A stretch of 64,000 nucleotides of DNA. Source: Xylaria sp. FL1777 (lineage: Eukaryota > Ascomycota > Sordariomycetes > Xylariales > Xylariaceae). The translations under genes and the position numbers were made by a program. The stretch lies in contig MU400612.1 of assembly GCA_022578965.1 (NCBI GenBank), forward strand, positions 62,001-126,000. The letters run 5' to 3'. Shown one piece after another: positions 1 to 64,000 of the stretch. The first letter of the stretch is position 1, and each line of letters starts with the position of its first letter. Under the pieces are notes generated by a model that was given only the letters and a program-made list of their open reading frames with translations, did not search any database and was not told the origin of the DNA.

Positions 1-2881
1 AAGTGTAAAAGACTTGCTCTGGATGTCTACATGCGACGTGTCACTGGCGCGACTCGCCAAATGGCCATAGAATCACGGAACCATCGGGTTACTCGGCGAC
101 AATGACCTGGTTCTGAGAATAGAACCTAAGATTTTGAGTACGGAGATTCTCATATTCCGCTTCCGCCTCTAGACACCTTGGTAGAAAAACGATAGTAACC
201 CCTTGAAACGACCTTCACTATTCCTCTATCCCTTACCATAGAGTAGTTGCTGCGTCCCTTTATACGAGGTACGTGTAGTCGTACTGCTAAGACCCCCCTT
301 GTCACGCCTACTCAGGCATCTGTGTCGCCAGAGTCCCGAGATTCTTCCAAGAGATACTAGGGGAAGCCAGGCCATTATATGGTAAATACTAGACTATCGC
401 CACACCAAGGGGTCCCTTCTAACCCCCCTGCTCCCCTGGTCCCTGACACGCGTAGACGGATCTCATATGTAGGATTACATCCCAGTAATCGTCCTGAATT
501 TTCAGTTCACCTGGTCTCCTTTCCCTTGCCTCTCTTATCCTTCTTCCTTAATTTATTTGGACCCTGCTTTTCGCGAGAGGTCGAAGCGTGGGATCGCTGG
601 GCATGAGCAAACTGGACGTTCTCTACGTCCTTGTTCGAAAATTCGTATGGGTGTTTCTCTTTCTTCTTGCTCTTCTTATCCTTGCAAAAAAGAGGCGACA
701 TCTTGACTATTGTGGATGGGCACTGATGGAATTCGAGATCGAGTGTGACTTCTTAGTATGTATCTAGAATCCGTCGACAGTTTATAAGTGGAAATGAACT
801 TTCGTAAAGGCAGGTCTGAGAAAAGTAAAAGAAGAGTTAGGCGAGGGCTCCTTTGGACACTAAGTCATTTTATATCCGTACGCGATAGTACTACCTGGGT
901 ATAGCAAACTGTGACTATCTACTCCCTTACTAGATGTACATGTCACACTTAAGGAACAAGAACGAGTATGTGCGCGTGGTAGATTGTGACTAAGAGTAAT
1001 TCATATGCACCCTTATCGTCGATCGTAATTGCCTACATACCTGCCCTCGTGACCTCAGATACCGACGTCGTACCACCACAACCTCAATCTTCACGAAATA
1101 ACACGACTTTTGCCTGAGCACCACGGGGCATGTGTCCTCGAGGAATATCTTGTATATAAATGCCACCGCCGAAGCCATTAATCGGTTTATTTCAGGCGAC
1201 AAGTAAACATCCACCTAGGTAGTGGTTATAGTAGTAATTCTGTATATACAAATAGACAGCAAAGCCCCTCAGATACTATTGGGGAAAGCTCAAGAATCAT
1301 TTGGCCGCCTTATTGAATCCAAATCACTACTTGCCTAACAATAGATTGCTCTCCCTATTTAATATGACTCTATTACACCTGACACTTCATACCACTGATC
1401 CCATTACCAAACCCTTGACTAAACTGGTTACGAGCCACACACTCTCATTTTAGCGAACCCGAGGGCATCGATATCCTAGAGGCACTTAACTGGGACATCG
1501 TACTTCACTTCCACATCAACTTAGTAAGAACCGAAGTCCCTAAAGGAGAGGAGAAGTTATAGTATTTGACACGGGTCGTAAGGGCTGTGTGAAAACATAC
1601 ACTCATCGTTTCGCCTGATGATTGCCTGGGAAGAGTAAGGGACACCGCGGTCCTCAGACGAAGCTGTAAACAGATAAGGTGATAGACCTACAGTCTAGCT
1701 CACACCGAGACGTGCAATAAATTCAACGTTGTCGCAATAGACCAACACAGGGTTATATTCGCTAGACTCGTTCATTCGTTCGTTCGCGCTTAACAGTGTA
1801 TGGAACCCGACAAGTTTGTCTCCTAGTCGCAAAGTAATTGTATTCGCGATGCTACAAATTCTCTTGACCCAATAATATCATATCAGTTATAAGTAAACCG
1901 CCCACTCACGGAACTGCGCGACGTATAGACTACATGAAGGTAGTGCTCACAAAGGAGCAGATACTTTAGATTACAGTATACGTAAGGTTCGTTTTATTCA
2001 CCTTCTCAGTGCGAATGGAAAACACAATCCATCTCGACATCGAAGCGCTAAGGATCAACGAAATTCCTTAAAGCTCAGTGTCGCTATGATCTTTCCCGTT
2101 CTCATTTCCGGCATCCATTCCATAATCCTTGCGCAAACATACATCTCATCCTCAAGTTCCACTACCATCCACCGTAAACCACAGACCTAAGGACCATAGG
2201 AAAATATAGCGAAGAACTAATGCATAGTTCAGGGGATAGACTGCTAATATGTTGCCGATTAACAAAAGCTAACGATGTTTGAGTCATAAACTCGATTAGA
2301 ATACAATAGCAGCAAAGAAAATGAAAAGCATCCAAGCCAACGGACCAGCCAAAGCAAATAAAAAAAAAAAGGAAAGAGATAGAGAGCCCGTCAAAATAGT
2401 AATTGGGCGCTGTATGCGATTCGTGGATGTCCGACCAGATCATTTGTTTAGGAGACTTGCGAACGGCATTGCAGCATGACGAGGGGCATCTGGCCAGTTA
2501 CCGTAAAGATAGGTACCATTATCAAAGACTTCTTCTGTTTGTCGGGGTGCCAATACATGGACCGCGGCCGTATTATGCGTATTGGCCGAGGAGTTCTCGA
2601 TATGGCTGCCTTTGCCCTTTTCTCATTATCGTGCCGAAGAAACCCGGGGGGTGGTGGTGGTAGGAGTCCACGGCTGAAGAAAACCCAGTAGTTATTTATG
2701 TCTTTGGTAATGTAGAAGGTAAGGAGATCAACGGGAGCCGGCGGCTCGATATATCAAATGAAAGTGGTATCAAGTCGTAAGCCTTCAACGCCACGCGATA
2801 TCGAATAATGGAAAATAGTGAAATCGTTGTGTACATCGATCAGAAAGCCTCATGACGATCTCATGCCAGCATGAGTTCATT
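1..2881. other. Intergenic, no gene recognised
   Basis: I see no protein gene, tRNA or transposon here. Open frames are short and have no family resemblance. The longest (around 2403-2691, plus strand) ends in a G-rich run giving Gly/Trp and is probably chance. A poly(A) run lies near 2358-2370. The 3' untranslated region of the RasGAP gene probably occupies the last few hundred bases. Confidence 0.5.
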
Positions 2882-5431
2882 TTACCAACCTTTTTTCCGC
2901 GCGAATCGTTTGTTCAGTAGAGCCAAGACCTTCGTGACATTGAATTGAACATATTCGAGATCAAGGTCATCCTGGTTGTCTTTTTGCATTTCAAGGAGGT
3001 CGTCAAGCTTTAGATCAAGCTCAAGTAATCCCCGGTTGCGTCCTGTTATCATTAGTCATGGAATGGCCACAGATGGATTCAGGTGTCGTCTTACCTTTGT
3101 AGTGTAGAGAGATGACAAATGTACCTGGCAGGGGACTTGTGAAATTGAAGTAGATATTCGCTCTCCTATTGTCGGGAACATTGCTCTTCTGAATCACACC
3201 TTCTTTCTCCAACTGCTGATGTGTGAACTTGTAGGGCCCTAAGACTTGGTGCTTTTGCTGCTTTCGTCGTGTGCCTTCTGATTGGCTTCGTACGTTATGC
3301 AGATAGCTCTTGTAGGTCTCGAGTTGACCGACAAGGTACGCGTTGTGATCTCGAATTGTTTTATAGACTTCCTCAAGTTTCTGGGTTTCCTGATGAACGC
3401 CTTCCTTGAGTGACCCGAGGTGGGACAACTCCTGCTCAACTTCATCACGGAGGGAGCCGAATTGATCAGACTTGCTGATAGTCTCCATATCTTGAAGTTG
3501 GCTGAGTAGTTCTATTGCTCGGATGCCTTTGCGCACCATGACTGCATCATTACGGGATGTAGCAGCTGCATCAGCGATTTTTTCTAGGCGTAAGGGCTTG
3601 CGTGTAACAGCGGTGTGTTGAGGGAAGGATCGAATGATTTGGACGAAGATGTTTTTGGCCTCCAAAAAGAAAATTTCCTCTTGCGTGATATCCATATTTT
3701 GCGTCATGTTTTCAAATGTCTGCTCCCAGCGGCTAAAGAGAGGCAGATTAATAGCCCTGTTCTCCTTCCTCGGAACTTGTGCGGGAGCATGCCCTAGCTC
3801 CAACATAATCAGAGCTAGATGCGAGCGCTCATCCTTACAAAGTTCTCCACGGTGCTTCTCGATAAGACCATGCATTGCGTATATTTCGTTGAGTGTGATG
3901 GAAAGCTCCAGGTTATTCTTGGTGAGCGCCACATATTTGTCCATCTCCAAAGTTTCATAGAAATCTTGCACTTCACAAAGATCTAGCATGAACTTGTTTA
4001 CCCGGTCTTTATTTTGCTGAATAAATGGAGACAGCTTGGCCATGTACGGTTCCTTCGCATACGACGGCTTGTTGGCGAGGTTCTGTAGCATTTTAGCAAT
4101 GAGAGTCAACGTTCGTCGCGGCCTTTCAGCGGGCATCCCATCAATTAGCATATACGACTTGGGTGTGACGATCGCTGGGTTGATGAATCGAAGGAAGAAA
4201 AAGCCACCAATCAACGTGCATATAACTTGATCATTGGCTTCTGGGTATTTTCGCTTCGTCAAGCTCCGAATTTGCTTGCAGATCCACCGAATACCGTATG
4301 GCGCTTCGTCGAGTCCATCAATAATTGTTGTCAAGAAGCCATTCGCGATATCGGTCAACATGGTCAACCGCGGCTCGATGATGGCCTGCACTTGGAGATT
4401 GTCGGCAGCCTGTTCTCCAGTGATGCCCTTAGGTAATGATGCAGGTAGGCTGCCGGTGTCCTCCTCAATCTGTTGGCACATGCGCTCGTAAACCTTAAGT
4501 GGATTAATCTCTAAATCAAGGTCTTGCAATTCAATGAGGCTGTTGATCCTATCAGCTAGCACCGTTCGCAGGAAACTCTGGCCAGGTCCACGCCTAGTGT
4601 ATGTAGTCATCATTCGAGAAACGGGAGTGTTGGCGCGAAGAAGGGATGAGTATTCAGGGGTCGTATCGAACTGATATGTCAATACAGACTAAGCCTTAAT
4701 GTTAGAAGAGGCCGCCTAAGTGTTAGAGATAATCGTTGACTTGCCTGAAACATCGTCAAGAGCAAATGCTCTTCACGGCTTTCATACTGATTACCATAGA
4801 CAGTGAACATGACTGTTTGAAGTAGAGAATCAATCTCAGCCATCGATACGAGTCTGCACAGATGTGCGATGTGTTTGGGTTCGGTTTGCAACAAGAACAA
4901 CAGATTGCCATATTTCTGGGTTTTCTCATCGTTGGGAAACACTCCCTCTTCTAGTTCCAGCGCATCTTCGAGATGGCTAGCCACTTCATTTTGCTACGTC
5001 ACAATTAATACCCGTCACAGATCAAGGCATTATGATGTCTTACCTCCTCCAAAGCCATACGGTTTTGGATCAATAACGCAATGCGAGAGTCTAGATACCG
5101 CACATCTTTTTCAAGGACAAAGTTCTTCTTGGATTGCGAGGAAATCTTTGACTTCAAGTCCCTAAGTATTTTCTGCGCTGATTTGTTGTTAGGAAACGCC
5201 TGGTAATTATTCAGGATTGGCAGCCTCACCTTTGGCCAGTTCGTCGTCGATCTCAAGCTCCGTCTCATTTGCGGACATAGACATATATAATGCAGACATA
5301 GAATATCTCTTGCTCTGCCGCGCCGATCGTGTACCATCATAAGAGGACATTGTGTTTTGACGCGAGATGGGCTGGAAGGACGAAGAAGAAGCCGTGGAGG
5401 CCCTCGACGGAGTTTGTAGCATGACTGACAT
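2882..5431 (-). CDS. gap1: Ras GTPase-activating protein (Gap1/Sar1/GapA family)
   Basis: This protein stimulates GTP hydrolysis by Ras at the cell cortex and so switches Ras signalling off; family members act in polarity, mating and conidiation. I read five exons: 5431-5230, 5177-5044, 4993-4745, 4688-3095 and 3042-2882, giving 779 residues. The N-terminus is Ser/Thr-rich. The RasGAP domain spans about 150-430, with an arginine-finger context [10 protein letters not shown] (Arg213) and the structural motif FLRFINPAI (about 362-370). A RasGAP C-terminal domain fills about 560-770 and ends in [13 protein letters not shown], as in Pezizomycotina homologues. Intron 3 has a GC donor. The start at 5431 is the first in-frame ATG of the recognised exon. 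An extra upstream exon is possible, because an open minus-strand segment at about 5590-5820 contains TPTSRLSPLNRL but has no ATG. The family call is very secure; the N-terminus is less so. Confidence 0.95.
4689..4744 (-). other. Non-canonical GC-AG intron in the RasGAP gene
   Basis: This 56-nt intron is bounded by CAG|GCAAGT and GGCTTAG|TCT and carries CTAAC branch-like sites. The exons on either side join in phase 0 (MFQ-SVLTYQF), and the joined sequence matches the conserved RasGAP domain. No GT donor gives the correct junction. CAG|GCAAGT is the classical strong consensus of GC-AG introns. Confidence 0.85.
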
Positions 5432-6540
5432 GATTGGCAGTGAAATCTGTATTCTCGCCTGGGTATTTCCGGGATCTAAGATTAACAGCCGTCTGCCCTA
5501 TACAGTCACGCACAGAACCACAATCAGCGGAGTTTTCGTAGCCTTCGACCAAACTGTATATCAGAGTCGAACGCGATAATCTACTTGAATCGTGGTTGAA
5601 AAAACAATGCCTGATGGAAAGCACTGCTTCTGACGTGACGTAATAACGCGAACACAACGTTGGATGTCGAGACGATGCCGGCGATGAGCCGATTCAAGGG
5701 CGATAAACGAGACGTAGGTGTATATGCCTCAGGAGAACTTTTTCCTGGGTCGGGAGTGAGGAATGATTGGCGGCTTGGGTTCTCAAGGGTCGAGGTCGGC
5801 ACGAGCCAGCGAGCGCCACGAAGAGAACGTGGATAAACTGGAATGACTTGAATTGCCTAATGTCTTCTAGCGCGGCGGTTCACAGGAGACAAATGTCGTA
5901 GATATAGGCCGAGGGTAGCGAGAACAAATTACACAGCGAGTAATGAGGGCGTTACGTCTACGCAAAGACGACCCAGCCAGGCACTTAAGTGGTAACAAAT
6001 AACAGATAGAAGGGGTGCTGCGACGCTAGTAAAAAACTAAATGGTAACAATGCCGACTATACAATTGAATTGATGGCGCTCTCGACTCGGTGGCCGAATG
6101 GATGGTTCGTGTTCTGGGCCGAGGCCTGGATTCGAAGTCGTCGTTGGAAGAGGGGGAATATAAGAGGGGTTATAGTTTTGGTTAAGGTGTGCGTGCGCAA
6201 GCTCTAATTGTCGATGGTTCGGTTTTCTTTTGTCTATGATGGTCTTTCGATGTTGTCGTCGAATTCGTCTCTCCGTCGAGACACAAGACACAGGTCTCGC
6301 TCTCGCGGGCGGTGAAATGTCGCACGAGTTGAGTACCTGAAGGAGGCAGCTTTTGGATGGAGGGACTAAAACGGGGAAAGGGGAGGACAAGAACGAGAGA
6401 GAAACACGACGGATAAAATCGACAGGGTTCAAGGGGCATGGTGTGGGATGTGGGACAGGGCGAAAGAGAGACACGAGAGAGAGAGGGAGAGTCGGGCGCA
6501 ATGGTGGGCGGGTACATTGCGTATAGGTGGGTATGGAGGT
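5432..6540 (-). promoter_or_regulatory. RasGAP upstream region with pyrimidine-rich leader
   Basis: Read on the minus strand, 6350-6510 is rich in CT repeats (seen as GAGAGAGAGGGAGAG on the plus strand), which is typical of fungal core promoters and leaders. The long minus-strand frames at 6037-6517 are low-complexity Pro/Ser/Arg and I take them as leader, not protein. The segment 5590-5820 could hold a further 5' coding exon of the RasGAP gene. Confidence 0.4.
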
Positions 6541-9376
6541 TAAGCTAGAGACCTATACTACCTAGTACTGTACCTAGATTAGGTAGGTTATCACAGGTAC
6601 CGAGCATAACTGCATTCCAGCTAAATCTGTTCCCAGTTGCACTGCTTGCCCTCTAACAATACTGCTGTATCTACATACCTACCTACCTGTACACATACAG
6701 TACATTGCACATTGTAGCTACCTAAGTGCTTATATGTAGGCACTAAAACCAGCATTTCTGGGAAGTCACCATCCCATGTGTCTGTATGCTAGGCACCTTT
6801 TGTTACTAGTATGTAATACTTATGTGCCTATCTTTATTCTTTAGGTAGATATATGTTTTGCACGGCAGCAGGAAGCTTCCAATTATGATCATCTAATTAC
6901 AGGTACAGGAAAACATTGAAGGTTTGGAGAGTTGGGTCAAGTGCTATTAACAGGTGCCTAGGTACTTCCTTATACATATATAAGTCTATAGGTATCTCTC
7001 TTCAGGTACACTTCAAGCGTGGTTAAGTTTCTCTCTCTTGGAAAAGGAAATGTGTACAAGTCCAATCGGCCACCTCTAATTATGTTAATGAGCGGTCAGT
7101 CCAGATGATGCTGCATATCGATAGTAACCCGAGGAATAAGCAGGGTGCATATGATTTGAACTTTTTGTTATATAGGAAATACCAATAGTAAGTATCCGTA
7201 AACACCAGAGCAGTGTATTTTGAACGAGTGTAATGAAGTGCGTCTAGTGGGTTGCATTCCGGCTTGGATGGCTTGGATAGACCGGGGGCTGGATGGATCA
7301 AGATGGCGCAAAACCGGGTATTGATCGGGCGCATGCAATGGAAAATGGGACGATGGGGAACAAGCCAACCCGTTTCGGAGTCATCGAGAAGAATGAAATC
7401 AACTGGCTGAGGGGATTCGGGTGGAGGGATGTACTGTATCCCTCACAGATGGTTGCGGCGCACGCTGCGAGAGACGCTATACGTACTCAGGTACTGCTTC
7501 TTTTTCCAATACTACCTGCCACTCTGGTGCAGGCTGCAGGCGGTTGGGGCCAGCCAGTACTAGCCAGTACTGGTAGAGGGGTAGAGGGTAAAAGGAACGA
7601 AATCGAAGCATTCCAGAGTTGTTTAAAATGTTACGTATCTAATTCTCGAAACCCTTAGGTTTGGCTCAGTAAAGATTTGCCTGAAATAGTTAGTACTGTT
7701 TCTAGTATACCATGGTTGTGTGATTGCAAACATTGTTAAGTACCGACGAGTGCAGGTTTAATTTTGCTGGTATCTATTGAATGTTATCTCAACCACGCTT
7801 CTTTCTTCGTGTGTTGTGTGTATAGTACCTGTATATGTAAACCGAACCCAATAAGATCCTTATCATTTCGATTGTGTGCCTACCTTGTGTATATAACCTC
7901 AAGACGGGAAGTGAAAAGCATCCTGAAACAATGGCCCGCCGACAATGAGCATGATGTTGTTGATCAAGATATAAATAACTGTTGGCGTAGGCTGTATTCA
8001 CGGACATCCTCGGAACGCTTTTATTTCGCGGTTGGGCAAATTACGTGTATACGTTACAGGCTGGCGCGGACCCTCACGATTACCCAATACGAGTGGTACT
8101 AATTATCCTATGATCTGTATCGAAAGTTTAAATCGCCGTGCACGGTTTGCACTCTATCGAGAATGGCCGGTGTTGTCATGATTGTCATGAGGCGTTGACG
8201 ATCGCGCCACAAAGTTTCCAGGGCTCATATCAGACAACCATGCAGAAAGGGGCTAATACTATGTGATGTTATCGAGGTTAAGAGGGGCTCTACCGTCTGT
8301 CTAGTATACACTACTGCGTACACTAGATAGGCGGGGTTAATCCTAAGGTACTAGACTAGCAAACGTACCTACTCAGTAGGTACGTGTAAACTGTTGAAGA
8401 AATGCTTGCGTAACTACTACCGGTGTACTATTTGGATTTGTCTGAAGATGTATTAAGTCGGCTGCCGTTTAATCTACCCGTTACGACGCACCTAAAAGTT
8501 CAGCAAAGAATTATTCATGTCAGACAGTACACCATAGTAGCGCTCTGTATTACATAGCGCTATAGAGATCTTCATAGGAAATACTTCGCTAATTTTAAGT
8601 TGCTATACGAATTGTCGTCATGAGTCGTCCGGTAAGCTGCATTGCAAACTCACAAAACATTTAGCCCCCATCGGGCAACAATGGGAACAATTAAAGACAG
8701 CCGGCCCAATTACAGCTCTACACTGCAGAGTTTAATAGAGGTAAATGTCTTGAACCTCCCTACCCGAATATACTATGTACCTACACGTAATAACTTTGAG
8801 GAGCGGGACGAGTGGCCCTGGATGTCTGACAGGGGTAAAACCAGGGGTAAATCATGTGGGAGTGGATCCGAGCAGGTACACTGCAAAGTACCTGCCTAGG
8901 TACAGTAGGTAGACGCCTAACGTGATTCCATCCACACTGCTAGCATGTGCATTAGCGGTGAACTCAAAACCAAGCTGCAACAATGACTCTGTTTGGATGA
9001 CCCTGTAATCTCTCCAAATATCCCTGGTGTCCCAAAAGGGAAGCAATGGGCTGCGCTCGTCGACTGTTTAAGATGTTTTACATTAACTACTTACCTTATC
9101 TGGGTAGTATGCACTACTATTCGAATCACCTACGCAGTACCTAGGTATACCAGACCACAAACCACGACACCTTGGTTCAGACGACACAGCAGTTATAGTA
9201 CGGTACAGCAGCCCATCACATGCCCAGGTATCGTCAAGTTAGAGTCGGTAAAAGGTAAAACAAGGAATTAGATCACAACACCTACCTACCTACTCACCTG
9301 GACACTCACCAAATCATAAGCACCGGCAATCCCATAATATGATCTGCCGCAAACTTTGCCTTGCGCTGCGCTATAC
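6541..9376. other. Intergenic, no gene recognised
   Basis: This stretch is AT-leaning with many scattered TAGGTA/TACCTA words. It includes a TACCTAGGTA palindrome at 9138-9147 and a short direct repeat containing CCAGTACT near 7553-7572. Open frames are short and unconvincing. I recognise no tRNA or transposase. Confidence 0.45.
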
Positions 9377-9565
9377 TATCCCTTTAGCTGGCGTTTCAAC
9401 TGCAATACATAAAAAGTGGAATAACTGGACTTCTTACATAAGAAAATAATCCAATAATACAATTATCCGAGTATTTATTATCATTTCATTGGATTATTTG
9501 TTTATGCAAGCAGTCCGGTTATTCCACTTTTATGTATTGCAGTTGAAACGCCAGCTAAAGGGATA
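9377..9565. mobile_element. Foldback MITE, Tc1/mariner-like (185 bp plus TA)
   Basis: The two ends are inverted copies of each other. The left arm starts TCCCTTTAGCTGGCG at 9379 and the right arm ends CGCCAGCTAAAGGGA at 9563. The arms pair for roughly 70 bp with a few mismatches and one indel, leaving a short AT-rich centre. A TA dinucleotide sits at each end (9377-9378 and 9564-9565), the target duplication expected of Tc1/mariner elements. There is no coding capacity, so it would be mobilised in trans. Confidence 0.8.
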
Positions 9566-12500
9566 ACAGCGCATTCATTCACCTGCAGCTGTTTCGTTTC
9601 AATGTTCAGCTTCAATCGCGCATCTCTTGACCACCTGCTCCTCAGGCTTATCAGCCACCATTACCTCCCCTGTGCAGCTCAGCTGTACAGGCTGGGACTA
9701 GTTCCAAGGTCGATGGAAGTCAGATTTTGAAATTTCTAACCTTCCACTTCAAATTCTTGGATTGCAGTAGCTAACGCTGCAACCTAGAGCGGCCAGGCGA
9801 GCGACCCTCGGCCGCCTAACTGGGAATATTGGATCCTTGACTCGCCAGATGCGGAAGTCCCATTACATGTACGATATCTGTGCCTACAGTAAGTAAGTAC
9901 GTGTAAAGTATGCCTGTGCATACCGCCGACTGCGTACTTTTACCGCAGTACGCGTACACAACCTAGCCGTCGAAAATAATAAATAAATAAATAAATAAAA
10001 ATTGAGGGGCGCGCTACAAGAACAACATAAAATCGGTACATGTTTTCATGCAGGCAGTTGTCGCATGACATCGTATTTCTTGTCAGCCTCTGCATCTACA
10101 TGTCGTTCGACACTTCGTGTTCCAACGTCGACTCCGATATGGTAACGAGAGATAGCTGTCTATAGCATTGTTAGCGCCGACCTGGTTCGTGGTTCACGGC
10201 CGAGTGTTCGCTCTCGGTCAACCCTTGGTAAGACCACCAGCCGAGTCGTTGCACACAAATTCCGAAGTAGCATCCGGCACAGTCAGGGCGCATCGGCACC
10301 TACAATATGCACCAGCGCTGCTCCTTGCACGTGGGGGACTCACGTCGTCCCAGCCCAGATGCTGTTTCATCAGGTACATCTGTCGTGCCCAGTCTCCTAA
10401 TTATGGTCGGTTGCTTAGCGAATTCGTCTTCATCACTAGCCACAATATCACGCAGGCAGCGCTACACTGAGAGCACGCCATTCCATACCTCAAACCCAAT
10501 CATGGCAACTCGCTAGGCATAGCGAGGTGGATAAATCAATTCTTTACTGTTACGATCTCAACTGCGTACGTTCGCCTCATCGGGGCATGTCTAGTTGCGA
10601 GCCCCTAAAGAAATCACACCGTCGGTTATCAAGACGAATTGAATTGGATTTGGCCGTACAGCAATCTCGGTTGACTCGTCGTACATCACGACGCTCTTTT
10701 GGGGCTGATACCACCAACCCTGCGCCATTCCGTTTTTGTTCGGTCCCACGGCTACTCACCGTGTGACCCGGCGCATACTATACATATTAATAACCCAAGT
10801 ATCCGTAATGAGTCTATATCACTACCGAAATTCGGCGCACCTATTCTTTTAGCTTCGATGTGCCGTCAAGCGAGGTGGATGCTGAGCGGTAGGCATTCCG
10901 ACTCGCGAGTCGGCCGAAACGGGTCCCAGCAGTCTGGACTCGACTATCCACAACGCCTCATGCCGGCTTAGCGGCAAATTGCTGATGAGAGTCCGTGATG
11001 CATGAGCAGCAACGCGTTTCTGCATACCACTCCAGTGTAAGATCACGCCAATCACAGAGCTACATACAACGGACGATTCGTCACAGTAGCGACTAAATCT
11101 CAGACACAGCGCCTCGTTGTACAACCTGCCACAAAGTACAACAGTTCTCGCTCTATAACAAGACTGACGTTAATTTGACTAAGGAACGTACCTATCATTC
11201 GAGAGACGTACCATTTCACTACAATTCGCGGCCTGTTCTTAATGTTAGGATAGCTGAATCTAATACCACTAAAGAACTAGGTCGCAATGCGTACTATACT
11301 AGATAATTTGATAACAGAATTAGAAGCTATCAATCAGAGACTGGCGGCATAGTCCGATAATCTGAGGGTTTAATAGGTACAACAGGTTCTACACGCAGGC
11401 AGCGGTCTCCATGACAAACCCCAAGTGAAAGGTGACATTAATTAACCTCTTAGAGACCACCAGTTCAGATATCTCTTCACATCCACATCTTTATATCATC
11501 TTCCTCAATACTACTCATCAAATATACACAAATTTATCACCCAGTATATCGTCGCCTAACATCTTCTTCGAATAAACGAGAGTAGTATTGGGTTAGTACT
11601 ATAGAAGAAACTATAGAGAACATCATATACCCGTGTTTGATTGCTGTTTCTGGAAGGCTCAAGTTATGCTCGCATTCACATCCTAATCAAGGATAAAAAG
11701 ATGAGCTCATTTCGGGTAAATTAGTTAGGGGTGAATACAATACGTCATGTGTATTATCAGGCGCGAGCGAATGTCTGATTGCAATCATGTTCATGCCTGC
11801 GTTGATCGACAGGTGTAGGTAGGCGAGTCCACCTACAGCGTAGTATATACCCATCTATTCGCCTCGTAATCGCCCGCGTATCAAGGTAAGCATCGCTATT
11901 GAGTGGGGGGGATCGTCTTCCTGTCGCTGCCGATCTGTCATGTTTCTGTCGATTAAAGCCGTCCTTACTTGGCATATCAACGGTTTCCCAGGTATGGCAT
12001 GCATAATTATTAAAAATACCCGAGAATTCGTTTACTCTAGGCCTCGACTCTAGGCAATGCGCTATAATAAACAGTCAATGATGGGTAGAGATAGCGATAT
12101 ACTGCACGGGAAATTCCATAGATTGTGTCTTATATCACCCAATTCACCCAGGTAGCGATGTCTCCCTATGTAGACCCCTGACTCGTTAGCCAATGCTCTT
12201 TGTCAGACATGGTAGACAATAATTATTAGCCTTGTGACAAACCGGCTCTCCATAGACTCTTCTGTATCGTAGAATTAATGCCTGAAGGAATGAGTCAACA
12301 GTGCTAGATATTACACACTGATTCATGACCATAGATTGCATGTCGTTCTCAGACAAATTGGAGCATTTAAATAGCGATCATGCATTACACAATATTCCAA
12401 AAAAGACCAGACATAATCTAGGGGCCTTGTCCTTGTTAGTAAATTACATCGTATCGCATAATACACACATGGGCGAGAATTATGCCGCGTATTAATAGAT

Positions 12501-13511
12501 GGAGGGCATAAGCTTGAGATCTATGTACAAGGCTAGCCATGAGCCGTTGGATATTTAAGTGATAGTTCTCTTGAACTACGGGTGGTAGCTCTAGGTTATG
12601 CCCAACGCAGTCGTCGACTCGTAGCTGAATACCATTTGCGCTGGCTACTGGATATGCCTTAAGACTCGGGACTAACCTCCCCCAATAATATAGCACACCG
12701 CCGCGCATATTAGCATGCTCTGCTAGACACCATCTTGTCTTAGGGAACTCTCTCGCTAGTGAGAAGCAATGTGATGAATCTCGTAGACTCGGGGGGCGTT
12801 TAGTTTTGGTTCAATAACTGAAACTCTCATGCATTAGCATCACCCAATGCCCTTGTAGAATCAGCATCGGTTATCATGTTACCTGCTTTCTTCTTTCAGT
12901 CTTCTATCATGTGACAGAGAGATAAAACAGAGTATTTCGTAAATTGTAGCATAAATCTCATGAGTAGGTATCTCTAAACCTTTTGCACACCAGTTCTTAC
13001 TTACAATACACCCGTTCTAACATAAATGTTGGCAGTATGTAAAGGCGCGACATGCCTTCACAAACTCTTGCCTGCATGGATTTACCACTTTGTTGCGAAT
13101 CTATATAACTTCCTAACTGCTACCAAATTTCTTTATTTCAATTTATTGCTCCCTATATGGTCGTAATGATACCGCATCTTGAGCTACTGAGATATGAAGT
13201 AAAATCCTTCAAGATAATTTCATACATGGAAATACCAAAATAAATGCAAATTTCATTCAAGGCTCTCTACCTAGTTGCCAGTGCAAAGGAACAAAGAAGA
13301 AATTTAATATATTTTAATTACAATATATTTAAGAAAAGGACTAACTACGTGCAGCAACAAATTCTATAAACTCATTTACAATTAACCACGTCTTGTAATT
13401 AAGTTACAAGCTAGGAAAATGATTGAGACTCCTTGGAAAGCTCTTGAGAAGGAAAAAAGTATGGTACTTCAGTTGACTTGCAAAGGCTGTCAGGAAATGA
13501 AGAAAAATACC
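9566..13511. other. Intergenic, no gene recognised
   Basis: This is a long gene-free stretch of fairly even base composition. A short (AAAT)n tract lies at about 9978-9999. The open frames at 10168-11124 overlap one another on both strands, with no family resemblance or compatible splice sites. The interval 13240-13400 is strongly AT-rich. I see no transposase relic. Confidence 0.4.
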
Positions 13512-13516
13512 AAAAA
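13512..13516 (-). terminator. Pol III terminator of tRNA-Val
   Basis: On the minus strand a run of five T residues begins 16 nt after the last base of the tRNA. This is the standard RNA polymerase III stop signal. Confidence 0.75.
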
Positions 13517-13532
13517 GGAGAGATGTACAAGA

Positions 13533-13606
13533 TGATTTCGCCCGGACTTGAACCGGAGACCTTCAGTGTGTTAGACTGACGTGATAACCAACTACACCAC
13601 GAAACC
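13533..13606 (-). tRNA. tRNA-Val(AAC)
   Basis: Read on the minus strand this is a complete 74-nt cloverleaf. The acceptor stem GGTTTCG pairs with CGAAATC, followed by discriminator A. The D arm contains GTGTAGTTGGTTATCAC. The anticodon stem TCAGT/ACTGA closes a CTAACAC loop (anticodon AAC), and the T arm contains GGTTCAAGTCC. There is no intron, CCA is not encoded, and a T5 terminator follows 16 nt downstream. Confidence 0.95.
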
Positions 13607-14317
13607 AATGATTCTATGGCAGTTGAAGGTAGAGCTAATGCTATAACCTAATGCTAGTGCGCTAGCGGATAGTGGTGATAGTTAAATAATTTGGCACTAA
13701 TTTTTGAGCTTGCTGATCTACTTTCAAGACTCTATCCGCCGCCTCGACTATTATTGATCGATAATCCTGACAACTTGTAGATCGTCCTCGTTGCTGTCAC
13801 CGTCTGGAGATACAGAATGCTGACGCTCTTCGCTCTCCCTGTGGGATGAGAAAGTTTCAGGTGTGCATAGTTGTGTTGCTAATTAGAACAGCTGCCTAAA
13901 CATATCGAAACGGATACGCTGGTGTTTATGCTGGTAGCATCATATCGAAATTAGAGTCGGAAACATTCCAACCTTTAGACATAGTTAGTTTAGCATCAAA
14001 ACCGGTTCTGTAGATCGACGCGTTAGGCAAGATAGACAGACAGACTTTTGATTAGTATTACTGACCAATACTAATTACCTACCACTCTCTTTGGACATGA
14101 GCCTAGCTCAGGGAAACATGCTCAAAACATAAGCTCGCGACTCGAACCAACTTCCGTGTCCTTTCCACGTATTGCTCCCCCTTCAGAATCGGGTCTACAA
14201 TGCAATATGTTCTCTTGAGTAGTTGCCATCCTTAGCTTCTCGAACGGTCGATCAGCTATCTATTAGGCGATCTTTAGTAGCGCCTTATTTGTCTTCTCTT
14301 TAGCTCATGCCACATTC
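13607..14317. other. Intergenic, no gene recognised
   Basis: This interval lies between tRNA-Val and the decayed membrane-protein relic. No open frame or RNA gene is convincing. Confidence 0.4.
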
Positions 14318-14559
14318 CTAGACTTTGATGCCGTGTTCTGTGGTGATGGGCGCGATAGGCGTACATAACCCCACGGACGTATCATCCAAGCCCGGTGTGA
14401 CTGGATCTGACTGCGTCTGACACTCCTATAGGCTTTGTACTGTGAGACCACAAATGTGCTTGTTGACACCAAGGTTGCTGCCTGTCCGGCTAAATCGCCC
14501 CCAAAAGCGTTGGGTGTCACCAGTATGGCGGCGACGGCGCCTGTTAGGCCGAGTATCAT
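14318..14559 (-). pseudogene. Relic of a DUF2306-like membrane protein gene
   Basis: The minus-strand frame from 14559 reads GLTGAVAAILVTPNAFGGDL, then a hydrophobic stretch, then IQSHRAWMIRPWGY. This resembles the last membrane helices and the HRxWMxR signature of DUF2306-type fungal membrane proteins. The expected continuation (an IITxR-like segment) appears in another frame as APITTEHGIKV and runs into a stop at 14318. Nothing upstream restores the rest of the protein. I infer a truncated, frameshifted remnant; the family assignment is from memory of the motif only. Confidence 0.4.
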
Positions 14560-14864
14560 GGTAACGTAACCATTGGCTCAGTGGGCGGCTGGAGTGAAGC
14601 GCCGTAATGCCGGTAAGAATTGCAGTGTTGCTAATGCGCCTGCAGGTATCATGCATTGTAAGTGTAGAATTATGGCGATACGAGCAAGTCTCGATCTCAG
14701 GGAGTAGAAATACTCTCCTGGTAGGGCACCGCTGCTTGGTGGGCCTCCCACCCCATCCCACGCCTTTTCTTTCTTTCTTTTTTTTCTATTGGTTTAAGAA
14801 GAGACTTGCCTATCGTCACTGACCAGTCACGAAGGCCAGTTCTATCATTACTCAACGCGTTATT

Positions 14865-15035
14865 ATGGGATTCACTGCTATTCTGATATCAATCGTTGGG
14901 GGCTACTCACTAGCACAGCCTTGTGACAAGATCGACTATGTCTTAAAGGACCATTCTAAAACAGTTGCATATTACCCGGAATGTGCGGATTCCAAATTTG
15001 GGCAGAGCACCGGGCGGAGCGCTGAGCAAACGTGA
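14865..15035 (+). CDS. Possible small secreted protein, 56 residues
   Basis: A short open frame begins with a signal-peptide-like segment (MGFTAILISIVGGYSLA), followed by a polar region with two cysteines (at about 20 and 40) and an aromatic-rich YVLKDHSKTVAYYPEC motif. The frame stops at 15035 inside ACGTGAGAG, which could be a splice donor, so this might be the first exon of a longer gene. I do not recognise a family, and it could be chance in an otherwise gene-free region. Confidence 0.28.
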   Translation: MGFTAILISIVGGYSLAQPCDKIDYVLKDHSKTVAYYPECADSKFGQSTGRSAEQT

Positions 15036-15811
15036 GAGGAGTCAACGTCATGCAGCTTGTTGCCGCATTTAATTTGAGTTATGGCCCCAGTTCGTGGATA
15101 GCCCTCGGAGTCCATGTAGTTTGTGTCGAGATGTACTTACGTTCTACTGGTCACTCAGCGGAGTTAAAGAGTACATGAACGTTCTGGGATAACCGACGCT
15201 CACCAGAGGAGTATTACCAAGGGCGTCAAACTGCTCGAATAGCAATGCCTATCTGAGTTGAGGCTAGGTTTTCAACATGCTCATTATCCTGTGTCTCGGA
15301 ATTTAGTATTTAGTTTGAAGCTTAACTCGGCAATAAGACACGGAGACTTCCTATGTTCTGAGGCTCTATGCTTTCTTGGGTCTATCACATTTTCATTCCA
15401 ATTGACTTCAATATATTTAGAATGCCGATGCACAGCTCTAATGGCTTTAAATGCGAAGAGTTTCTGTACGTCTTGGTATATTACAAGGTATTGTTGAAAA
15501 ATAGCCGAGCTGTAGTCAGGGTGATCTGTTGATGGCTATCATCAGTCGCAAGAATGCATATCATCTAGTGTTCCAGGTAACATATAATATAATTGTATAC
15601 AGAATTTGCGTATATGTATCCTATACACATATACATTAGAATCTTAGTATACCATAGAAAAGTGCCAGCATGCACCCCAAGCGATACACAGGCAAGGTCC
15701 AATGTGTAGTTTGTTGCGGGAGCTTAGCCCATATGTGTGATTGCTAGTCTCTAGACAATGCCCTGAACAGCCGGAAGGTATACTATTGCCATCTTTTTCA
15801 ACCAGATATGA
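15036..15811. other. Intergenic, no gene recognised
   Basis: This stretch becomes AT-rich toward 15560-15680. It presumably contains the 3' untranslated region of the P450 gene. Nothing else is supportable. Confidence 0.4.
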
Positions 15812-17636
15812 TTATTCAACATCCTCACCAGCCTTGGAAAAATCCCCACCAGCGTCTTGACGATGTTGAAATGTCAGATATGGGCCGTCATGACTTGCTG
15901 TGAAATTATCAAACAACATAAAAATGTTGGGTGGCTCTTCAGTGCTAGCACCTACCGCACCAAGATTCCCACTAGCAGTGTGGAAGTCAAAGTACCACAG
16001 TGTCTTTGCTATAACGAGGGAGATTTCTAGATAGGCCATTGCTTTTCCAGCACACCCGCGAGGACCGAGCGAGAATGGCACGAAAGCATCTCGCATTATC
16101 TTTTTCCTCTCTGGCGAGATGGAATCATCTAGCCATCTCTCTGGGTGGTACGTGAATGGATCAGGGAAATATTCCGGATTGCGATGGATAGAGTAGATGT
16201 TGACGCCCACAATGGTCCCAGGAGGTATAACGCTCCCTTCCACTATGAATGGTTGAGTTCCGCTTCCGGAGAGCGGATCTCTCCAAAGAATCCCGGGTGC
16301 GGGTGGCGAAAGTCGTAGAGCTTCGTCGATACATGCCCGAAGATAGGTGCACCCTGTCAGGGGTTGCCCCTTAATCTCACTCCCACTGGTAAAGTTTGAC
16401 CGTATCTCATCGGTGAGCTTCTTGTAGCAGGCTGGGAAGCGTGATAGATAGAAGAATACAGCACTAAGAGCGGTTTTCGTGGTGTCTCCGGCTAGTTGCT
16501 TTGCAGTTAGCGAGCATATGAGCACTTAGCGTAATGGCTAAACTGACCTGCTGGCAGAAAGAGGTTTGCCTCTGCCCAGAGCTCACTATTCCGCAGGCCA
16601 CCATCTTCCGAATGGAGAGAATCCGCGACAACTTTGTAGAGATCCTGATAAGCGTCTTTGTGTTGCTTTACTCGAGAGGTGATCATTGTCTCCATTAAAC
16701 TTAGGTATCTTGTTCTCACCGTCCGGAAAATCTTCACGAAAATCAAACCAGCTCGAAAATGACGAGAAAACGGCCACTGTAGAAAGACACCACTCCAATA
16801 TGCACCTGCATCTAACATTGGGAGTATAAATCTATTGTCGTTGTTGGTTTGTAGATGGAGGTTATAGCCGAAAGCAAGAAGACCTGCGAGGTCAAGTCCA
16901 AGATGTCGAGCGTATTCTGTCACATTAACAGGATATGACTCTTGAGCAGCTAGGCTCAGTCGCCGAATAAACAAATCTACCTCATTTATCATGATAGGCT
17001 CAAATAGACGCATAAAACGTTCCGAAACTACTTGACCTATCAGTTGTCGTCGGGATCGATGAACCTGGTGATCAATCGCTGTGAGCGTTGTTGGGATTGT
17101 GAGTCCTGGTCCTAAGGCAATGTATGCCTTCGGCTTCGTAGTTCTATCACCCTTGTATATATCTAGCATCTTGGTTACATATTTGCTTAACGGCATAATT
17201 CTCGCAGACCTACCTTGGAGGGCCGTGATGGAACTGAACACAAGTTTGTTTGGACCTTGCCTCACGACATGCCCTTGATTCAGTTATCAAACACAGCTCT
17301 CTTGCATCGTGGTGGCCGAAACACTTTGAGCCTCTTGACATACCGTACTTCAGATGATTTCGCCATGTCCTTAGATGAAGCTCTCGTCTGATGGCGTAAA
17401 AGCCATTGTAAGCGTCTGAAAGTTTGGCTGTAATAGGACCGGGATAGCTGTTGAGAGGATGAAGAAAGATCTGGAATGACGCGAAGATAAAAAGCTATAA
17501 CCGATAGTATCATGTCAGTTGTCGAACCGAGAGTGATTTTTGTGAGCGACTGTTCACTCACACAAGACCCGATAAAAACCATGGAATAAAACCCAGGTGA
17601 GGACAGCAGAGTAATGAGAAGGTGCACTGCCGCCAT
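15812..17636 (-). CDS. Cytochrome P450 monooxygenase (CYP65-like)
   Basis: This is a heme-thiolate monooxygenase, probably anchored in the ER membrane by its hydrophobic N-terminus (about residues 1-33). I assign four exons: 17636-17562, 17494-17344, 17273-16548 and 16491-15812, giving 543 residues. Landmarks are the proline hinge HPLNSYPGP, the helix-I AGDTT motif (about 318-322), the ExxR motif EALR (374-377), PERW (434-437) and the heme loop FSLGPRGCAGKA, whose ligand is Cys464. The frame is intact and full length. The overall pattern resembles the CYP65 group of fungal secondary-metabolism P450s; the substrate cannot be told. An SDR lies about 1 kb upstream on the same strand, and a MITE sits 170 bp upstream of the start codon. 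Confidence 0.93.
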
Positions 17637-18638
17637 GATGATGGAGATCTCAGTGACTATTGTTTCTGCTTAGAGAAACAAAAGTCAAGTTTAGGATAGA
17701 CAAGCCACTGGCACAAAACCCCCATTCTCTTGTCATTTGATTGGCGGCCGATCTGCAGCAGGGACTGGCTGGGATGCAACAGGATAAAAGTTCCGGAGCA
17801 ACAACAGGATCTCAAAGGTTAGCTCTGCGCTAAATACTAAAAAGGTAAGAGTACTGCTACTTATGAAGCTGCTATATTAATTCAGTAAAAAATCAACTGT
17901 TAATTGGTTTTGCAGCGGTTTTGCTACTAAACAGCCCTTGTTTAGCAAATAGATCGAACAGTTTTTATAACTAAAAATTCCCTGCTAGCACAAGCTATTA
18001 GCGCAGAGCTAACCTTTAAGATCCTAGCGACCTGTATATTAGCTGATGCAAGACTTGTTAGATGCAGGTCACATACGGTACATACCTAACTAGGTAGGTA
18101 GGCATCTAGCTGTTGTATGACACCTCTCTGCTACTACCTACGCATTTCAGCCACGTCTCTTATCTGCCGGGTCTGCTTAATACGAGGCTTTTATTTAAAG
18201 CTTTAAAGGAGAGGTTAGTCTTGATTGGGAATTTATGGGACGGATTAAAATCAGTTAGCCGGTGACGTGTTTGCTAGTCCTGGTCTTACATGTCACATTC
18301 GACACTGAGTCACCCAGCCAGCAGCATTCATTTAACTTCGCAACTTTCTGGCCATGCTATGATGAGCTGGTTAGAAGAAGATTAGTAGTTGTACAAGGTA
18401 CAGTTATATACAACTACGCACGTATCCAAGTATAAGAAAGTCTAAGTGAGATTAGTGAAATGAGTCGGCTACATTAGATGAGTGATTCGGATATGAGCGA
18501 TAGCTCTTTAGGATAGAGTAGATCTACATTTGTCGATTCCAATCGACACTCCTATATACTAGTACAATCACTTACAGTTGATATAATACTTGTCAAAGAT
18601 TGCACGTCTAGATTCTCATGGACTAAGAGATATAGGAA
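17637..18638. other. Intergenic: P450 promoter, MITE and SDR 3' region
   Basis: This interval holds the P450 promoter and the 220-bp MITE at 17806-18025. The remainder contains TACCTAACTAGGTAGG-like words near 18080-18103 and no open frame of note. Confidence 0.5.
17806..18025. mobile_element. MITE-like element with 28-bp terminal inverted repeats (220 bp)
   Basis: The left end AGGATCTCAAAGGTTAGC (17806) and the reverse complement of the right end (18025) agree over about 28 bp with one mismatch, running through GCTCTGCGCTAA. The interior is AT-rich and non-coding. I could not identify a target-site duplication. The terminal sequence differs from the MITE at 9377-9565, so it is a separate family. 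It lies in the presumed promoter of the P450 gene. Confidence 0.7.
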
Positions 18639-19856
18639 TCAGCGCCGCCCAAGCTCGTCAACGATATCTTGTGCGTTTGCGACAGATAACTCAGCCATAA
18701 TCTCTCTCCACAGAGCTTTGCTAATTCGCTCGCCCTCGGATGTGTAGACGAGAGGCGCCATTCTGTTTGAGGACAAATCTTAGTTATATTACTTGAAGGG
18801 TATGGAGGAAACGTTCCATGTAAATAGATCACTTACGGCTGCAGCTCGCAATCTTCCAGGTACTGGCCGTGGGCTTCAGTTCCATGCCGCACAGCAGCAT
18901 CTGTGAGTGAACAAGCCCCGATACGGGGAGAGCGGCCCAAAATCCTACGGGGTATAGACACAATCCTGTCACCCCATGTTCCACCCGGCACGTGCCCAAG
19001 ACCTGTTCCGTAGCACCAACCTGGGTTTGGCATTGAGATAACAGCAACTGACGAAGGAACTCGTTTTGCCAGCTCAGCTACAAAAAGCTGGCCTAGAAGC
19101 TTGGAGGTAGCGTAGCGGTCGACATTCGTGAAATTCTCTCGTTTGTCCAAGGCAGATAAAAGTGGCTCGGAGCTTTTTTCCTTGAATCTGGCCCATGATG
19201 CTGTGTCCGACGATACGATGACTAAGCGGGCCGACTTTTGAGCTAGACTTTGCGTTTTGAAGATTGGAAGAAGGAGAATAGCGAGCAAAGCGGTCGACAA
19301 AACTATTACACGTGATCTCAGTACCTGCTCGCTGCCACGAACTGGAGGGAACGAGAAGAGGAGCTATTGGCGAGAGGCACTTCAATAAAAATAATGGTTG
19401 TGGCCTACCATTCACCTGAATCGTTTCTTCATGGCCCGTTGAGGGTGTCAGATCAAAGAACTGTTTCGAAACACCTGCGTTCAGAACAACGGTATCTAGG
19501 TGAGCAAGACCCTTAGCACGATCCACGAATGAGACAATGTTCTCGTAGGATTGGAGGTCCAAGTTCCAAACCTCGATCGAAACATCTAGAAGAGATGGAT
19601 GACTAGACAATAGATCTTGTCTTGCCTTGTCACCCTTGGACTCATCGCGGACGGCTAGGATCAGCTTGCTTGCACCTAAATCCAGCAGCTGGCGGGCACA
19701 TTCTAATCCAATACCGGTGTTAGACCCAGTCACGATGAATGTTTTCCCTTTGAGATTGACGTTCTGGGGAAGTGACGGAGTCTTGAAGATCTGCCGATGC
19801 AAAAAGCTTCTCGCAGTTGCACGTTTCTCTATGTTGTTGAAAGTCGGGGCAGCCAT
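18639..19856 (-). CDS. Short-chain dehydrogenase/reductase, NAD(P)-dependent
   Basis: This is an oxidoreductase of the classical SDR fold. Three exons (19856-19409, 19302-18837, 18762-18639) give 345 residues. The cofactor motif TGSNTGIG is at 43-50, LNAG at 125-128 and the catalytic YATSK at 213-217, with a serine-rich VIVSSDTASW strand before it. An N-terminal extension of about 37 residues precedes the Rossmann fold. The C-terminal exon was found by splicing CC|GTAAGT to CAG|A and restores a conserved-looking LQPMAPLVYTSEGE segment. Fungal relatives of this type often sit in secondary-metabolite loci. Here the upstream P450 neighbour makes joint action possible but not shown. The substrate is unknown. 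Confidence 0.9.
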
Positions 19857-20308
19857 CGTGTGAATGAGTCGCGAGTTCTGCAGTCACACTTGACCGATCA
19901 ACTGCGCTGTTATTTGCAATAACTGGAGATTGCTGGCCTCAAGAGGGAGATCAACATGACCAAATTAGGTAACTATGCAGGAGCTTACTGCGTAGGTAAG
20001 GGAGGCTCTGGCGGAAAAGTGCGGGTGTCACCGGGAGGGCGCCCAAGGAAACCTCGAGCCGGCTGCGGAAATTTGGGGGCTATCACATAATAAACTTGCA
20101 TAATAAATAAATAAATAAATAAATAAATTCACTATCTTTACTTTTGGGGTAAATAAACGCTTAACACGCTAACCTTTTCAATCATTTCCCTTTCCCAAGA
20201 CCGGACTGCCTCAAAACTGGGGTTAGACGCCGTTTTGTCATTAGGTAAGGTCAGGAAGTTATAGATTTTTTCGAATTTTCGTAGGACGGAGATGGATAAA
20301 CTCGAGAA
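19857..20308. other. Intergenic with (AAAT)6 tract
   Basis: This interval holds the SDR promoter and the 3' region of the repeat-containing gene. An uninterrupted (AAAT)6 microsatellite is at 20105-20128. Confidence 0.5.
20105..20128. repeat. (AAAT)6 microsatellite
   Basis: There are six perfect AAAT units. A shorter tract of the same unit lies at about 9978-9999. Confidence 0.85.
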
Positions 20309-21028
20309 CTAAGCAAAATACTTCAGTAGTCTCCTCAGCCTTCGAATACGGCTTGTCCGGCTTCTTGTCTCTTCCCGAGAGCTTTCGCTAGAGTCACTAG
20401 GACATGCGTTAAGACTCTGGGGCCGCGCCGCGACCCCATCAAGATTCTGCTCCTGCGGGTGCTGTGGCAGATCCGGGAAAGCTCCCGGGAACGTCGCGTG
20501 TGTCGGTAATGGAGGTTTCCTGGGTTTCCCCTGAAGGTTTCGGCGGGTGTCACTCTTCTCTTCAAGCGAACTAAGGCGTTTTGGGAGTCTGCACGCAGTA
20601 GGATTCAAATCAAAATAATCATGCCTTGGAGTAGAAGAACTCGGGGTAAACCCGCGAGTCCTTGGAATAAAATCCTCAGGTTCAGCCCAAGGTGCTCGAG
20701 CTTTACTGTCACGATAGGGCGGAATCCTAGGACTGGGAGTAAAACCACTAGTTCTTGGAATAAAATCCTTAGGCGTTGCCCAAGGTGCGCGGGCTCTAAT
20801 TTCGTACTCTAATTGGAAATCAATGTCAGTATTGGCACTCATATCACCTTGCGTGCTTGATGCCATATCGAACGAGCTCTGCTGATTGCTTCGATTTGTT
20901 GAATCAATCATGTATCCGCTCTGCTCATGACCGTGGTGAGACTTGTCTGACTGAGATCCCGTTGGTGTGTTATGTTTCGAGCCACGACCCAGGGCAGTCG
21001 GCCGTTCATAGGATCCATTCGACGACAT
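20309..21028 (-). CDS. Orphan protein with two 31-residue tandem repeats
   Basis: This is a single-exon frame of 239 residues that I do not recognise. It is hydrophilic and rich in Ser, Pro and Arg, with no signal peptide or membrane segment. Residues 79-100 and 110-131 are two copies of one motif, ARAPWATPKDFIPRTSGFTP and ARAPWAEPEDFIPRTRGFTP, spaced 31 residues apart. The repeats are well conserved inside an otherwise low-complexity protein, which suggests the motif is constrained, perhaps as a short binding motif (inference). The C-terminus is basic (RTSRIRRLRRLLKYFA) and could form an amphipathic helix. The start at 21028 is the first ATG. Confidence 0.6.
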   Translation of the reverse strand: MSSNGSYERPTALGRGSKHNTPTGSQSDKSHHGHEQSGYMIDSTNRSNQQSSFDMASSTQGDMSANTDIDFQLEYEIRARAPWATPKDFIPRTSGFTPSPRIPPYRDSKARAPWAEPEDFIPRTRGFTPSSSTPRHDYFDLNPTACRLPKRLSSLEEKSDTRRNLQGKPRKPPLPTHATFPGAFPDLPQHPQEQNLDGVAARPQSLNACPSDSSESSREETRSRTSRIRRLRRLLKYFA

Positions 21029-21670
21029 CCTAGTGCTGTGTTATTATTGAGCGATCCGGTGAGAGTGATAGTTCTGCGCTAATCTTACCTTTGAGAGTTG
21101 AAGTACGGTAAAGTACGAGGGGGAAATATGGAAACGGGACGTTTCCCATTTTATATGCATCTTCCAAGCCCCCATATATTTTTTAAACAAAAGCTTAACA
21201 ACTACCATGTTCTCTATTGAGCGTGACTATTTTTGTGTCTCGCAGTCCCTTTGTTTACGGCCATGGTGTTCGGTGCGAATTCTTAGAAGGACGAAAATCA
21301 GAAACAAGCTCTTTGTTCTACCCAGTTACCACTTCTGACAAAACGTTCAAAAACCGTAAGTGTAAGAGCGCATAATTATATTACTGGCAAAATCAGAAGG
21401 GCGCCAAGTCAAGCATTGACTGCTCGTAGTTCTCAATATCCCAAAGATCAGAATGGTGGTACAAAGGATAATGTAGATTAGGAAGTGAACTGGGTGAGAT
21501 GCTACCCGCCACCGCGCACCAGAGGAAAAAAGGCATGTTTTATAAATTATGAGCAAAAGTAGTAAAAGCAATATGAATCGTCTTCTAAATACTCACCTAA
21601 CAAAATTCCTCCGACTCCCTCCTTATTTATGCTTATACCATGAACTCCCTCATGCTCTTCAACTCATCTC
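21029..21670. other. Intergenic between two minus-strand orphan genes
   Basis: This interval is AT-rich at 21160-21240 and 21340-21620. A minus-strand frame at 21347-21571 has hydrophobic stretches but no family match and no good splice partner, so I leave it uncalled. Confidence 0.4.
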
Positions 21671-22393
21671 TTACCAACCTACTAGAGCGTGATTGAAGTC
21701 CCTCCGGAAGGCTTTCCGGATCCGACGGCGCTCATGAATCTGCGCAATAGCAGTAGCATGCTTCTCTCGTTCAGAGCGAAGCCTTCGCACTTCCTTTCTA
21801 AGCAGAGTATCCTTTGGATTATGCATTAGCTGTTCTAGGGTCTCAGCGTGAGCGTTGCGCATGCCCCCCACTATCTGCTGCCACTGCTCTAGCTCTAGCG
21901 CCTCGTTGTTGGTGAATTGGATGGTGACAGGGGTTAGTAGATCCGTCAAATATGGATCTGGATGCTCTCCATTAGACTGAAGGCGAAAATTGTGATTGGG
22001 TGAGCCTGGAAAGACGGGTAGTGGTAGAAGAGTGATTGGTTTGCGCGGCTGCGCTGCAATGATGTTTATGAAATAGTCAATCTGCGCTGTGGGAATTTGT
22101 GTCGGTGCAGGACCCCCATGTGGCTTGATTATTAATTTAGGGAGTGAAAGATGGGTTGGACGTTGAGGATTCCTTCTGAGAGGTCTTTTGGCCCCGTTAT
22201 CCACTGTTAGTAGAGCCTCATTGATGCGCGGGGTGAAGTTCTCCATCAGATTGATAGGTAGTAAGGTAATTGAAAAAACTGGTCTATAATTTGAACGGCC
22301 TGGGCCTAGTTCGCTAAGTTTACCTTCATTTCTAAGGGAACTTTGGGCTCTTATAATTTTAGGTAGTAGCTCAACCGGGTATTGCCACTTCAT
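21671..22393 (-). CDS. Orphan hypothetical protein, 240 residues
   Basis: This is a single-exon open frame with its first ATG at 22393. The N-terminal two thirds is Pro/Leu/Ile-rich with no recognised domain. The C-terminal segment (about 165-235) is a predicted helix, charged and Arg/Glu-rich (LRKEVRRLRSEREKHATAIA), and probably a coiled coil. No signal peptide or membrane segment is visible. It could be a lineage-specific gene or a fragment of an old element. I cannot assign a function. Confidence 0.5.
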   Translation of the reverse strand: MKWQYPVELLPKIIRAQSSLRNEGKLSELGPGRSNYRPVFSITLLPINLMENFTPRINEALLTVDNGAKRPLRRNPQRPTHLSLPKLIIKPHGGPAPTQIPTAQIDYFINIIAAQPRKPITLLPLPVFPGSPNHNFRLQSNGEHPDPYLTDLLTPVTIQFTNNEALELEQWQQIVGGMRNAHAETLEQLMHNPKDTLLRKEVRRLRSEREKHATAIAQIHERRRIRKAFRRDFNHALVGW

Positions 22394-22945
22394 CACAAAG
22401 AAATGCCATAAAGATATTACTAGGCGCCATTACTACTCTCTCTCGATTGTTACCTCAAGATATTTAAGGAACAATCATGTAAACAGTTATATCCATTGTC
22501 GAGACACACAAGGTTACTACGTAGCTCTTTAGCGTTTTTGATGTAGTTATTATCGCCAAGAATACGCGCTAAGAACGAAAGCCCTGGGTCAGTGGGTTGA
22601 TGACATCATGGCGATCAGCAGAAACGTCAATCTAGACATGTATGAATACAACTCTTGGGTTTGCCTTGGCATGCCATAAAATGATCCTAGGGTCATCATG
22701 GCCACGCCTCTACCAGGTTTCTGTTGCTATGCTACGTCAGCGGCAGAGAATGTTCAATGCTCTGCTTTAAGAAAAGCTGCCTCCAGGGACATTATATGAT
22801 ATGTCCTGGCTCCCTCGAGAGTCGCACATTCTACCACCCACCGTTAACCGAGGTTGCATGAGCCAAATGATTTCCATCTATCGTGTGCGTTCAATATAAC
22901 GGGCCAATGTGCAGTGACGGAAAACAGCTAGAAATTCCAATTAGA
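22394..22945. promoter_or_regulatory. Divergent intergenic region upstream of GH128 gene
   Basis: This interval separates the divergent orphan gene and the glycosidase gene, so it holds both promoters. An in-frame upstream start at 22883 would add 21 residues before the likely signal peptide, and I reject it as the true start. Confidence 0.4.
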
Positions 22946-24016
22946 ATGAAGAGAAGTTTGTCGAAGGGGGCGGCTATGGCCGTGGGAATACTGGCCATGG
23001 GTATACTGGCCCAGACCGACCAGACCCCAAAGAGAGGAATGGGATATATTGGCGATTCCGACTCCCACGACGCGGATTACGACGTATTGCTATCATCAAA
23101 GTCGCCAATTAATTGGTACTTCACTTGGTCACCTGTCGCAGCACCCTCAGACATATTCCCCAATGACTCTCAATCACGCATCGAATTCGTACCAGCGCTG
23201 CCAAGCACAGATAACCTCGACGACAACATCGCCGCGCTAGATCGAGTACCAAACTCTTCAAAGCATCTCTTCACATTCAATGAGCCTGATGGTTCTACAG
23301 ACTCAGGAGGTTCTAACATAAGTCCCGATGACGCGGCCAAAGCGTATATCGAGAAAATCGTGCCCTTACGAGATCGCTTCCAGATCTCTCATCCGAGTGT
23401 CACTGGATCTTCGAGGGGCCTTCAGTGGTTGAGCGACTTCAACTCTTCGTGCTGGGATATCGACTCGGACAAGGGGTGTCCTGCAGACTTCGTAACGGCA
23501 CATTTCTACGGAGAATTTGAGGGTCTGTCGTCCTGGCTGGACCAGTTGTCCAAGTGGTATAATCAGAGCGGCAGTGGCCTTGACAGTGACTTGAGGATCT
23601 GGGTGAAAGAGTTAGCACTCCCTCAGGCTGATCAGGACACGACGTTTGCCATGATGAATCAGACGCTTCCGTACCTGGATCAGCTACAGTATGTGGAAAA
23701 ATACGCGTGGTTCGGAGCTTTCCGCCCAAAGGAAGCCAATGAATGGACGGGTGACGGAGTGGCTCTGTTCCAGAGCGACGGCGGACTTAGCGAGCTAGGA
23801 TCGTACTATCTCGGAGGAGAAGCTAACGGCTTCAAAGTCGGTCAGCAGGGAGATTCCAGCGGTGGAAGCGGGGATAATGGAGGTAATGATGACAATAGCG
23901 GCGGCGGAGGTATTAACGATGATGGGACAGGAGACGCTAACGATTCGACAGGTCTTCGAACCTCACTGCCGACTTTGTTGCTTATGATTACAATGGCATG
24001 CTATTGGAACTTATAA
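22946..24016 (+). CDS. GH128 (Asl1-like) glycosidase, probably GPI-anchored
   Basis: This is probably a cell-wall beta-1,3-glucan-acting glycosidase, secreted and attached to the plasma membrane or wall. It has a single exon of 356 residues. I chose the start at 22946 because a signal peptide follows at once (MKRSLSKGAAMAVGILAMGI). The TIM-barrel landmarks are the YFTWSP strand (about 58-63), the acid/base motif FTFNEPD with Glu113, DFVTAHFYG (about 181-189), and a second catalytic-type glutamate in IWVKELALP (Glu222). The last matches the position of the family's TE-type nucleophile motif, although the flanking residue is Lys instead of Thr. A Gly/Asp/Ser-rich linker and a hydrophobic C-terminal tail (LPTLLLMITMACYWNL) fit GPI attachment. 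GH128 enzymes are known fungal beta-1,3-glucanases. Confidence 0.88.
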   Translation: MKRSLSKGAAMAVGILAMGILAQTDQTPKRGMGYIGDSDSHDADYDVLLSSKSPINWYFTWSPVAAPSDIFPNDSQSRIEFVPALPSTDNLDDNIAALDRVPNSSKHLFTFNEPDGSTDSGGSNISPDDAAKAYIEKIVPLRDRFQISHPSVTGSSRGLQWLSDFNSSCWDIDSDKGCPADFVTAHFYGEFEGLSSWLDQLSKWYNQSGSGLDSDLRIWVKELALPQADQDTTFAMMNQTLPYLDQLQYVEKYAWFGAFRPKEANEWTGDGVALFQSDGGLSELGSYYLGGEANGFKVGQQGDSSGGSGDNGGNDDNSGGGGINDDGTGDANDSTGLRTSLPTLLLMITMACYWNL

Positions 24017-25431
24017 TAGATGGAATGAATATATGACAATTTAGACAATCTTGAGATCTTAGAGGTTCGTTGTCCACAATTAGCCCTAAAAAATATGAGT
24101 GGTTGCTAGCAATGTAGCTGCATGTAGTATTAGCATACCCCGGCATACGACTCTCAGAAGTCCAAATGAGCCAAAAATCCTAGACTATTACCTACTACCT
24201 CCTCATGAACACAAATACTTTAAACAATTTCACAAATACTTACTTGCCATTAATATCTACAGAGTATACATATGTGCTCCCCTGGCAAGTAAGCTGCAAT
24301 CTACGTATATGTATGATGGTGACACGGCATAATAATTCGTACCCGACTCGCTCAAACCGTGCATACGGATCGGTTCTCTACGCATACACCACATGTACGA
24401 TTCAGCCCTATCCTGCCCTTTTTGTGCGATGACGGGACCGTTCATTGGTTGACCCGCCGACCCATGTAATTATTTTGCCCAAATAGGTTATTATGATGTA
24501 ATATATACCTGAAATGGTTAGCAGACCCTGGGCATCGGACCTTTTCTACCCCTGTCCTGTCATGTTTTAGTTCAGCTTCTAGCAGCTACTTATGACCTCC
24601 GCGGCACAAAGAATTGATATCGGGGGGCTTCAGCAAGAGTTCTGCATTAGCCCATGAACACAGGATTCTTGGATGCGCGAGAGCAGGGTATGGAGATCTA
24701 CTCATAAGGACAAGTTAGTTGGCTTCAGAGACAGGTGAGATCGCTTTTGTGAGCTCATTTCCAGTTGTAGTAGGTATTTTTGAAATAGAGGAGCTGAGGC
24801 CACTTGTAGAATAGTACAAGATGAAGAAGCCGTTATAGTAGGGTGGGCTTGAAGAGGGCCCGAACAATTGTCCATTGTACTGAGTTTAGTCACTACCTAG
24901 GCCATTGATCCATATGAGCAACGTCCTAAAAGAAATTTCAGCAATATATAGCAAGAGATTCACGCGATGAAATGAACATAAAGAAAGACTTATTGTCCAT
25001 CAGTCCTATTGTATTCACTATGGACACATCGCTCACAGCCCCCAAGACAGAGCTGCTCGTGTTGCTAGATATCAACTCTATCTAGCAAGGCGATCATCGC
25101 CTAAATTCCCTAATGCTCCGACGATATCGTGCGGTCCGTAAATCGTGACAACGTGTACCAATCTTCCTCATGAGTCTCTGCAACCCATATATCGTAACGT
25201 CGTGGCTCTGACGCCCTCCAATCTCATCATACGTGAAAACCCCAGAACCTCATCAATCATGTTCCCTTGGCAACACGGATGCCTTTTCCCAAGTTCCTCA
25301 ATCATGCAGTTAATCCTGCCCCTCCAACATACTCCCCTCTCCTCTTATGTTCAACATCGAAACGACATCGAAGGTGTAGTGCTTGCTGTCTCATCCTGTA
25401 TTCCAAGCTCTACACAGCAAGGGAGCCCTCC
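24017..25431. other. Intergenic, convergent 3' regions
   Basis: This interval lies between the ends of two convergent genes. Open frames are short. The plus-strand frames at 25145-25922 are shadows of the minus-strand gene. Confidence 0.5.
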
Positions 25432-27080
25432 TCATACAGTCCACTTGGTCATGGTATCGTGCACTCCAGGAACAGCCGCCAGGAGATACCGCGACCACCG
25501 CGTGACCTGGCTCTCGGTCATGTCAGAGAAGTTGGCATTCAGCTGGACGTCGCTGAACTGGATTTCAGGGCCCCGCATGACCTCCTCGACAGAACAACCC
25601 GACTTGACAAGCTTAAACTCGACCCCGTCACTGTCCTGTCGGCCGACCGCATAGACAACCAGTGGCCCTTTGATTTTTCCCCCGCCTTGTTTCATGAACC
25701 ATTCCCGGCCCGGCAAGCCGACACAGATTGAGTGGGCGCGAAACTCGCACCCCGGCAGCCGCAGGTTTTCGTAGCACTCTGCAGGATACTCGGATGGGCT
25801 ACCAACCCACTCTGCGGCTTGGGCAAGGGCAAGGCGCTTTGCCTCTTCTTCCTCCTCTCGTACTTTCTTTTGTCGTGCCTCTTCTGCTTCGCTCTGCTCT
25901 TCGAGTGCTAGGTATGCTTTGATCGTATCAAACCCTATCTCTAGACTATCGTCGGGCGATAGGCTGTTGAGTTCGGTCTGGGACTTGTTAGTCTTGTACC
26001 TTTATGTTTCTTGCTGTACCGCCAGATGCTGGGGCAGGATGGTGGACATGCTAATATCAGCAGTTCGATACTTACATCTAGGAAGATAAGAGGTGGTTGT
26101 TCCCCATTTCTGGAACTAATAGGGTCTGACAGCATCTGGATCTCGGGGATAGGGTTGGACGGCTTCTCCGTGGCGGGGCTTGGGGTCGACGGATTTTTGA
26201 TTTCGACGACACTGGATTTCGACGACTTCCTAGATCTTGCTTGTCCTATCTTGACCATGTCCAGTCCGAACGTATCTACCGACTTGACGTTGGAACGTTT
26301 CCGTGCAAGAGATGGTGCACACGGCCTTGTCCCGTAGCTTTCCGGAAGTTGAAATGGTGCCTGGCTGGGTATATTCCATTCAATCTGTGGGCCAGTGGTG
26401 TTGATGGGAAAATGCATTCTTGTTGTCTTCGTAACATGTTGAGATGGTTGTGGTTCGCCAAACCGCTGGTAGGTATCAATTTGGTCCAACGGCTTGGAAA
26501 CGGGATAAGACACGCTCGCATTCTTCTGGCCCTGGGTTGTGTTGTTTATGTGTAATGGGTAGTTCGATAGGCCTACAGTGTGGCTGGGGAAGACATTTCC
26601 GTTGATAGAGTCGCCCTTAAATGTCATATCTGAGCTTGTATTGAAGCCCGTGAAGTGTGGTGGGAGGCTTGGTGGCGGAGCCAGTTGTGCCGGAGCCAGT
26701 TGTGCCGGAGCGAGCTGTTGAGGAACGAGCTGTTGAAGAGCGAGCTGCTGAGGAGCAAGCTTTTGAGGAGCCAGCTGTGTGAGGGGGGATTGTACCCTGT
26801 TGAAATCCATCTGAGAACCATAGCCGTTTAATGTGTTGTTCGAGGGGAGGCCGGTGATGTTGTTGTTGTTGTTGTTGTAATTGTTATAGTTATAGCTATA
26901 GCTATTGTTATAGTAGTAGGGCTGTGGTGTGAGTTGCTCAGGGGCATAACTCTGGAGGTGAGTGTTGTTAGATGACCACTGGCCAGCGTGAGGTTGGTTT
27001 CCTTGAGGTTGGATTGCAAATTGTTGGCCCAGGCAGGGTCTTTTGGGCACCCCGCCCTGGAAAGATTGCTGTCTCTTCAT
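25432..27080 (-). CDS. Q/N-rich repeat protein with unknown C-terminal domain
   Basis: Two exons (27080-26076 and 25977-25432) give 516 residues; the 98-nt intron has GTAAGT and a GACTAAC branch site. I chose the start at 27080 because no earlier in-frame ATG exists. Residues 53-74 form a Tyr/Asn-rich tract ending in an Asn run encoded by repeated AAC. Residues 101-135 are seven imperfect five-residue repeats of the type QQLAP. A Ser/Thr/Pro-rich middle follows. An acidic coiled-coil stretch (EEQSEAEEARQKKVREEEEE) precedes a compact C-terminal domain of about 110 residues with aromatic and acidic positions. The low-complexity N-terminus suggests a regulatory or condensate-forming role (inference). 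I do not recognise the C-terminal domain. Confidence 0.75.
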
Positions 27081-29542
27081 GTTAGTGAGACTTACGTCTA
27101 GGTGACGATCGAAATGCAAAGAATGGCCTCAGTGATTGCCGACTCTAAGGAGGTGAAAGCTGGTCCTGCCTGCGGAGGTTTGACAAAAAAGTGGAAGGTG
27201 AAGAAAGGGAGTTTTAGAGGACAAGGTGAATGGTGGAATAGGTGCGAATCAAGATGGGCAGGAAGAGAATGTGTGCACTAGAACTAATTTTTATTTGTGT
27301 GTTTACATCGCTATGGAATTATCATTCAGGTGGTGGTTTACTGGTTATTACTAAGGCGTCCACAGCAACAGGATAGTTTAAGCTACAGAGTACAAAAGAA
27401 CTTAGGTACCTAGACTCTAGAAAATAGAATTATGTTCACAATGGGTACCTAATAGCCTGCATTCTATATTTATGAAGCTGTCAAAGGCAAACTGCATGTC
27501 ACATTGTCTTAGACCCAAACTTTATCCAGACCAAGGACAATGGGCAAACCCCTACCTTACTCTTATTGCCTCTTTATTCACTTATCAGCAGCACTATTGT
27601 GAGCCATATCCCTATATATGCGCCATTGAACTCAATAGAACTTATGATTACGTACACTAATGATTTCAATGGACAGAGTCATCAGCTTCAATATCACTTA
27701 TCATCTAATAATGTTTTCCCCAACACCAAAGTGCACCATGTTGTCTCATCATTCTTTGGGCAGCCCCTTAGTGGCCACCCACCATCAGTTAACGCATATT
27801 CTAGGTCTATAAGGCAAGCAAGTATGTAGTCTTACATTATTTTCAGCGACTCACTGCTGTAATTCGTTGTCCACCTGATATGGTATAGGTGCCAAAGATA
27901 AGTAGCAAGTCTCCCCGCCGTACACGCCCGAAGGGTCATGCAGATAGTTGCCAACGTATTGATATCAATACATGGTAGCATGGTTATTGGCGTGTATCCT
28001 CAAAGTATTGCGTGTGGGGTAGATGAAGGTGGCATTAGTATTGCTAGGATCGCCATTCAAATGATTAATGAGGTATTCTATTAAGCTTGTAGTTCTCCTC
28101 AATGGTCTATTCGAGGGCTGGAACCTGAGATATCAGCCCCACAGGAGTTCTTCCGTTATAATCCTCTATATAATTTTATTGTTGGCTACTGATTGGATGG
28201 AAAGTGGTGGCTTCATACAATTATTTTGTAATGGCTAGCAACATTTGAGATAGGGGTAATGGGGGATTAGTGCATACATTGCAGCTTTGCTTCTGCATCG
28301 TCCGAAAAGTGATAATCAAACTTAATGGTCACAAAGTTGAAATTCGTTTACGGGGCATTATATTCTTTGGTGAATGTATGCATTGCTATTCTCGATATGA
28401 GCGAGAGTGCTACGGGCAGCGGTTCAACTAGACACACGAAGTGCAAAATTTCAACTAATAAGACGCCTACAGAGTAACCACACAATGTGATGCAACTTAG
28501 GTATCCTTTAGCAAGAAGCTTCAAAGCTTTTTTAACCAATCCAAGGCTGAGTGTTTGGTCGAAGAGGCTGAAGTTTGGGTTTCTGTATAGACTAGGGGTA
28601 GCAGAAATCTAAGCATGCTGACCTATAGCTGACTATCATGATGACATGCGACACCGGAAGCATGTCGTTAGATGTTACATTGATAAAGGTCCTAACAGTA
28701 GAACTGGGCTAGTCTTCGACGCAACGTAGTCTGAGCTATTTGCCTAGGGCGATAACCCTGGTCCTCCGCGGGGAAATGAGAAGTCCTCAATTTTGGCGAT
28801 GCAGAATAATAATAATGACCTCGATCCGCATTATGGACACAGAAACCTCCCATGGGAATGTTACGGAATACCACAGTTACCCCATATTCGGGATGTTGGA
28901 AGCTGGATAACTCCTCGTCGACGTTTAACCGTACATCTAGAGTTTGGCGACCAGTCCGGAATGTAACTGTGTCAATATCAAGTGCCGAACTCGTGCCTAA
29001 GAGCTCTGACGCTGACTTGTAGTCTAAGCAACATATCGCGCAGCGCGATATAGAGTCGTAATATTCATGCTATAGAACATTGCGCAATGGACATTAACAA
29101 CGACGAAAGGGCCGGTCGTTCAGCCGGTCACCATGCCTTGTCGTTGCCGAGCCATATTCACCGCAGCGAGGACGCGGAAGCCATTACGCGGACTTATCTT
29201 AGCAGAGGTTAGGCACTGCTGTTGGTTCCTCACCTTCATGGTGAAATGAAGTCAGGCCGCCGCTGTTGACCATTACTCACCATTATTGCGTATAGTATTA
29301 CTGCGCTCTCACATGGTGTGTTGAGTCCATATCTAGCTCATTATTGGTTAAAGGCGACGCGGCCGGCCGAATTCAGCGGAGTTACCTCTGCCCCGCTAAC
29401 TACGCCTATGGCGTTGTACCTAGGTATTTAGACGAGACCCGGAGTTCGGAATACTTCCTCACCCTACCACCCCACTAGATTAGGTAATAGGTGGTGGTGA
29501 GACATAGAGCGTTTTAGAATCCACATGCTTCCAATACTGGCT
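27081..29542. other. Intergenic, 2.4 kb
   Basis: The first 200 bases are the promoter of the Q/N-rich gene. The rest has only short frames. A perfect 8-bp hairpin with a 3-nt loop (ATATCGCG-CAG-CGCGATAT) lies at 29033-29051, and a TACCTAGGTA palindrome at 29417-29426. A hydrophobic minus-strand frame at 28348-28539 has no family match. Confidence 0.45.
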
Positions 29543-29675
29543 GCCCGGTTAGCTCAATCGGTAGAGCGTGAGACTCTTAATCTCAAGGTTGCGGGTGAGT
29601 AACACATCTCCTTCACAACATAAAACGCTTCACTGGTACTAATTCCAGCAATAGGTTCGACCCCCGCATCGGGCT
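29543..29675 (+). tRNA. tRNA-Lys(CUU) split in the T arm by a 60-nt GT-AG element
   Basis: Joining 29543-29594 to 29655-29675 gives a perfect 73-nt lysine tRNA. It has acceptor stem GCCCGGT/ATCGGGC, D stem GCTC/GAGC, anticodon stem TGAGA/TCTCA with loop CTCTTAA (anticodon CTT), variable loop AGGTT, T stem GCGGG/CCCGC with loop TTCGACC, and discriminator T. There is no intron at the usual 37/38 site. The break falls between the fourth and fifth T-stem bases (or at the stem/loop border, since G flanks both sides). The internal A box is intact. The B box GGTTCGACCCC is also intact, because the inserted segment ends in G. Pol III transcription therefore remains plausible, but a functional tRNA requires precise removal of the insert. 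If it is not removed, this is a pseudogene. Confidence 0.9.
29595..29654 (+). other. 60-nt spliceosomal-intron-like insert in the tRNA-Lys T arm
   Basis: The segment begins GTGAGT and ends AATAG. It carries TACTAAT at 29637-29643, placing a branch adenosine about 12 nt from the 3' AG. Its length falls among the protein-gene introns in this window (49-289 nt, most under 110). The exonic junction is GCGG|GTTCG. These are the hallmarks of a fungal U2-type intron, not of a tRNA-endonuclease intron, which would sit after position 37. A five-base pairing (GTTGC with GCAAT) between the upstream exon and the insert's 3' part is possible. I see no sequence relationship to other introns in the window. 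Confidence 0.75.
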
Positions 29676-30196
29676 CAATTCCTGATGCCTCCTAGGATAC
29701 TAGGAGTAGCAACCCAACTTTTTGCATCCTAACACAACTAACTGTAACAGCGAAATAAGAAAGATGTTATCATCTAATGCCCTACTCATTTTTCTGCATT
29801 ATCTTGATTTTTGACGTGGCGCGTAACCAGTGATATTACGCAAGACGATGCGTAACCTTTTCGGGATACCAACTCCGATGTACAGTCTATCTATCTGCCT
29901 TCAGTAGGTAGGTCTTGGCGTTATTCCGAGATAGCCTATAGGTACGCTGGGCATTGGTGCTTACGAAGTTCCCGCTAGGGTAAATAGAAGGGACCCAGCG
30001 CCTTTTGCACAGCACCAACGAGTCAACGACCGATCTACAACTTAGATCTCAATATATAATAGGAGTCTGCCACTGTAAAAAGGCATGTCCTCACGGACGT
30101 CCACTCATTGTAACTAAATACACAGCAGGGGAAGGAGTCCATAGATATTACATTATTCGTCATTCTACCCTCACTCGCTAGACGACCCCCACGACA
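29676..30196. promoter_or_regulatory. Region between tRNA-Lys and MFS transporter gene
   Basis: This interval contains the tRNA's T5 tract and the MFS promoter. No protein frame is convincing. Because both genes are on the plus strand, an upstream-initiated Pol II transcript of the MFS gene could in principle run across the tRNA. Confidence 0.4.
29719..29723 (+). terminator. Candidate Pol III terminator of tRNA-Lys
   Basis: A run of five T residues begins 44 nt after the tRNA's discriminator base. It is the first T-run of that length downstream. Confidence 0.55.
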
Positions 30197-31932
30197 ATGG
30201 CCGCGCCGTCGCCCGCCGACGAGCGCTTCAGCGACGATGGAATCGCGGACATCACCGAGCAAACGCCCTTGATCCCGGAAGCGCGGGCCACGAGCGATGA
30301 AACTCATGCTAACGCGCCGGGACGTCGCGGAAGGGCGTCTCGACTTGCCTGGCTGGCTCGTGGGGTGCCGAAGGCTCAGAAGCCAGGCACCATCGTCTTC
30401 ATCCTATGTGTTGTCATTCTTGTCGGATCTGGGGCGGGTGGTTTCCAGAACATGGCCATGACCCGGATTTTCGAAAACATCTTGTGTCGCCGGTACTACG
30501 ACCAGATCCACAGCGATGACGAGCCCATCGATGAAGACCTGTGCAAGGTTGACGCCATCCAGTCCCAGCTCGCGTACCTCATGGCCATCATGTCTTCGCT
30601 TAACGCCGGCGTGAGCGTGCTGGCCGCACTGCCCTGGGGTATCGCGGCCGACAAGTTAGTCTAAATGCGTTCATTTCTTTTCGGATATTACGTCTAGTTG
30701 CAACATGGCCCTCTGTGCTGACTTCGTCTAGGATTGGCCGACGTCCAGTATTTGCACTAGGTTTAATTGGCGCGTCCCTGTCGATACTCTGTATTATAGT
30801 TGTTGGATGGTTCCCTCAGACGTTTTCTCCGCGGCTCATCTGGCTATCACCGATATTCTATCTACTCGGTGGTGGCAATCCTGTTCTTGCTGCCACTGTC
30901 ACTAGTATGGTAACAGATGTAGTGCCAGAGTCACAAAGGTGAGTCTTCTCGTGCCACGGTTCAAGGGGTATCATCAATGACTGGCGAATCAGATCCGTTA
31001 GTTTCATGCGAATCCACGGCGCGAGCATGGTTGGCAATCTGGTCGCACCGGCCCTGGCCTCCATGCTCATGGCTGCAACAGGTCCTTGGCCGTCGATTTT
31101 CGTAGCTTTCCTATTGAGCGTGCTTTCGGCATTCTCTGTCTTCCTTGTACCGGAGAGCCTGAAACACGACCCTCAAAGTGACAATGACGATACGCCGGGC
31201 GGCAGCACATTTAGGGCAGGTCTCGCAGAAAGCCTTCGTGAACTAAAGAACTCCGTCGGAATCTTCGCCTCCCTGTCAATGATCATAATTCTGCTCATAA
31301 CTATGCTCCAGCTCTCGCTCATACTAAGTACTCTCCAGTTCCTCAGCCAGTTCACTTCCAAGCGCTATCACATCCCAATCGCGGACACAGGCTACATCCA
31401 ATCTACCTACGGCGTCGCCTTCATCATTATTTCCTTCATCCTCATGCCATGGGTCACGTCGGCAATTGTGAAGCCCAGCGCACCGGCTTTCCTTCGCTTC
31501 GATGACGACAAAAGACGCGACTTGTTCCTGGCCCGGGCGTCATATCTAGTATCGATGACGGGAACGTTCATCCTCGGCTTGTCCGGATCCCTGCCTGGAT
31601 TTAAATTTGGTCTTGTCATTCTCGCCTTCGGCGTGTCCAGTGAGGGCTATCTCAAAAGGATAGCCACGCTTCATGTCACCGCGGAGCGGCGGACGCGACT
31701 ATTCACCGTCCTGGGTCTTTCGGCTATCGCAAGTGACTTATGGGTTTCGCCGTCACTTGCGGCGTTATTCTCGCTTGGTATGCGACTTGGCGGTATTTGG
31801 ATCGGATTGCCTTACTTTGGCATATCTGGTTTATGCGTTTTGATGTTTTGCTTGTCCCTCTTTTTAAAATTACCTTCACACTCTAGAATTGATGAGGAAT
31901 CAGACTCTAATGAGAGACTAGATTCGGAATGA
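30197..31932 (+). CDS. Major facilitator superfamily transporter
   Basis: This is a membrane transporter of unknown substrate. Three exons (30197-30654, 30732-30938, 30993-31932) give 534 residues. A hydrophilic cytoplasmic N-terminus of about 55 residues (TEQTPLIPE) precedes the first membrane helix. The MFS signature loop ADKIGRRPVF lies at about 151-160, spanning intron 1 after phase correction. The rest shows repeated hydrophobic helices consistent with 12 segments, with a central charged loop around 290-310. Joining at AG|GTGAGT and AATCAG|A gives PESQRSVSFMRIHGA, matching the usual helix-5 region. The frame is intact. Neighbouring genes give no substrate clue, and tRNA-Lys lies 0.5 kb upstream. 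Confidence 0.92.
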
Positions 31933-32082
31933 AGACATTATAGGGGGATATATTTTACAAGGATTCACTTAATTGTTAGAGGCTTCAGCTGTATTTTTGA
32001 AGTTGTAAGGATACGAGCTAGATAGAAACCATAGCAACGATATCTATATATGTAAGCGCGACGTTTTCGGGGTGTAAGCAGA

Positions 32083-35000
32083 TTAATCGACTACATCTCT
32101 GAGTGAAGATGAAGCAGTCGAAGCGGTACCAAGCGAGGTGCGGCGGCGTCTGCGGAAGATAGTCGATTTCAGCGCTGAGAACGCATTCGCTATCCTCCTC
32201 GTGCGCGACGGTTTCCAAGAGCCGATGCTCGAGCCGTAGCCTGATGATATGTCGTCGTCTCTCTCCCCCACCGAGTTCGGCTCATCGACCACTACCTCTT
32301 CGTTCGCAACACCCTGACCCGGAGGCGCGGGAGGTGGGAAAAGACCACCCGGTGCCGGTATTGGAGGATGCACTCCCGGCGGCTCCGATAGTTCAGGTGG
32401 CGGCGCTATTGGCCACATGTGCATTGTGATGTTCCAACCGGGTTGGATGATCTGCTCCCAGGCCTGTGGTAGGATGATGCTTCCATCTGGGCCGAGCAGA
32501 TCGTAGTGGCCCTCCTGAACCTCCCTGTGACACTCGATGTCAGTTACTGCCACTTTAAGTGTCATCTATGTATCTTTCGGGGGTATGAAAGCTTTCTGGG
32601 ATATGACTCCTCGCTATAAAGGACCATTTTTCCTCTTGTAGCGGCCAAAACTAGGATATAATTCCGAAAATAACTTACGGCCCGAGGACGTCGATATGAG
32701 CAAATGCTGATTCAACAAGTTCTCGCATACCCTGTGCTAGCATCAGTCATTTACACTTTTAATCAGTTAATGATGGATCTGACTTACTTCCCAGGTACGT
32801 CCCTGGCCGAATGGAATCGCGAATTTACGCCCTAGAGCATCCTTGAGATGGATCTGATTCTGATTTTCCACATCTCTCTCAGCTCTCTCGGCCGCCCATT
32901 GGAGCGTTCTCTCCTCTTCTGCTTGTTTCGTGGCGGCCTCACGCGCTCTCGCCTCAGCCTCCTGCTTCTCGCGCATCTCGGTCTCGGCTTTTCGCTGTAG
33001 TTCCTTTCTTAGCATTTCGGCAGCCTTGGCTTCTTCGTAAGCCCTTTTCTCGGCCTCCATCCTCTCATGAGCCTCATATTCGGCCTTCTTTCGTGCCTCG
33101 ATCTCTCTCTTGTGAAATAGTCAGCAGCTGAATTTGCCTATCATGTAGACGCATGAAAAAGCTCCCTATCGGGGTGGGAGAGAGGGGGTTTACCATCTTC
33201 CGCATTTCAAACTCCTCTTGCATCCTTCTCTCGGCGTCCCTGATGGCCATCTCCCTTGCAGCCTCGAACTTCGCATCCAGTTCAGCTGAAGCGGCCTCGG
33301 CTTTCACCATTGCCATTTCTTTCTCCAATTTGTTCTCTTTAAGGAGCCTCTCCCATCTTAATTGCTCAGCCCGTTCTTGAGCTTCCACTCGAGCCTTCTT
33401 CTCGGCCTGTTCCACAGCTTCTCTTCTAATTGCTTCCACCTCTGCATACTACATTAATATGCAAACATCACTTCTAAAAAAAAAAATCGTTAAAGGGCAC
33501 GGAATCATACCTCTCTTAAGCCCCTCGAGCATTGCCATCCTCTCCTTTCGCCGCTCTTGCTCAGAGTTCTTCTCAGCTTCAAGTCTTTTGTCATACTCAG
33601 CCTCTAGCTTCTTTCTTATCTGAGCTGCAAGGTGAACCTCGTCCTGGCGTCTTGTATCTACTGGAAGATCCACAGCCACGAGCTCTTCTCTCTGTAGCGG
33701 GGTGTCGAGGCTCTGAGGGTTGTCGTTAGGTCTTGAGATTGTGATTGTAGGTGTTTCCTGATTATTTCTCGGTTGGTCTACGGTATTCTGTAGCCCGTTA
33801 TTAGGCGGACGGATATACGGAGGTCCGCCTTCCGGTAGGGACCTGTGATCTTGTGGGTTATCCTCGGGCTTCAAACCAGTCGCTAAGGGAATGCCTCGCT
33901 CCTCTTTCCTATCACCTATAGGACTGTGCCGTCTTCGGATAGATGGTCGTTCTATCGTCCGTGCAGCTGATGAGCTCTTTGTTCGTCTTGTGGCAGGTTT
34001 ATTACTCTTGCGGGAGCCCGAGCTAGCCCGCAAGACAGTATCTTTAAACTTGGCTTGAGTGGAATTCCCAGATTGTTGGTCTACCCAATCTTTCAGTATA
34101 GGCATTTTCCTCGATATCTCCCTGAGAAGTGATTCCTCCATGTTCCGGTAGTCGGTATGGCTTCTCTCCAGCATATGTTTGATCGTTGAGGGGGGTATCC
34201 CTTCCAGTTTATAGAGCAACATATTAAGAATCCACTCGTGGGAGGAGTCCCAATAGTCGGTAGATGCAACTTTAGACAAGAGCCGCGAGATCAAAATTGC
34301 TAGCTCTTCCTTTGTCGCCTTTGTATTCGACACCAGATATTTAGAGGCGAGGCTTAAGCTATAGCCATTCAAGTTTCCTTGACGAGTCAATTGCAAGTCG
34401 CAAAGCATGTCAAACTCGTCCCGTGGGTTATTAGAAAGCCTGATAAGTTCCTGTCGAGCAAGAGCTTCAGTCTTCAAATCGCCTAGCTCGATCGCGGTTT
34501 TCAAGACCAGCCTGATCGGATCTTTCAGCTCTGGGGGTTGGTCCATTGCTGCCCATTCAGTAGTTTCATTTCCCGAAGGCACGTATATCGGCAACGATGC
34601 AATATCAGAATGATAAAAAATCCCCTGCGCAGATTGAAGGTGGGTTGCGAGCGTATCTATCGCTTGTCGGCTTGCTATCTCGGCAAAACGCGACTTCGCC
34701 AGCAGGACTCTTAAGTACGGTCGCGATTTGAGACTGCTAGGATCATTCTTCACAACCGATAGAGCAAGAGGTAGACACAGCTTAATAATATCAACACATT
34801 CTCTCTCTGAAACCTCGACGGGTTCCAAAAGGATGTGAGTCATTATGCTCAATAGCCCCAGCGTAGTCGAAGCATCGTATCCGTGTATAGAATCTGACCA
34901 GTCCGAAACTATAGCCTCTAAACTGGGAATCAAATCCTTATGAAATATATCGTATGTGAGTGCTTTTATATCCTCAATGGTAGGCAGAAGAACGACGAGA

Positions 35001-36215
35001 TCATGGAAATCCCAGATACGTCCTTGACGAAGGAGAGTCTGGTAAAGACGGAATAGGGTGGTAGAGGACGCATCTATGGCCCTGCCTCCATACCTTAGCC
35101 ACTTGGAATTGAGCACAGGGTGACCGGTGAGTTGGAGGGTAAGAGCGAGAATTTCAATCTAAAAATTAGTGACTCGTAACTCATTTTAGAGAGGAATAGC
35201 TACTTACTTCAGTCGAACTCATGGGTCTAGGAGAGTCCTTAGTCATCGCAGCCAAGACGTTGACTGCCTCCTCGAAGACAGTGGGAGCACTGCTCAAGGT
35301 GTCCAATGTTTTGCTTTTAGCCAGTATCTGAAGGAGCTCCCAGTTGACACGCAAAATTCTCAGCTCTTCCGAGCTTGACTGTTCTTCTTCGTGCTTATAC
35401 ATCGCATCACCCTTCAGGAGCGTCACACCTTTAAAGTCACCCTGGTGAAGCAGCAGGTCGGCGTACTGGACGAGAACGTAGGGGTTATCAATATGATGAC
35501 GTAGGTGTTCTTGGAAGAACTCTTTCGCAGATGAAAAATATCCAAGTCTAGATAAGCGACTCATTTCATCAAGACGGTCCTCTAGGTCTTCCTCAAGGTC
35601 CATTGTGAGACGCAAAGTCAGATCTCCAGAACTTGGCGTTAAGATCCCATCAACATCCCGAATTAACTTGTTCTCTAATTGTTGGCTTTGGGGTCTATGC
35701 CTTCGGCTAGTCCCTAGCAATTCGTCGTGGTGATGAACATGTTTGACGGGTTTACTTGACGTGTAGCCCAAGTCGCCTGAAAATGGAAGCAGAGGTAATG
35801 TTACAGGCTGGAATGGTGGTAAAGCAGGCCACATATTGTTCTCCAAGGGAACATAGGCTCCCGCCCCGTAGCCTCCCGGATAAGCCCAAGGTGGTGGTCC
35901 GTTCATCACAGGCCTGATCGGTACGAGCTCTTTTCCCTTCTTCCTTCGCTCTTGGTCCTCCTCGTCAAAGGGGTCAAACGCACCCCATCTAGCCCTGCTG
36001 GGCGCATTTTGTGTCGCGAGTTGTGGGAGCGGTGCCCAGTTGTTAATGGGATACGGAGAAGCTCCTGGGTACTGTAGGGGGTAGGTTGGAGGATACCAAG
36101 ATGGTTGGGGACCAGGCTGTGTCCGCGGCCTAACCCGCCTGTACGAGCCAAATTGCTCTGTCTCCGGAGCGAACTGGTCGTGAATGCCAGACTCAGGAGA
36201 TGCCCGTCCTGACAT
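32083..36215 (-). CDS. Coiled-coil protein with C-terminal ubiquitin-like domain, 1,239 residues
   Basis: Six exons: 36215-35208, 35158-33511, 33441-33194, 33108-32788, 32731-32679 and 32524-32083. All junctions are in phase. Residues 1-190 are Pro/Tyr/Gly-rich and probably disordered. Residues 190-700 are helical and resemble a degenerate TPR-like solenoid. Residues 700-840 are basic and disordered, 845-1050 form a long Glu/Arg/Ala coiled coil, and about 1056-1132 form a ubiquitin-like fold. The last begins GRKFAIPFGQGRTWEGM and ends in GWNITMHMWPI, as in the fungal ULD family often found in large multidomain proteins. The C-terminus is Pro-rich, then acidic and basic. The function is unknown; I infer a cytoplasmic scaffold. 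It shares a 391-bp promoter with the divergent gene at 36607. Confidence 0.85.
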
Positions 36216-36606
36216 GATGACGAGCAGTATCCATCATAGGCTTAGAATTGATGTCGCCACTGTAGCAGCCATGTTGACCAGACGTGGTCATGAAATGTTC
36301 AGCTTCACTTCACATAAGCGGTGGGATCACTTCAATCAAAATCATGTGGCTAAGGTAACACAATGCAACCTCGCCCCCAGCTAGTCCAGACTGGAAGACA
36401 GCCACACATACATGGAGTTCTGCATGGGGCATGCATGCCAGCTGAACAACCCCCGCTCTATACCAAGTATACTATACTAATTCTATCCTAGTTATCCCAC
36501 TGCTACAAGGCAGCGCATTTTTCAATCATATGGTGTGTAGCGATTGCATCTCTGAAGCTCCCCAGGTAATCCTCTAGAAGCCAAATGTGAAGGAATTATA
36601 GGTTCG
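36216..36606. promoter_or_regulatory. Bidirectional promoter, ULD gene and divergent partner
   Basis: These 391 bases separate the two start codons. They serve both genes and so could couple their expression. I see no TATA box in good position for either start. Confidence 0.55.
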
Positions 36607-38049
36607 ATGGGAACCATGTCTTCAGACCGACCAAGACCAGAATTGAGTACTGTTGACGGTTATAATAGGAAATTTGGGCGATACGACTTCAAGAGGTTTG
36701 ATCACCTTGTCTCTCAACATGCTTCACTCGGCGCTGCGTCCCTGGGGAAAATACACGTGGACTGCAAGTTCTTATTCAGAAAGTCGAAATGGGGAACGTT
36801 GGAAGGTCGTGACTCGGCAGGCATCATCTATCTGGATCTGGCCTTTAGTCAACCAAGTGACTGTCGCTTAAAGAGCGCAACTGTGCAAGTTACATTGGAC
36901 GATGATGACGAGCATCTCGTCCGAGAGTTCCCGGCCCCTGGGCCCAGGACGCCTGTTCAGATCGTCAAGTACGGCCCACGACACATGACCGGAGAACCCC
37001 AGTATGAGCGGATTGCCACTCATAATAGGTTCATTCCCTCGGTTGATGTAGGGCCATTCGGAGGTGCTGGGGGAGTAGGCAGAGAGTCTGCCAAGGTCAC
37101 AGTGAGAGAGTGTCGGTGGACGTTCGAGAGCCATTTAATGACGGGAGGACGCAAAAGAGGACAGAACAATTGGGCATACAAAGTTCTACAATGGCAAATC
37201 ACGGAGAATGAGTTAGAAACTCAGTCGTCGCATAGCAATACCGTTCATACTGCATTCTCTTTCGTTCACGGTGGTCAACCATTTTTTATGCGCGTCGAAG
37301 TCAGTGGGAAACTCGAGAACCGGACGTCAGACCTCGGGCATCAGATAAGACACAAGATGAGGAAGCTGAAGTTTCCAGCTAATCCACTGAGTGCAAAATA
37401 TGCGACAACACTTGTCAACTTCAACGGACGACACAGGTTCACTACGCCACTGGATGGGTTGGTTCAAGGCCTTGAGCTCGCCATGGAACACGATAACATG
37501 ACCGCCCCAGTTGAAGTGAGAAGAGACCAACAGCCGAGGTTCTTCGAAGACCAGTCGCAAGCATCAGTCCAACAGCCTTTGGTTGAGCAAAATACAGGCT
37601 TCCAAGCTTTACTCGAAGAGCATGAAGATCCCACCGCACCGACAATTGAGAATATCGCCACTTTGTCGTCTAGGTGGCTGATGGCACCACCTGTCGCACC
37701 TTTGGCTCCTGCCCTTGATACATATAGCGACGAGTCGAGGAGACACTTCGGGACCGCACAGCCACATCCGCCCTCGTCTCGATACCAGGATGAGAATGTA
37801 TACATGATGGGAGAGAACATAGAAGGACAGGGTTCAAACCTAACGAGCCCACAAACGGAGGTGGAACATGAGGAAACGAGGGGTGTTCCAGTAGTAACCC
37901 ATCCCAATGGCGGTCAGAGGCAATTATCGGCAGACCAAGTGGATCTTGGCACTGTTATGTTTTTAATGAGGATATGGATGTTGCAGACGCTGGCAACTTT
38001 ATTAGGCTATGGGGGCGACAGATCCAACCAGACGCCAACAGGGAGATAA
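36607..38049 (+). CDS. Uncharacterised fungal protein, divergent partner of the ULD gene
   Basis: This is a single exon of 480 residues. Residues 25-265 look like a globular, beta-rich domain with a conserved-looking core (GIIYLDLAFSQPSDCRLKSA, then VTVRECRWTFESHL and WAYKVLQWQITENE). I recall similar sequences in many Pezizomycotina genomes but no assigned function. The region 300-440 is acidic, Pro-rich and probably disordered. The last 35 residues contain a hydrophobic helix (VMFLMRIWMLQTLATLLGY) that could insert in or lie on a membrane. The tail-anchor-like helix plus divergence from a ubiquitin-like scaffold suggests a joint role, which is inference. A second in-frame ATG three codons on is an equal candidate for the start. 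Confidence 0.75.
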   Translation: MGTMSSDRPRPELSTVDGYNRKFGRYDFKRFDHLVSQHASLGAASLGKIHVDCKFLFRKSKWGTLEGRDSAGIIYLDLAFSQPSDCRLKSATVQVTLDDDDEHLVREFPAPGPRTPVQIVKYGPRHMTGEPQYERIATHNRFIPSVDVGPFGGAGGVGRESAKVTVRECRWTFESHLMTGGRKRGQNNWAYKVLQWQITENELETQSSHSNTVHTAFSFVHGGQPFFMRVEVSGKLENRTSDLGHQIRHKMRKLKFPANPLSAKYATTLVNFNGRHRFTTPLDGLVQGLELAMEHDNMTAPVEVRRDQQPRFFEDQSQASVQQPLVEQNTGFQALLEEHEDPTAPTIENIATLSSRWLMAPPVAPLAPALDTYSDESRRHFGTAQPHPPSSRYQDENVYMMGENIEGQGSNLTSPQTEVEHEETRGVPVVTHPNGGQRQLSADQVDLGTVMFLMRIWMLQTLATLLGYGGDRSNQTPTGR

Positions 38050-38248
38050 GAACTGTCATATCCATCAACGGGAATTGAAGGGTTAATAGAACGATCTGCA
38101 TCGTATACTATTATTCGGTCAGCTCGCCTAAAAATCCCTTCGCACCAAGATCGATTTCCCTGAATATATGATTCCAATACAGATAACCGCAGGCGGAAAC
38201 AGTTCGTTATCCACGGCATGCAAGAATCGATGGTTCTGCATATGTTGC

Positions 38249-38866
38249 TTAAACGCAGGATGTGAGCTCCCTCCCAGCTTTCCTTTGCCCATCGCGCCAT
38301 TCGTCTTCGAGAATGCCATATGTAAGGCCATCATGCCAGCTTCCGGAAAACCACATGTGATCACGTATACGGCCTTCCTCCTTGAATCCGAGCCTTTCGT
38401 AGAGTCTCATAGCACCAGTGTTAAACGAAAACGCCCTGATCTGAACACGGTGCAACCCAGCCATCTGGAAGGCCCACCAGAGCGACCACCTGATGGCCTC
38501 ACCGCCATATCCCTTCCCTTGATGCTGTCTCAGAATATCGATGCTCACATCGGTCCACCTATGCGGAGCCCAAGATGGAGGATTCGCCTTTAAACACAGA
38601 ATGCCGACCGGCTCGCCTGCAATTTCTAGCTCATTTTCTGGCGGCAGACAGACAATCACACCGAGCAGGCATTTTGCTATGTGTTCTTTGAATTCCTTGC
38701 TGTCGTTCATACTCTCCGGCCTGAGTAACCCATAGCTAGCGCCAGATTGTGCTTCAGCGTCACGCTGAATTTCGTGGACGAATGCCTCATCTTCAGGAGT
38801 GTCATTGACGGCGCGATACACCAGCCTCTCGGAGCGAAAGGGGTTAAAAGGTTTTATTGTCGACAT
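38249..38866 (-). CDS. GNAT-family N-acetyltransferase
   Basis: This enzyme transfers an acetyl group from acetyl-CoA to an unknown amine. It is a single exon of 205 residues. The acetyl-CoA pyrophosphate-binding motif RQHQGKGYG is at 113-121, after the strand WTDVSIDIL. It is followed by the helix GEAIRWSLWWAFQMAG and the strand HRVQIRAFSFNTGAMRLYERLGF, all in the order expected of RimJ/RimL-type GNATs. The length is normal for the family. It is convergent with the gene ending at 38049, separated by about 200 bp. Confidence 0.9.
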   Translation of the reverse strand: MSTIKPFNPFRSERLVYRAVNDTPEDEAFVHEIQRDAEAQSGASYGLLRPESMNDSKEFKEHIAKCLLGVIVCLPPENELEIAGEPVGILCLKANPPSWAPHRWTDVSIDILRQHQGKGYGGEAIRWSLWWAFQMAGLHRVQIRAFSFNTGAMRLYERLGFKEEGRIRDHMWFSGSWHDGLTYGILEDEWRDGQRKAGRELTSCV

Positions 38867-39139
38867 GGTAGCTTGTGACTAAAGGCAAGGTCTAGTAAGG
38901 GATATGAAAGGACGTTTGGCTCATTGGGCTGGGTATGGTATCTGCCACATTGGAATCGCTCGGATTTATAGACTCTGTCTCACACTCAAAACGGCGTCGA
39001 ATCATACCGAAGCGCTAATATTGACCGCTAAACCATTCTGGTCTCACCGGAAAATTCTGGGCGATATCGCTTAATTGATTAGAACATAATAAAGCACGGG
39101 ATACGGTGTATGCGTACATATATACCATGTACCACAACT

Positions 39140-41126
39140 TCATTTGCAACTGTCCCTCCCTCTAGACTTCCTCCACCAATTCTTGCTCTCGTTCACAGTG
39201 GGGTGCTTTGTAGGAAATCCCTCACCGAAACTAAGAACCGTATAACTAGGCGAGTTGACGAAAATAAAGAAGTCGTCATCGCCAACGAGCTTGCCTGGGT
39301 TTATCTCGGAGGGAGAGGGAATGAAAGAATCTTTCCACTTTGGGTGTGGCGAAAATTCTTGTAGGACGTCGAGCCCGAGCTCAATGTTTAGTCTTTCGCC
39401 CATATCCCCAGTATCAAAGGGCACTCGGCGACGACGATAAATGAGCGACATATTCTCATGCATGGTGGTGTACATGGGGACCGATGGGGCTTTCTCCCGA
39501 GACGTATCGAGCTCGGTACAAGGGGCAAGCGACATGACAGGTCTTGCATTTGATGCAGTCTGTCGTCTATGAAATTGATCATCCATTATGAATAGCCTAT
39601 TATTCCAGACATGAGATATCCAAGGGCTTAGCTCGCTAAGATGGTGACGAAGGGTAGTGAACGACTTCGTATAGATGTTAAAACAGAGTGAGACAAGCTG
39701 GCGGGACTTTCGACCGCACGGACAAACTTCCCCGTGGGCATTGTTGCTAGTGGTTAACGGCTCTTGGATGACCTGGACTAGACAGTAGCCCCCAAACGAG
39801 TTCAGCTTCTCCCACCTCAGAAGCCCCCTCTCACTTGTCCTGGGGTCGGAGTAGATACGGTCCTTCATAACGTACGTTGCCGCGATCTCCCCATCACATA
39901 TCTCGTACACCGTTAGCTTCCCAGACTCGTCCAAGGCCAGGGTTATCACGAAAAAGACGCCCCTGATAGTAGGGGAGAGAATAAAATCAATGAGCAGTTG
40001 GCTGTTCCTAAGATGCAAACCTTGCTGGGAGGAGAGCCAGATCCTTGGTGTCCACACCGGGGGACCGCCCGAGACGACATACTCCCGCGGGTAGCAAGAA
40101 AGCTTATGCACTATTATGCGAGTCAGTAGTGGATATAACTGAGGGGGCAATGGCTACCAAGAAAGACCAAGACTTTGAACAACCAGCGGTGATGAATAAA
40201 ATACGCAAAATTACTCACTATCAATGTGGTGGAGTTTCTCCCCAAACTTCCAGATGTATATATCGGAACTTTGAGAGACCACCAATATCGTTTCGCCTTC
40301 TGTAATACACCGTTTGAAGTTTTCGGGTACTTCAAAGGACTCCAGACGATTAAGCTCCAAATGCCATACATGCAGTTTGGTATCATGCCCCATGACAAAG
40401 AGCTTTTTCCCCATTGCTGTCTTATACCCACGTATCGACTCCCCATGGTTAGGGAATAGGTACACCCTCCTCGCCCTTGTTCGTAAGTCGTCGACAACGG
40501 CTAGGTACTACAGCATTTGGGGTCAGTAGTCACAATTAGGCGAGTCAACCTTAAACATTTCAGCGTCACACAAAACTCCGAAAATGACATACCGGCATAC
40601 TATATCCTTCCGGAAACCAAGCCACGCGGCCGTTAGAGTACATCATAAAGCGAGAGAACCGCTGTGCATCGTCTACCTCTAGATTCTCCACGCTGTCGTA
40701 GGAGTGGACGCCTCCCTCAGAGACGGGAACATGTTTGCTAAGCTGAAAGAACTCGTCCGATGCGAGACCAAAACCATAGTGCATGGCCGCGGCGAATTTC
40801 CCGGCAGTTCGCCTACACATGCGATGAAGGCTCCGGCGGAACAGCTCACTCCTTGCCGACCCGTCATTATCAGTCAGACGAATGTGCTGGCCAAGTCCCG
40901 GAAACCAGCGATCGGCCAGAGTGGGCCAGATCTCATCGCTCAACCAAACCAGTCGCAGCACGCGACTGGCACTAAGCGCCGCATCCACGTCTCTGGGCTC
41001 AAGATAGCCGATGATCAGCACGTGGAGCTCGAACGGGAGGCCCGCGAAAACATCGTGAGCATCGCATTCCTGCGTCGAGATCCGAGGCCCAGATGATCGA
41101 TGGAACCTTGCCAGAAGCGCTTTCAT
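39140..41126 (-). CDS. F-box protein
   Basis: This is probably a substrate receptor of an SCF ubiquitin ligase. Three exons (41126-40593, 40507-40219, 40110-39140) give 597 residues. The F-box covers about residues 28-75 (FAGLPFELHVLIIGYLEPRD, then a WLSDEIWP segment). The remainder has beta-rich stretches such as GKKLFVMGHDTKLHVWHLEL and ETILVVSQSSDIYIWKFGEK. These look like propeller-type repeats and are common in fungal F-box proteins of this type. The first junction (SMP-YLAVVDD) and the second (HID-M-HKLSCY) restore continuous sequence. The substrate is unknown. Confidence 0.85.
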
Positions 41127-42408
41127 TTTTCGCCTTCAACAACCCTTCAAGCTCTTCACGAGAGGAGAATCCTGAGTGGTGACCAGCAGAATCGTAGGCT
41201 CGAACTGGGCTCGGGTAATTGGATTCTAAAACCAAGTCGCGTGAGCAGGCCCCTGTACAGTACAGAATTACAGTCTATCGCTGTAAATGCGCACTGTCAG
41301 TGGCTGTGTTTTTCAGCTTCCACGCAATACTGCATGAATAAGCTCGATGAGGACCAGTCGGTTTGTTTTCTTGCCATGATCACTGACTGTCCCAAGAATG
41401 GGCTTGCTTAGGACTATAAGGCAGAATGGTAAGCCTAGAAACTAACACGAGCAGCTCCTGCGTTTTTGCGTTACCTTGGTTTCTTTGTCTCGGGACTGCT
41501 ACCTCCCACATCTCCGCCAATCGCTTTATACCGATTGGCTAGCTTCGGCCCTTCGAATGTTGATTATGACTAAATCGAGATATAAATCGAACTTCCCACG
41601 GCTGTTTCCATCACGTGTAGAGATAGTTCATGACCTATCGCTCATATTCAGGCGTTGCAGCTAACGGTGTCGTCTACCATTTGCGAATCGCTTGCTGGAA
41701 ACCAAGACGGGGAGTCCGTGAGGTGGCTGTTGCGGCGCGTCCGAGGTAGTATTGCATCGGTAACATCGATATCACCTTAACTGAGGCTAGGCAACCTTAT
41801 TATTTTTTTTCTGCGCCCGGCAGGCAGTTATGTTCCTGGATCCTGTTTCTCAAATGCAGTATTTTCCCAACTAATAGAAAGCGACATCACATACTCTGTG
41901 TCTTGTCCTAAGAGAGGGCTGGAGACCGAATAACTAAACCCAAGACCCTGATTATAATAATAAGCAACTTGCCCAGACTGCATTAGCTTTAGAGAAGGGG
42001 GTGCGGGTATAGCTCTAGTAGTTTATGAAGTATCACAAAGCTTGCTAACCTTTTCATCGTCGCTGTACAATAGGTTGTTTAATCACAAATGCTATAATCG
42101 TCAACTACATCTCTCTTGTTAGATACTACAAAGCTTATTCATGATTGTGAACCTCTTTGTGCCAATTCTATAAAGGTATCTTTGGTGGCAGCTCTCTGGT
42201 GATAAGAGCCGATAAAGGAAACAATCGATCTAATGAAAAGAATAGCCATAGCATGATTTCTTAAAGCGAAACAATAACATTGTGATTTCCCAGCGAAATA
42301 ATCGTTTTGTGTATATATATCTAGATTTCGGGTTTAATCTCCATCACAATCGGTTTGAAGCAGCAACATTTGGTATTAAGCAATTCCCCCACGGCACACA
42401 AACTGAAG
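41127..42408. other. Intergenic, divergent promoters
   Basis: This interval separates the F-box gene and the small zinc-ribbon gene. A poly(T) run lies at about 41802-41810. The second half is AT-rich. I see no gene. Confidence 0.45.
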
Positions 42409-42879
42409 ATGAACTCGCAGGATCAAACACAGGAGATAGATTCCCAAGACCAAACTGGGTCTGAACAAGTACAGGAGTATGTCTCCCTTCGAGATCTAGA
42501 GTTAATCCCTAGTGCTAAGCAACCCATCTTCAAGATGCCTCCCTTAGCTTTACCACAGCCTACTTCAGCGGCGACCAATGCTAACAGTAAAGGCCAGGAA
42601 ACCCGGGATGCAGATAAACGCGCGCAAGAAAACGATGATTTGAGTCCAACTCCCGCCGACTCGCCTCCCAAAGGGGTTAGCCTACGTAAGCTATGGGCAG
42701 AACCTGGTGTAAAGCTAAGTGAAGTGAACCCTACAGCTGAAGAGTGCGAAGAATACCAACAGGAAAGAGATGGTCTTGCTGAAATGATTACAGGTCCCAG
42801 TTGCTCTGTCTGCGGCGAACCCTTTACTTTTGAGGTCCTAGCAAAAGGAATGTCTTGCAACGTATGTGGCTTTATCTAA
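42409..42879 (+). CDS. Small protein with C-terminal zinc ribbon, 156 residues
   Basis: This is a single exon, and 42409 is the first ATG of the frame. Residues 1-110 are Gln/Ser/Pro-rich and probably disordered. The C-terminus carries two CxxC knuckles (CSVCGEPFTFEVLAKGMSCNVCG) about 18 residues apart, a typical rubredoxin-like zinc ribbon, and the protein ends five residues after the first Cys of the second knuckle. I do not recognise the family. A nucleic-acid or protein-binding role is the usual inference for such ribbons. The composition of the first 110 residues is unlike that of its neighbours. Confidence 0.6.
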   Translation: MNSQDQTQEIDSQDQTGSEQVQEYVSLRDLELIPSAKQPIFKMPPLALPQPTSAATNANSKGQETRDADKRAQENDDLSPTPADSPPKGVSLRKLWAEPGVKLSEVNPTAEECEEYQQERDGLAEMITGPSCSVCGEPFTFEVLAKGMSCNVCGFI

Positions 42880-43736
42880 TGAGGGGTTGTCCTTTATGAA
42901 GACAGTCAGAGGGCTCTTTTTTTTCTTTTGATATCATAGGTAGAAATATACCCGATTTCTTTACTTACCCATCTATACCTAGGTAGGTATTGTCTTATGT
43001 CTTGCTCACTACCTAGTATTCTGATATGGCTAGTAGTATTCTGACTATCTCTTTTAGTGTAAAAAGTATCGCTCTATTTCCCTCCCGCATTTCCTTCTCT
43101 TTCTTCTATTGAATGAATTAAAAGAGAGATAGAGAGAGTAGTGTCCAGGGGCTGCTACACTGTCCATTAGTAACTACGGTGAACAACATTAATGCTAGCT
43201 ACCTAGGTACCCAGCTACGGACTGCCTATTCTACATTAGATTAACAAAGGCTAACAAAACTATTTACTTGGCCGCCTCTTTGGGTTAAATAGAATCTTGT
43301 TATAAAGGCTAGCGCGTCTCTACTCTGTATATGTAAGTAGGTATGTAATAAGGTAATGTTGAAGATGACCTAGAGGTAGGTACCTAGATAAAGTACCTAC
43401 CTATGCGTATGTTAGGGGTTAGAGGCAGTGCTATAATCAGAATAATATTAAGCGCAGGGGATTAATTGGTCTGCAACATACCGCGGGCGCGGGCGCGCGT
43501 AGCGCCAATACTTTCCAAGCACCAAGCTAACTATGTCTTTGAATTTCTTATTTCTTGCAGTTCGATTATCTTCTCTCACTGCGTTGGAAACGTTGAGTAT
43601 GGTGCTTACCTGGTGAGGGCGGTGTATCGCAAATACTTTTCCCATTTCACATTTCTGCCCGGGTCGGTCACTCTTCCACGTCTTCACTTCTCCTCTCTAA
43701 GTGAAGTGCCCGACATTTCCCCCGGCCGGCTACAAC
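42880..43736. other. Intergenic with TACCTAGGTA palindromes
   Basis: This interval holds two TACCTAGGTA palindromes (42976-42985 and 43200-43209) and many TAGGTA words around 43330-43405. A purine-rich AGAGAGATAGAGAGAG run lies near 43121-43137. The interval 43480-43736 is GC-richer and is the probable promoter/leader of the next gene. Confidence 0.5.
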
Positions 43737-44504
43737 ATGTTGCGCCAACTCTGGGCCTGGTGTCGCAACCCGCGCTACAGCCTCACATCCAGCCTCACCA
43801 GGTCGTCACACCCGCAACCGGGCTTAGCATGGCAGCGGCACTTCTTTTCACCATCTGGGATAGCGCGTCGCGCCCCGCGATTCCACCAGTATCACCAGAA
43901 TGGAAGCCGCTCACGACAATTACGTGCCCACATTCACACCAGCATTTACATGTCTATAACAGCTTTGGTGTTGAACGATGCGATGGACATCGATTTCGGG
44001 CGAGCTATGTGCATCAGATTAATCCTCAAGATCGCGGACGAGAAAGACCCTGACCAAAAGTGGCGGATATTCTGTGAGACGATCCAGCAGCTCCTATCCC
44101 GGTTTAGCGATTCCCAGCTCGAGTGTCACGAAGGGGCGATCCGTGTACCCAGCTTTCTTGAGACAAGGCTGTTGACGGCACCTGATCCTGAGGTCGAGGG
44201 GGGTACGCTGGTGGTCTTCTTAGGCATGGTGAAGGACGCGGGCAATGATCCTTATCTCATTGATAACGGCAGATGGATCACGAACGTCGCGCTAACCATC
44301 CTGCCAGAAATCGAGGCGTTTGCGAGTGGGCTAGAATCGTCGCCCAAGGTACGAGGCGTTGCGCTGCTCTTGGAGCCGGATGGTAGCTGGAAAAGCCTGT
44401 ATTGGGATGGCAAGAGATGGATGAATGTCCTCTTTCTCGAATGGCAAGATTCAGAGACCTTGAGTTATTGGGTTAAGAGGGAGTGGAACCAGGCCGATGC
44501 CTGA
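43737..44504 (+). CDS. Uncharacterised protein, 255 residues, possibly mitochondrial
   Basis: This is a single exon starting at the first ATG (43737). The first 45 residues are rich in Arg, Ser, Leu and Trp with almost no acidic residues (MLRQLWAWCRNPRYSLTSSL), fitting a mitochondrial presequence. Another methionine near residue 70 begins the conserved-looking part. The body is globular, with alternating strands and helices (TLVVFLGMVKDAGNDPYL, GVALLLEPDGSWKSLYWDG). I recognise no family. The true start could be the internal methionine at about 43950. Confidence 0.6.
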   Translation: MLRQLWAWCRNPRYSLTSSLTRSSHPQPGLAWQRHFFSPSGIARRAPRFHQYHQNGSRSRQLRAHIHTSIYMSITALVLNDAMDIDFGRAMCIRLILKIADEKDPDQKWRIFCETIQQLLSRFSDSQLECHEGAIRVPSFLETRLLTAPDPEVEGGTLVVFLGMVKDAGNDPYLIDNGRWITNVALTILPEIEAFASGLESSPKVRGVALLLEPDGSWKSLYWDGKRWMNVLFLEWQDSETLSYWVKREWNQADA

Positions 44505-45011
44505 TAATCCTGCCTATGGCTGCTGTGTCATGTATACAGCAAGACGATGCCGTCTCAAGAAAGCTCATACGTCAGAAGAACGCTCCAGGGGTTGGATCAA
44601 GAACAGCTGGGGGACTCGGCTCGCGGTATTGGTTAAGCGGGGAGTGACACCCTTATGAGGTTCTTCGTGTTGATCCTACATGTAGTGATCGAATTGTTCC
44701 ACGGGCAAGGGAAACATAGGTTCCCTTTGTTGTGTGAGATTGATTTACGAAATCCCCGAAGCATGTAATTGTTCAGCAGTATGTTTCCAACACGGGACTT
44801 TCACAATATTGTTGTACTAATTGGTTGAGGGCAGACCGCACTCTAAACTTCCACTTCATCGCCGGGACGGCAATGACGTCAGCTTAGTCACGTCACGCCA
44901 TGGGACCCCGCGTCGTGTTCCAGGCAGATAGATAGATATAACGAGACACATTACGCAGTATATCAAAGCTGTACACCCCTATCCTCACCGACTTACTCAT
45001 TCGAAGACTTC
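44505..45011. other. Intergenic, promoter of the gene at 45012
   Basis: This interval contains short pyrimidine stretches and a GATAGATAGATAT run near 44927-44939. I see no gene. Confidence 0.4.
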
Positions 45012-45428
45012 ATGAGATATCTACTTAAGCTATCATCGTCACTTAATACCACGATAAATAGACAAAGGCTTCTACTAAGACAAGTCACCACGATACCCAA
45101 CATGAGCAATAATACTTCGACAGACCAAAGCCAGAGTGCTGCCACCAGAGAAGTGGATCAGTCGACAACCGAGAATGCTGCAAACGACACATCCAAGGCT
45201 GAAAATACCACGGATTCCGGGGAGTCACAGGAGCAGCTCCAGCAGACCGGGCCGGGGCCAAAGGTGCTCCGCTCCCATTTCCGTGGCATGCCGAAACAGT
45301 GGGAGAAAAACCAGCGTGAGTAGTTGCCTATTCGTTCCCTTCCTGGAGCTAATTGGGTGGTCCGTTAAAGGAGAATGGATAGATAATTTGACTGACTGTT
45401 TATAGAACCCAAGAGAGATGGAGAGTGA
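45012..45428 (+). CDS. Small uncharacterised protein, two exons
   Basis: The exons are 45012-45315 and 45406-45428, giving 108 residues. The 90-nt intron has GTGAGT and CTGACTGTTTATAG. From the second in-frame ATG (45102) the product would be 78 residues. The first 30 residues (basic, Leu/Thr/Ser-rich, no acidic residue) look like a mitochondrial presequence, so both starts may be used. The rest is Gln/Ser/Thr/Asn-rich and ends in a more ordered segment (GPKVLRSHFRGMPKQWEKNQ) with a basic tail. I recognise no family. Confidence 0.55.
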
Positions 45429-45781
45429 CAATGTGGCCGCCTGTGAGGTTATGTGGCTTGGTTAAGGGTTGTCGTGTTGAAGGTAAAATGAGATGTTGCG
45501 CTCGAACATCGTTTTACACGTGCAAAGGCCCGATATACACCAGCAGACTTGAGGAACGAAGAATATAATACTAGTCAATCATACCTCTTGAGATGATGGT
45601 CGTTCGTCTCAACACTAGTTCCTATTTTAGTGGGACGCCGGCCAACATCCTTTCGAAAATGTGTCGATGAATACCCAGTCGAGCGCCGAGGACTAAGAAA
45701 TCACGTACAGTACATTGACAGAAAATATAAACAAAATGTGACAGTAATTGCCATTCTTTTACAAGGGTATCATAAACTCAA
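45429..45781. other. Convergent 3' regions
   Basis: These are the tails of two convergent genes, with no open frame of interest. Confidence 0.5.
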
Positions 45782-46604
45782 TCACGTCATATGCAACAAG
45801 CCTCCCAGATCCTTATCCATACCGCGTAGTCTCTCCTGAAGTTCTCTCTTCTTCCTCTCTAACTCGCGGACTTCTGTCTCCGTCTTCCTGACCTCTTCCT
45901 CAGTGATTATCTCGTCATTCTCGCCTCCAATCTCCTCGTCATCGTCATCTTCATCGTCGTCCATCCAGTGATCTCTGTTCATTTGCTTCAGCGCCTCCGC
46001 CTGCTCCTCGACCTTGGACTGGTAGTAAGCCAGCGTGCTCCGGCTGTGCGCGTACTTCGCGCGCTGCGCCGCTATCCGCTCCAGCGCGCCGGGAAACGGG
46101 TATACCCCGCAGAGCTTCTCGGCGCCCTTGAGTAGTATCTCGACGTCCACGTCGTCCTTGCCGCCGCGCCGCTCGCTCCGCCGGATCTGCTCGTGCAGAT
46201 CGCCTCCCAGGACCGCCGCGACGGCCGTGTTCCGTCTCGGGGCTGCGCCGCCTCGGCTCGTGCTCGCCGATGTGGTGATTTCGCCGGAAGCGACGTTGAA
46301 CACGGTTTGTCTACGCGAGGACTGCTTCGGATTATCGTGAGGTTGGACCGTTGCCGGGGGCGGCGGCGGTGGGACAGAGAACAGAGCGCGTTCGTGGGCT
46401 TCGGTGTCGCGGATCAGCGACGTGATGTCGTGGTTGGAGAGAAGGGCATTGGTGAAGATCTTGGGCGGCGGAAACCTAGTGGCATTGCTTTCTATTAGAT
46501 ACGTTCACATGTCATTCGTTCCTCTATTCCATGTCATACGGGAGACTGTCAATGCCTTGGCATGATATCGCGATCTGCTCGAAGTGGGCAGAAAGAAGAG
46601 ACAT
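45782..46604 (-). CDS. spc34: DASH/Dam1 complex subunit Spc34
   Basis: This is a kinetochore protein of the DASH complex, which couples chromosomes to spindle microtubules. Two exons (46604-46540 and 46475-45782) give 252 residues. The N-terminus, MSLLSAHFEQIAISCQGIDS followed by LPFPPPKIFTNALL, and the later GVYPFPGALERIAAQRAKYA match fungal Spc34. The first exon codes only 21 residues and is separated by a 64-nt intron. The C-terminal half is an acidic run (MDDDEDDDDEE) followed by a coiled coil (VRKTETEVRELERKKRELQE). The length is in the family range. Confidence 0.92.
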
Positions 46605-46879
46605 GATGAACTGGACGGATGTCCAAAGCTTTCACCTGCCGCGAAATGAATGGTTTGTAAGGACCTTGAGAGTCTAAGAGGATAAAATAAATGTACTCCG
46701 TACTGCTGCTATGTGGTTAAGTTGAGCTCCCTAACAAACCACCAGTCATGTCGCGCTTGGCTTGGGTACGCTACAAGCTGAGAGAGCCCCTCGGTGGGGT
46801 GGGTTCCCGTCGCTAAGCCAGTCCGTACCCGGGTCCCTGGCATAGCAGCTATAATCTGAATGAGAGTTGTCCTACCATA

Positions 46880-46893
46880 CCTACCTAGGTAGG
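46880..46893. repeat. CCTACCTAGGTAGG perfect palindrome
   Basis: This is the longest of at least five TACCTAGGTA palindromes in the window. The others are at 9138-9147, 29417-29426, 42976-42985 and 43200-43209. All are intergenic. Confidence 0.8.
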
Positions 46894-48346
46894 TTACCTA
46901 CAATACTGCCCTGAACCTAGCAACGTACTTGATTGTAGTTTGTTATGAAAAGCGTGCTGTTTTATTTTTCGATCCGACCATTGCACAATAAATAGTTCAA
47001 CCCTCAACTGGCTTTGAAGCTTTGCCTTCTTTCTTTATCTCTTTTTAATTCATTCGTATACTGACTTATGGGGGTTGTCGGTTTGTATTGCGTTGTGCAG
47101 CAATTGCGTCGGCTCTGTCTATTTTCCGAGCCAGGTATAGATAACTATTTGAATTATTCCTCGAAGCATCGAATGTCATCCCACATATGAATAGTAGGGA
47201 TCTCTAGACTACCTAGTTTGTATGTTGCGACTGTCCAGTCGGTGGGAGGTCTTTCTACATCCCGTCTGTGATCCCGTCAATACTCTCCCGCCTTGCCGAT
47301 TTCGACTTGCCAACTTAGGCAGGTCGAACCACACACTAAGTATTTACCTAACTATGCGTACTCTATGCTAGCCTGGGTAGATGCCAATGCCATCCAGCAA
47401 AATGTATATACTAAGACGAGATGGGATTGTGGTGTGTAGTAGATTAGGGTATACTACTCTATTCGAACAGCTGCATCCTCTAGCAGATTTACCATATTAA
47501 CTAACAAGAATTACAGGAACGAATAACGAACCGCACCCAGCCCCAATTGCCCTATAGCATTTATTTGGTTTCTTTCACCCAGTCTCTCCACTGGCCTCTC
47601 CTGTGTTCTCGAAAGGTTTTGATGCGGGACCTTGGGACCCGGACCCAATCACCATCTCTTAGCTGCTCCTAGCCAAGCAGCTCGTCCTCCACCGCACCCA
47701 CGACCTTTCCTTTCTCTCTATCTTGCAGGACGAGTCGCTCGATCATTGGGCACGAACATTGCCGCCGCTACTCAGTCATCCCTGGCTTGTTCGGTCGAGC
47801 TTGACACCCGTCAGCACCATCATCCCATAGCACTACTGCACCATTCGGGTCCTGTCTCTACTTACTGCGTATACGATATACTGCGTACGCTCGCATAGAC
47901 AAGCAGCAGCTCTGCGTAAGTAAGTCCTCGTAGCGCCTGAAGTAGCTAGCCTCACGACAACGAATCCTCGGTCGAGCCGCCTCAGACTCTTTAAATAAAC
48001 CAGGGCCTGGAGACTGACAACTCACGCCTCCGTCTGTGTCGATTTCCCACCGCCTCAGCTCGGGACCTGCGGTACCTTGAAAGGGCCGTCGCCTCTTTGA
48101 CCGGTGCTCACCATGCCTTACTTATGCGATCCCTCGCCCCATGCTATGGTGAAGAATGCTATGGCATGGCGGTAGAGGAACCGGGGAGAACCTGGGAGTT
48201 TAGGGGAGCATTGCTGCCCAAGCCCGCATCGACACGGCGAGATCCTCCGACATAGGCTCGTACTATGTATGTATGCGTGCGTAGTAGATGAAGTCGACCA
48301 AGCCCGCTTCCTTCTCTTTCCAGCGTCTGCTATTTTATTGTGCCTG

Positions 48347-48406
48347 CTACCGTCCCTGCTACCGTCCCTGCTACCGTCCCTGCTACCGTCCCTGTCACCG
48401 TCCCTG
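48347..48406. repeat. 12-bp minisatellite, five units of CTACCGTCCCTG
   Basis: Four perfect copies of CTACCGTCCCTG and one copy starting TCACC lie head to tail. The unit length is a multiple of three, so open frames cross it on both strands, which makes the overlapping frames look longer than they deserve. Confidence 0.85.
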
Positions 48407-48776
48407 TACATACATACCGCAGCACATACAACAACACACAGCAGCAGCACATTAACGCCGCGTGCGCAACGGCTCCGCAGTGCACAAATACTTTTTTTTT
48501 ATCGCTCACCAGCTCTGTGTGGTGTAGCAACGCAGAACATATACCGGTATTGGCTGGCGTCTATCAGTCAGTCCATCGTGCTGCTGGGCCCGCCCCCAAC
48601 CCATGAACGCCCCTGGCACTTTGGACGCATGAGATTCGTTCCTGTGAGCTCACCCGGCAGGAATACTGGACTAGCCCGCGTCCGTTTCTGTCCCCATCGA
48701 ATTAATTTTTTTTTCTTCTTCTAACTGTCCTCTTGAAACGTGCAGCCAGCGCATTGCGCCAGCGTATTGCGCCAGC

Positions 48777-48821
48777 GCTCCTCCTGCTCCTCCTGCTCCT
48801 CCTGCCCCTCCTGCCCGGCCT
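48777..48821. repeat. 9-bp minisatellite, GCTCCTCCT units
   Basis: Three perfect and two degenerate GCTCCTCCT units lie in tandem, in a pyrimidine-rich stretch upstream of the gene at 49402. Confidence 0.75.
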
Positions 48822-49401
48822 GCTCGTGCCACACCGTCGGAAGGGTATAAATTCCAACGACCCGGCGTAATTCGTGTAGGCTTGGCCGAACGATGTCATT
48901 GAGATTCCCTCGTCTCTCTCTCGCGTGCTGAATTGCTGCTTTGTACATGACCATAGGCCAAAGGTGCTCGCTCCTCACGGTCGACATACCTAGCTGAACT
49001 TATACATACGTTTTTTTGATTGGTACGAGGCCAATTCGTTCTATACGGCGTCGGTCTTCTTGCCCTTCACGCCGCTCACATTTCGGTTCCGGTTCTCTTT
49101 TCTTCAGCGAAGAAACTGTGCAGCCGCGCCCGGCCTGCACCAACTTCCAAACTCTAAAAGACTATCATGACAAGCTATCGGACTCTTTTAACTTCTCCAC
49201 GTTGGAGGTTCCTGCTCTGGGGCTTCACACCTTAATCGTCACATATATCAATCTCTCCGTCCCACGCACCCGACTTTTTATCTCCCCGCGATTTCTACCC
49301 CACACTGTCAGACCCGGTTGAATTGGTAGATAAGATTGCAAGCGACTTGACTCGCTCCAGCGGGAGCCATCCCACGAAGATCCTAAAGCCGCTCAGAAAG
49401 C

Positions 49402-50361
49402 ATGCGGCCCAGAACTCCCTCATTAAACGTTGGTCACACGGTGGCCGGCGGGAAGCCGACTTCACCGCCCGAGACACCCACGACTACCTCGCCCATGCAG
49501 GGTCGCCCCCTAGCTTCTAGCGTCAAACCGTCTCCTCAGGCGAAAGCGCGCCAGTACAAGGGTCCAGGACCCAACATCCGGCCTCTGGGTGGGAATAAAT
49601 TCAGCTACACTCGAGACCTGCGTGCTGAGGAGATCTCGCCGCGATCTTCGCATTCTAGCGACGACGAGACTGAGTCGTCGGCAAGCCCTCCGCAGTCACC
49701 CCTGTCGGATAAACAGGGTTTCCATAAGCGTCTTGGCTTTCAATTCACTACCGCTGCTGCCGCTATTGCCGCTATAAGCGGCGGAGCGACCATCCGCATT
49801 GACGAGGCTGGTTTTGCAGTCGAAGAACTAAGCGACTACTCCCTCGATAGCGATGAGGAGATACAGTTGGATGTCATTCGGCCTTACGCCATCGAATACA
49901 GTGGGGAATCTGAACGCAGTCGATCGGGATCCCGTCCAGCACATGAATTAGATCCCGCTCTCACAGCAGGGGTTAAGCACTTGAGTACCTTCGACTCAGA
50001 CAGCGAGGAGCTAGACCCGGATGATGACTTTCAATTGCAACTGAAACTAGATCGGCAGGCTCGGCGAATACGTCGAATGAAGTCTGGCAGCATCAGCAAG
50101 CGTACAATTAGCGAGCGAGACAGCGATTCCGACCGTGAAGATGTGATGCCTTGGATCGACGCCAATGATCCGGGCCCTGTTTATCGGCGAGTGCGGCGAA
50201 AAGCCGAAAACCGCACCAGCATCCATTTTTCAGGGCCTCTGCCAGAGCGCATCGAAGAGCTCAAGGAGCCTAATAGCGATGACGAAGTCATTATCGACGA
50301 TGCCGAGCTCTTTGCTCGTGAATTGCCATACTTCTCCTTTATGGAAGTTGATTATGCGTGA
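49402..50361 (+). CDS. Uncharacterised acidic Ser-rich protein, 319 residues
   Basis: This is a single exon that I do not recognise. Residues 1-100 are Pro/Ser/Thr-rich and disordered. About 104-130 is an Ala-rich ordered segment (RLGFQFTTAAAAIAAISGGA) followed by an acidic stretch. Residues 190-260 alternate acidic clusters with a basic helix (LKLDRQARRIRRMKS). Serines next to acidic residues (for example DSDSEE and SDSDRED) suggest many casein-kinase-type sites. There are no membrane segments. The charge pattern fits a nuclear protein, but this is inference. Confidence 0.7.
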   Translation: MRPRTPSLNVGHTVAGGKPTSPPETPTTTSPMQGRPLASSVKPSPQAKARQYKGPGPNIRPLGGNKFSYTRDLRAEEISPRSSHSSDDETESSASPPQSPLSDKQGFHKRLGFQFTTAAAAIAAISGGATIRIDEAGFAVEELSDYSLDSDEEIQLDVIRPYAIEYSGESERSRSGSRPAHELDPALTAGVKHLSTFDSDSEELDPDDDFQLQLKLDRQARRIRRMKSGSISKRTISERDSDSDREDVMPWIDANDPGPVYRRVRRKAENRTSIHFSGPLPERIEELKEPNSDDEVIIDDAELFARELPYFSFMEVDYA

Positions 50362-51567
50362 AACGCGTGGTAGAGAAATAAGAGAGCGACGAGCGACTCG
50401 GTGCTATCAGGCTGTACGTGTTATGATTATGCTACTAGGACTTGGGCATTTGCATCCCTGTTCGGCTCGCGACTGTTGCCCCCCCACCCCCGGTTTTCTC
50501 ATAAGAATTTTGTGAAGCGAAAATTGTCCTGCATTGAGGTTATTTAGGAGAATCGATTGGATCATAGCCAAGAAAAGAGTTGGAATTGGAACCGCCAGAT
50601 AGAAAGGAAATGGCTTGCATAGAGTGATGGCCTCACCGGCCAGAGGATTGTTCTACCGACGATGGGATACCCAGCTTGTCCAAGAGCGAGCTGAACTCTG
50701 CATGTCACGCAGTCACTCTTGTTTCCGACGTTGTTCGATATACCTCATAGACCAGCGTTCAGCCAATGCGTGGTTGGACGTCACTCATGATGATGACGAT
50801 GATGATGATCATAATGTTTTATGATGGCTTATCAATAGTGGCACGGCGCGCGGGGGATTGTTTTGCTGCTCCTTTTTGCCTTGGATACAATAGATTTGGA
50901 TATATCTGGCAACAAAGGGTATACTGGAATCTCATTATATCGTAGAAATACACCTTGTTGGTTCAACTGTCTTGGCCTCAGTAACACGTCTACCCCAGTG
51001 ATGCCGACTACTGCCTTTTACCATTGCATCATGTACATTCTCAAGTCAAGCGATAATACGCATACAAAGGGAATATTGGAGGTAATTCTGAACGGATAGA
51101 ATTCATTATATCCATAATTATTAGATGTTGGTATATTATCGTCTATGTGTTATGTTAGCGACGATCGTTAAGAGGTACCTACTAGATAAATGGGTGGACA
51201 GGTGGACAGTAACTGTGCCACATTTGATAGATAGGTAAGCTCTAGAGTGCTATGTGCCGCAATGCAAGCCACACACCCTTGATAGGTGCACTAGTGCAGT
51301 ATGACAATACTAGCTGGAATCGCCCCATGACCTTAACGTCGCGTTCTACTCTTGATGCTCCCTTCAAACTTCACGGATCAATCAGCACTACAAAGTGTCC
51401 CATCTCGGCCAAAGCCGGCATCCCCCTTTCCATGCTCGACGCTTGTAACCCCTTGAAAGGAATTATTTTGTAGCTCAACCTGTATTTTCACTCGTTCCAA
51501 CCAGCACCCAACGATCGCGGGCCGCCATATCGATTGCCCTGCACGCTTAAGTATCGTTCGCGCGGAG
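50362..51567. other. Intergenic between orphan gene and TAF12
   Basis: This interval includes a GATGATGATGAC-type repeat near 50790-50810 that could form a short acidic frame. The frames at 50615-51473 are short and unsupported. The TAF12 promoter is in the last few hundred bases. Confidence 0.45.
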
Positions 51568-53738
51568 ATGAACCAACAACCACCGAACCAGTCCCTTCAG
51601 GGGCAGCCGCCCATACGGCTGCTCCGTCCAGAGAACATGCGCACAATACAGTATCTGAATGCCGCCGAGAGGCAACGATACGAAGAAGGCCTCCAGACAC
51701 TCTGGGCCAAGATCGAGCAGAATCCTCCCGAGTCGCAGGAGCACCAGATAGCCAAGCAAAAGGTGTCTGAGTTCTCGCGCATGGTGATGAATAAAATAAA
51801 GGCCCTCCATACTCGCAACCAGGCAAATGCACAAGGCCAGGCCAGTTTGGTGGGGGCCCAGCAGCAGGCCAGCCAACAGGCTCAAGCTCAAGCTCAAGCT
51901 CAAGCTCAAGCCCAGATCCAGGCTCAGGCCCAGGCTCAAGCGCAAACTCAAGTTCCAGTCCCCGTAGGGGTAGGGGCAGCACAAAAGCCAACGATCCCCC
52001 CTAATCGTCCTCAAGCTACTCCCGTCAGCAACAATCTTTCGAACCCTGGAACTGCCTCCTCAAACACGCCTACTACCGGCCTCCCAATGGCAGGCCCCGG
52101 ACAGTCCGTCCCAAGACACATCATGGACCATCTCAACAAGCTGCCATGGACGCATCTCTCTATGCCACCTCATCTTACTCCGGAACAAAGCCAGAAATTA
52201 CTTACCGATACTAAAGCCAAGTATGTCCGCGCCCTTATGCAGATGGAGCTCACGAGAAATCGAGTTACCAAGGTCGAGGCAGTACTCAAGGATCGGCATG
52301 AGAAAGGTATACAGAGCGCTCCAGAAGAAATCAAGCGATTCCAAGAACAAATAGTCCAAGATAAAAAAGCTCATGCGGATGCCGATGCATACGTGAAGAA
52401 TGTGAGAGCTCAGTTCTCAGGGGCCCAAGTACCTGGGCAGGCCGGTGGCACGCAGGTGCAAAATTCCGTCCAGCCCGGACGGGCTCAGCCCATGCAGCCG
52501 GGTAACTCTACCGGAGTAGCGTCAACGCATCCAATGCAAGTTCCGACTGCCTCGATAATTACGGCCATGGATGCCGCCAAAACCACTCAGATTGCCGCTG
52601 CAAACCGAGATCGAGTTGGTTCTGCGGGAGGCGCTCAGCAACCGCAGCAACCACAGCAACCACAGACCCAAGCACCACCATCCATTCAACCGCAGGTTCA
52701 GACACCGGTCACTCCGTCTACAAGCACACCCGGGCAACAGTCGCATGCTGCATCGGCACCACCCCCACCGCAGGTAAAAGTCGAGCCTGGCATCAACACA
52801 CAACACCCGCCACCCGTTAATACGGCTCTTACTAGTGCACAGATTCAATCTGCAGGCACGCCAACACAGACGCCCACTCGAGTTCAGACGCCCCAATCTG
52901 GCCAGCAAACTACTGGTACAAATGTTCGGCCACTGACTCATGCAGCCGCAGTGAATCGAGCCAACTCATCATCCAACATTACAGGGCAATCAAGCAATTC
53001 ATCCGGCAGTATGGCAAACAATTCCAACATGACAGGGATGACAGCGCATTCGGGACACAGTCATGCACACCCACAGCCGGCGCAGGCACAGGCGCAAACT
53101 TTAACGTCTAAGATGAACATCCCCAAAACACTGCATGAGAAAGCAACCGCGCCTCCACAACCTGTCGCCGTCGGCGGCGGAAACACCCCAGGTCGACCTA
53201 CCTACGGCGGAGGCAACGGCGCAGGAGGTGTCATGAACCAACCTGTTATCGCAAAGATGCCTGTCCCCCAATTTGATACCGAAGGCGATCACGTCTTATC
53301 CAAGAAGAAGCTTGACGAACTTGTCCGCCAGGTCTGCGGTGGCGGATCCCCGGGGGCCGATGGCAACTACCTCACACCAGATGTTGAAGAGGTAAGATTT
53401 CTCTCTTTTGGTTTCCCTACCGTGTTTATCCCCACGTCTTTCTTTGTAATGTTCATGCCCACTCACGATATCGCCGACAGGTCGTTTTGAGCGTAGCCGA
53501 CAATTTCGTGGATGATGTCTTACACATGGCTTGCCGGCTAGCTAAAGAGCGAGGCAGTAAGGTCTTGGAGATCCGTGACATTCAGTTGGTCCTTGAGCGC
53601 GTCTATAACATTCGCATCCCGGGTTATACATCTGACGAGCTCCGTACCGTTCGTAAGGTACAGCCATCTCCCAACTGGATCGCCAAGATGAGCGCTATTC
53701 AGGCGGCCAAAGTCACATCTGGAAAGGATGATAAGTAG
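51568..53738 (+). CDS. taf12: Transcription initiation factor TFIID/SAGA subunit TAF12
   Basis: This is a histone-fold subunit of TFIID and SAGA that pairs with TAF4 or Ada1. Two exons (51568-53391 and 53481-53738) give 693 residues to the first stop. The N-terminus ([20 protein letters not shown]) is a conserved helical segment. A Gln/Ala-rich region follows, whose QA repeats come from CAAGCT hexanucleotides near 51882-51916. The long Pro/Gln/Thr-rich middle is disordered. The histone fold covers about 576-668: [13 protein letters not shown], then [20 protein letters not shown], then [16 protein letters not shown]. The 89-nt intron splits the fold at EE|VV. The frame stops with TAG at 53736-53738 but stays coding-like for 47 more codons (next entry). 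Confidence 0.95.
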
Positions 53739-53882
53739 GAATCAAATCGTCCTGCCAATGCGAACAATGGCAAGGGGAAGCGACGCCGATCGTCAGCTGC
53801 TGGAACTGCTGCACGACTGGGTACGGATGATGTTGCATCCACCACTACGCCTGCCTCTGCTGCAAGTGGTAGTAGGCAGTAG
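53739..53882 (+). other. Coding-like in-frame extension after the TAF12 stop
   Basis: After the TAG stop the same frame stays open for 47 codons to a second TAG (53880-53882). It reads like a protein tail: Asn/Ala-rich, a basic cluster GKGKRRRSSAAGTAAR, then Thr/Ser/Ala. I tested the obvious donor GTAGGA inside the stop context, but no nearby acceptor keeps this frame. It is therefore a readthrough extension, the remnant of a longer ancestral C-terminus, or chance. Confidence 0.4.
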
Positions 53883-55773
53883 AGTAGAAGAATGGTGGGA
53901 AACTGCAGGCACAGCAGTTTCGAAGAGCCAGAAGCCTAAGCTTAGAAACACTCGACTATGGTAGGTTAATTGTATCGGCAAGCTCAACTCGGATAAGGGC
54001 ATTGCAATGAACCATGATTCTAATTTCCCTTCTCTCCCCACACAAACAAGGGCGAGGTTTAGAGGAGAAAGGCGTTCGGTGTCTAGAGTATAGATGTTCT
54101 CATGGGGCTGGTAGGAAATTTCGGACATCAATGGACAGGTCTCGGCGTTGGGGTGTCTAATGCTGAATTAACGATACCAGTTCATGCCAGACACGCAGTA
54201 ATGGAACCAATATACTTTTACGCATTTTCATCTACGCCATTTATCAACCATCAAATCCAAATCGGGTTGTACACAAATTGACATGCTTAATTAAGCTGTA
54301 AGTGAAGCTATAAACCCAGATCCATAGGTCTACGTACAAGAGGACTTAGAGTTAAGACGATAAGTAGCATAGTTGAAAAATATAGGTATGGTGATAATGC
54401 ATATTGTATGCAGCCTTTCCGTTGTGAATTATCTAAGAGAAAACAAATGACTCGGAATGAGGGACCAGATCTTAAATCAGAGAGTTCTGGTGTGCTGTCC
54501 CGTGTACCTACATGTAGGCGTACCAGTACCTAGTAAGCTATCTATAGCTCTATCTACCGGGTAGCTGGCATTAGCGGAGGCAAAATAAGTACGCTAAGAC
54601 AAGGCACCAACTCGACAACGTCACCAAATTCTATTCCCACCTGCAAGTAGATGTGTACATGCGACACCCCTGCTTGGACCCCAGAGCACATGCGAACGGT
54701 TAGGTAGAGTTGTCTTTTAAGTCTTGATGAAATAAATGATTGTTTTGTAAGTCGAGATTTGTGTATAGTTATTGTTGATCTATATAAGAAGGTATTAAGA
54801 TGCTACAAAAGCATGACTACCTACCTACCTACCTACATATAGACATACCTATTCGGCTCATCCATTAAAGTTTCTATCCACGAGTACCTACAGGTACCCA
54901 GCATGTAATGTATGCCTATCAGTTATACTGGTAAGTATCTCGCAGGTACACTATACATGGCTGATATACTGAACGATTACAGGCAGTACCTAACGACAGT
55001 CAGTGGGTCGGCAGCAGCCCATCGAAGCTAGCGCGTGTTTAATCACCACCGGCTCACCACACCTACGCAAAAAGACACGGCTGGACGTCCATGGAAAGAA
55101 GGAGGAAGGTAGGTAGGTAAGTACATGTATCTAAACGCCGGGAATTGTCTGGTAAGATCCAAGTACATTGTACGCCCAGTTACCAGTGAAGGTACCTCGT
55201 CCCCTTCGGGCCCTTCGACTGGCTGTTCTCCTCAGCGCGTTTGCATCACCTGGACAAATCGACATCCGTTGTCATCTGTCGGTTCGCTGGGCTGTCCATC
55301 AATCAACCTCCATCCACTATCTTAGCACCAGCACAGCACAGCAGCCACGACCACCGCATCATCACCATCATCATCAACCCAGCCCTACCTCTCCCACTCC
55401 CACTCCTTCTCCTCGTCCTTATCAATCTCCATCTGCATCAGTCCACCTCCACCGGCCTCTGCCAGCCCCAGCGATCGCTCTTTTCTTCCCACTGCCCTGT
55501 GCATCGAGGCATTACCCACCACTCCCGCTGCCTTCTCGCCTTCGTCGTATTTCAGATTCGTCATCTGATTTGCTTTTCCCGCCATCGTCAGTGAACGAGA
55601 GCGGCCACCTCACCCGGCTTGAACGCAGCCCGCTTTGCGAAGCCGCCTCCTCATTGGCAACTATTCATCCGGTCACCACTCCCACCACCGAAACTATAGA
55701 GCGAGCCGGACGCTGATTGCCATTGCATCTCTCTATCCCCCTCTCTCCCAATTCTCCCCTCTACACAGCCGAT
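53883..55773. other. Intergenic, TAF12 3' region to Rpn3 leader
   Basis: The first part is AT-rich, with a CTAC microsatellite near 54818-54836 and TAGGTAGG words near 55107-55122. From about 55160 the strand is C/T-rich with CAYCAY patterns, giving a long unsupported open frame (55168-55716). I read that part as the rpn3 leader. Confidence 0.5.
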
Positions 55774-57671
55774 ATGCCAGGGAAAACGCCCCATTCAAAT
55801 GGCAAAGAGCCTGTCGAAAACGGTGTCCGCAACAATAACAACGATGTTGACATGACCGACGAGAAGTCTTCGATGAAGAGCAAGGGCAAGAAGAACGTCA
55901 AGGAAGGCGAGGATATGACAGTTGTTGTTCCACTCTCCAAAGCCACAAAGCAATCATCGCAGCCGCCGCCTGCTGACGCCGAGGGAGACATTGCCATGGA
56001 CGACCCGGATAAGGTCCAGGAGCCTGAGGTCAAAGTCGACCCTGTCACACAGGCTATTACGGGTAGGTCACACTCTATATCGACTCGTCCTGAGGCTTGA
56101 GTTGTCGTCAACCCATATTTACCATATCATAGATATCAAGAGCAATTTTGCCCTTCTCGATCGTGCCGTAGCTTTGTTTGATTCCAGATTCACATTGCGC
56201 GCTTTGCGGTCCATCTCATCCCTTCGCAAACGCCTCACTCCCGACATTATCTCTCAGGTGATCGCCGAGACCTTCCCTCCCACGAGCGCATCCGCTACTG
56301 TGGCTAAACAGCTTCTTGCTGCCGTTGGTAAGGGCGATGTGCCCCTGGGACGGCAACCTAGTGCGGATATAGAGATTGATAGCGATCCAAAGACCCCTAA
56401 GAACGGTATTAAGAAGGAAAACAAGGATATCATCCCCGAAATCGATATCTTCCTAGCTATTCTCATCCAAGTTCATCTATTTGATTCCAAGCAATTTCAA
56501 TCGGGCGCCGAGTTTTCCAAGTCTCTAGCTGACCGTATACACTTTCTCAACCGACGGACGCTAGATTCACTATCTGCAAAGGCATATTTCTACTACTCAC
56601 TATTCTGTGAACAACTTGCTCCACTTCCCCCGTCGCCTAGGTCTCCCATCGTTGCGATTCGACCAACTTTGTTAACCGCGCTTCGGACGGCCGTGTTGCG
56701 CAAGGATATCGACACGCAGGCTTCGGTTATTGTCCTACTGCTCCGAAACCATCTCCTGACTTCCCACATCTCGCAAGCTGATCTCCTTGTGTCGCACACG
56801 CAGTTCCCCGAGAATGCCGCCAATACCCAGGTTGCGCGCTTCTTATACTACCTTGGTCGTATTCGAGCGATCCAGCTACGATACACAGAGGCCCACGAGC
56901 ATTTGACTGCGGCGACTCGTAAATCTCCAGCAAGCAACTGCGCCCTTGGCTTCGCACAAACAGCGACGAAGCTCTTGCTCGTGGTTGAGCTTCTCATGGG
57001 CGACATTCCTGAGCGTGCAACCTTCCGTGCTTCTAACATGGAGCAGGCGCTACGGCCGTACTTCTTGCTGGTCCAAGCCGTGCGGGTAGGGAATCTAGAG
57101 GACTTTGAAACTACCATCGCCGATCACGCCGACACATTCCGCCGCGACGGCACCTACTCTCTTATCCTCCGCCTACGCCAGAACGTCATCAAGACGGGTA
57201 TCCGGATGATGAGTTTGAGTTACAGCCGGATTTCGCTGCGAGACATATGCATTCGGCTGCATCTAGGTAGCGAAGAGAGCGCCGAATACATAGTGGCCAA
57301 GGCGATCCGCGACGGAGTGATCGAAGCGACACTGGATCGGGAGCACGGCTTCATGAAGAGTAAAGAGGTCGGTGATGTGTATGCCACGCGGGAACCCGGA
57401 GAGGCATTCCATGATCGTATCAGAGCCTGCCTCGGTCTTCACGACGAAAGTGTCAAGGTATGCTCCGGTCATCGTTTCGTTTTCTGCATGGTCGGGGCTA
57501 TTCGCTAACATGATTTTCTCTTAACAGGCTATGCGTTTCCCCATGAACCAGCACCGACTAGAGCTGAAGAACGCCCAAGAGGCTCGTGAACGCGAACGAG
57601 AGATGGCCAAGGAGATACAAGAGGGCGACTTGGACGAAGATGATCTTGGCGGCGATTTTGAGGGCATGTAA
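55774..57671 (+). CDS. rpn3: 26S proteasome regulatory subunit Rpn3
   Basis: This is a PCI-domain subunit of the proteasome lid. Three exons (55774-56062, 56133-57457, 57528-57671) give 585 residues. The first 95 residues are charged and disordered. The helical repeat region is recognisable from SNFALLDRAVALFDSRFTLR on. The PCI domain is at about 370-500 (SYSRISLRDICIRLHL, then AEYIVAKAIRDGVIEATLD). The terminal exon gives a charged helix and an acidic tail ending GGDFEGM, as in fungal Rpn3. Both introns are 70 nt and in phase. I chose the ATG at 55774 because it is the first in the frame after the pyrimidine-rich leader. Confidence 0.95.
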
Positions 57672-58436
57672 AGTATAGGAGCCTGTGTATTATGGAATCT
57701 GTAGGGGTTTAACGTGGCCCTGCCTCTCGCGTGCTCCAGGGCCGTACTGCATAGGATGTACGGTGGGCCTGGGGCTACCAGAGGGACTGCCGTAGTTGAC
57801 GAGTGGAATTAAAGGTCAGGCTGTAAACAATGCAACCAGCCAAGCACAAATATCATTGGCCACCCTTGTACTAGATACTACAAATACTCTTTTTTTGTCC
57901 CAGCAAAGAGGGTGCGGTACGATGCGAGTGCGAGTCATCTGGCAACGTTTAATACTTCCATCTTTGCTAGGTAGGCATATGCTACACATGCTGGTCATAT
58001 CGCGGCTATTATGAATAGAACTGTTTCCCTTCACTTTTAAAAAAGAGTCTTGAAATGGTCGCAAAATCTATAGACGTTTCTAAGCAGCTTCTAATTCTAC
58101 TTCCCTCTCCTGTTGGTGTTGAGTATTAGTGGGATTTCCTGGGTAATGAGCGCTTGATATATGTTGATAATACATGCGAAAGTGATCTTTAGAGGTGTCA
58201 CGTGCAAATCAAATACAGACTTTAGTATAGTTACTTAGGTAGGTAGTTAGTTATGTACTTACCTTCTAGATAGTAAGTAGTTACGTAAGCAGAGCGACAG
58301 CGAACCCATTTAAAGTTGAATACCAGATAATATGGGATGACTGATGACTGTTGTATTTTTAAGAGGTCCTGTGTCACGTACAACTCCGAACACTAACTTA
58401 CCATGCGCTCGCACCCGTAGAAGTTCACTCGATAGT
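57672..58436. other. Intergenic, rpn3 to MYST gene
   Basis: This interval contains TAGGTAGGTAGTTAG-like words near 58237-58250. I see no gene. Confidence 0.5.
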
Positions 58437-60609
58437 ATGGCGCCTCAGAAGCGCAAACATCCGCACGATGCCGGCACCGAACATTCCATGGCCGATGCAC
58501 CTCCGCGTCGATCGACTCGCCAACATCCGGGAGCCGGTGTAGAGCCAGAACATCAACCAGTGAGGGGCCGAATACGCGCCAATGCCATCGAGAAGTCACC
58601 TGAGCAAGAAGTGGCACGCCCCGCCTCCCGGGGAAGGAAAGCCAGCGTGTCAAAGCAGAAAGCCGCAGCACCTCGCGACTCGGCTGTAGCAACGGCCATC
58701 TCGACCAGAACAACCAGGCATAGCAGAGCCACAGCTGGGCCCGGACTTGGAGCTGAGGCAGCAGCAGAAGCAGCAGCAGAAGCAGCACCCGTGTCGTCCC
58801 TGTCGCCCGTGTCCAAGGAGAATGTCCGACCGCCGACGCCGCCACGCGACGGCGAGAGACGCGTAGCCCAAGCCCCGTCCAGCACCCCGTCCAAGCAGTC
58901 CCGTCACCACCTTCGCACACACGCCCGCTCCCGCTCCCCGCCGCAACCTAGGCCCGGACGGCGATCTTCGACTTCGCAGTCGGGTACATTTGTTCCGAGG
59001 CCTTCACATCGACCACAGCACTCTCTGCCGGCAGCTACGAATCCAGGTCCAGCACCAGCAACCACAGCCACGGCTGCGGTCACCACGCCGAAGCGTACCC
59101 CTTCGAACAAGACCAAGATCACTAAACCCCCGGGGACCCCTCGCTCCGACCGCAACATTGATACGATCGTATTTGGCCGCACTTGCTTCAAGGCGTGGTA
59201 CCCGTCATACTATGGAAAGGAGGTCCTTGGCGATGTCTCCGCCAACGTGGGAGGCGGCAACGCAAAGATGGGCGGCGGGAAGCGCGATCCTCCTATGCTC
59301 GACCGACTATATATCTGCCCTTGCTGTTTCAAGTACTCGAAAGAGATGGTGCCATGGTGGAAGCATGTGGAGTACTGTGAAAAGAAGGCATTCGTCCCTG
59401 GAACCAAGATATACACACACCCGCGTCACTCCAAACAAGTGAGGATGCCGCATACAGGCTCAGCAGAAGCAAGTCCCACAGCAACGGCAAGCGGCAAAGG
59501 AAAGACTAAAAGCGACGGAAGTGACCAGTCGGCTGAGGCGACCGTCGGCGAGGGGGAGTGGAGTGTCTGGGAAGTGGACGGCGAGAAAGACGGTGTAGGT
59601 TGATGCGCTCTTCACATAACATTAACCCCGAAAGCTAACGAGAATTGCAAACTAGCTGTTCTGCCAGAATCTCTCCCTGTTCGCGAAGCTCTTCCTGGAT
59701 AACAAATCGGTGTTCTTCGACGTCACGGGATTTAATTACTTTCTCCTGGTCTATACACCTCCGCTACCCGAAGTACACCCAGCATCTTCAACACAAACCG
59801 ATTCGGCTCCCGAGTCACTTTCCAATTCCCAAAATTCCGCACCTATTTCATCGATCCTGCCGGTCGACGCCTCCACTTCCCTGTCACCGCGCCCTAGACC
59901 GCAAATCGTCGGCTTTTTCTCGAAAGAGCAGATGTCTTGGGATAATAATAATTTAGCTTGCATTCTGGTCTTCCCGCCATGGCAACGCAAAGGCCTGGGC
60001 GCCTTGCTTATGGGTGTTTCTTATGAGATCTCGCGACGCGAGGGTGTCTTGGGTGGACCCGAAAAACCCATATCAGAGCTAGGACGCAGGGGATATAAGC
60101 GATTCTGGGCCGGCGAGATTACTCGGTGGATTCTCGAGCTGGATATACCGACTCGGTCTACGGAGTCTACAGAGTCTACTCCCACTACTAGACATACGAG
60201 AAGAGAAAGAGAGAAGGAGAAAGAAAAAGACCGAGGGGCAGACAAGATCAAAGGACATGAGGGCCTTATCGTTGATGTAGAGCAGTGCTCCCGAGACACC
60301 TGGATTGTCCCTGAAGACTGCCTCGCCGTGCTCCGGGAGATGGGCGTTGTCGAGGTGGCCGGACTCGGACCACCCAGAGGTGAGCGAGACAACGGCGGAG
60401 ACGGGAGTGCGGATACAAATACACATGGGAAGGAGAAGGAAGAAAAAGAGTCAAAACTACCCCTCGTCCCTAGAGTTAGAATCGATAAGGCGGCCGTCCG
60501 CAACTGGGCACGCGAGAATAGGATTGACCTCGCCAGGGCCTGCGATCCTGATGGGTTTGTGGAAGGATATGCTATAAAACAAGTCAAAGATAACAATGAT
60601 GAAGAATGA
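58437..60609 (+). CDS. MYST-family histone acetyltransferase, SAS2-like
   Basis: This protein acetylates histone lysines, most likely H4K16 if it is a true Sas2 homologue. Two exons (58437-59594 and 59656-60609) give 703 residues. The first 250 residues are Arg/Ser/Pro/Ala-rich and disordered. The MYST core follows: a strand with GKEVLGD, a C2HC zinc finger at about 290-316 (CPCCFKYSKEMVPWWKHVEY, then C), VFFDVTGFNYFLLVYTPP, the acetyl-CoA loop LACILVFPPWQRKGLGALL (about 485-503) and GGPEKPISELG (about 518-528) with the glutamate usually considered catalytic. No chromodomain or PHD finger is visible, which favours SAS2 over Esa1 or Sas3. Charged insertions in the last 150 residues are unusual. 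The intron junction DG|LFCQNLSLF is conserved. Confidence 0.92.
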
Positions 60610-61629
60610 AGGATGAAATCACGTTCTTGGAGGTCTTCCTGCCCACGCGGTAGCGAGCGTTGCTCGTATGTTTTAGAATCTAATAGGTACGATATGGATG
60701 GAAAGCGAGGCGTCTTGGAACGTGCATCGTGGGCTGATGTCACAGAAGATGGCGTGGCCTGCAATTTACAACAATTTTGCCAGTTACCAAACTTACACGA
60801 TTGATCTTGTTTGACTATTGCTATATCTCATCACAGGTCTTGTCACGCCACTCGGATCCGAGGTCTCGCAACAGCTGGACAAAGAACCTCGAGAGGAAGA
60901 GTTACAGTGTAAACGTGTAGTGAATTGGAGTATATTGCCCAGCACCACTCCACTACTTAGATACATGGTCTATTCCCACGTCAAGTACGAGAACAATACA
61001 ATCCGTTCGCAGGGGGAATAGATGCCGTGAGCGGGGAGCCCCCGCATTCCATGTGCCGCTCTTCCCATCCATCTCCATCTATACCTCCATCTATTAAGTG
61101 TACTCACCGAGGTATATGGCGTCTGGAGATATATATCGTGGCAGGATCTGCGTTACATCGTAGCACATGGCACAGCAGACAAGCAGGCAGGTAGGCCTAC
61201 CGAGAATCACTTGGGGTGCGCTTGAAGCTCTAGCCTGTTAATAGAGAATATATACCTAAGTAGCAAGACTATAAGTACTAAGGAATTACTTATCCATATC
61301 TATTAATACCTAGGCCAGTTGGTGACTATGTATACTAGTTGAGAATAACTTACCTCTTGCCTACTAACTTTACTTACTGGCTTTCTACTCGATATAACGA
61401 CCCGATACACGCACCTCTCGCTCTCGGGCCGCCGCATATATAACTCACCTAAAGTAAAGGTATTTTTATCTACCTACTCTACCTGCCTACCTACCCCAAA
61501 TCTCCTCTTTGCTTTCAAATCTCAATCTCATAATCCCAAACTCTTCTCTCGACAATCTTGCTTCCACTTAGTTAACGGGAAAAAGAAAAAAAAGGAAAGG
61601 AAAGAAAGGAAGAAAGACAAAAAGACGAA
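60610..61629. other. Intergenic, promoter of the SDR gene
   Basis: Many TACCTA/TAGGTA words lie between 61180 and 61500. A purine-rich AAAGGAAAGGAAAGAAAGG run lies just upstream of the SDR start (61590-61612). I see no gene. Confidence 0.45.
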
Positions 61630-63086
61630 ATGACGCCCGGCCGTAGCGTGATCGTGACAGGGGGCGCAAGCGGCCTAGGCAAGATCATGAGCGGCTACTT
61701 CGCGGCGCGGGGCGACGCCGTCACGATCCTGGACATCAACGCTGCGGATGGGGTCGCCGTGGCGGCGGAACTCGACGCTGTAGCCCAGGCCCAAGCCGTA
61801 AGTGACGCCGGCACGAAGGCGAACGGTAGCAGTGATGGTGATGCTGGTGGTGGTAATAGTGGTGGTAGTAGTAGAGGAGGAGGAGGAGGGGGAGGGGGAG
61901 GGGGAGGGGAAGGGGGAGTGAGGTTCGAGAAATGCGACGTCACGTCGTGGACCGAGCAGAAGGCGTCTTTCAAGGCCGTGTATGAGCGCCTCGGGCGCGT
62001 CGACGTCGTCGTCGCTAATGCTGGGATCTCTGAGGGCGGACGCAGCTGGGTTGTGCCGGCGAGGGAGAGGGAGGGGAACGGGCTTTTGGACGAGCCTGAA
62101 GAGCCTGGGTTGAAGGTTCTTGATGTGAATCTTACTGGGGTTGTATACTGTATGCAGTCCGTTTTCTCTTTTCCTTTTTCTCTTCTTCTTTCCTCCCACT
62201 CCCTTCTCTCTCTCCGTCTCTGCCTCTCGTTCTTTTTCATCTTATACTTCCTGAGAAAAAGAGTAAAGAAACGCCGGGGAAAGGGGCCTCTAGGTATTAC
62301 TCTTGAATCTATGGAGTTCGTCATCATTTGAAAGAAACACCCGAATTTAAAATCTGCCTAATCACTACAACCAATCAGTCAGTCAGTCAGTCGGTCGGTC
62401 CGTAAACTAACCAAGACATGAAACCCCTCCCCTCACAGCCGTGAAACTGGCACTGCACTACATGCAACGCAACACGCCAGACGCGGCGACGGGGTCCCGC
62501 GGCTCCATAATCTGCACGGCGTCCAACGTAGGCCTGTACCCGTTCCCGCCGGCACCGCTATACGCGGCATCGAAACACGCCGTCGTGGGCCTCGTGCGCT
62601 CGCTCGGCCCCGTCTACGGGCTGCCTCACATCGGCATCAGGATCAACGCGCTAGCACCAGCCGTATTAGGTGCGTTTCATTGCTTTCCTTTCCCGTTTCA
62701 CTGTGTTTTGTCACCCTGCGTAGGAGAGAGTTCTTAAGGGGGAAGGGGAAGGGGAAGAGGGCGGGGAGTGGGCGAGGAGTGGGCACCAGATAACGTACCC
62801 CCTTTTTTCCCCCTCTTCTCTCTTGCGGTACTGGCTAATTGGGCGAGGGAAAAATGAAATAGAAACGAACATAGCAGGCACAGACGCCCTCTTCGACAAC
62901 ATGGTCATCACGCCGCCGGAGACTTTGATTGCGGGCGTGGAGAAGCTCATAGACGATGCGTCGCTCAATGGCCAGGTGGCGGAGATCCACGGCCCGAGCG
63001 TCACGTTACGTCCGCCGCATGACGTCGTCGACGAGGACTCGCGGCGTAATTTGCAGGAGTTTTCTCGGTTCGGTTACGGGCAGTGA
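61630..63086 (+). CDS. Short-chain dehydrogenase with poly-Gly insert
   Basis: This is an NAD(P)-dependent oxidoreductase of the 15-hydroxyprostaglandin-dehydrogenase-like SDR group. Three exons (61630-62149, 62439-62669, 62878-63086) give 319 residues. TGGASGLG is at 10-17, VVANAGIS follows, the conserved SIICTASNVG strand carries the likely catalytic serine, and YAASK is at 215-219. Between the second and third Rossmann strands lies a Gly/Ser/Asp insert of about 35 residues, with an uninterrupted Gly run encoded by GGA/GGG at about 61876-61917. The introns are unusually long for this window (289 and 208 nt), with pyrimidine-rich and G-rich interiors. The joins GVVYS|VKLALHYM and PAVLG|TDALFDN are in phase. 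The substrate is unknown. Confidence 0.88.
61854..61918 (+). repeat. GGT/GGA/GGG trinucleotide tract coding for Gly
   Basis: This is a purine-rich imperfect triplet repeat inside the SDR coding sequence, in frame and coding for glycine with interspersed serine. Its length is likely to vary between strains. Confidence 0.8.
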
Positions 63087-63824
63087 AGTTGGAGGTTGTG
63101 GGGGAGCGTAGATGAGAGGGTTGGTGCTGCATAGTTGAGTAAGAGGGAATCTGGGTATGAAGGGAGAAAAAGACCGCGATGGCGTTCCACTGAAACCGAA
63201 CGATCTTTGGCTGGATTCTACCATTGGCCGTGGGAACTTGTCTTACTGTTCAGCGTATTTAATACGCTCGCATTCTAAATCTGCCAATCCTGATAACAAC
63301 CCTTTTTTTCCATCGAGCTGCTTAGCCGAAACAAAATACGAGATCGTTGTATTCCTGGACACATGATCTCCAGCCCACCGCATAAGACGCAAGAAAGACG
63401 ATTGCCTTTTTTTTTGCGCCAGAGTTAATGATAAAATGAAGCCCAACGTTGCTCCTAGCATTCTCAACATCGAATCTATCGCCGCACTAGGAACAGTACA
63501 TGCGATAGCATTCCTCGGTGTGTTATAAAAATTGAGGAACAGAAACCGAGATTCAGGGGCATCTTGGTGTGGCGCTGGTGAAGGCAGATTCAACAACGAA
63601 CGATATCGAGAATCGGGTACGATAGGAAGTCTTGCTCAAGGAAGCTTAAAAACCAATAAGCCATAGTTATTGAAGTCCGACGATGATGAAGATAAGGCAA
63701 AAATATGAATAGAAAACGGTTCCCTTGAAAAGATACCTTGGAGTAACCCGAGTTGCTTAGCCTTCACAGCGATTCGGGAAACGTCCAACTCCTTGCGGCA
63801 CGGACAAAGAGGGCAGCTATGCTG
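63087..63824. other. Intergenic, SDR 3' region
   Basis: Poly(T) runs lie at 63303-63309 and 63407-63414. The minus-strand frame at 63243-63596 has no family resemblance. I see no gene. Confidence 0.4.
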
Positions 63825-64000
63825 TCATCTTAAAGGTTTCCCGTCTACCGCCGACTGAAATCCCTCTTCCACCAGGTTTTTGAGGTTGAGATGGTTCCTT
63901 CCCGGGTCTTCGCAGCAGGCCAAACAGGCAGCAGTCGGCCAGCTCGTTCTCAAACAGTTGTCTCCATCAGGTGGCGGGTTCAAGCGAGATCCGAGAACAT
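63825..64000 (-). CDS. Possible partial gene running off the window end
   Basis: A minus-strand frame stays open from the right edge to a stop at 63825 (58 codons). It has a protein-like composition, including LRTSWPTAACLACCEDPG and LKNLVEEGFQSAVDGK. It would be the C-terminal part of a gene whose start lies outside the window. A second minus-strand frame over the same bases is also open for about 50 codons, so the choice of frame is uncertain. I recognise no family. Confidence 0.3.
   Translation of the reverse strand, partial: VLGSRLNPPPDGDNCLRTSWPTAACLACCEDPGRNHLNLKNLVEEGFQSAVDGKPLR

Follow-up and report, generated by a model that had tools for sequence, protein, structure and literature searches.

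Probable spliceosomal introns in the T stem of tRNA-Lys(CUU) genes of Xylaria sp. FL1777

An interrupted gene and its four relatives

The stretch of Xylaria sp. FL1777 DNA analyzed here (64,000 nt, hereafter the window) carries on its forward strand a tRNA-Lys(CUU) gene whose T stem is interrupted. The 5′ exon (29543..29594) encodes tRNA positions 1-52, including the anticodon CTT at 29576-29578, and the 3′ exon (29655..29675) encodes positions 53-73. Between them lies a 60-nt GT-AG intron (29595..29654) that starts with the 5′ splice site GTGAGT (29595..29600), holds the branch site TACTAAT (29637..29643, with the branch A at 29642, 12 nt from the intron end), and ends with AATAG. The original prediction, made from the DNA letters, described a spliceosomal-type intron in the T arm whose excision leaves a perfect 73-nt tRNA-Lys(CUU), and both parts of this description hold. 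ARAGORN identifies the joined 73-mer as tRNA-Lys(ctt), adding one 3′ base (74), and its minimum-energy structure is a complete cloverleaf (-28.5 kcal/mol, RNAfold). No tRNA was called when ARAGORN was run in its no-intron mode on the unspliced stretch of 29543-29675.

Signals for transcription by RNA polymerase III (Pol III) are also present. They comprise the A box TAGCTCAATCGG (29550-29561) and the B box GGTTCGACCCC (29654..29664), assigned by comparison with the consensus sequences. The intron's final G supplies the first base of the B box, as had been noted from the window copy, and the arrangement AG|GTTCGACCCC recurs in all four interrupted copies introduced below. The gene reaches past 29543-29675, since a conserved 43-nt 3′ trailer (29676..29718) and a T5 run that is a probable Pol III terminator (29719..29723) are part of it.

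The genome assembly (58.7 Mb in 588 contigs, with the window on contig C107) was searched for the 24-nt 3′ end of the gene. It occurs five times, each with 0 mismatches where up to three were allowed, and a backwards control occurs 0 times. These sites mark the five tRNA-Lys(CUU) loci found, on contigs C107, C8, C95, C5, and C7. The search for further copies with inserts at the same place, as originally proposed, identified them on C8, C95, and C5. The T stem is interrupted between the same two bases (52/53) in four of the five loci, by inserts of 60 nt (C107), 58 nt (C8), 55 nt (C95), and 63 nt (C5). The exons of these four copies (L106-L109) are identical at 73/73 positions, although gene conversion could account for part of this identity. 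Of the tRNA-Lys(CUU) copies, only the C7 gene (L110, G000:C7:531595) has an uninterrupted T arm, with exactly the sequence predicted for the other four. It carries a 39-nt intron at 37/38, without which it is the same 73 nt as the other copies.

Outside these genes the loci are unrelated. Comparison with shuffled sequences places both the 60-nt upstream flanks (z -1.7 to 1.0) and the 60-nt flanks after the terminator (z -1.9 to 1.7) at background in all ten pairs. The earlier concerns that the window gene might be a pseudogene or its insert an assembly artefact are disfavored, the former by 73 invariant exon positions amid such flanks and the latter by the presence of same-site inserts on four separate contigs. 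The three window genes that could be mapped (see below) contain 58 AAG and 47 AAA lysine codons, so a tRNA for AAG is needed, though C7 alone might suffice.

Splice signals and the conserved trailer

Only three elements recur in all four inserts, namely GTGAGT at the start, a CTRAY branch site, and TAG at the end. The branch A of CTRAY lies 12 nt (C107), 14 nt (C8), 11 nt (C95), and 13 nt (C5) from the intron end, and the C95 insert holds a second CTRAY at 34 nt. The chance that a CTRAY whose A falls 7-15 nt before the end would appear in all four shuffled interiors is ~5e-6, a product of four rates from 20,000 shuffles each that does not count the GTGAGT and TAG ends. Apart from these signals, the interiors are no more alike than shuffles (z -1.7 to +0.7 for the six pairs). 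A genome search with the window 60-mer (E up to 10, by a method that skips very common words) returned one match, which was the query itself. A single match, together with four same-site inserts whose interiors are at shuffle level, indicates that the intron is old.

As a local reference, three proteins of the same genome (P0001, P0121, and P0160) were mapped exactly to three genes of the window. The eight mRNA introns obtained in this way are 49-77 nt long, a range that includes the 55-63 nt of the tRNA inserts, and comprise seven GT-AG introns and one GC-AG intron. GTGAGT begins one of the eight, and five have a CTRAY whose A is 7-13 nt before the end. TTTT can be read in three of the eight mRNA introns and in none of the four tRNA inserts, where no T-run exceeds 3, but these numbers are too few to claim selection against terminators. 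The third of the four introns of a Ras-GAP gene in the window (4689-4744) is of the GC-AG type and has two CTAAC sites.

By sequence, the inserts have the 5′ splice site, branch site, 3′ AG, and host-like length of U2-type introns. Identical exons, interiors at shuffle level, and retained splice signals form the pattern expected if only the splice signals of the insert are under selection. The inserts therefore look like an old spliceosomal intron that has been retained with its splice signals, and the pairing of conserved exons with diverged interiors argues against recent insertion, assembly error, and decay. The original prediction had offered two explanations. This evidence favors its second, an unusual route of removal; recent insertion of an introner-like element is opposed by the single match of the 60-mer in the genome search and by the diverged interiors of its paralogs.

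The trailer is 40-46 nt long in all five loci, followed in each by a run of 5-8 T residues, and is conserved among them (z 5.0 to 13.4 for ten pairs against shuffles). For comparison, in the 63 other ARAGORN tRNA genes of the fetched loci the first T4 follows after a median of 12 nt, and the distance is at least 40 nt in 7 of 63. Because C7 has the trailer as well, this element is not specific to the T-arm intron. Within it, a 7-bp hairpin (29689..29706 in the window) is paired in 100% of cells over five sequences, with changes on both sides in three of the seven pairs. For the whole 21-pair structure, the cells paired and the covariation score beat 500/500 shuffles, whereas the number of pairs with change on both sides was reached by 169/500 and the number of further pair types by 500/500, leaving two of five control measures not exceeded. 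Sliding the alignment by +3 columns also yields three pairs changed on both sides, but with 42.7% of cells paired versus 98.1%. With only five related sequences, conservation of the hairpin is supportive rather than proof.

For each of the five precursors before splicing, RNAfold gives a lower energy to an alternative fold, in which the 3′ acceptor strand pairs with the trailer (CCYGATGC), than to one with the native acceptor stem. The difference is 3.0-4.5 kcal/mol for the four genes interrupted in the T arm and 0.5 kcal/mol for C7. After splicing, this alternative fold is still favored by 1.6-2.5 kcal/mol in the four copies and is reversed by 0.8 kcal/mol in C7. We had considered a fold switch driven by splicing and dropped it, because the energies show no switch in the four copies with T-arm inserts. 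The longest pairing between trailer and exon (8) is equaled by 160-268 of 1000 shuffled trailers, and seven of the eight pairs never vary. Thus, the trailer hairpin is kept as supported and the fold switch is not; that the alternative fold serves as a hold on the precursor is our guess from the predicted energies. Separately, the trailer of a tRNA-Met(CAU) gene (L070, G000:C8:198152-198253, reverse strand) starts with CAATTCCTTGATGC, much like CAATTCCTGATGC of tRNA-Lys(CUU).

Searches for similar inserts in tRNA, U6, and other Pol III genes

A genome search with the tRNA model RF00005 scored 63 of 3048 candidates, which makes its results a lower bound, and the C7 gene is not among the matches listed. 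Within these 63 scored matches, T-arm inserts were found only in the four tRNA-Lys(CUU) genes. For each of the other 59, ARAGORN gives a tRNA that lacks an intron or has one starting at 33-40, and 16 of them were also inspected by eye. Some ARAGORN calls are plainly wrong, such as L070 and L071 as His, L027 as stop, and L075 with no identity.

Pattern searches of the genome yielded no additional cases. The 5′ splice sites GTGAGT, GTATGT, and GTAAGT followed by N30-60 and AGGTTCRANYCC have 6, 1, and 1 matches, respectively, compared to 1, 0, and 0 for the backwards control. Of these eight matches for the three spellings of the site, four fall in the tRNA-Lys genes and four at places where ARAGORN detects no tRNA. 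The pattern CTAAYN{3,25}AGGTTCRANYCC has 22 matches (control 3), of which two are tRNA-Lys genes and 20 have no tRNA according to ARAGORN. The same kind of search in prokaryotic and viral contig collections gave 0 matches, a result with no bearing on fungi.

Standard tools handle the interrupted genes poorly. An ARAGORN scan of the window lists tRNA-Val alone, and cmscan reports 29543-29597 at 31.3 bits, just above its cut-off of 29. When introns are allowed, ARAGORN recognizes tRNA-Lys(ctt) in the window copy, but the intron that it proposes (62 nt, at position 38) is incorrect for this sequence. It gives the C5 copy a 43-nt intron at 37 and yields no gene for the C8 and C95 copies. Therefore, automatic annotation can misplace or miss such tRNA genes.

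The search of the genome for U6 genes (best 47 of 2820 candidates scored) listed three loci, and two of them, on C1 and C18, carry mRNA-type inserts. These fall at three different sites in GAAACGAUACAGAGAAGAUUAGC. The C1 locus (L112, G000:C1:675236-675393, reverse strand) has one 58-nt insert of the form GTAGGC...CTAAC...ATAG with the branch A 11 nt from the end. This insert contains TTTT, and also a B-box-like AGTTCGAATTC that agrees by eye with 8/10 fixed positions of the consensus and is unmatched by a stricter pattern. At C18 (L114, G000:C18:120452-120548 and upstream, reverse strand), where the Rfam model matches only a 97-nt stretch, two inserts can be recognized by eye. The first is 63 nt long (GTAAGT...TTTAG, with CTAAC 18 nt from the end), and the second is 58 nt long, starts with GA rather than GT, and has TACTAAC 12 nt from the end. 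Removal of the inserts gives the same first 71 nt for the C1 and C18 genes. The third locus (L113, G000:C52:214978-215079, reverse strand) has no insert, and both its ends have diverged.

Judged by sequence, the Pol III genes of Xylaria sp. FL1777 with mRNA-type inserts are of at least two kinds, and the U6 loci point to another Pol III gene that is split alike. This parallel is weakened by the insert-free C52 copy, which could be the working one, and its further weak points are the GA start of the second C18 insert and the TTTT in the C1 insert. No insert was found in the 24 5S matches (111-121 nt; best 47 of 2107 candidates scored) or in the single SRP RNA match (278 nt on a 293-position model).

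A proposed route through the spliceosome and its alternatives

To our knowledge, known tRNA introns are removed by the tRNA endonuclease or by self-splicing (group I or group II). Full-text searches of open-access literature turned up no description of a tRNA gene with a spliceosomal intron. Fungal U6 introns have reportedly been surveyed by Canzler and colleagues. The closest precedent is the Pol III transcript U6 of fission yeast, whose splicing is impaired in pre-mRNA splicing mutants according to PMC10484740. The titles cited there attribute the mRNA-type intron of Schizosaccharomyces U6 to work by Tani and Ohshima, Potashkin and Frendewey, and Frendewey et al. Both systems involve a Pol III gene with an mRNA-type intron, and two of the three U6 loci found in the Xylaria genome carry such inserts too. 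In fission yeast U6 the B-box match lies inside the intron, whereas in Xylaria tRNA-Lys the intron completes the box. The host in Xylaria differs too, since it is a tRNA, which must be processed at its ends, modified at its bases, and charged, and its intron resides in the T stem of four paralogs rather than near the spliceosomal active site.

Interruptions of tRNA genes outside 37/38, including in the T arm, are also described for Cyanidioschyzon merolae and the Guillardia theta nucleomorph (PMC3978253, PMC4090602). In the parts of these sources consulted, the C. merolae introns are presented as endonuclease substrates that depend on a bulge-helix-bulge (BHB) motif, the G. theta insertions are 3-24 nt long with a removal route described as unknown (PMC4090602), and GT-AG ends with a branch site are described for neither. 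Other eukaryotic T-arm insertions are taken to be probable pseudogenes in this review, on the grounds that most occur in one of many synonymous genes, and the exceptions it makes are algal cases attributed either to the tRNA endonuclease or to a route it describes as unknown (PMC4090602). This one-of-many pattern contrasts with Xylaria, where four of five tRNA-Lys(CUU) loci are interrupted. Canonical 37/38 introns, which are processed by the Sen endonuclease and the Trl1 ligase, occur in the same genome and even in the same isoacceptor (the 39-nt intron of C7), and the T-arm insert differs from them in position, signals, and length. Two A. niger tRNA-Lys(CTT) genes are given as 73 nt and intronless in a table of PMC6108506, so the T-arm intron is not universal in filamentous ascomycetes.

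We consider it very likely that an old U2-type spliceosomal intron occupies position 52/53 in four of the five tRNA-Lys(CUU) genes found and that the Pol III precursor is spliced by the spliceosome. The cell probably uses its mRNA-splicing machinery to make this tRNA. The insertion site, the splice signals, the conserved exons around diverged interiors, the promoter boxes, the T-run, the trailer hairpin, and the similar U6 inserts can all be read directly from the DNA, and from them we infer transcription by Pol III, excision by the spliceosome, the order of steps that follows, and a functional product. Pol III would transcribe the gene from the A box and from the B box completed by the 3′ splice site, and the transcript would run through the structured trailer to the T-run. 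U1 and U2 would recognize GTGAGT and CTRAY, and the spliceosome would excise the intron bounded by GTGAGT and TAG through the CTRAY branch site. Only then could the T stem form normally, after which RNase P, tRNase Z, and CCA addition would finish the tRNA. Pol III transcripts do not have the cap that usually aids U1 recruitment, and this counts against spliceosomal splicing.

Rival accounts must explain the same features. Quite unlikely, in our estimation, is removal of the insert by Sen at an ectopic site, as proposed for C. merolae. Ectopic tRNA introns with BHB motifs are reported in that red alga, and T-arm insertions in a nucleomorph are excised by a route that PMC4090602 describes as unknown (PMC3978253, PMC4090602). 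In the GT-AG register, the central BHB helix forms 4/4 pairs in all four copies, two of the four pairs being G-U by eye. The flanks in this register are incomplete (1/3 exon-side and 0-2 of 3 intron-side pairs), and in two neighboring registers the flanking helices never exceed 2/3 pairs. The strict BHB test does not discriminate, because the ordinary 37/38 intron of C7 also fails it (2/4, 2/3, 1/3). GTGAGT and TTCG, both of which have other explanations, are enough to produce the central pairs, and Sen would not need GTGAGT, CTRAY, and TAG to persist in diverged introns. Moreover, a review restricts cleavage by the yeast enzyme to 37/38 (PMC4033280), whereas the intron is at 52/53 in all four interrupted copies.

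Somewhat harder to accept is that the interrupted genes are dead or decaying and that C7 supplies the tRNA. A T-arm-intact locus does exist that could by itself provide this tRNA even if the other copies were dead, and the review supposes eukaryotic T-arm insertions to mark pseudogenes (PMC4090602). Decay is difficult to reconcile with 0 differences in 73 exon positions across four copies whose introns and flanks are at shuffle level, or with splice signals, trailer hairpin, and T-run kept in all four. Reading of the loci by Pol II within a longer RNA, which would be spliced as mRNA and release the tRNA later, would explain access to the spliceosome with no new route. We regard this as highly improbable given the A box and B box, the T-run right after the conserved trailer in 5/5 loci, and the flanks (60 nt before the gene and 60 nt after the T-run), which are not conserved. 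Finally, fungal introner-like elements are short spliceosomal introns, and the insert resembles them and the local mRNA introns in form. We find it scarcely credible that a recent element of this kind entered one tRNA gene and undergoes splicing as other introners do, because the search of the assembly showed no second copy of the 60-mer, the intron is old, and four copies share the position while their interiors have diverged.

Spliceosomal removal of the T-arm intron would, if true, link mRNA splicing to the decoding of a lysine codon, imply that splicing can act on a Pol III transcript despite a strong competing fold, and offer a natural case for the entry of mRNA-type introns into Pol III genes. 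The U6 inserts suggest that the spliceosome of this organism may take Pol III RNAs as regular substrates. We see an evenly balanced case for a broader proposal, in which these genes represent a further class of tRNA intron, the T arm exists only after spliceosomal splicing, most genes for the lysine tRNA that decodes AAG are tied to spliceosome activity, and the trailer hairpin retains or shields the precursor until it is spliced and the tRNA can fold.

Two other observations concern B-box sequences elsewhere in the genome. Six fetched tRNA-Ala(AGC) loci (L091-L096, on G000:C194, C56, C54, C25, C17, and C4) have a second T-arm-like hairpin, GGAGGTTCRATTCCTCC, which amounts to a second B box a few bases 3′ in the trailer. 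In addition, GGTTCGATTCC, similar to a B box, occurs in a dispersed repeat whose copies share a tail at or near GGTATTCGCTAGTTAGCTCATCT. The repeat looks like a tRNA-related short interspersed element and is present at L037, L039, L041-L045, L047, L049, L051, L054, L055, L058, and similar loci.
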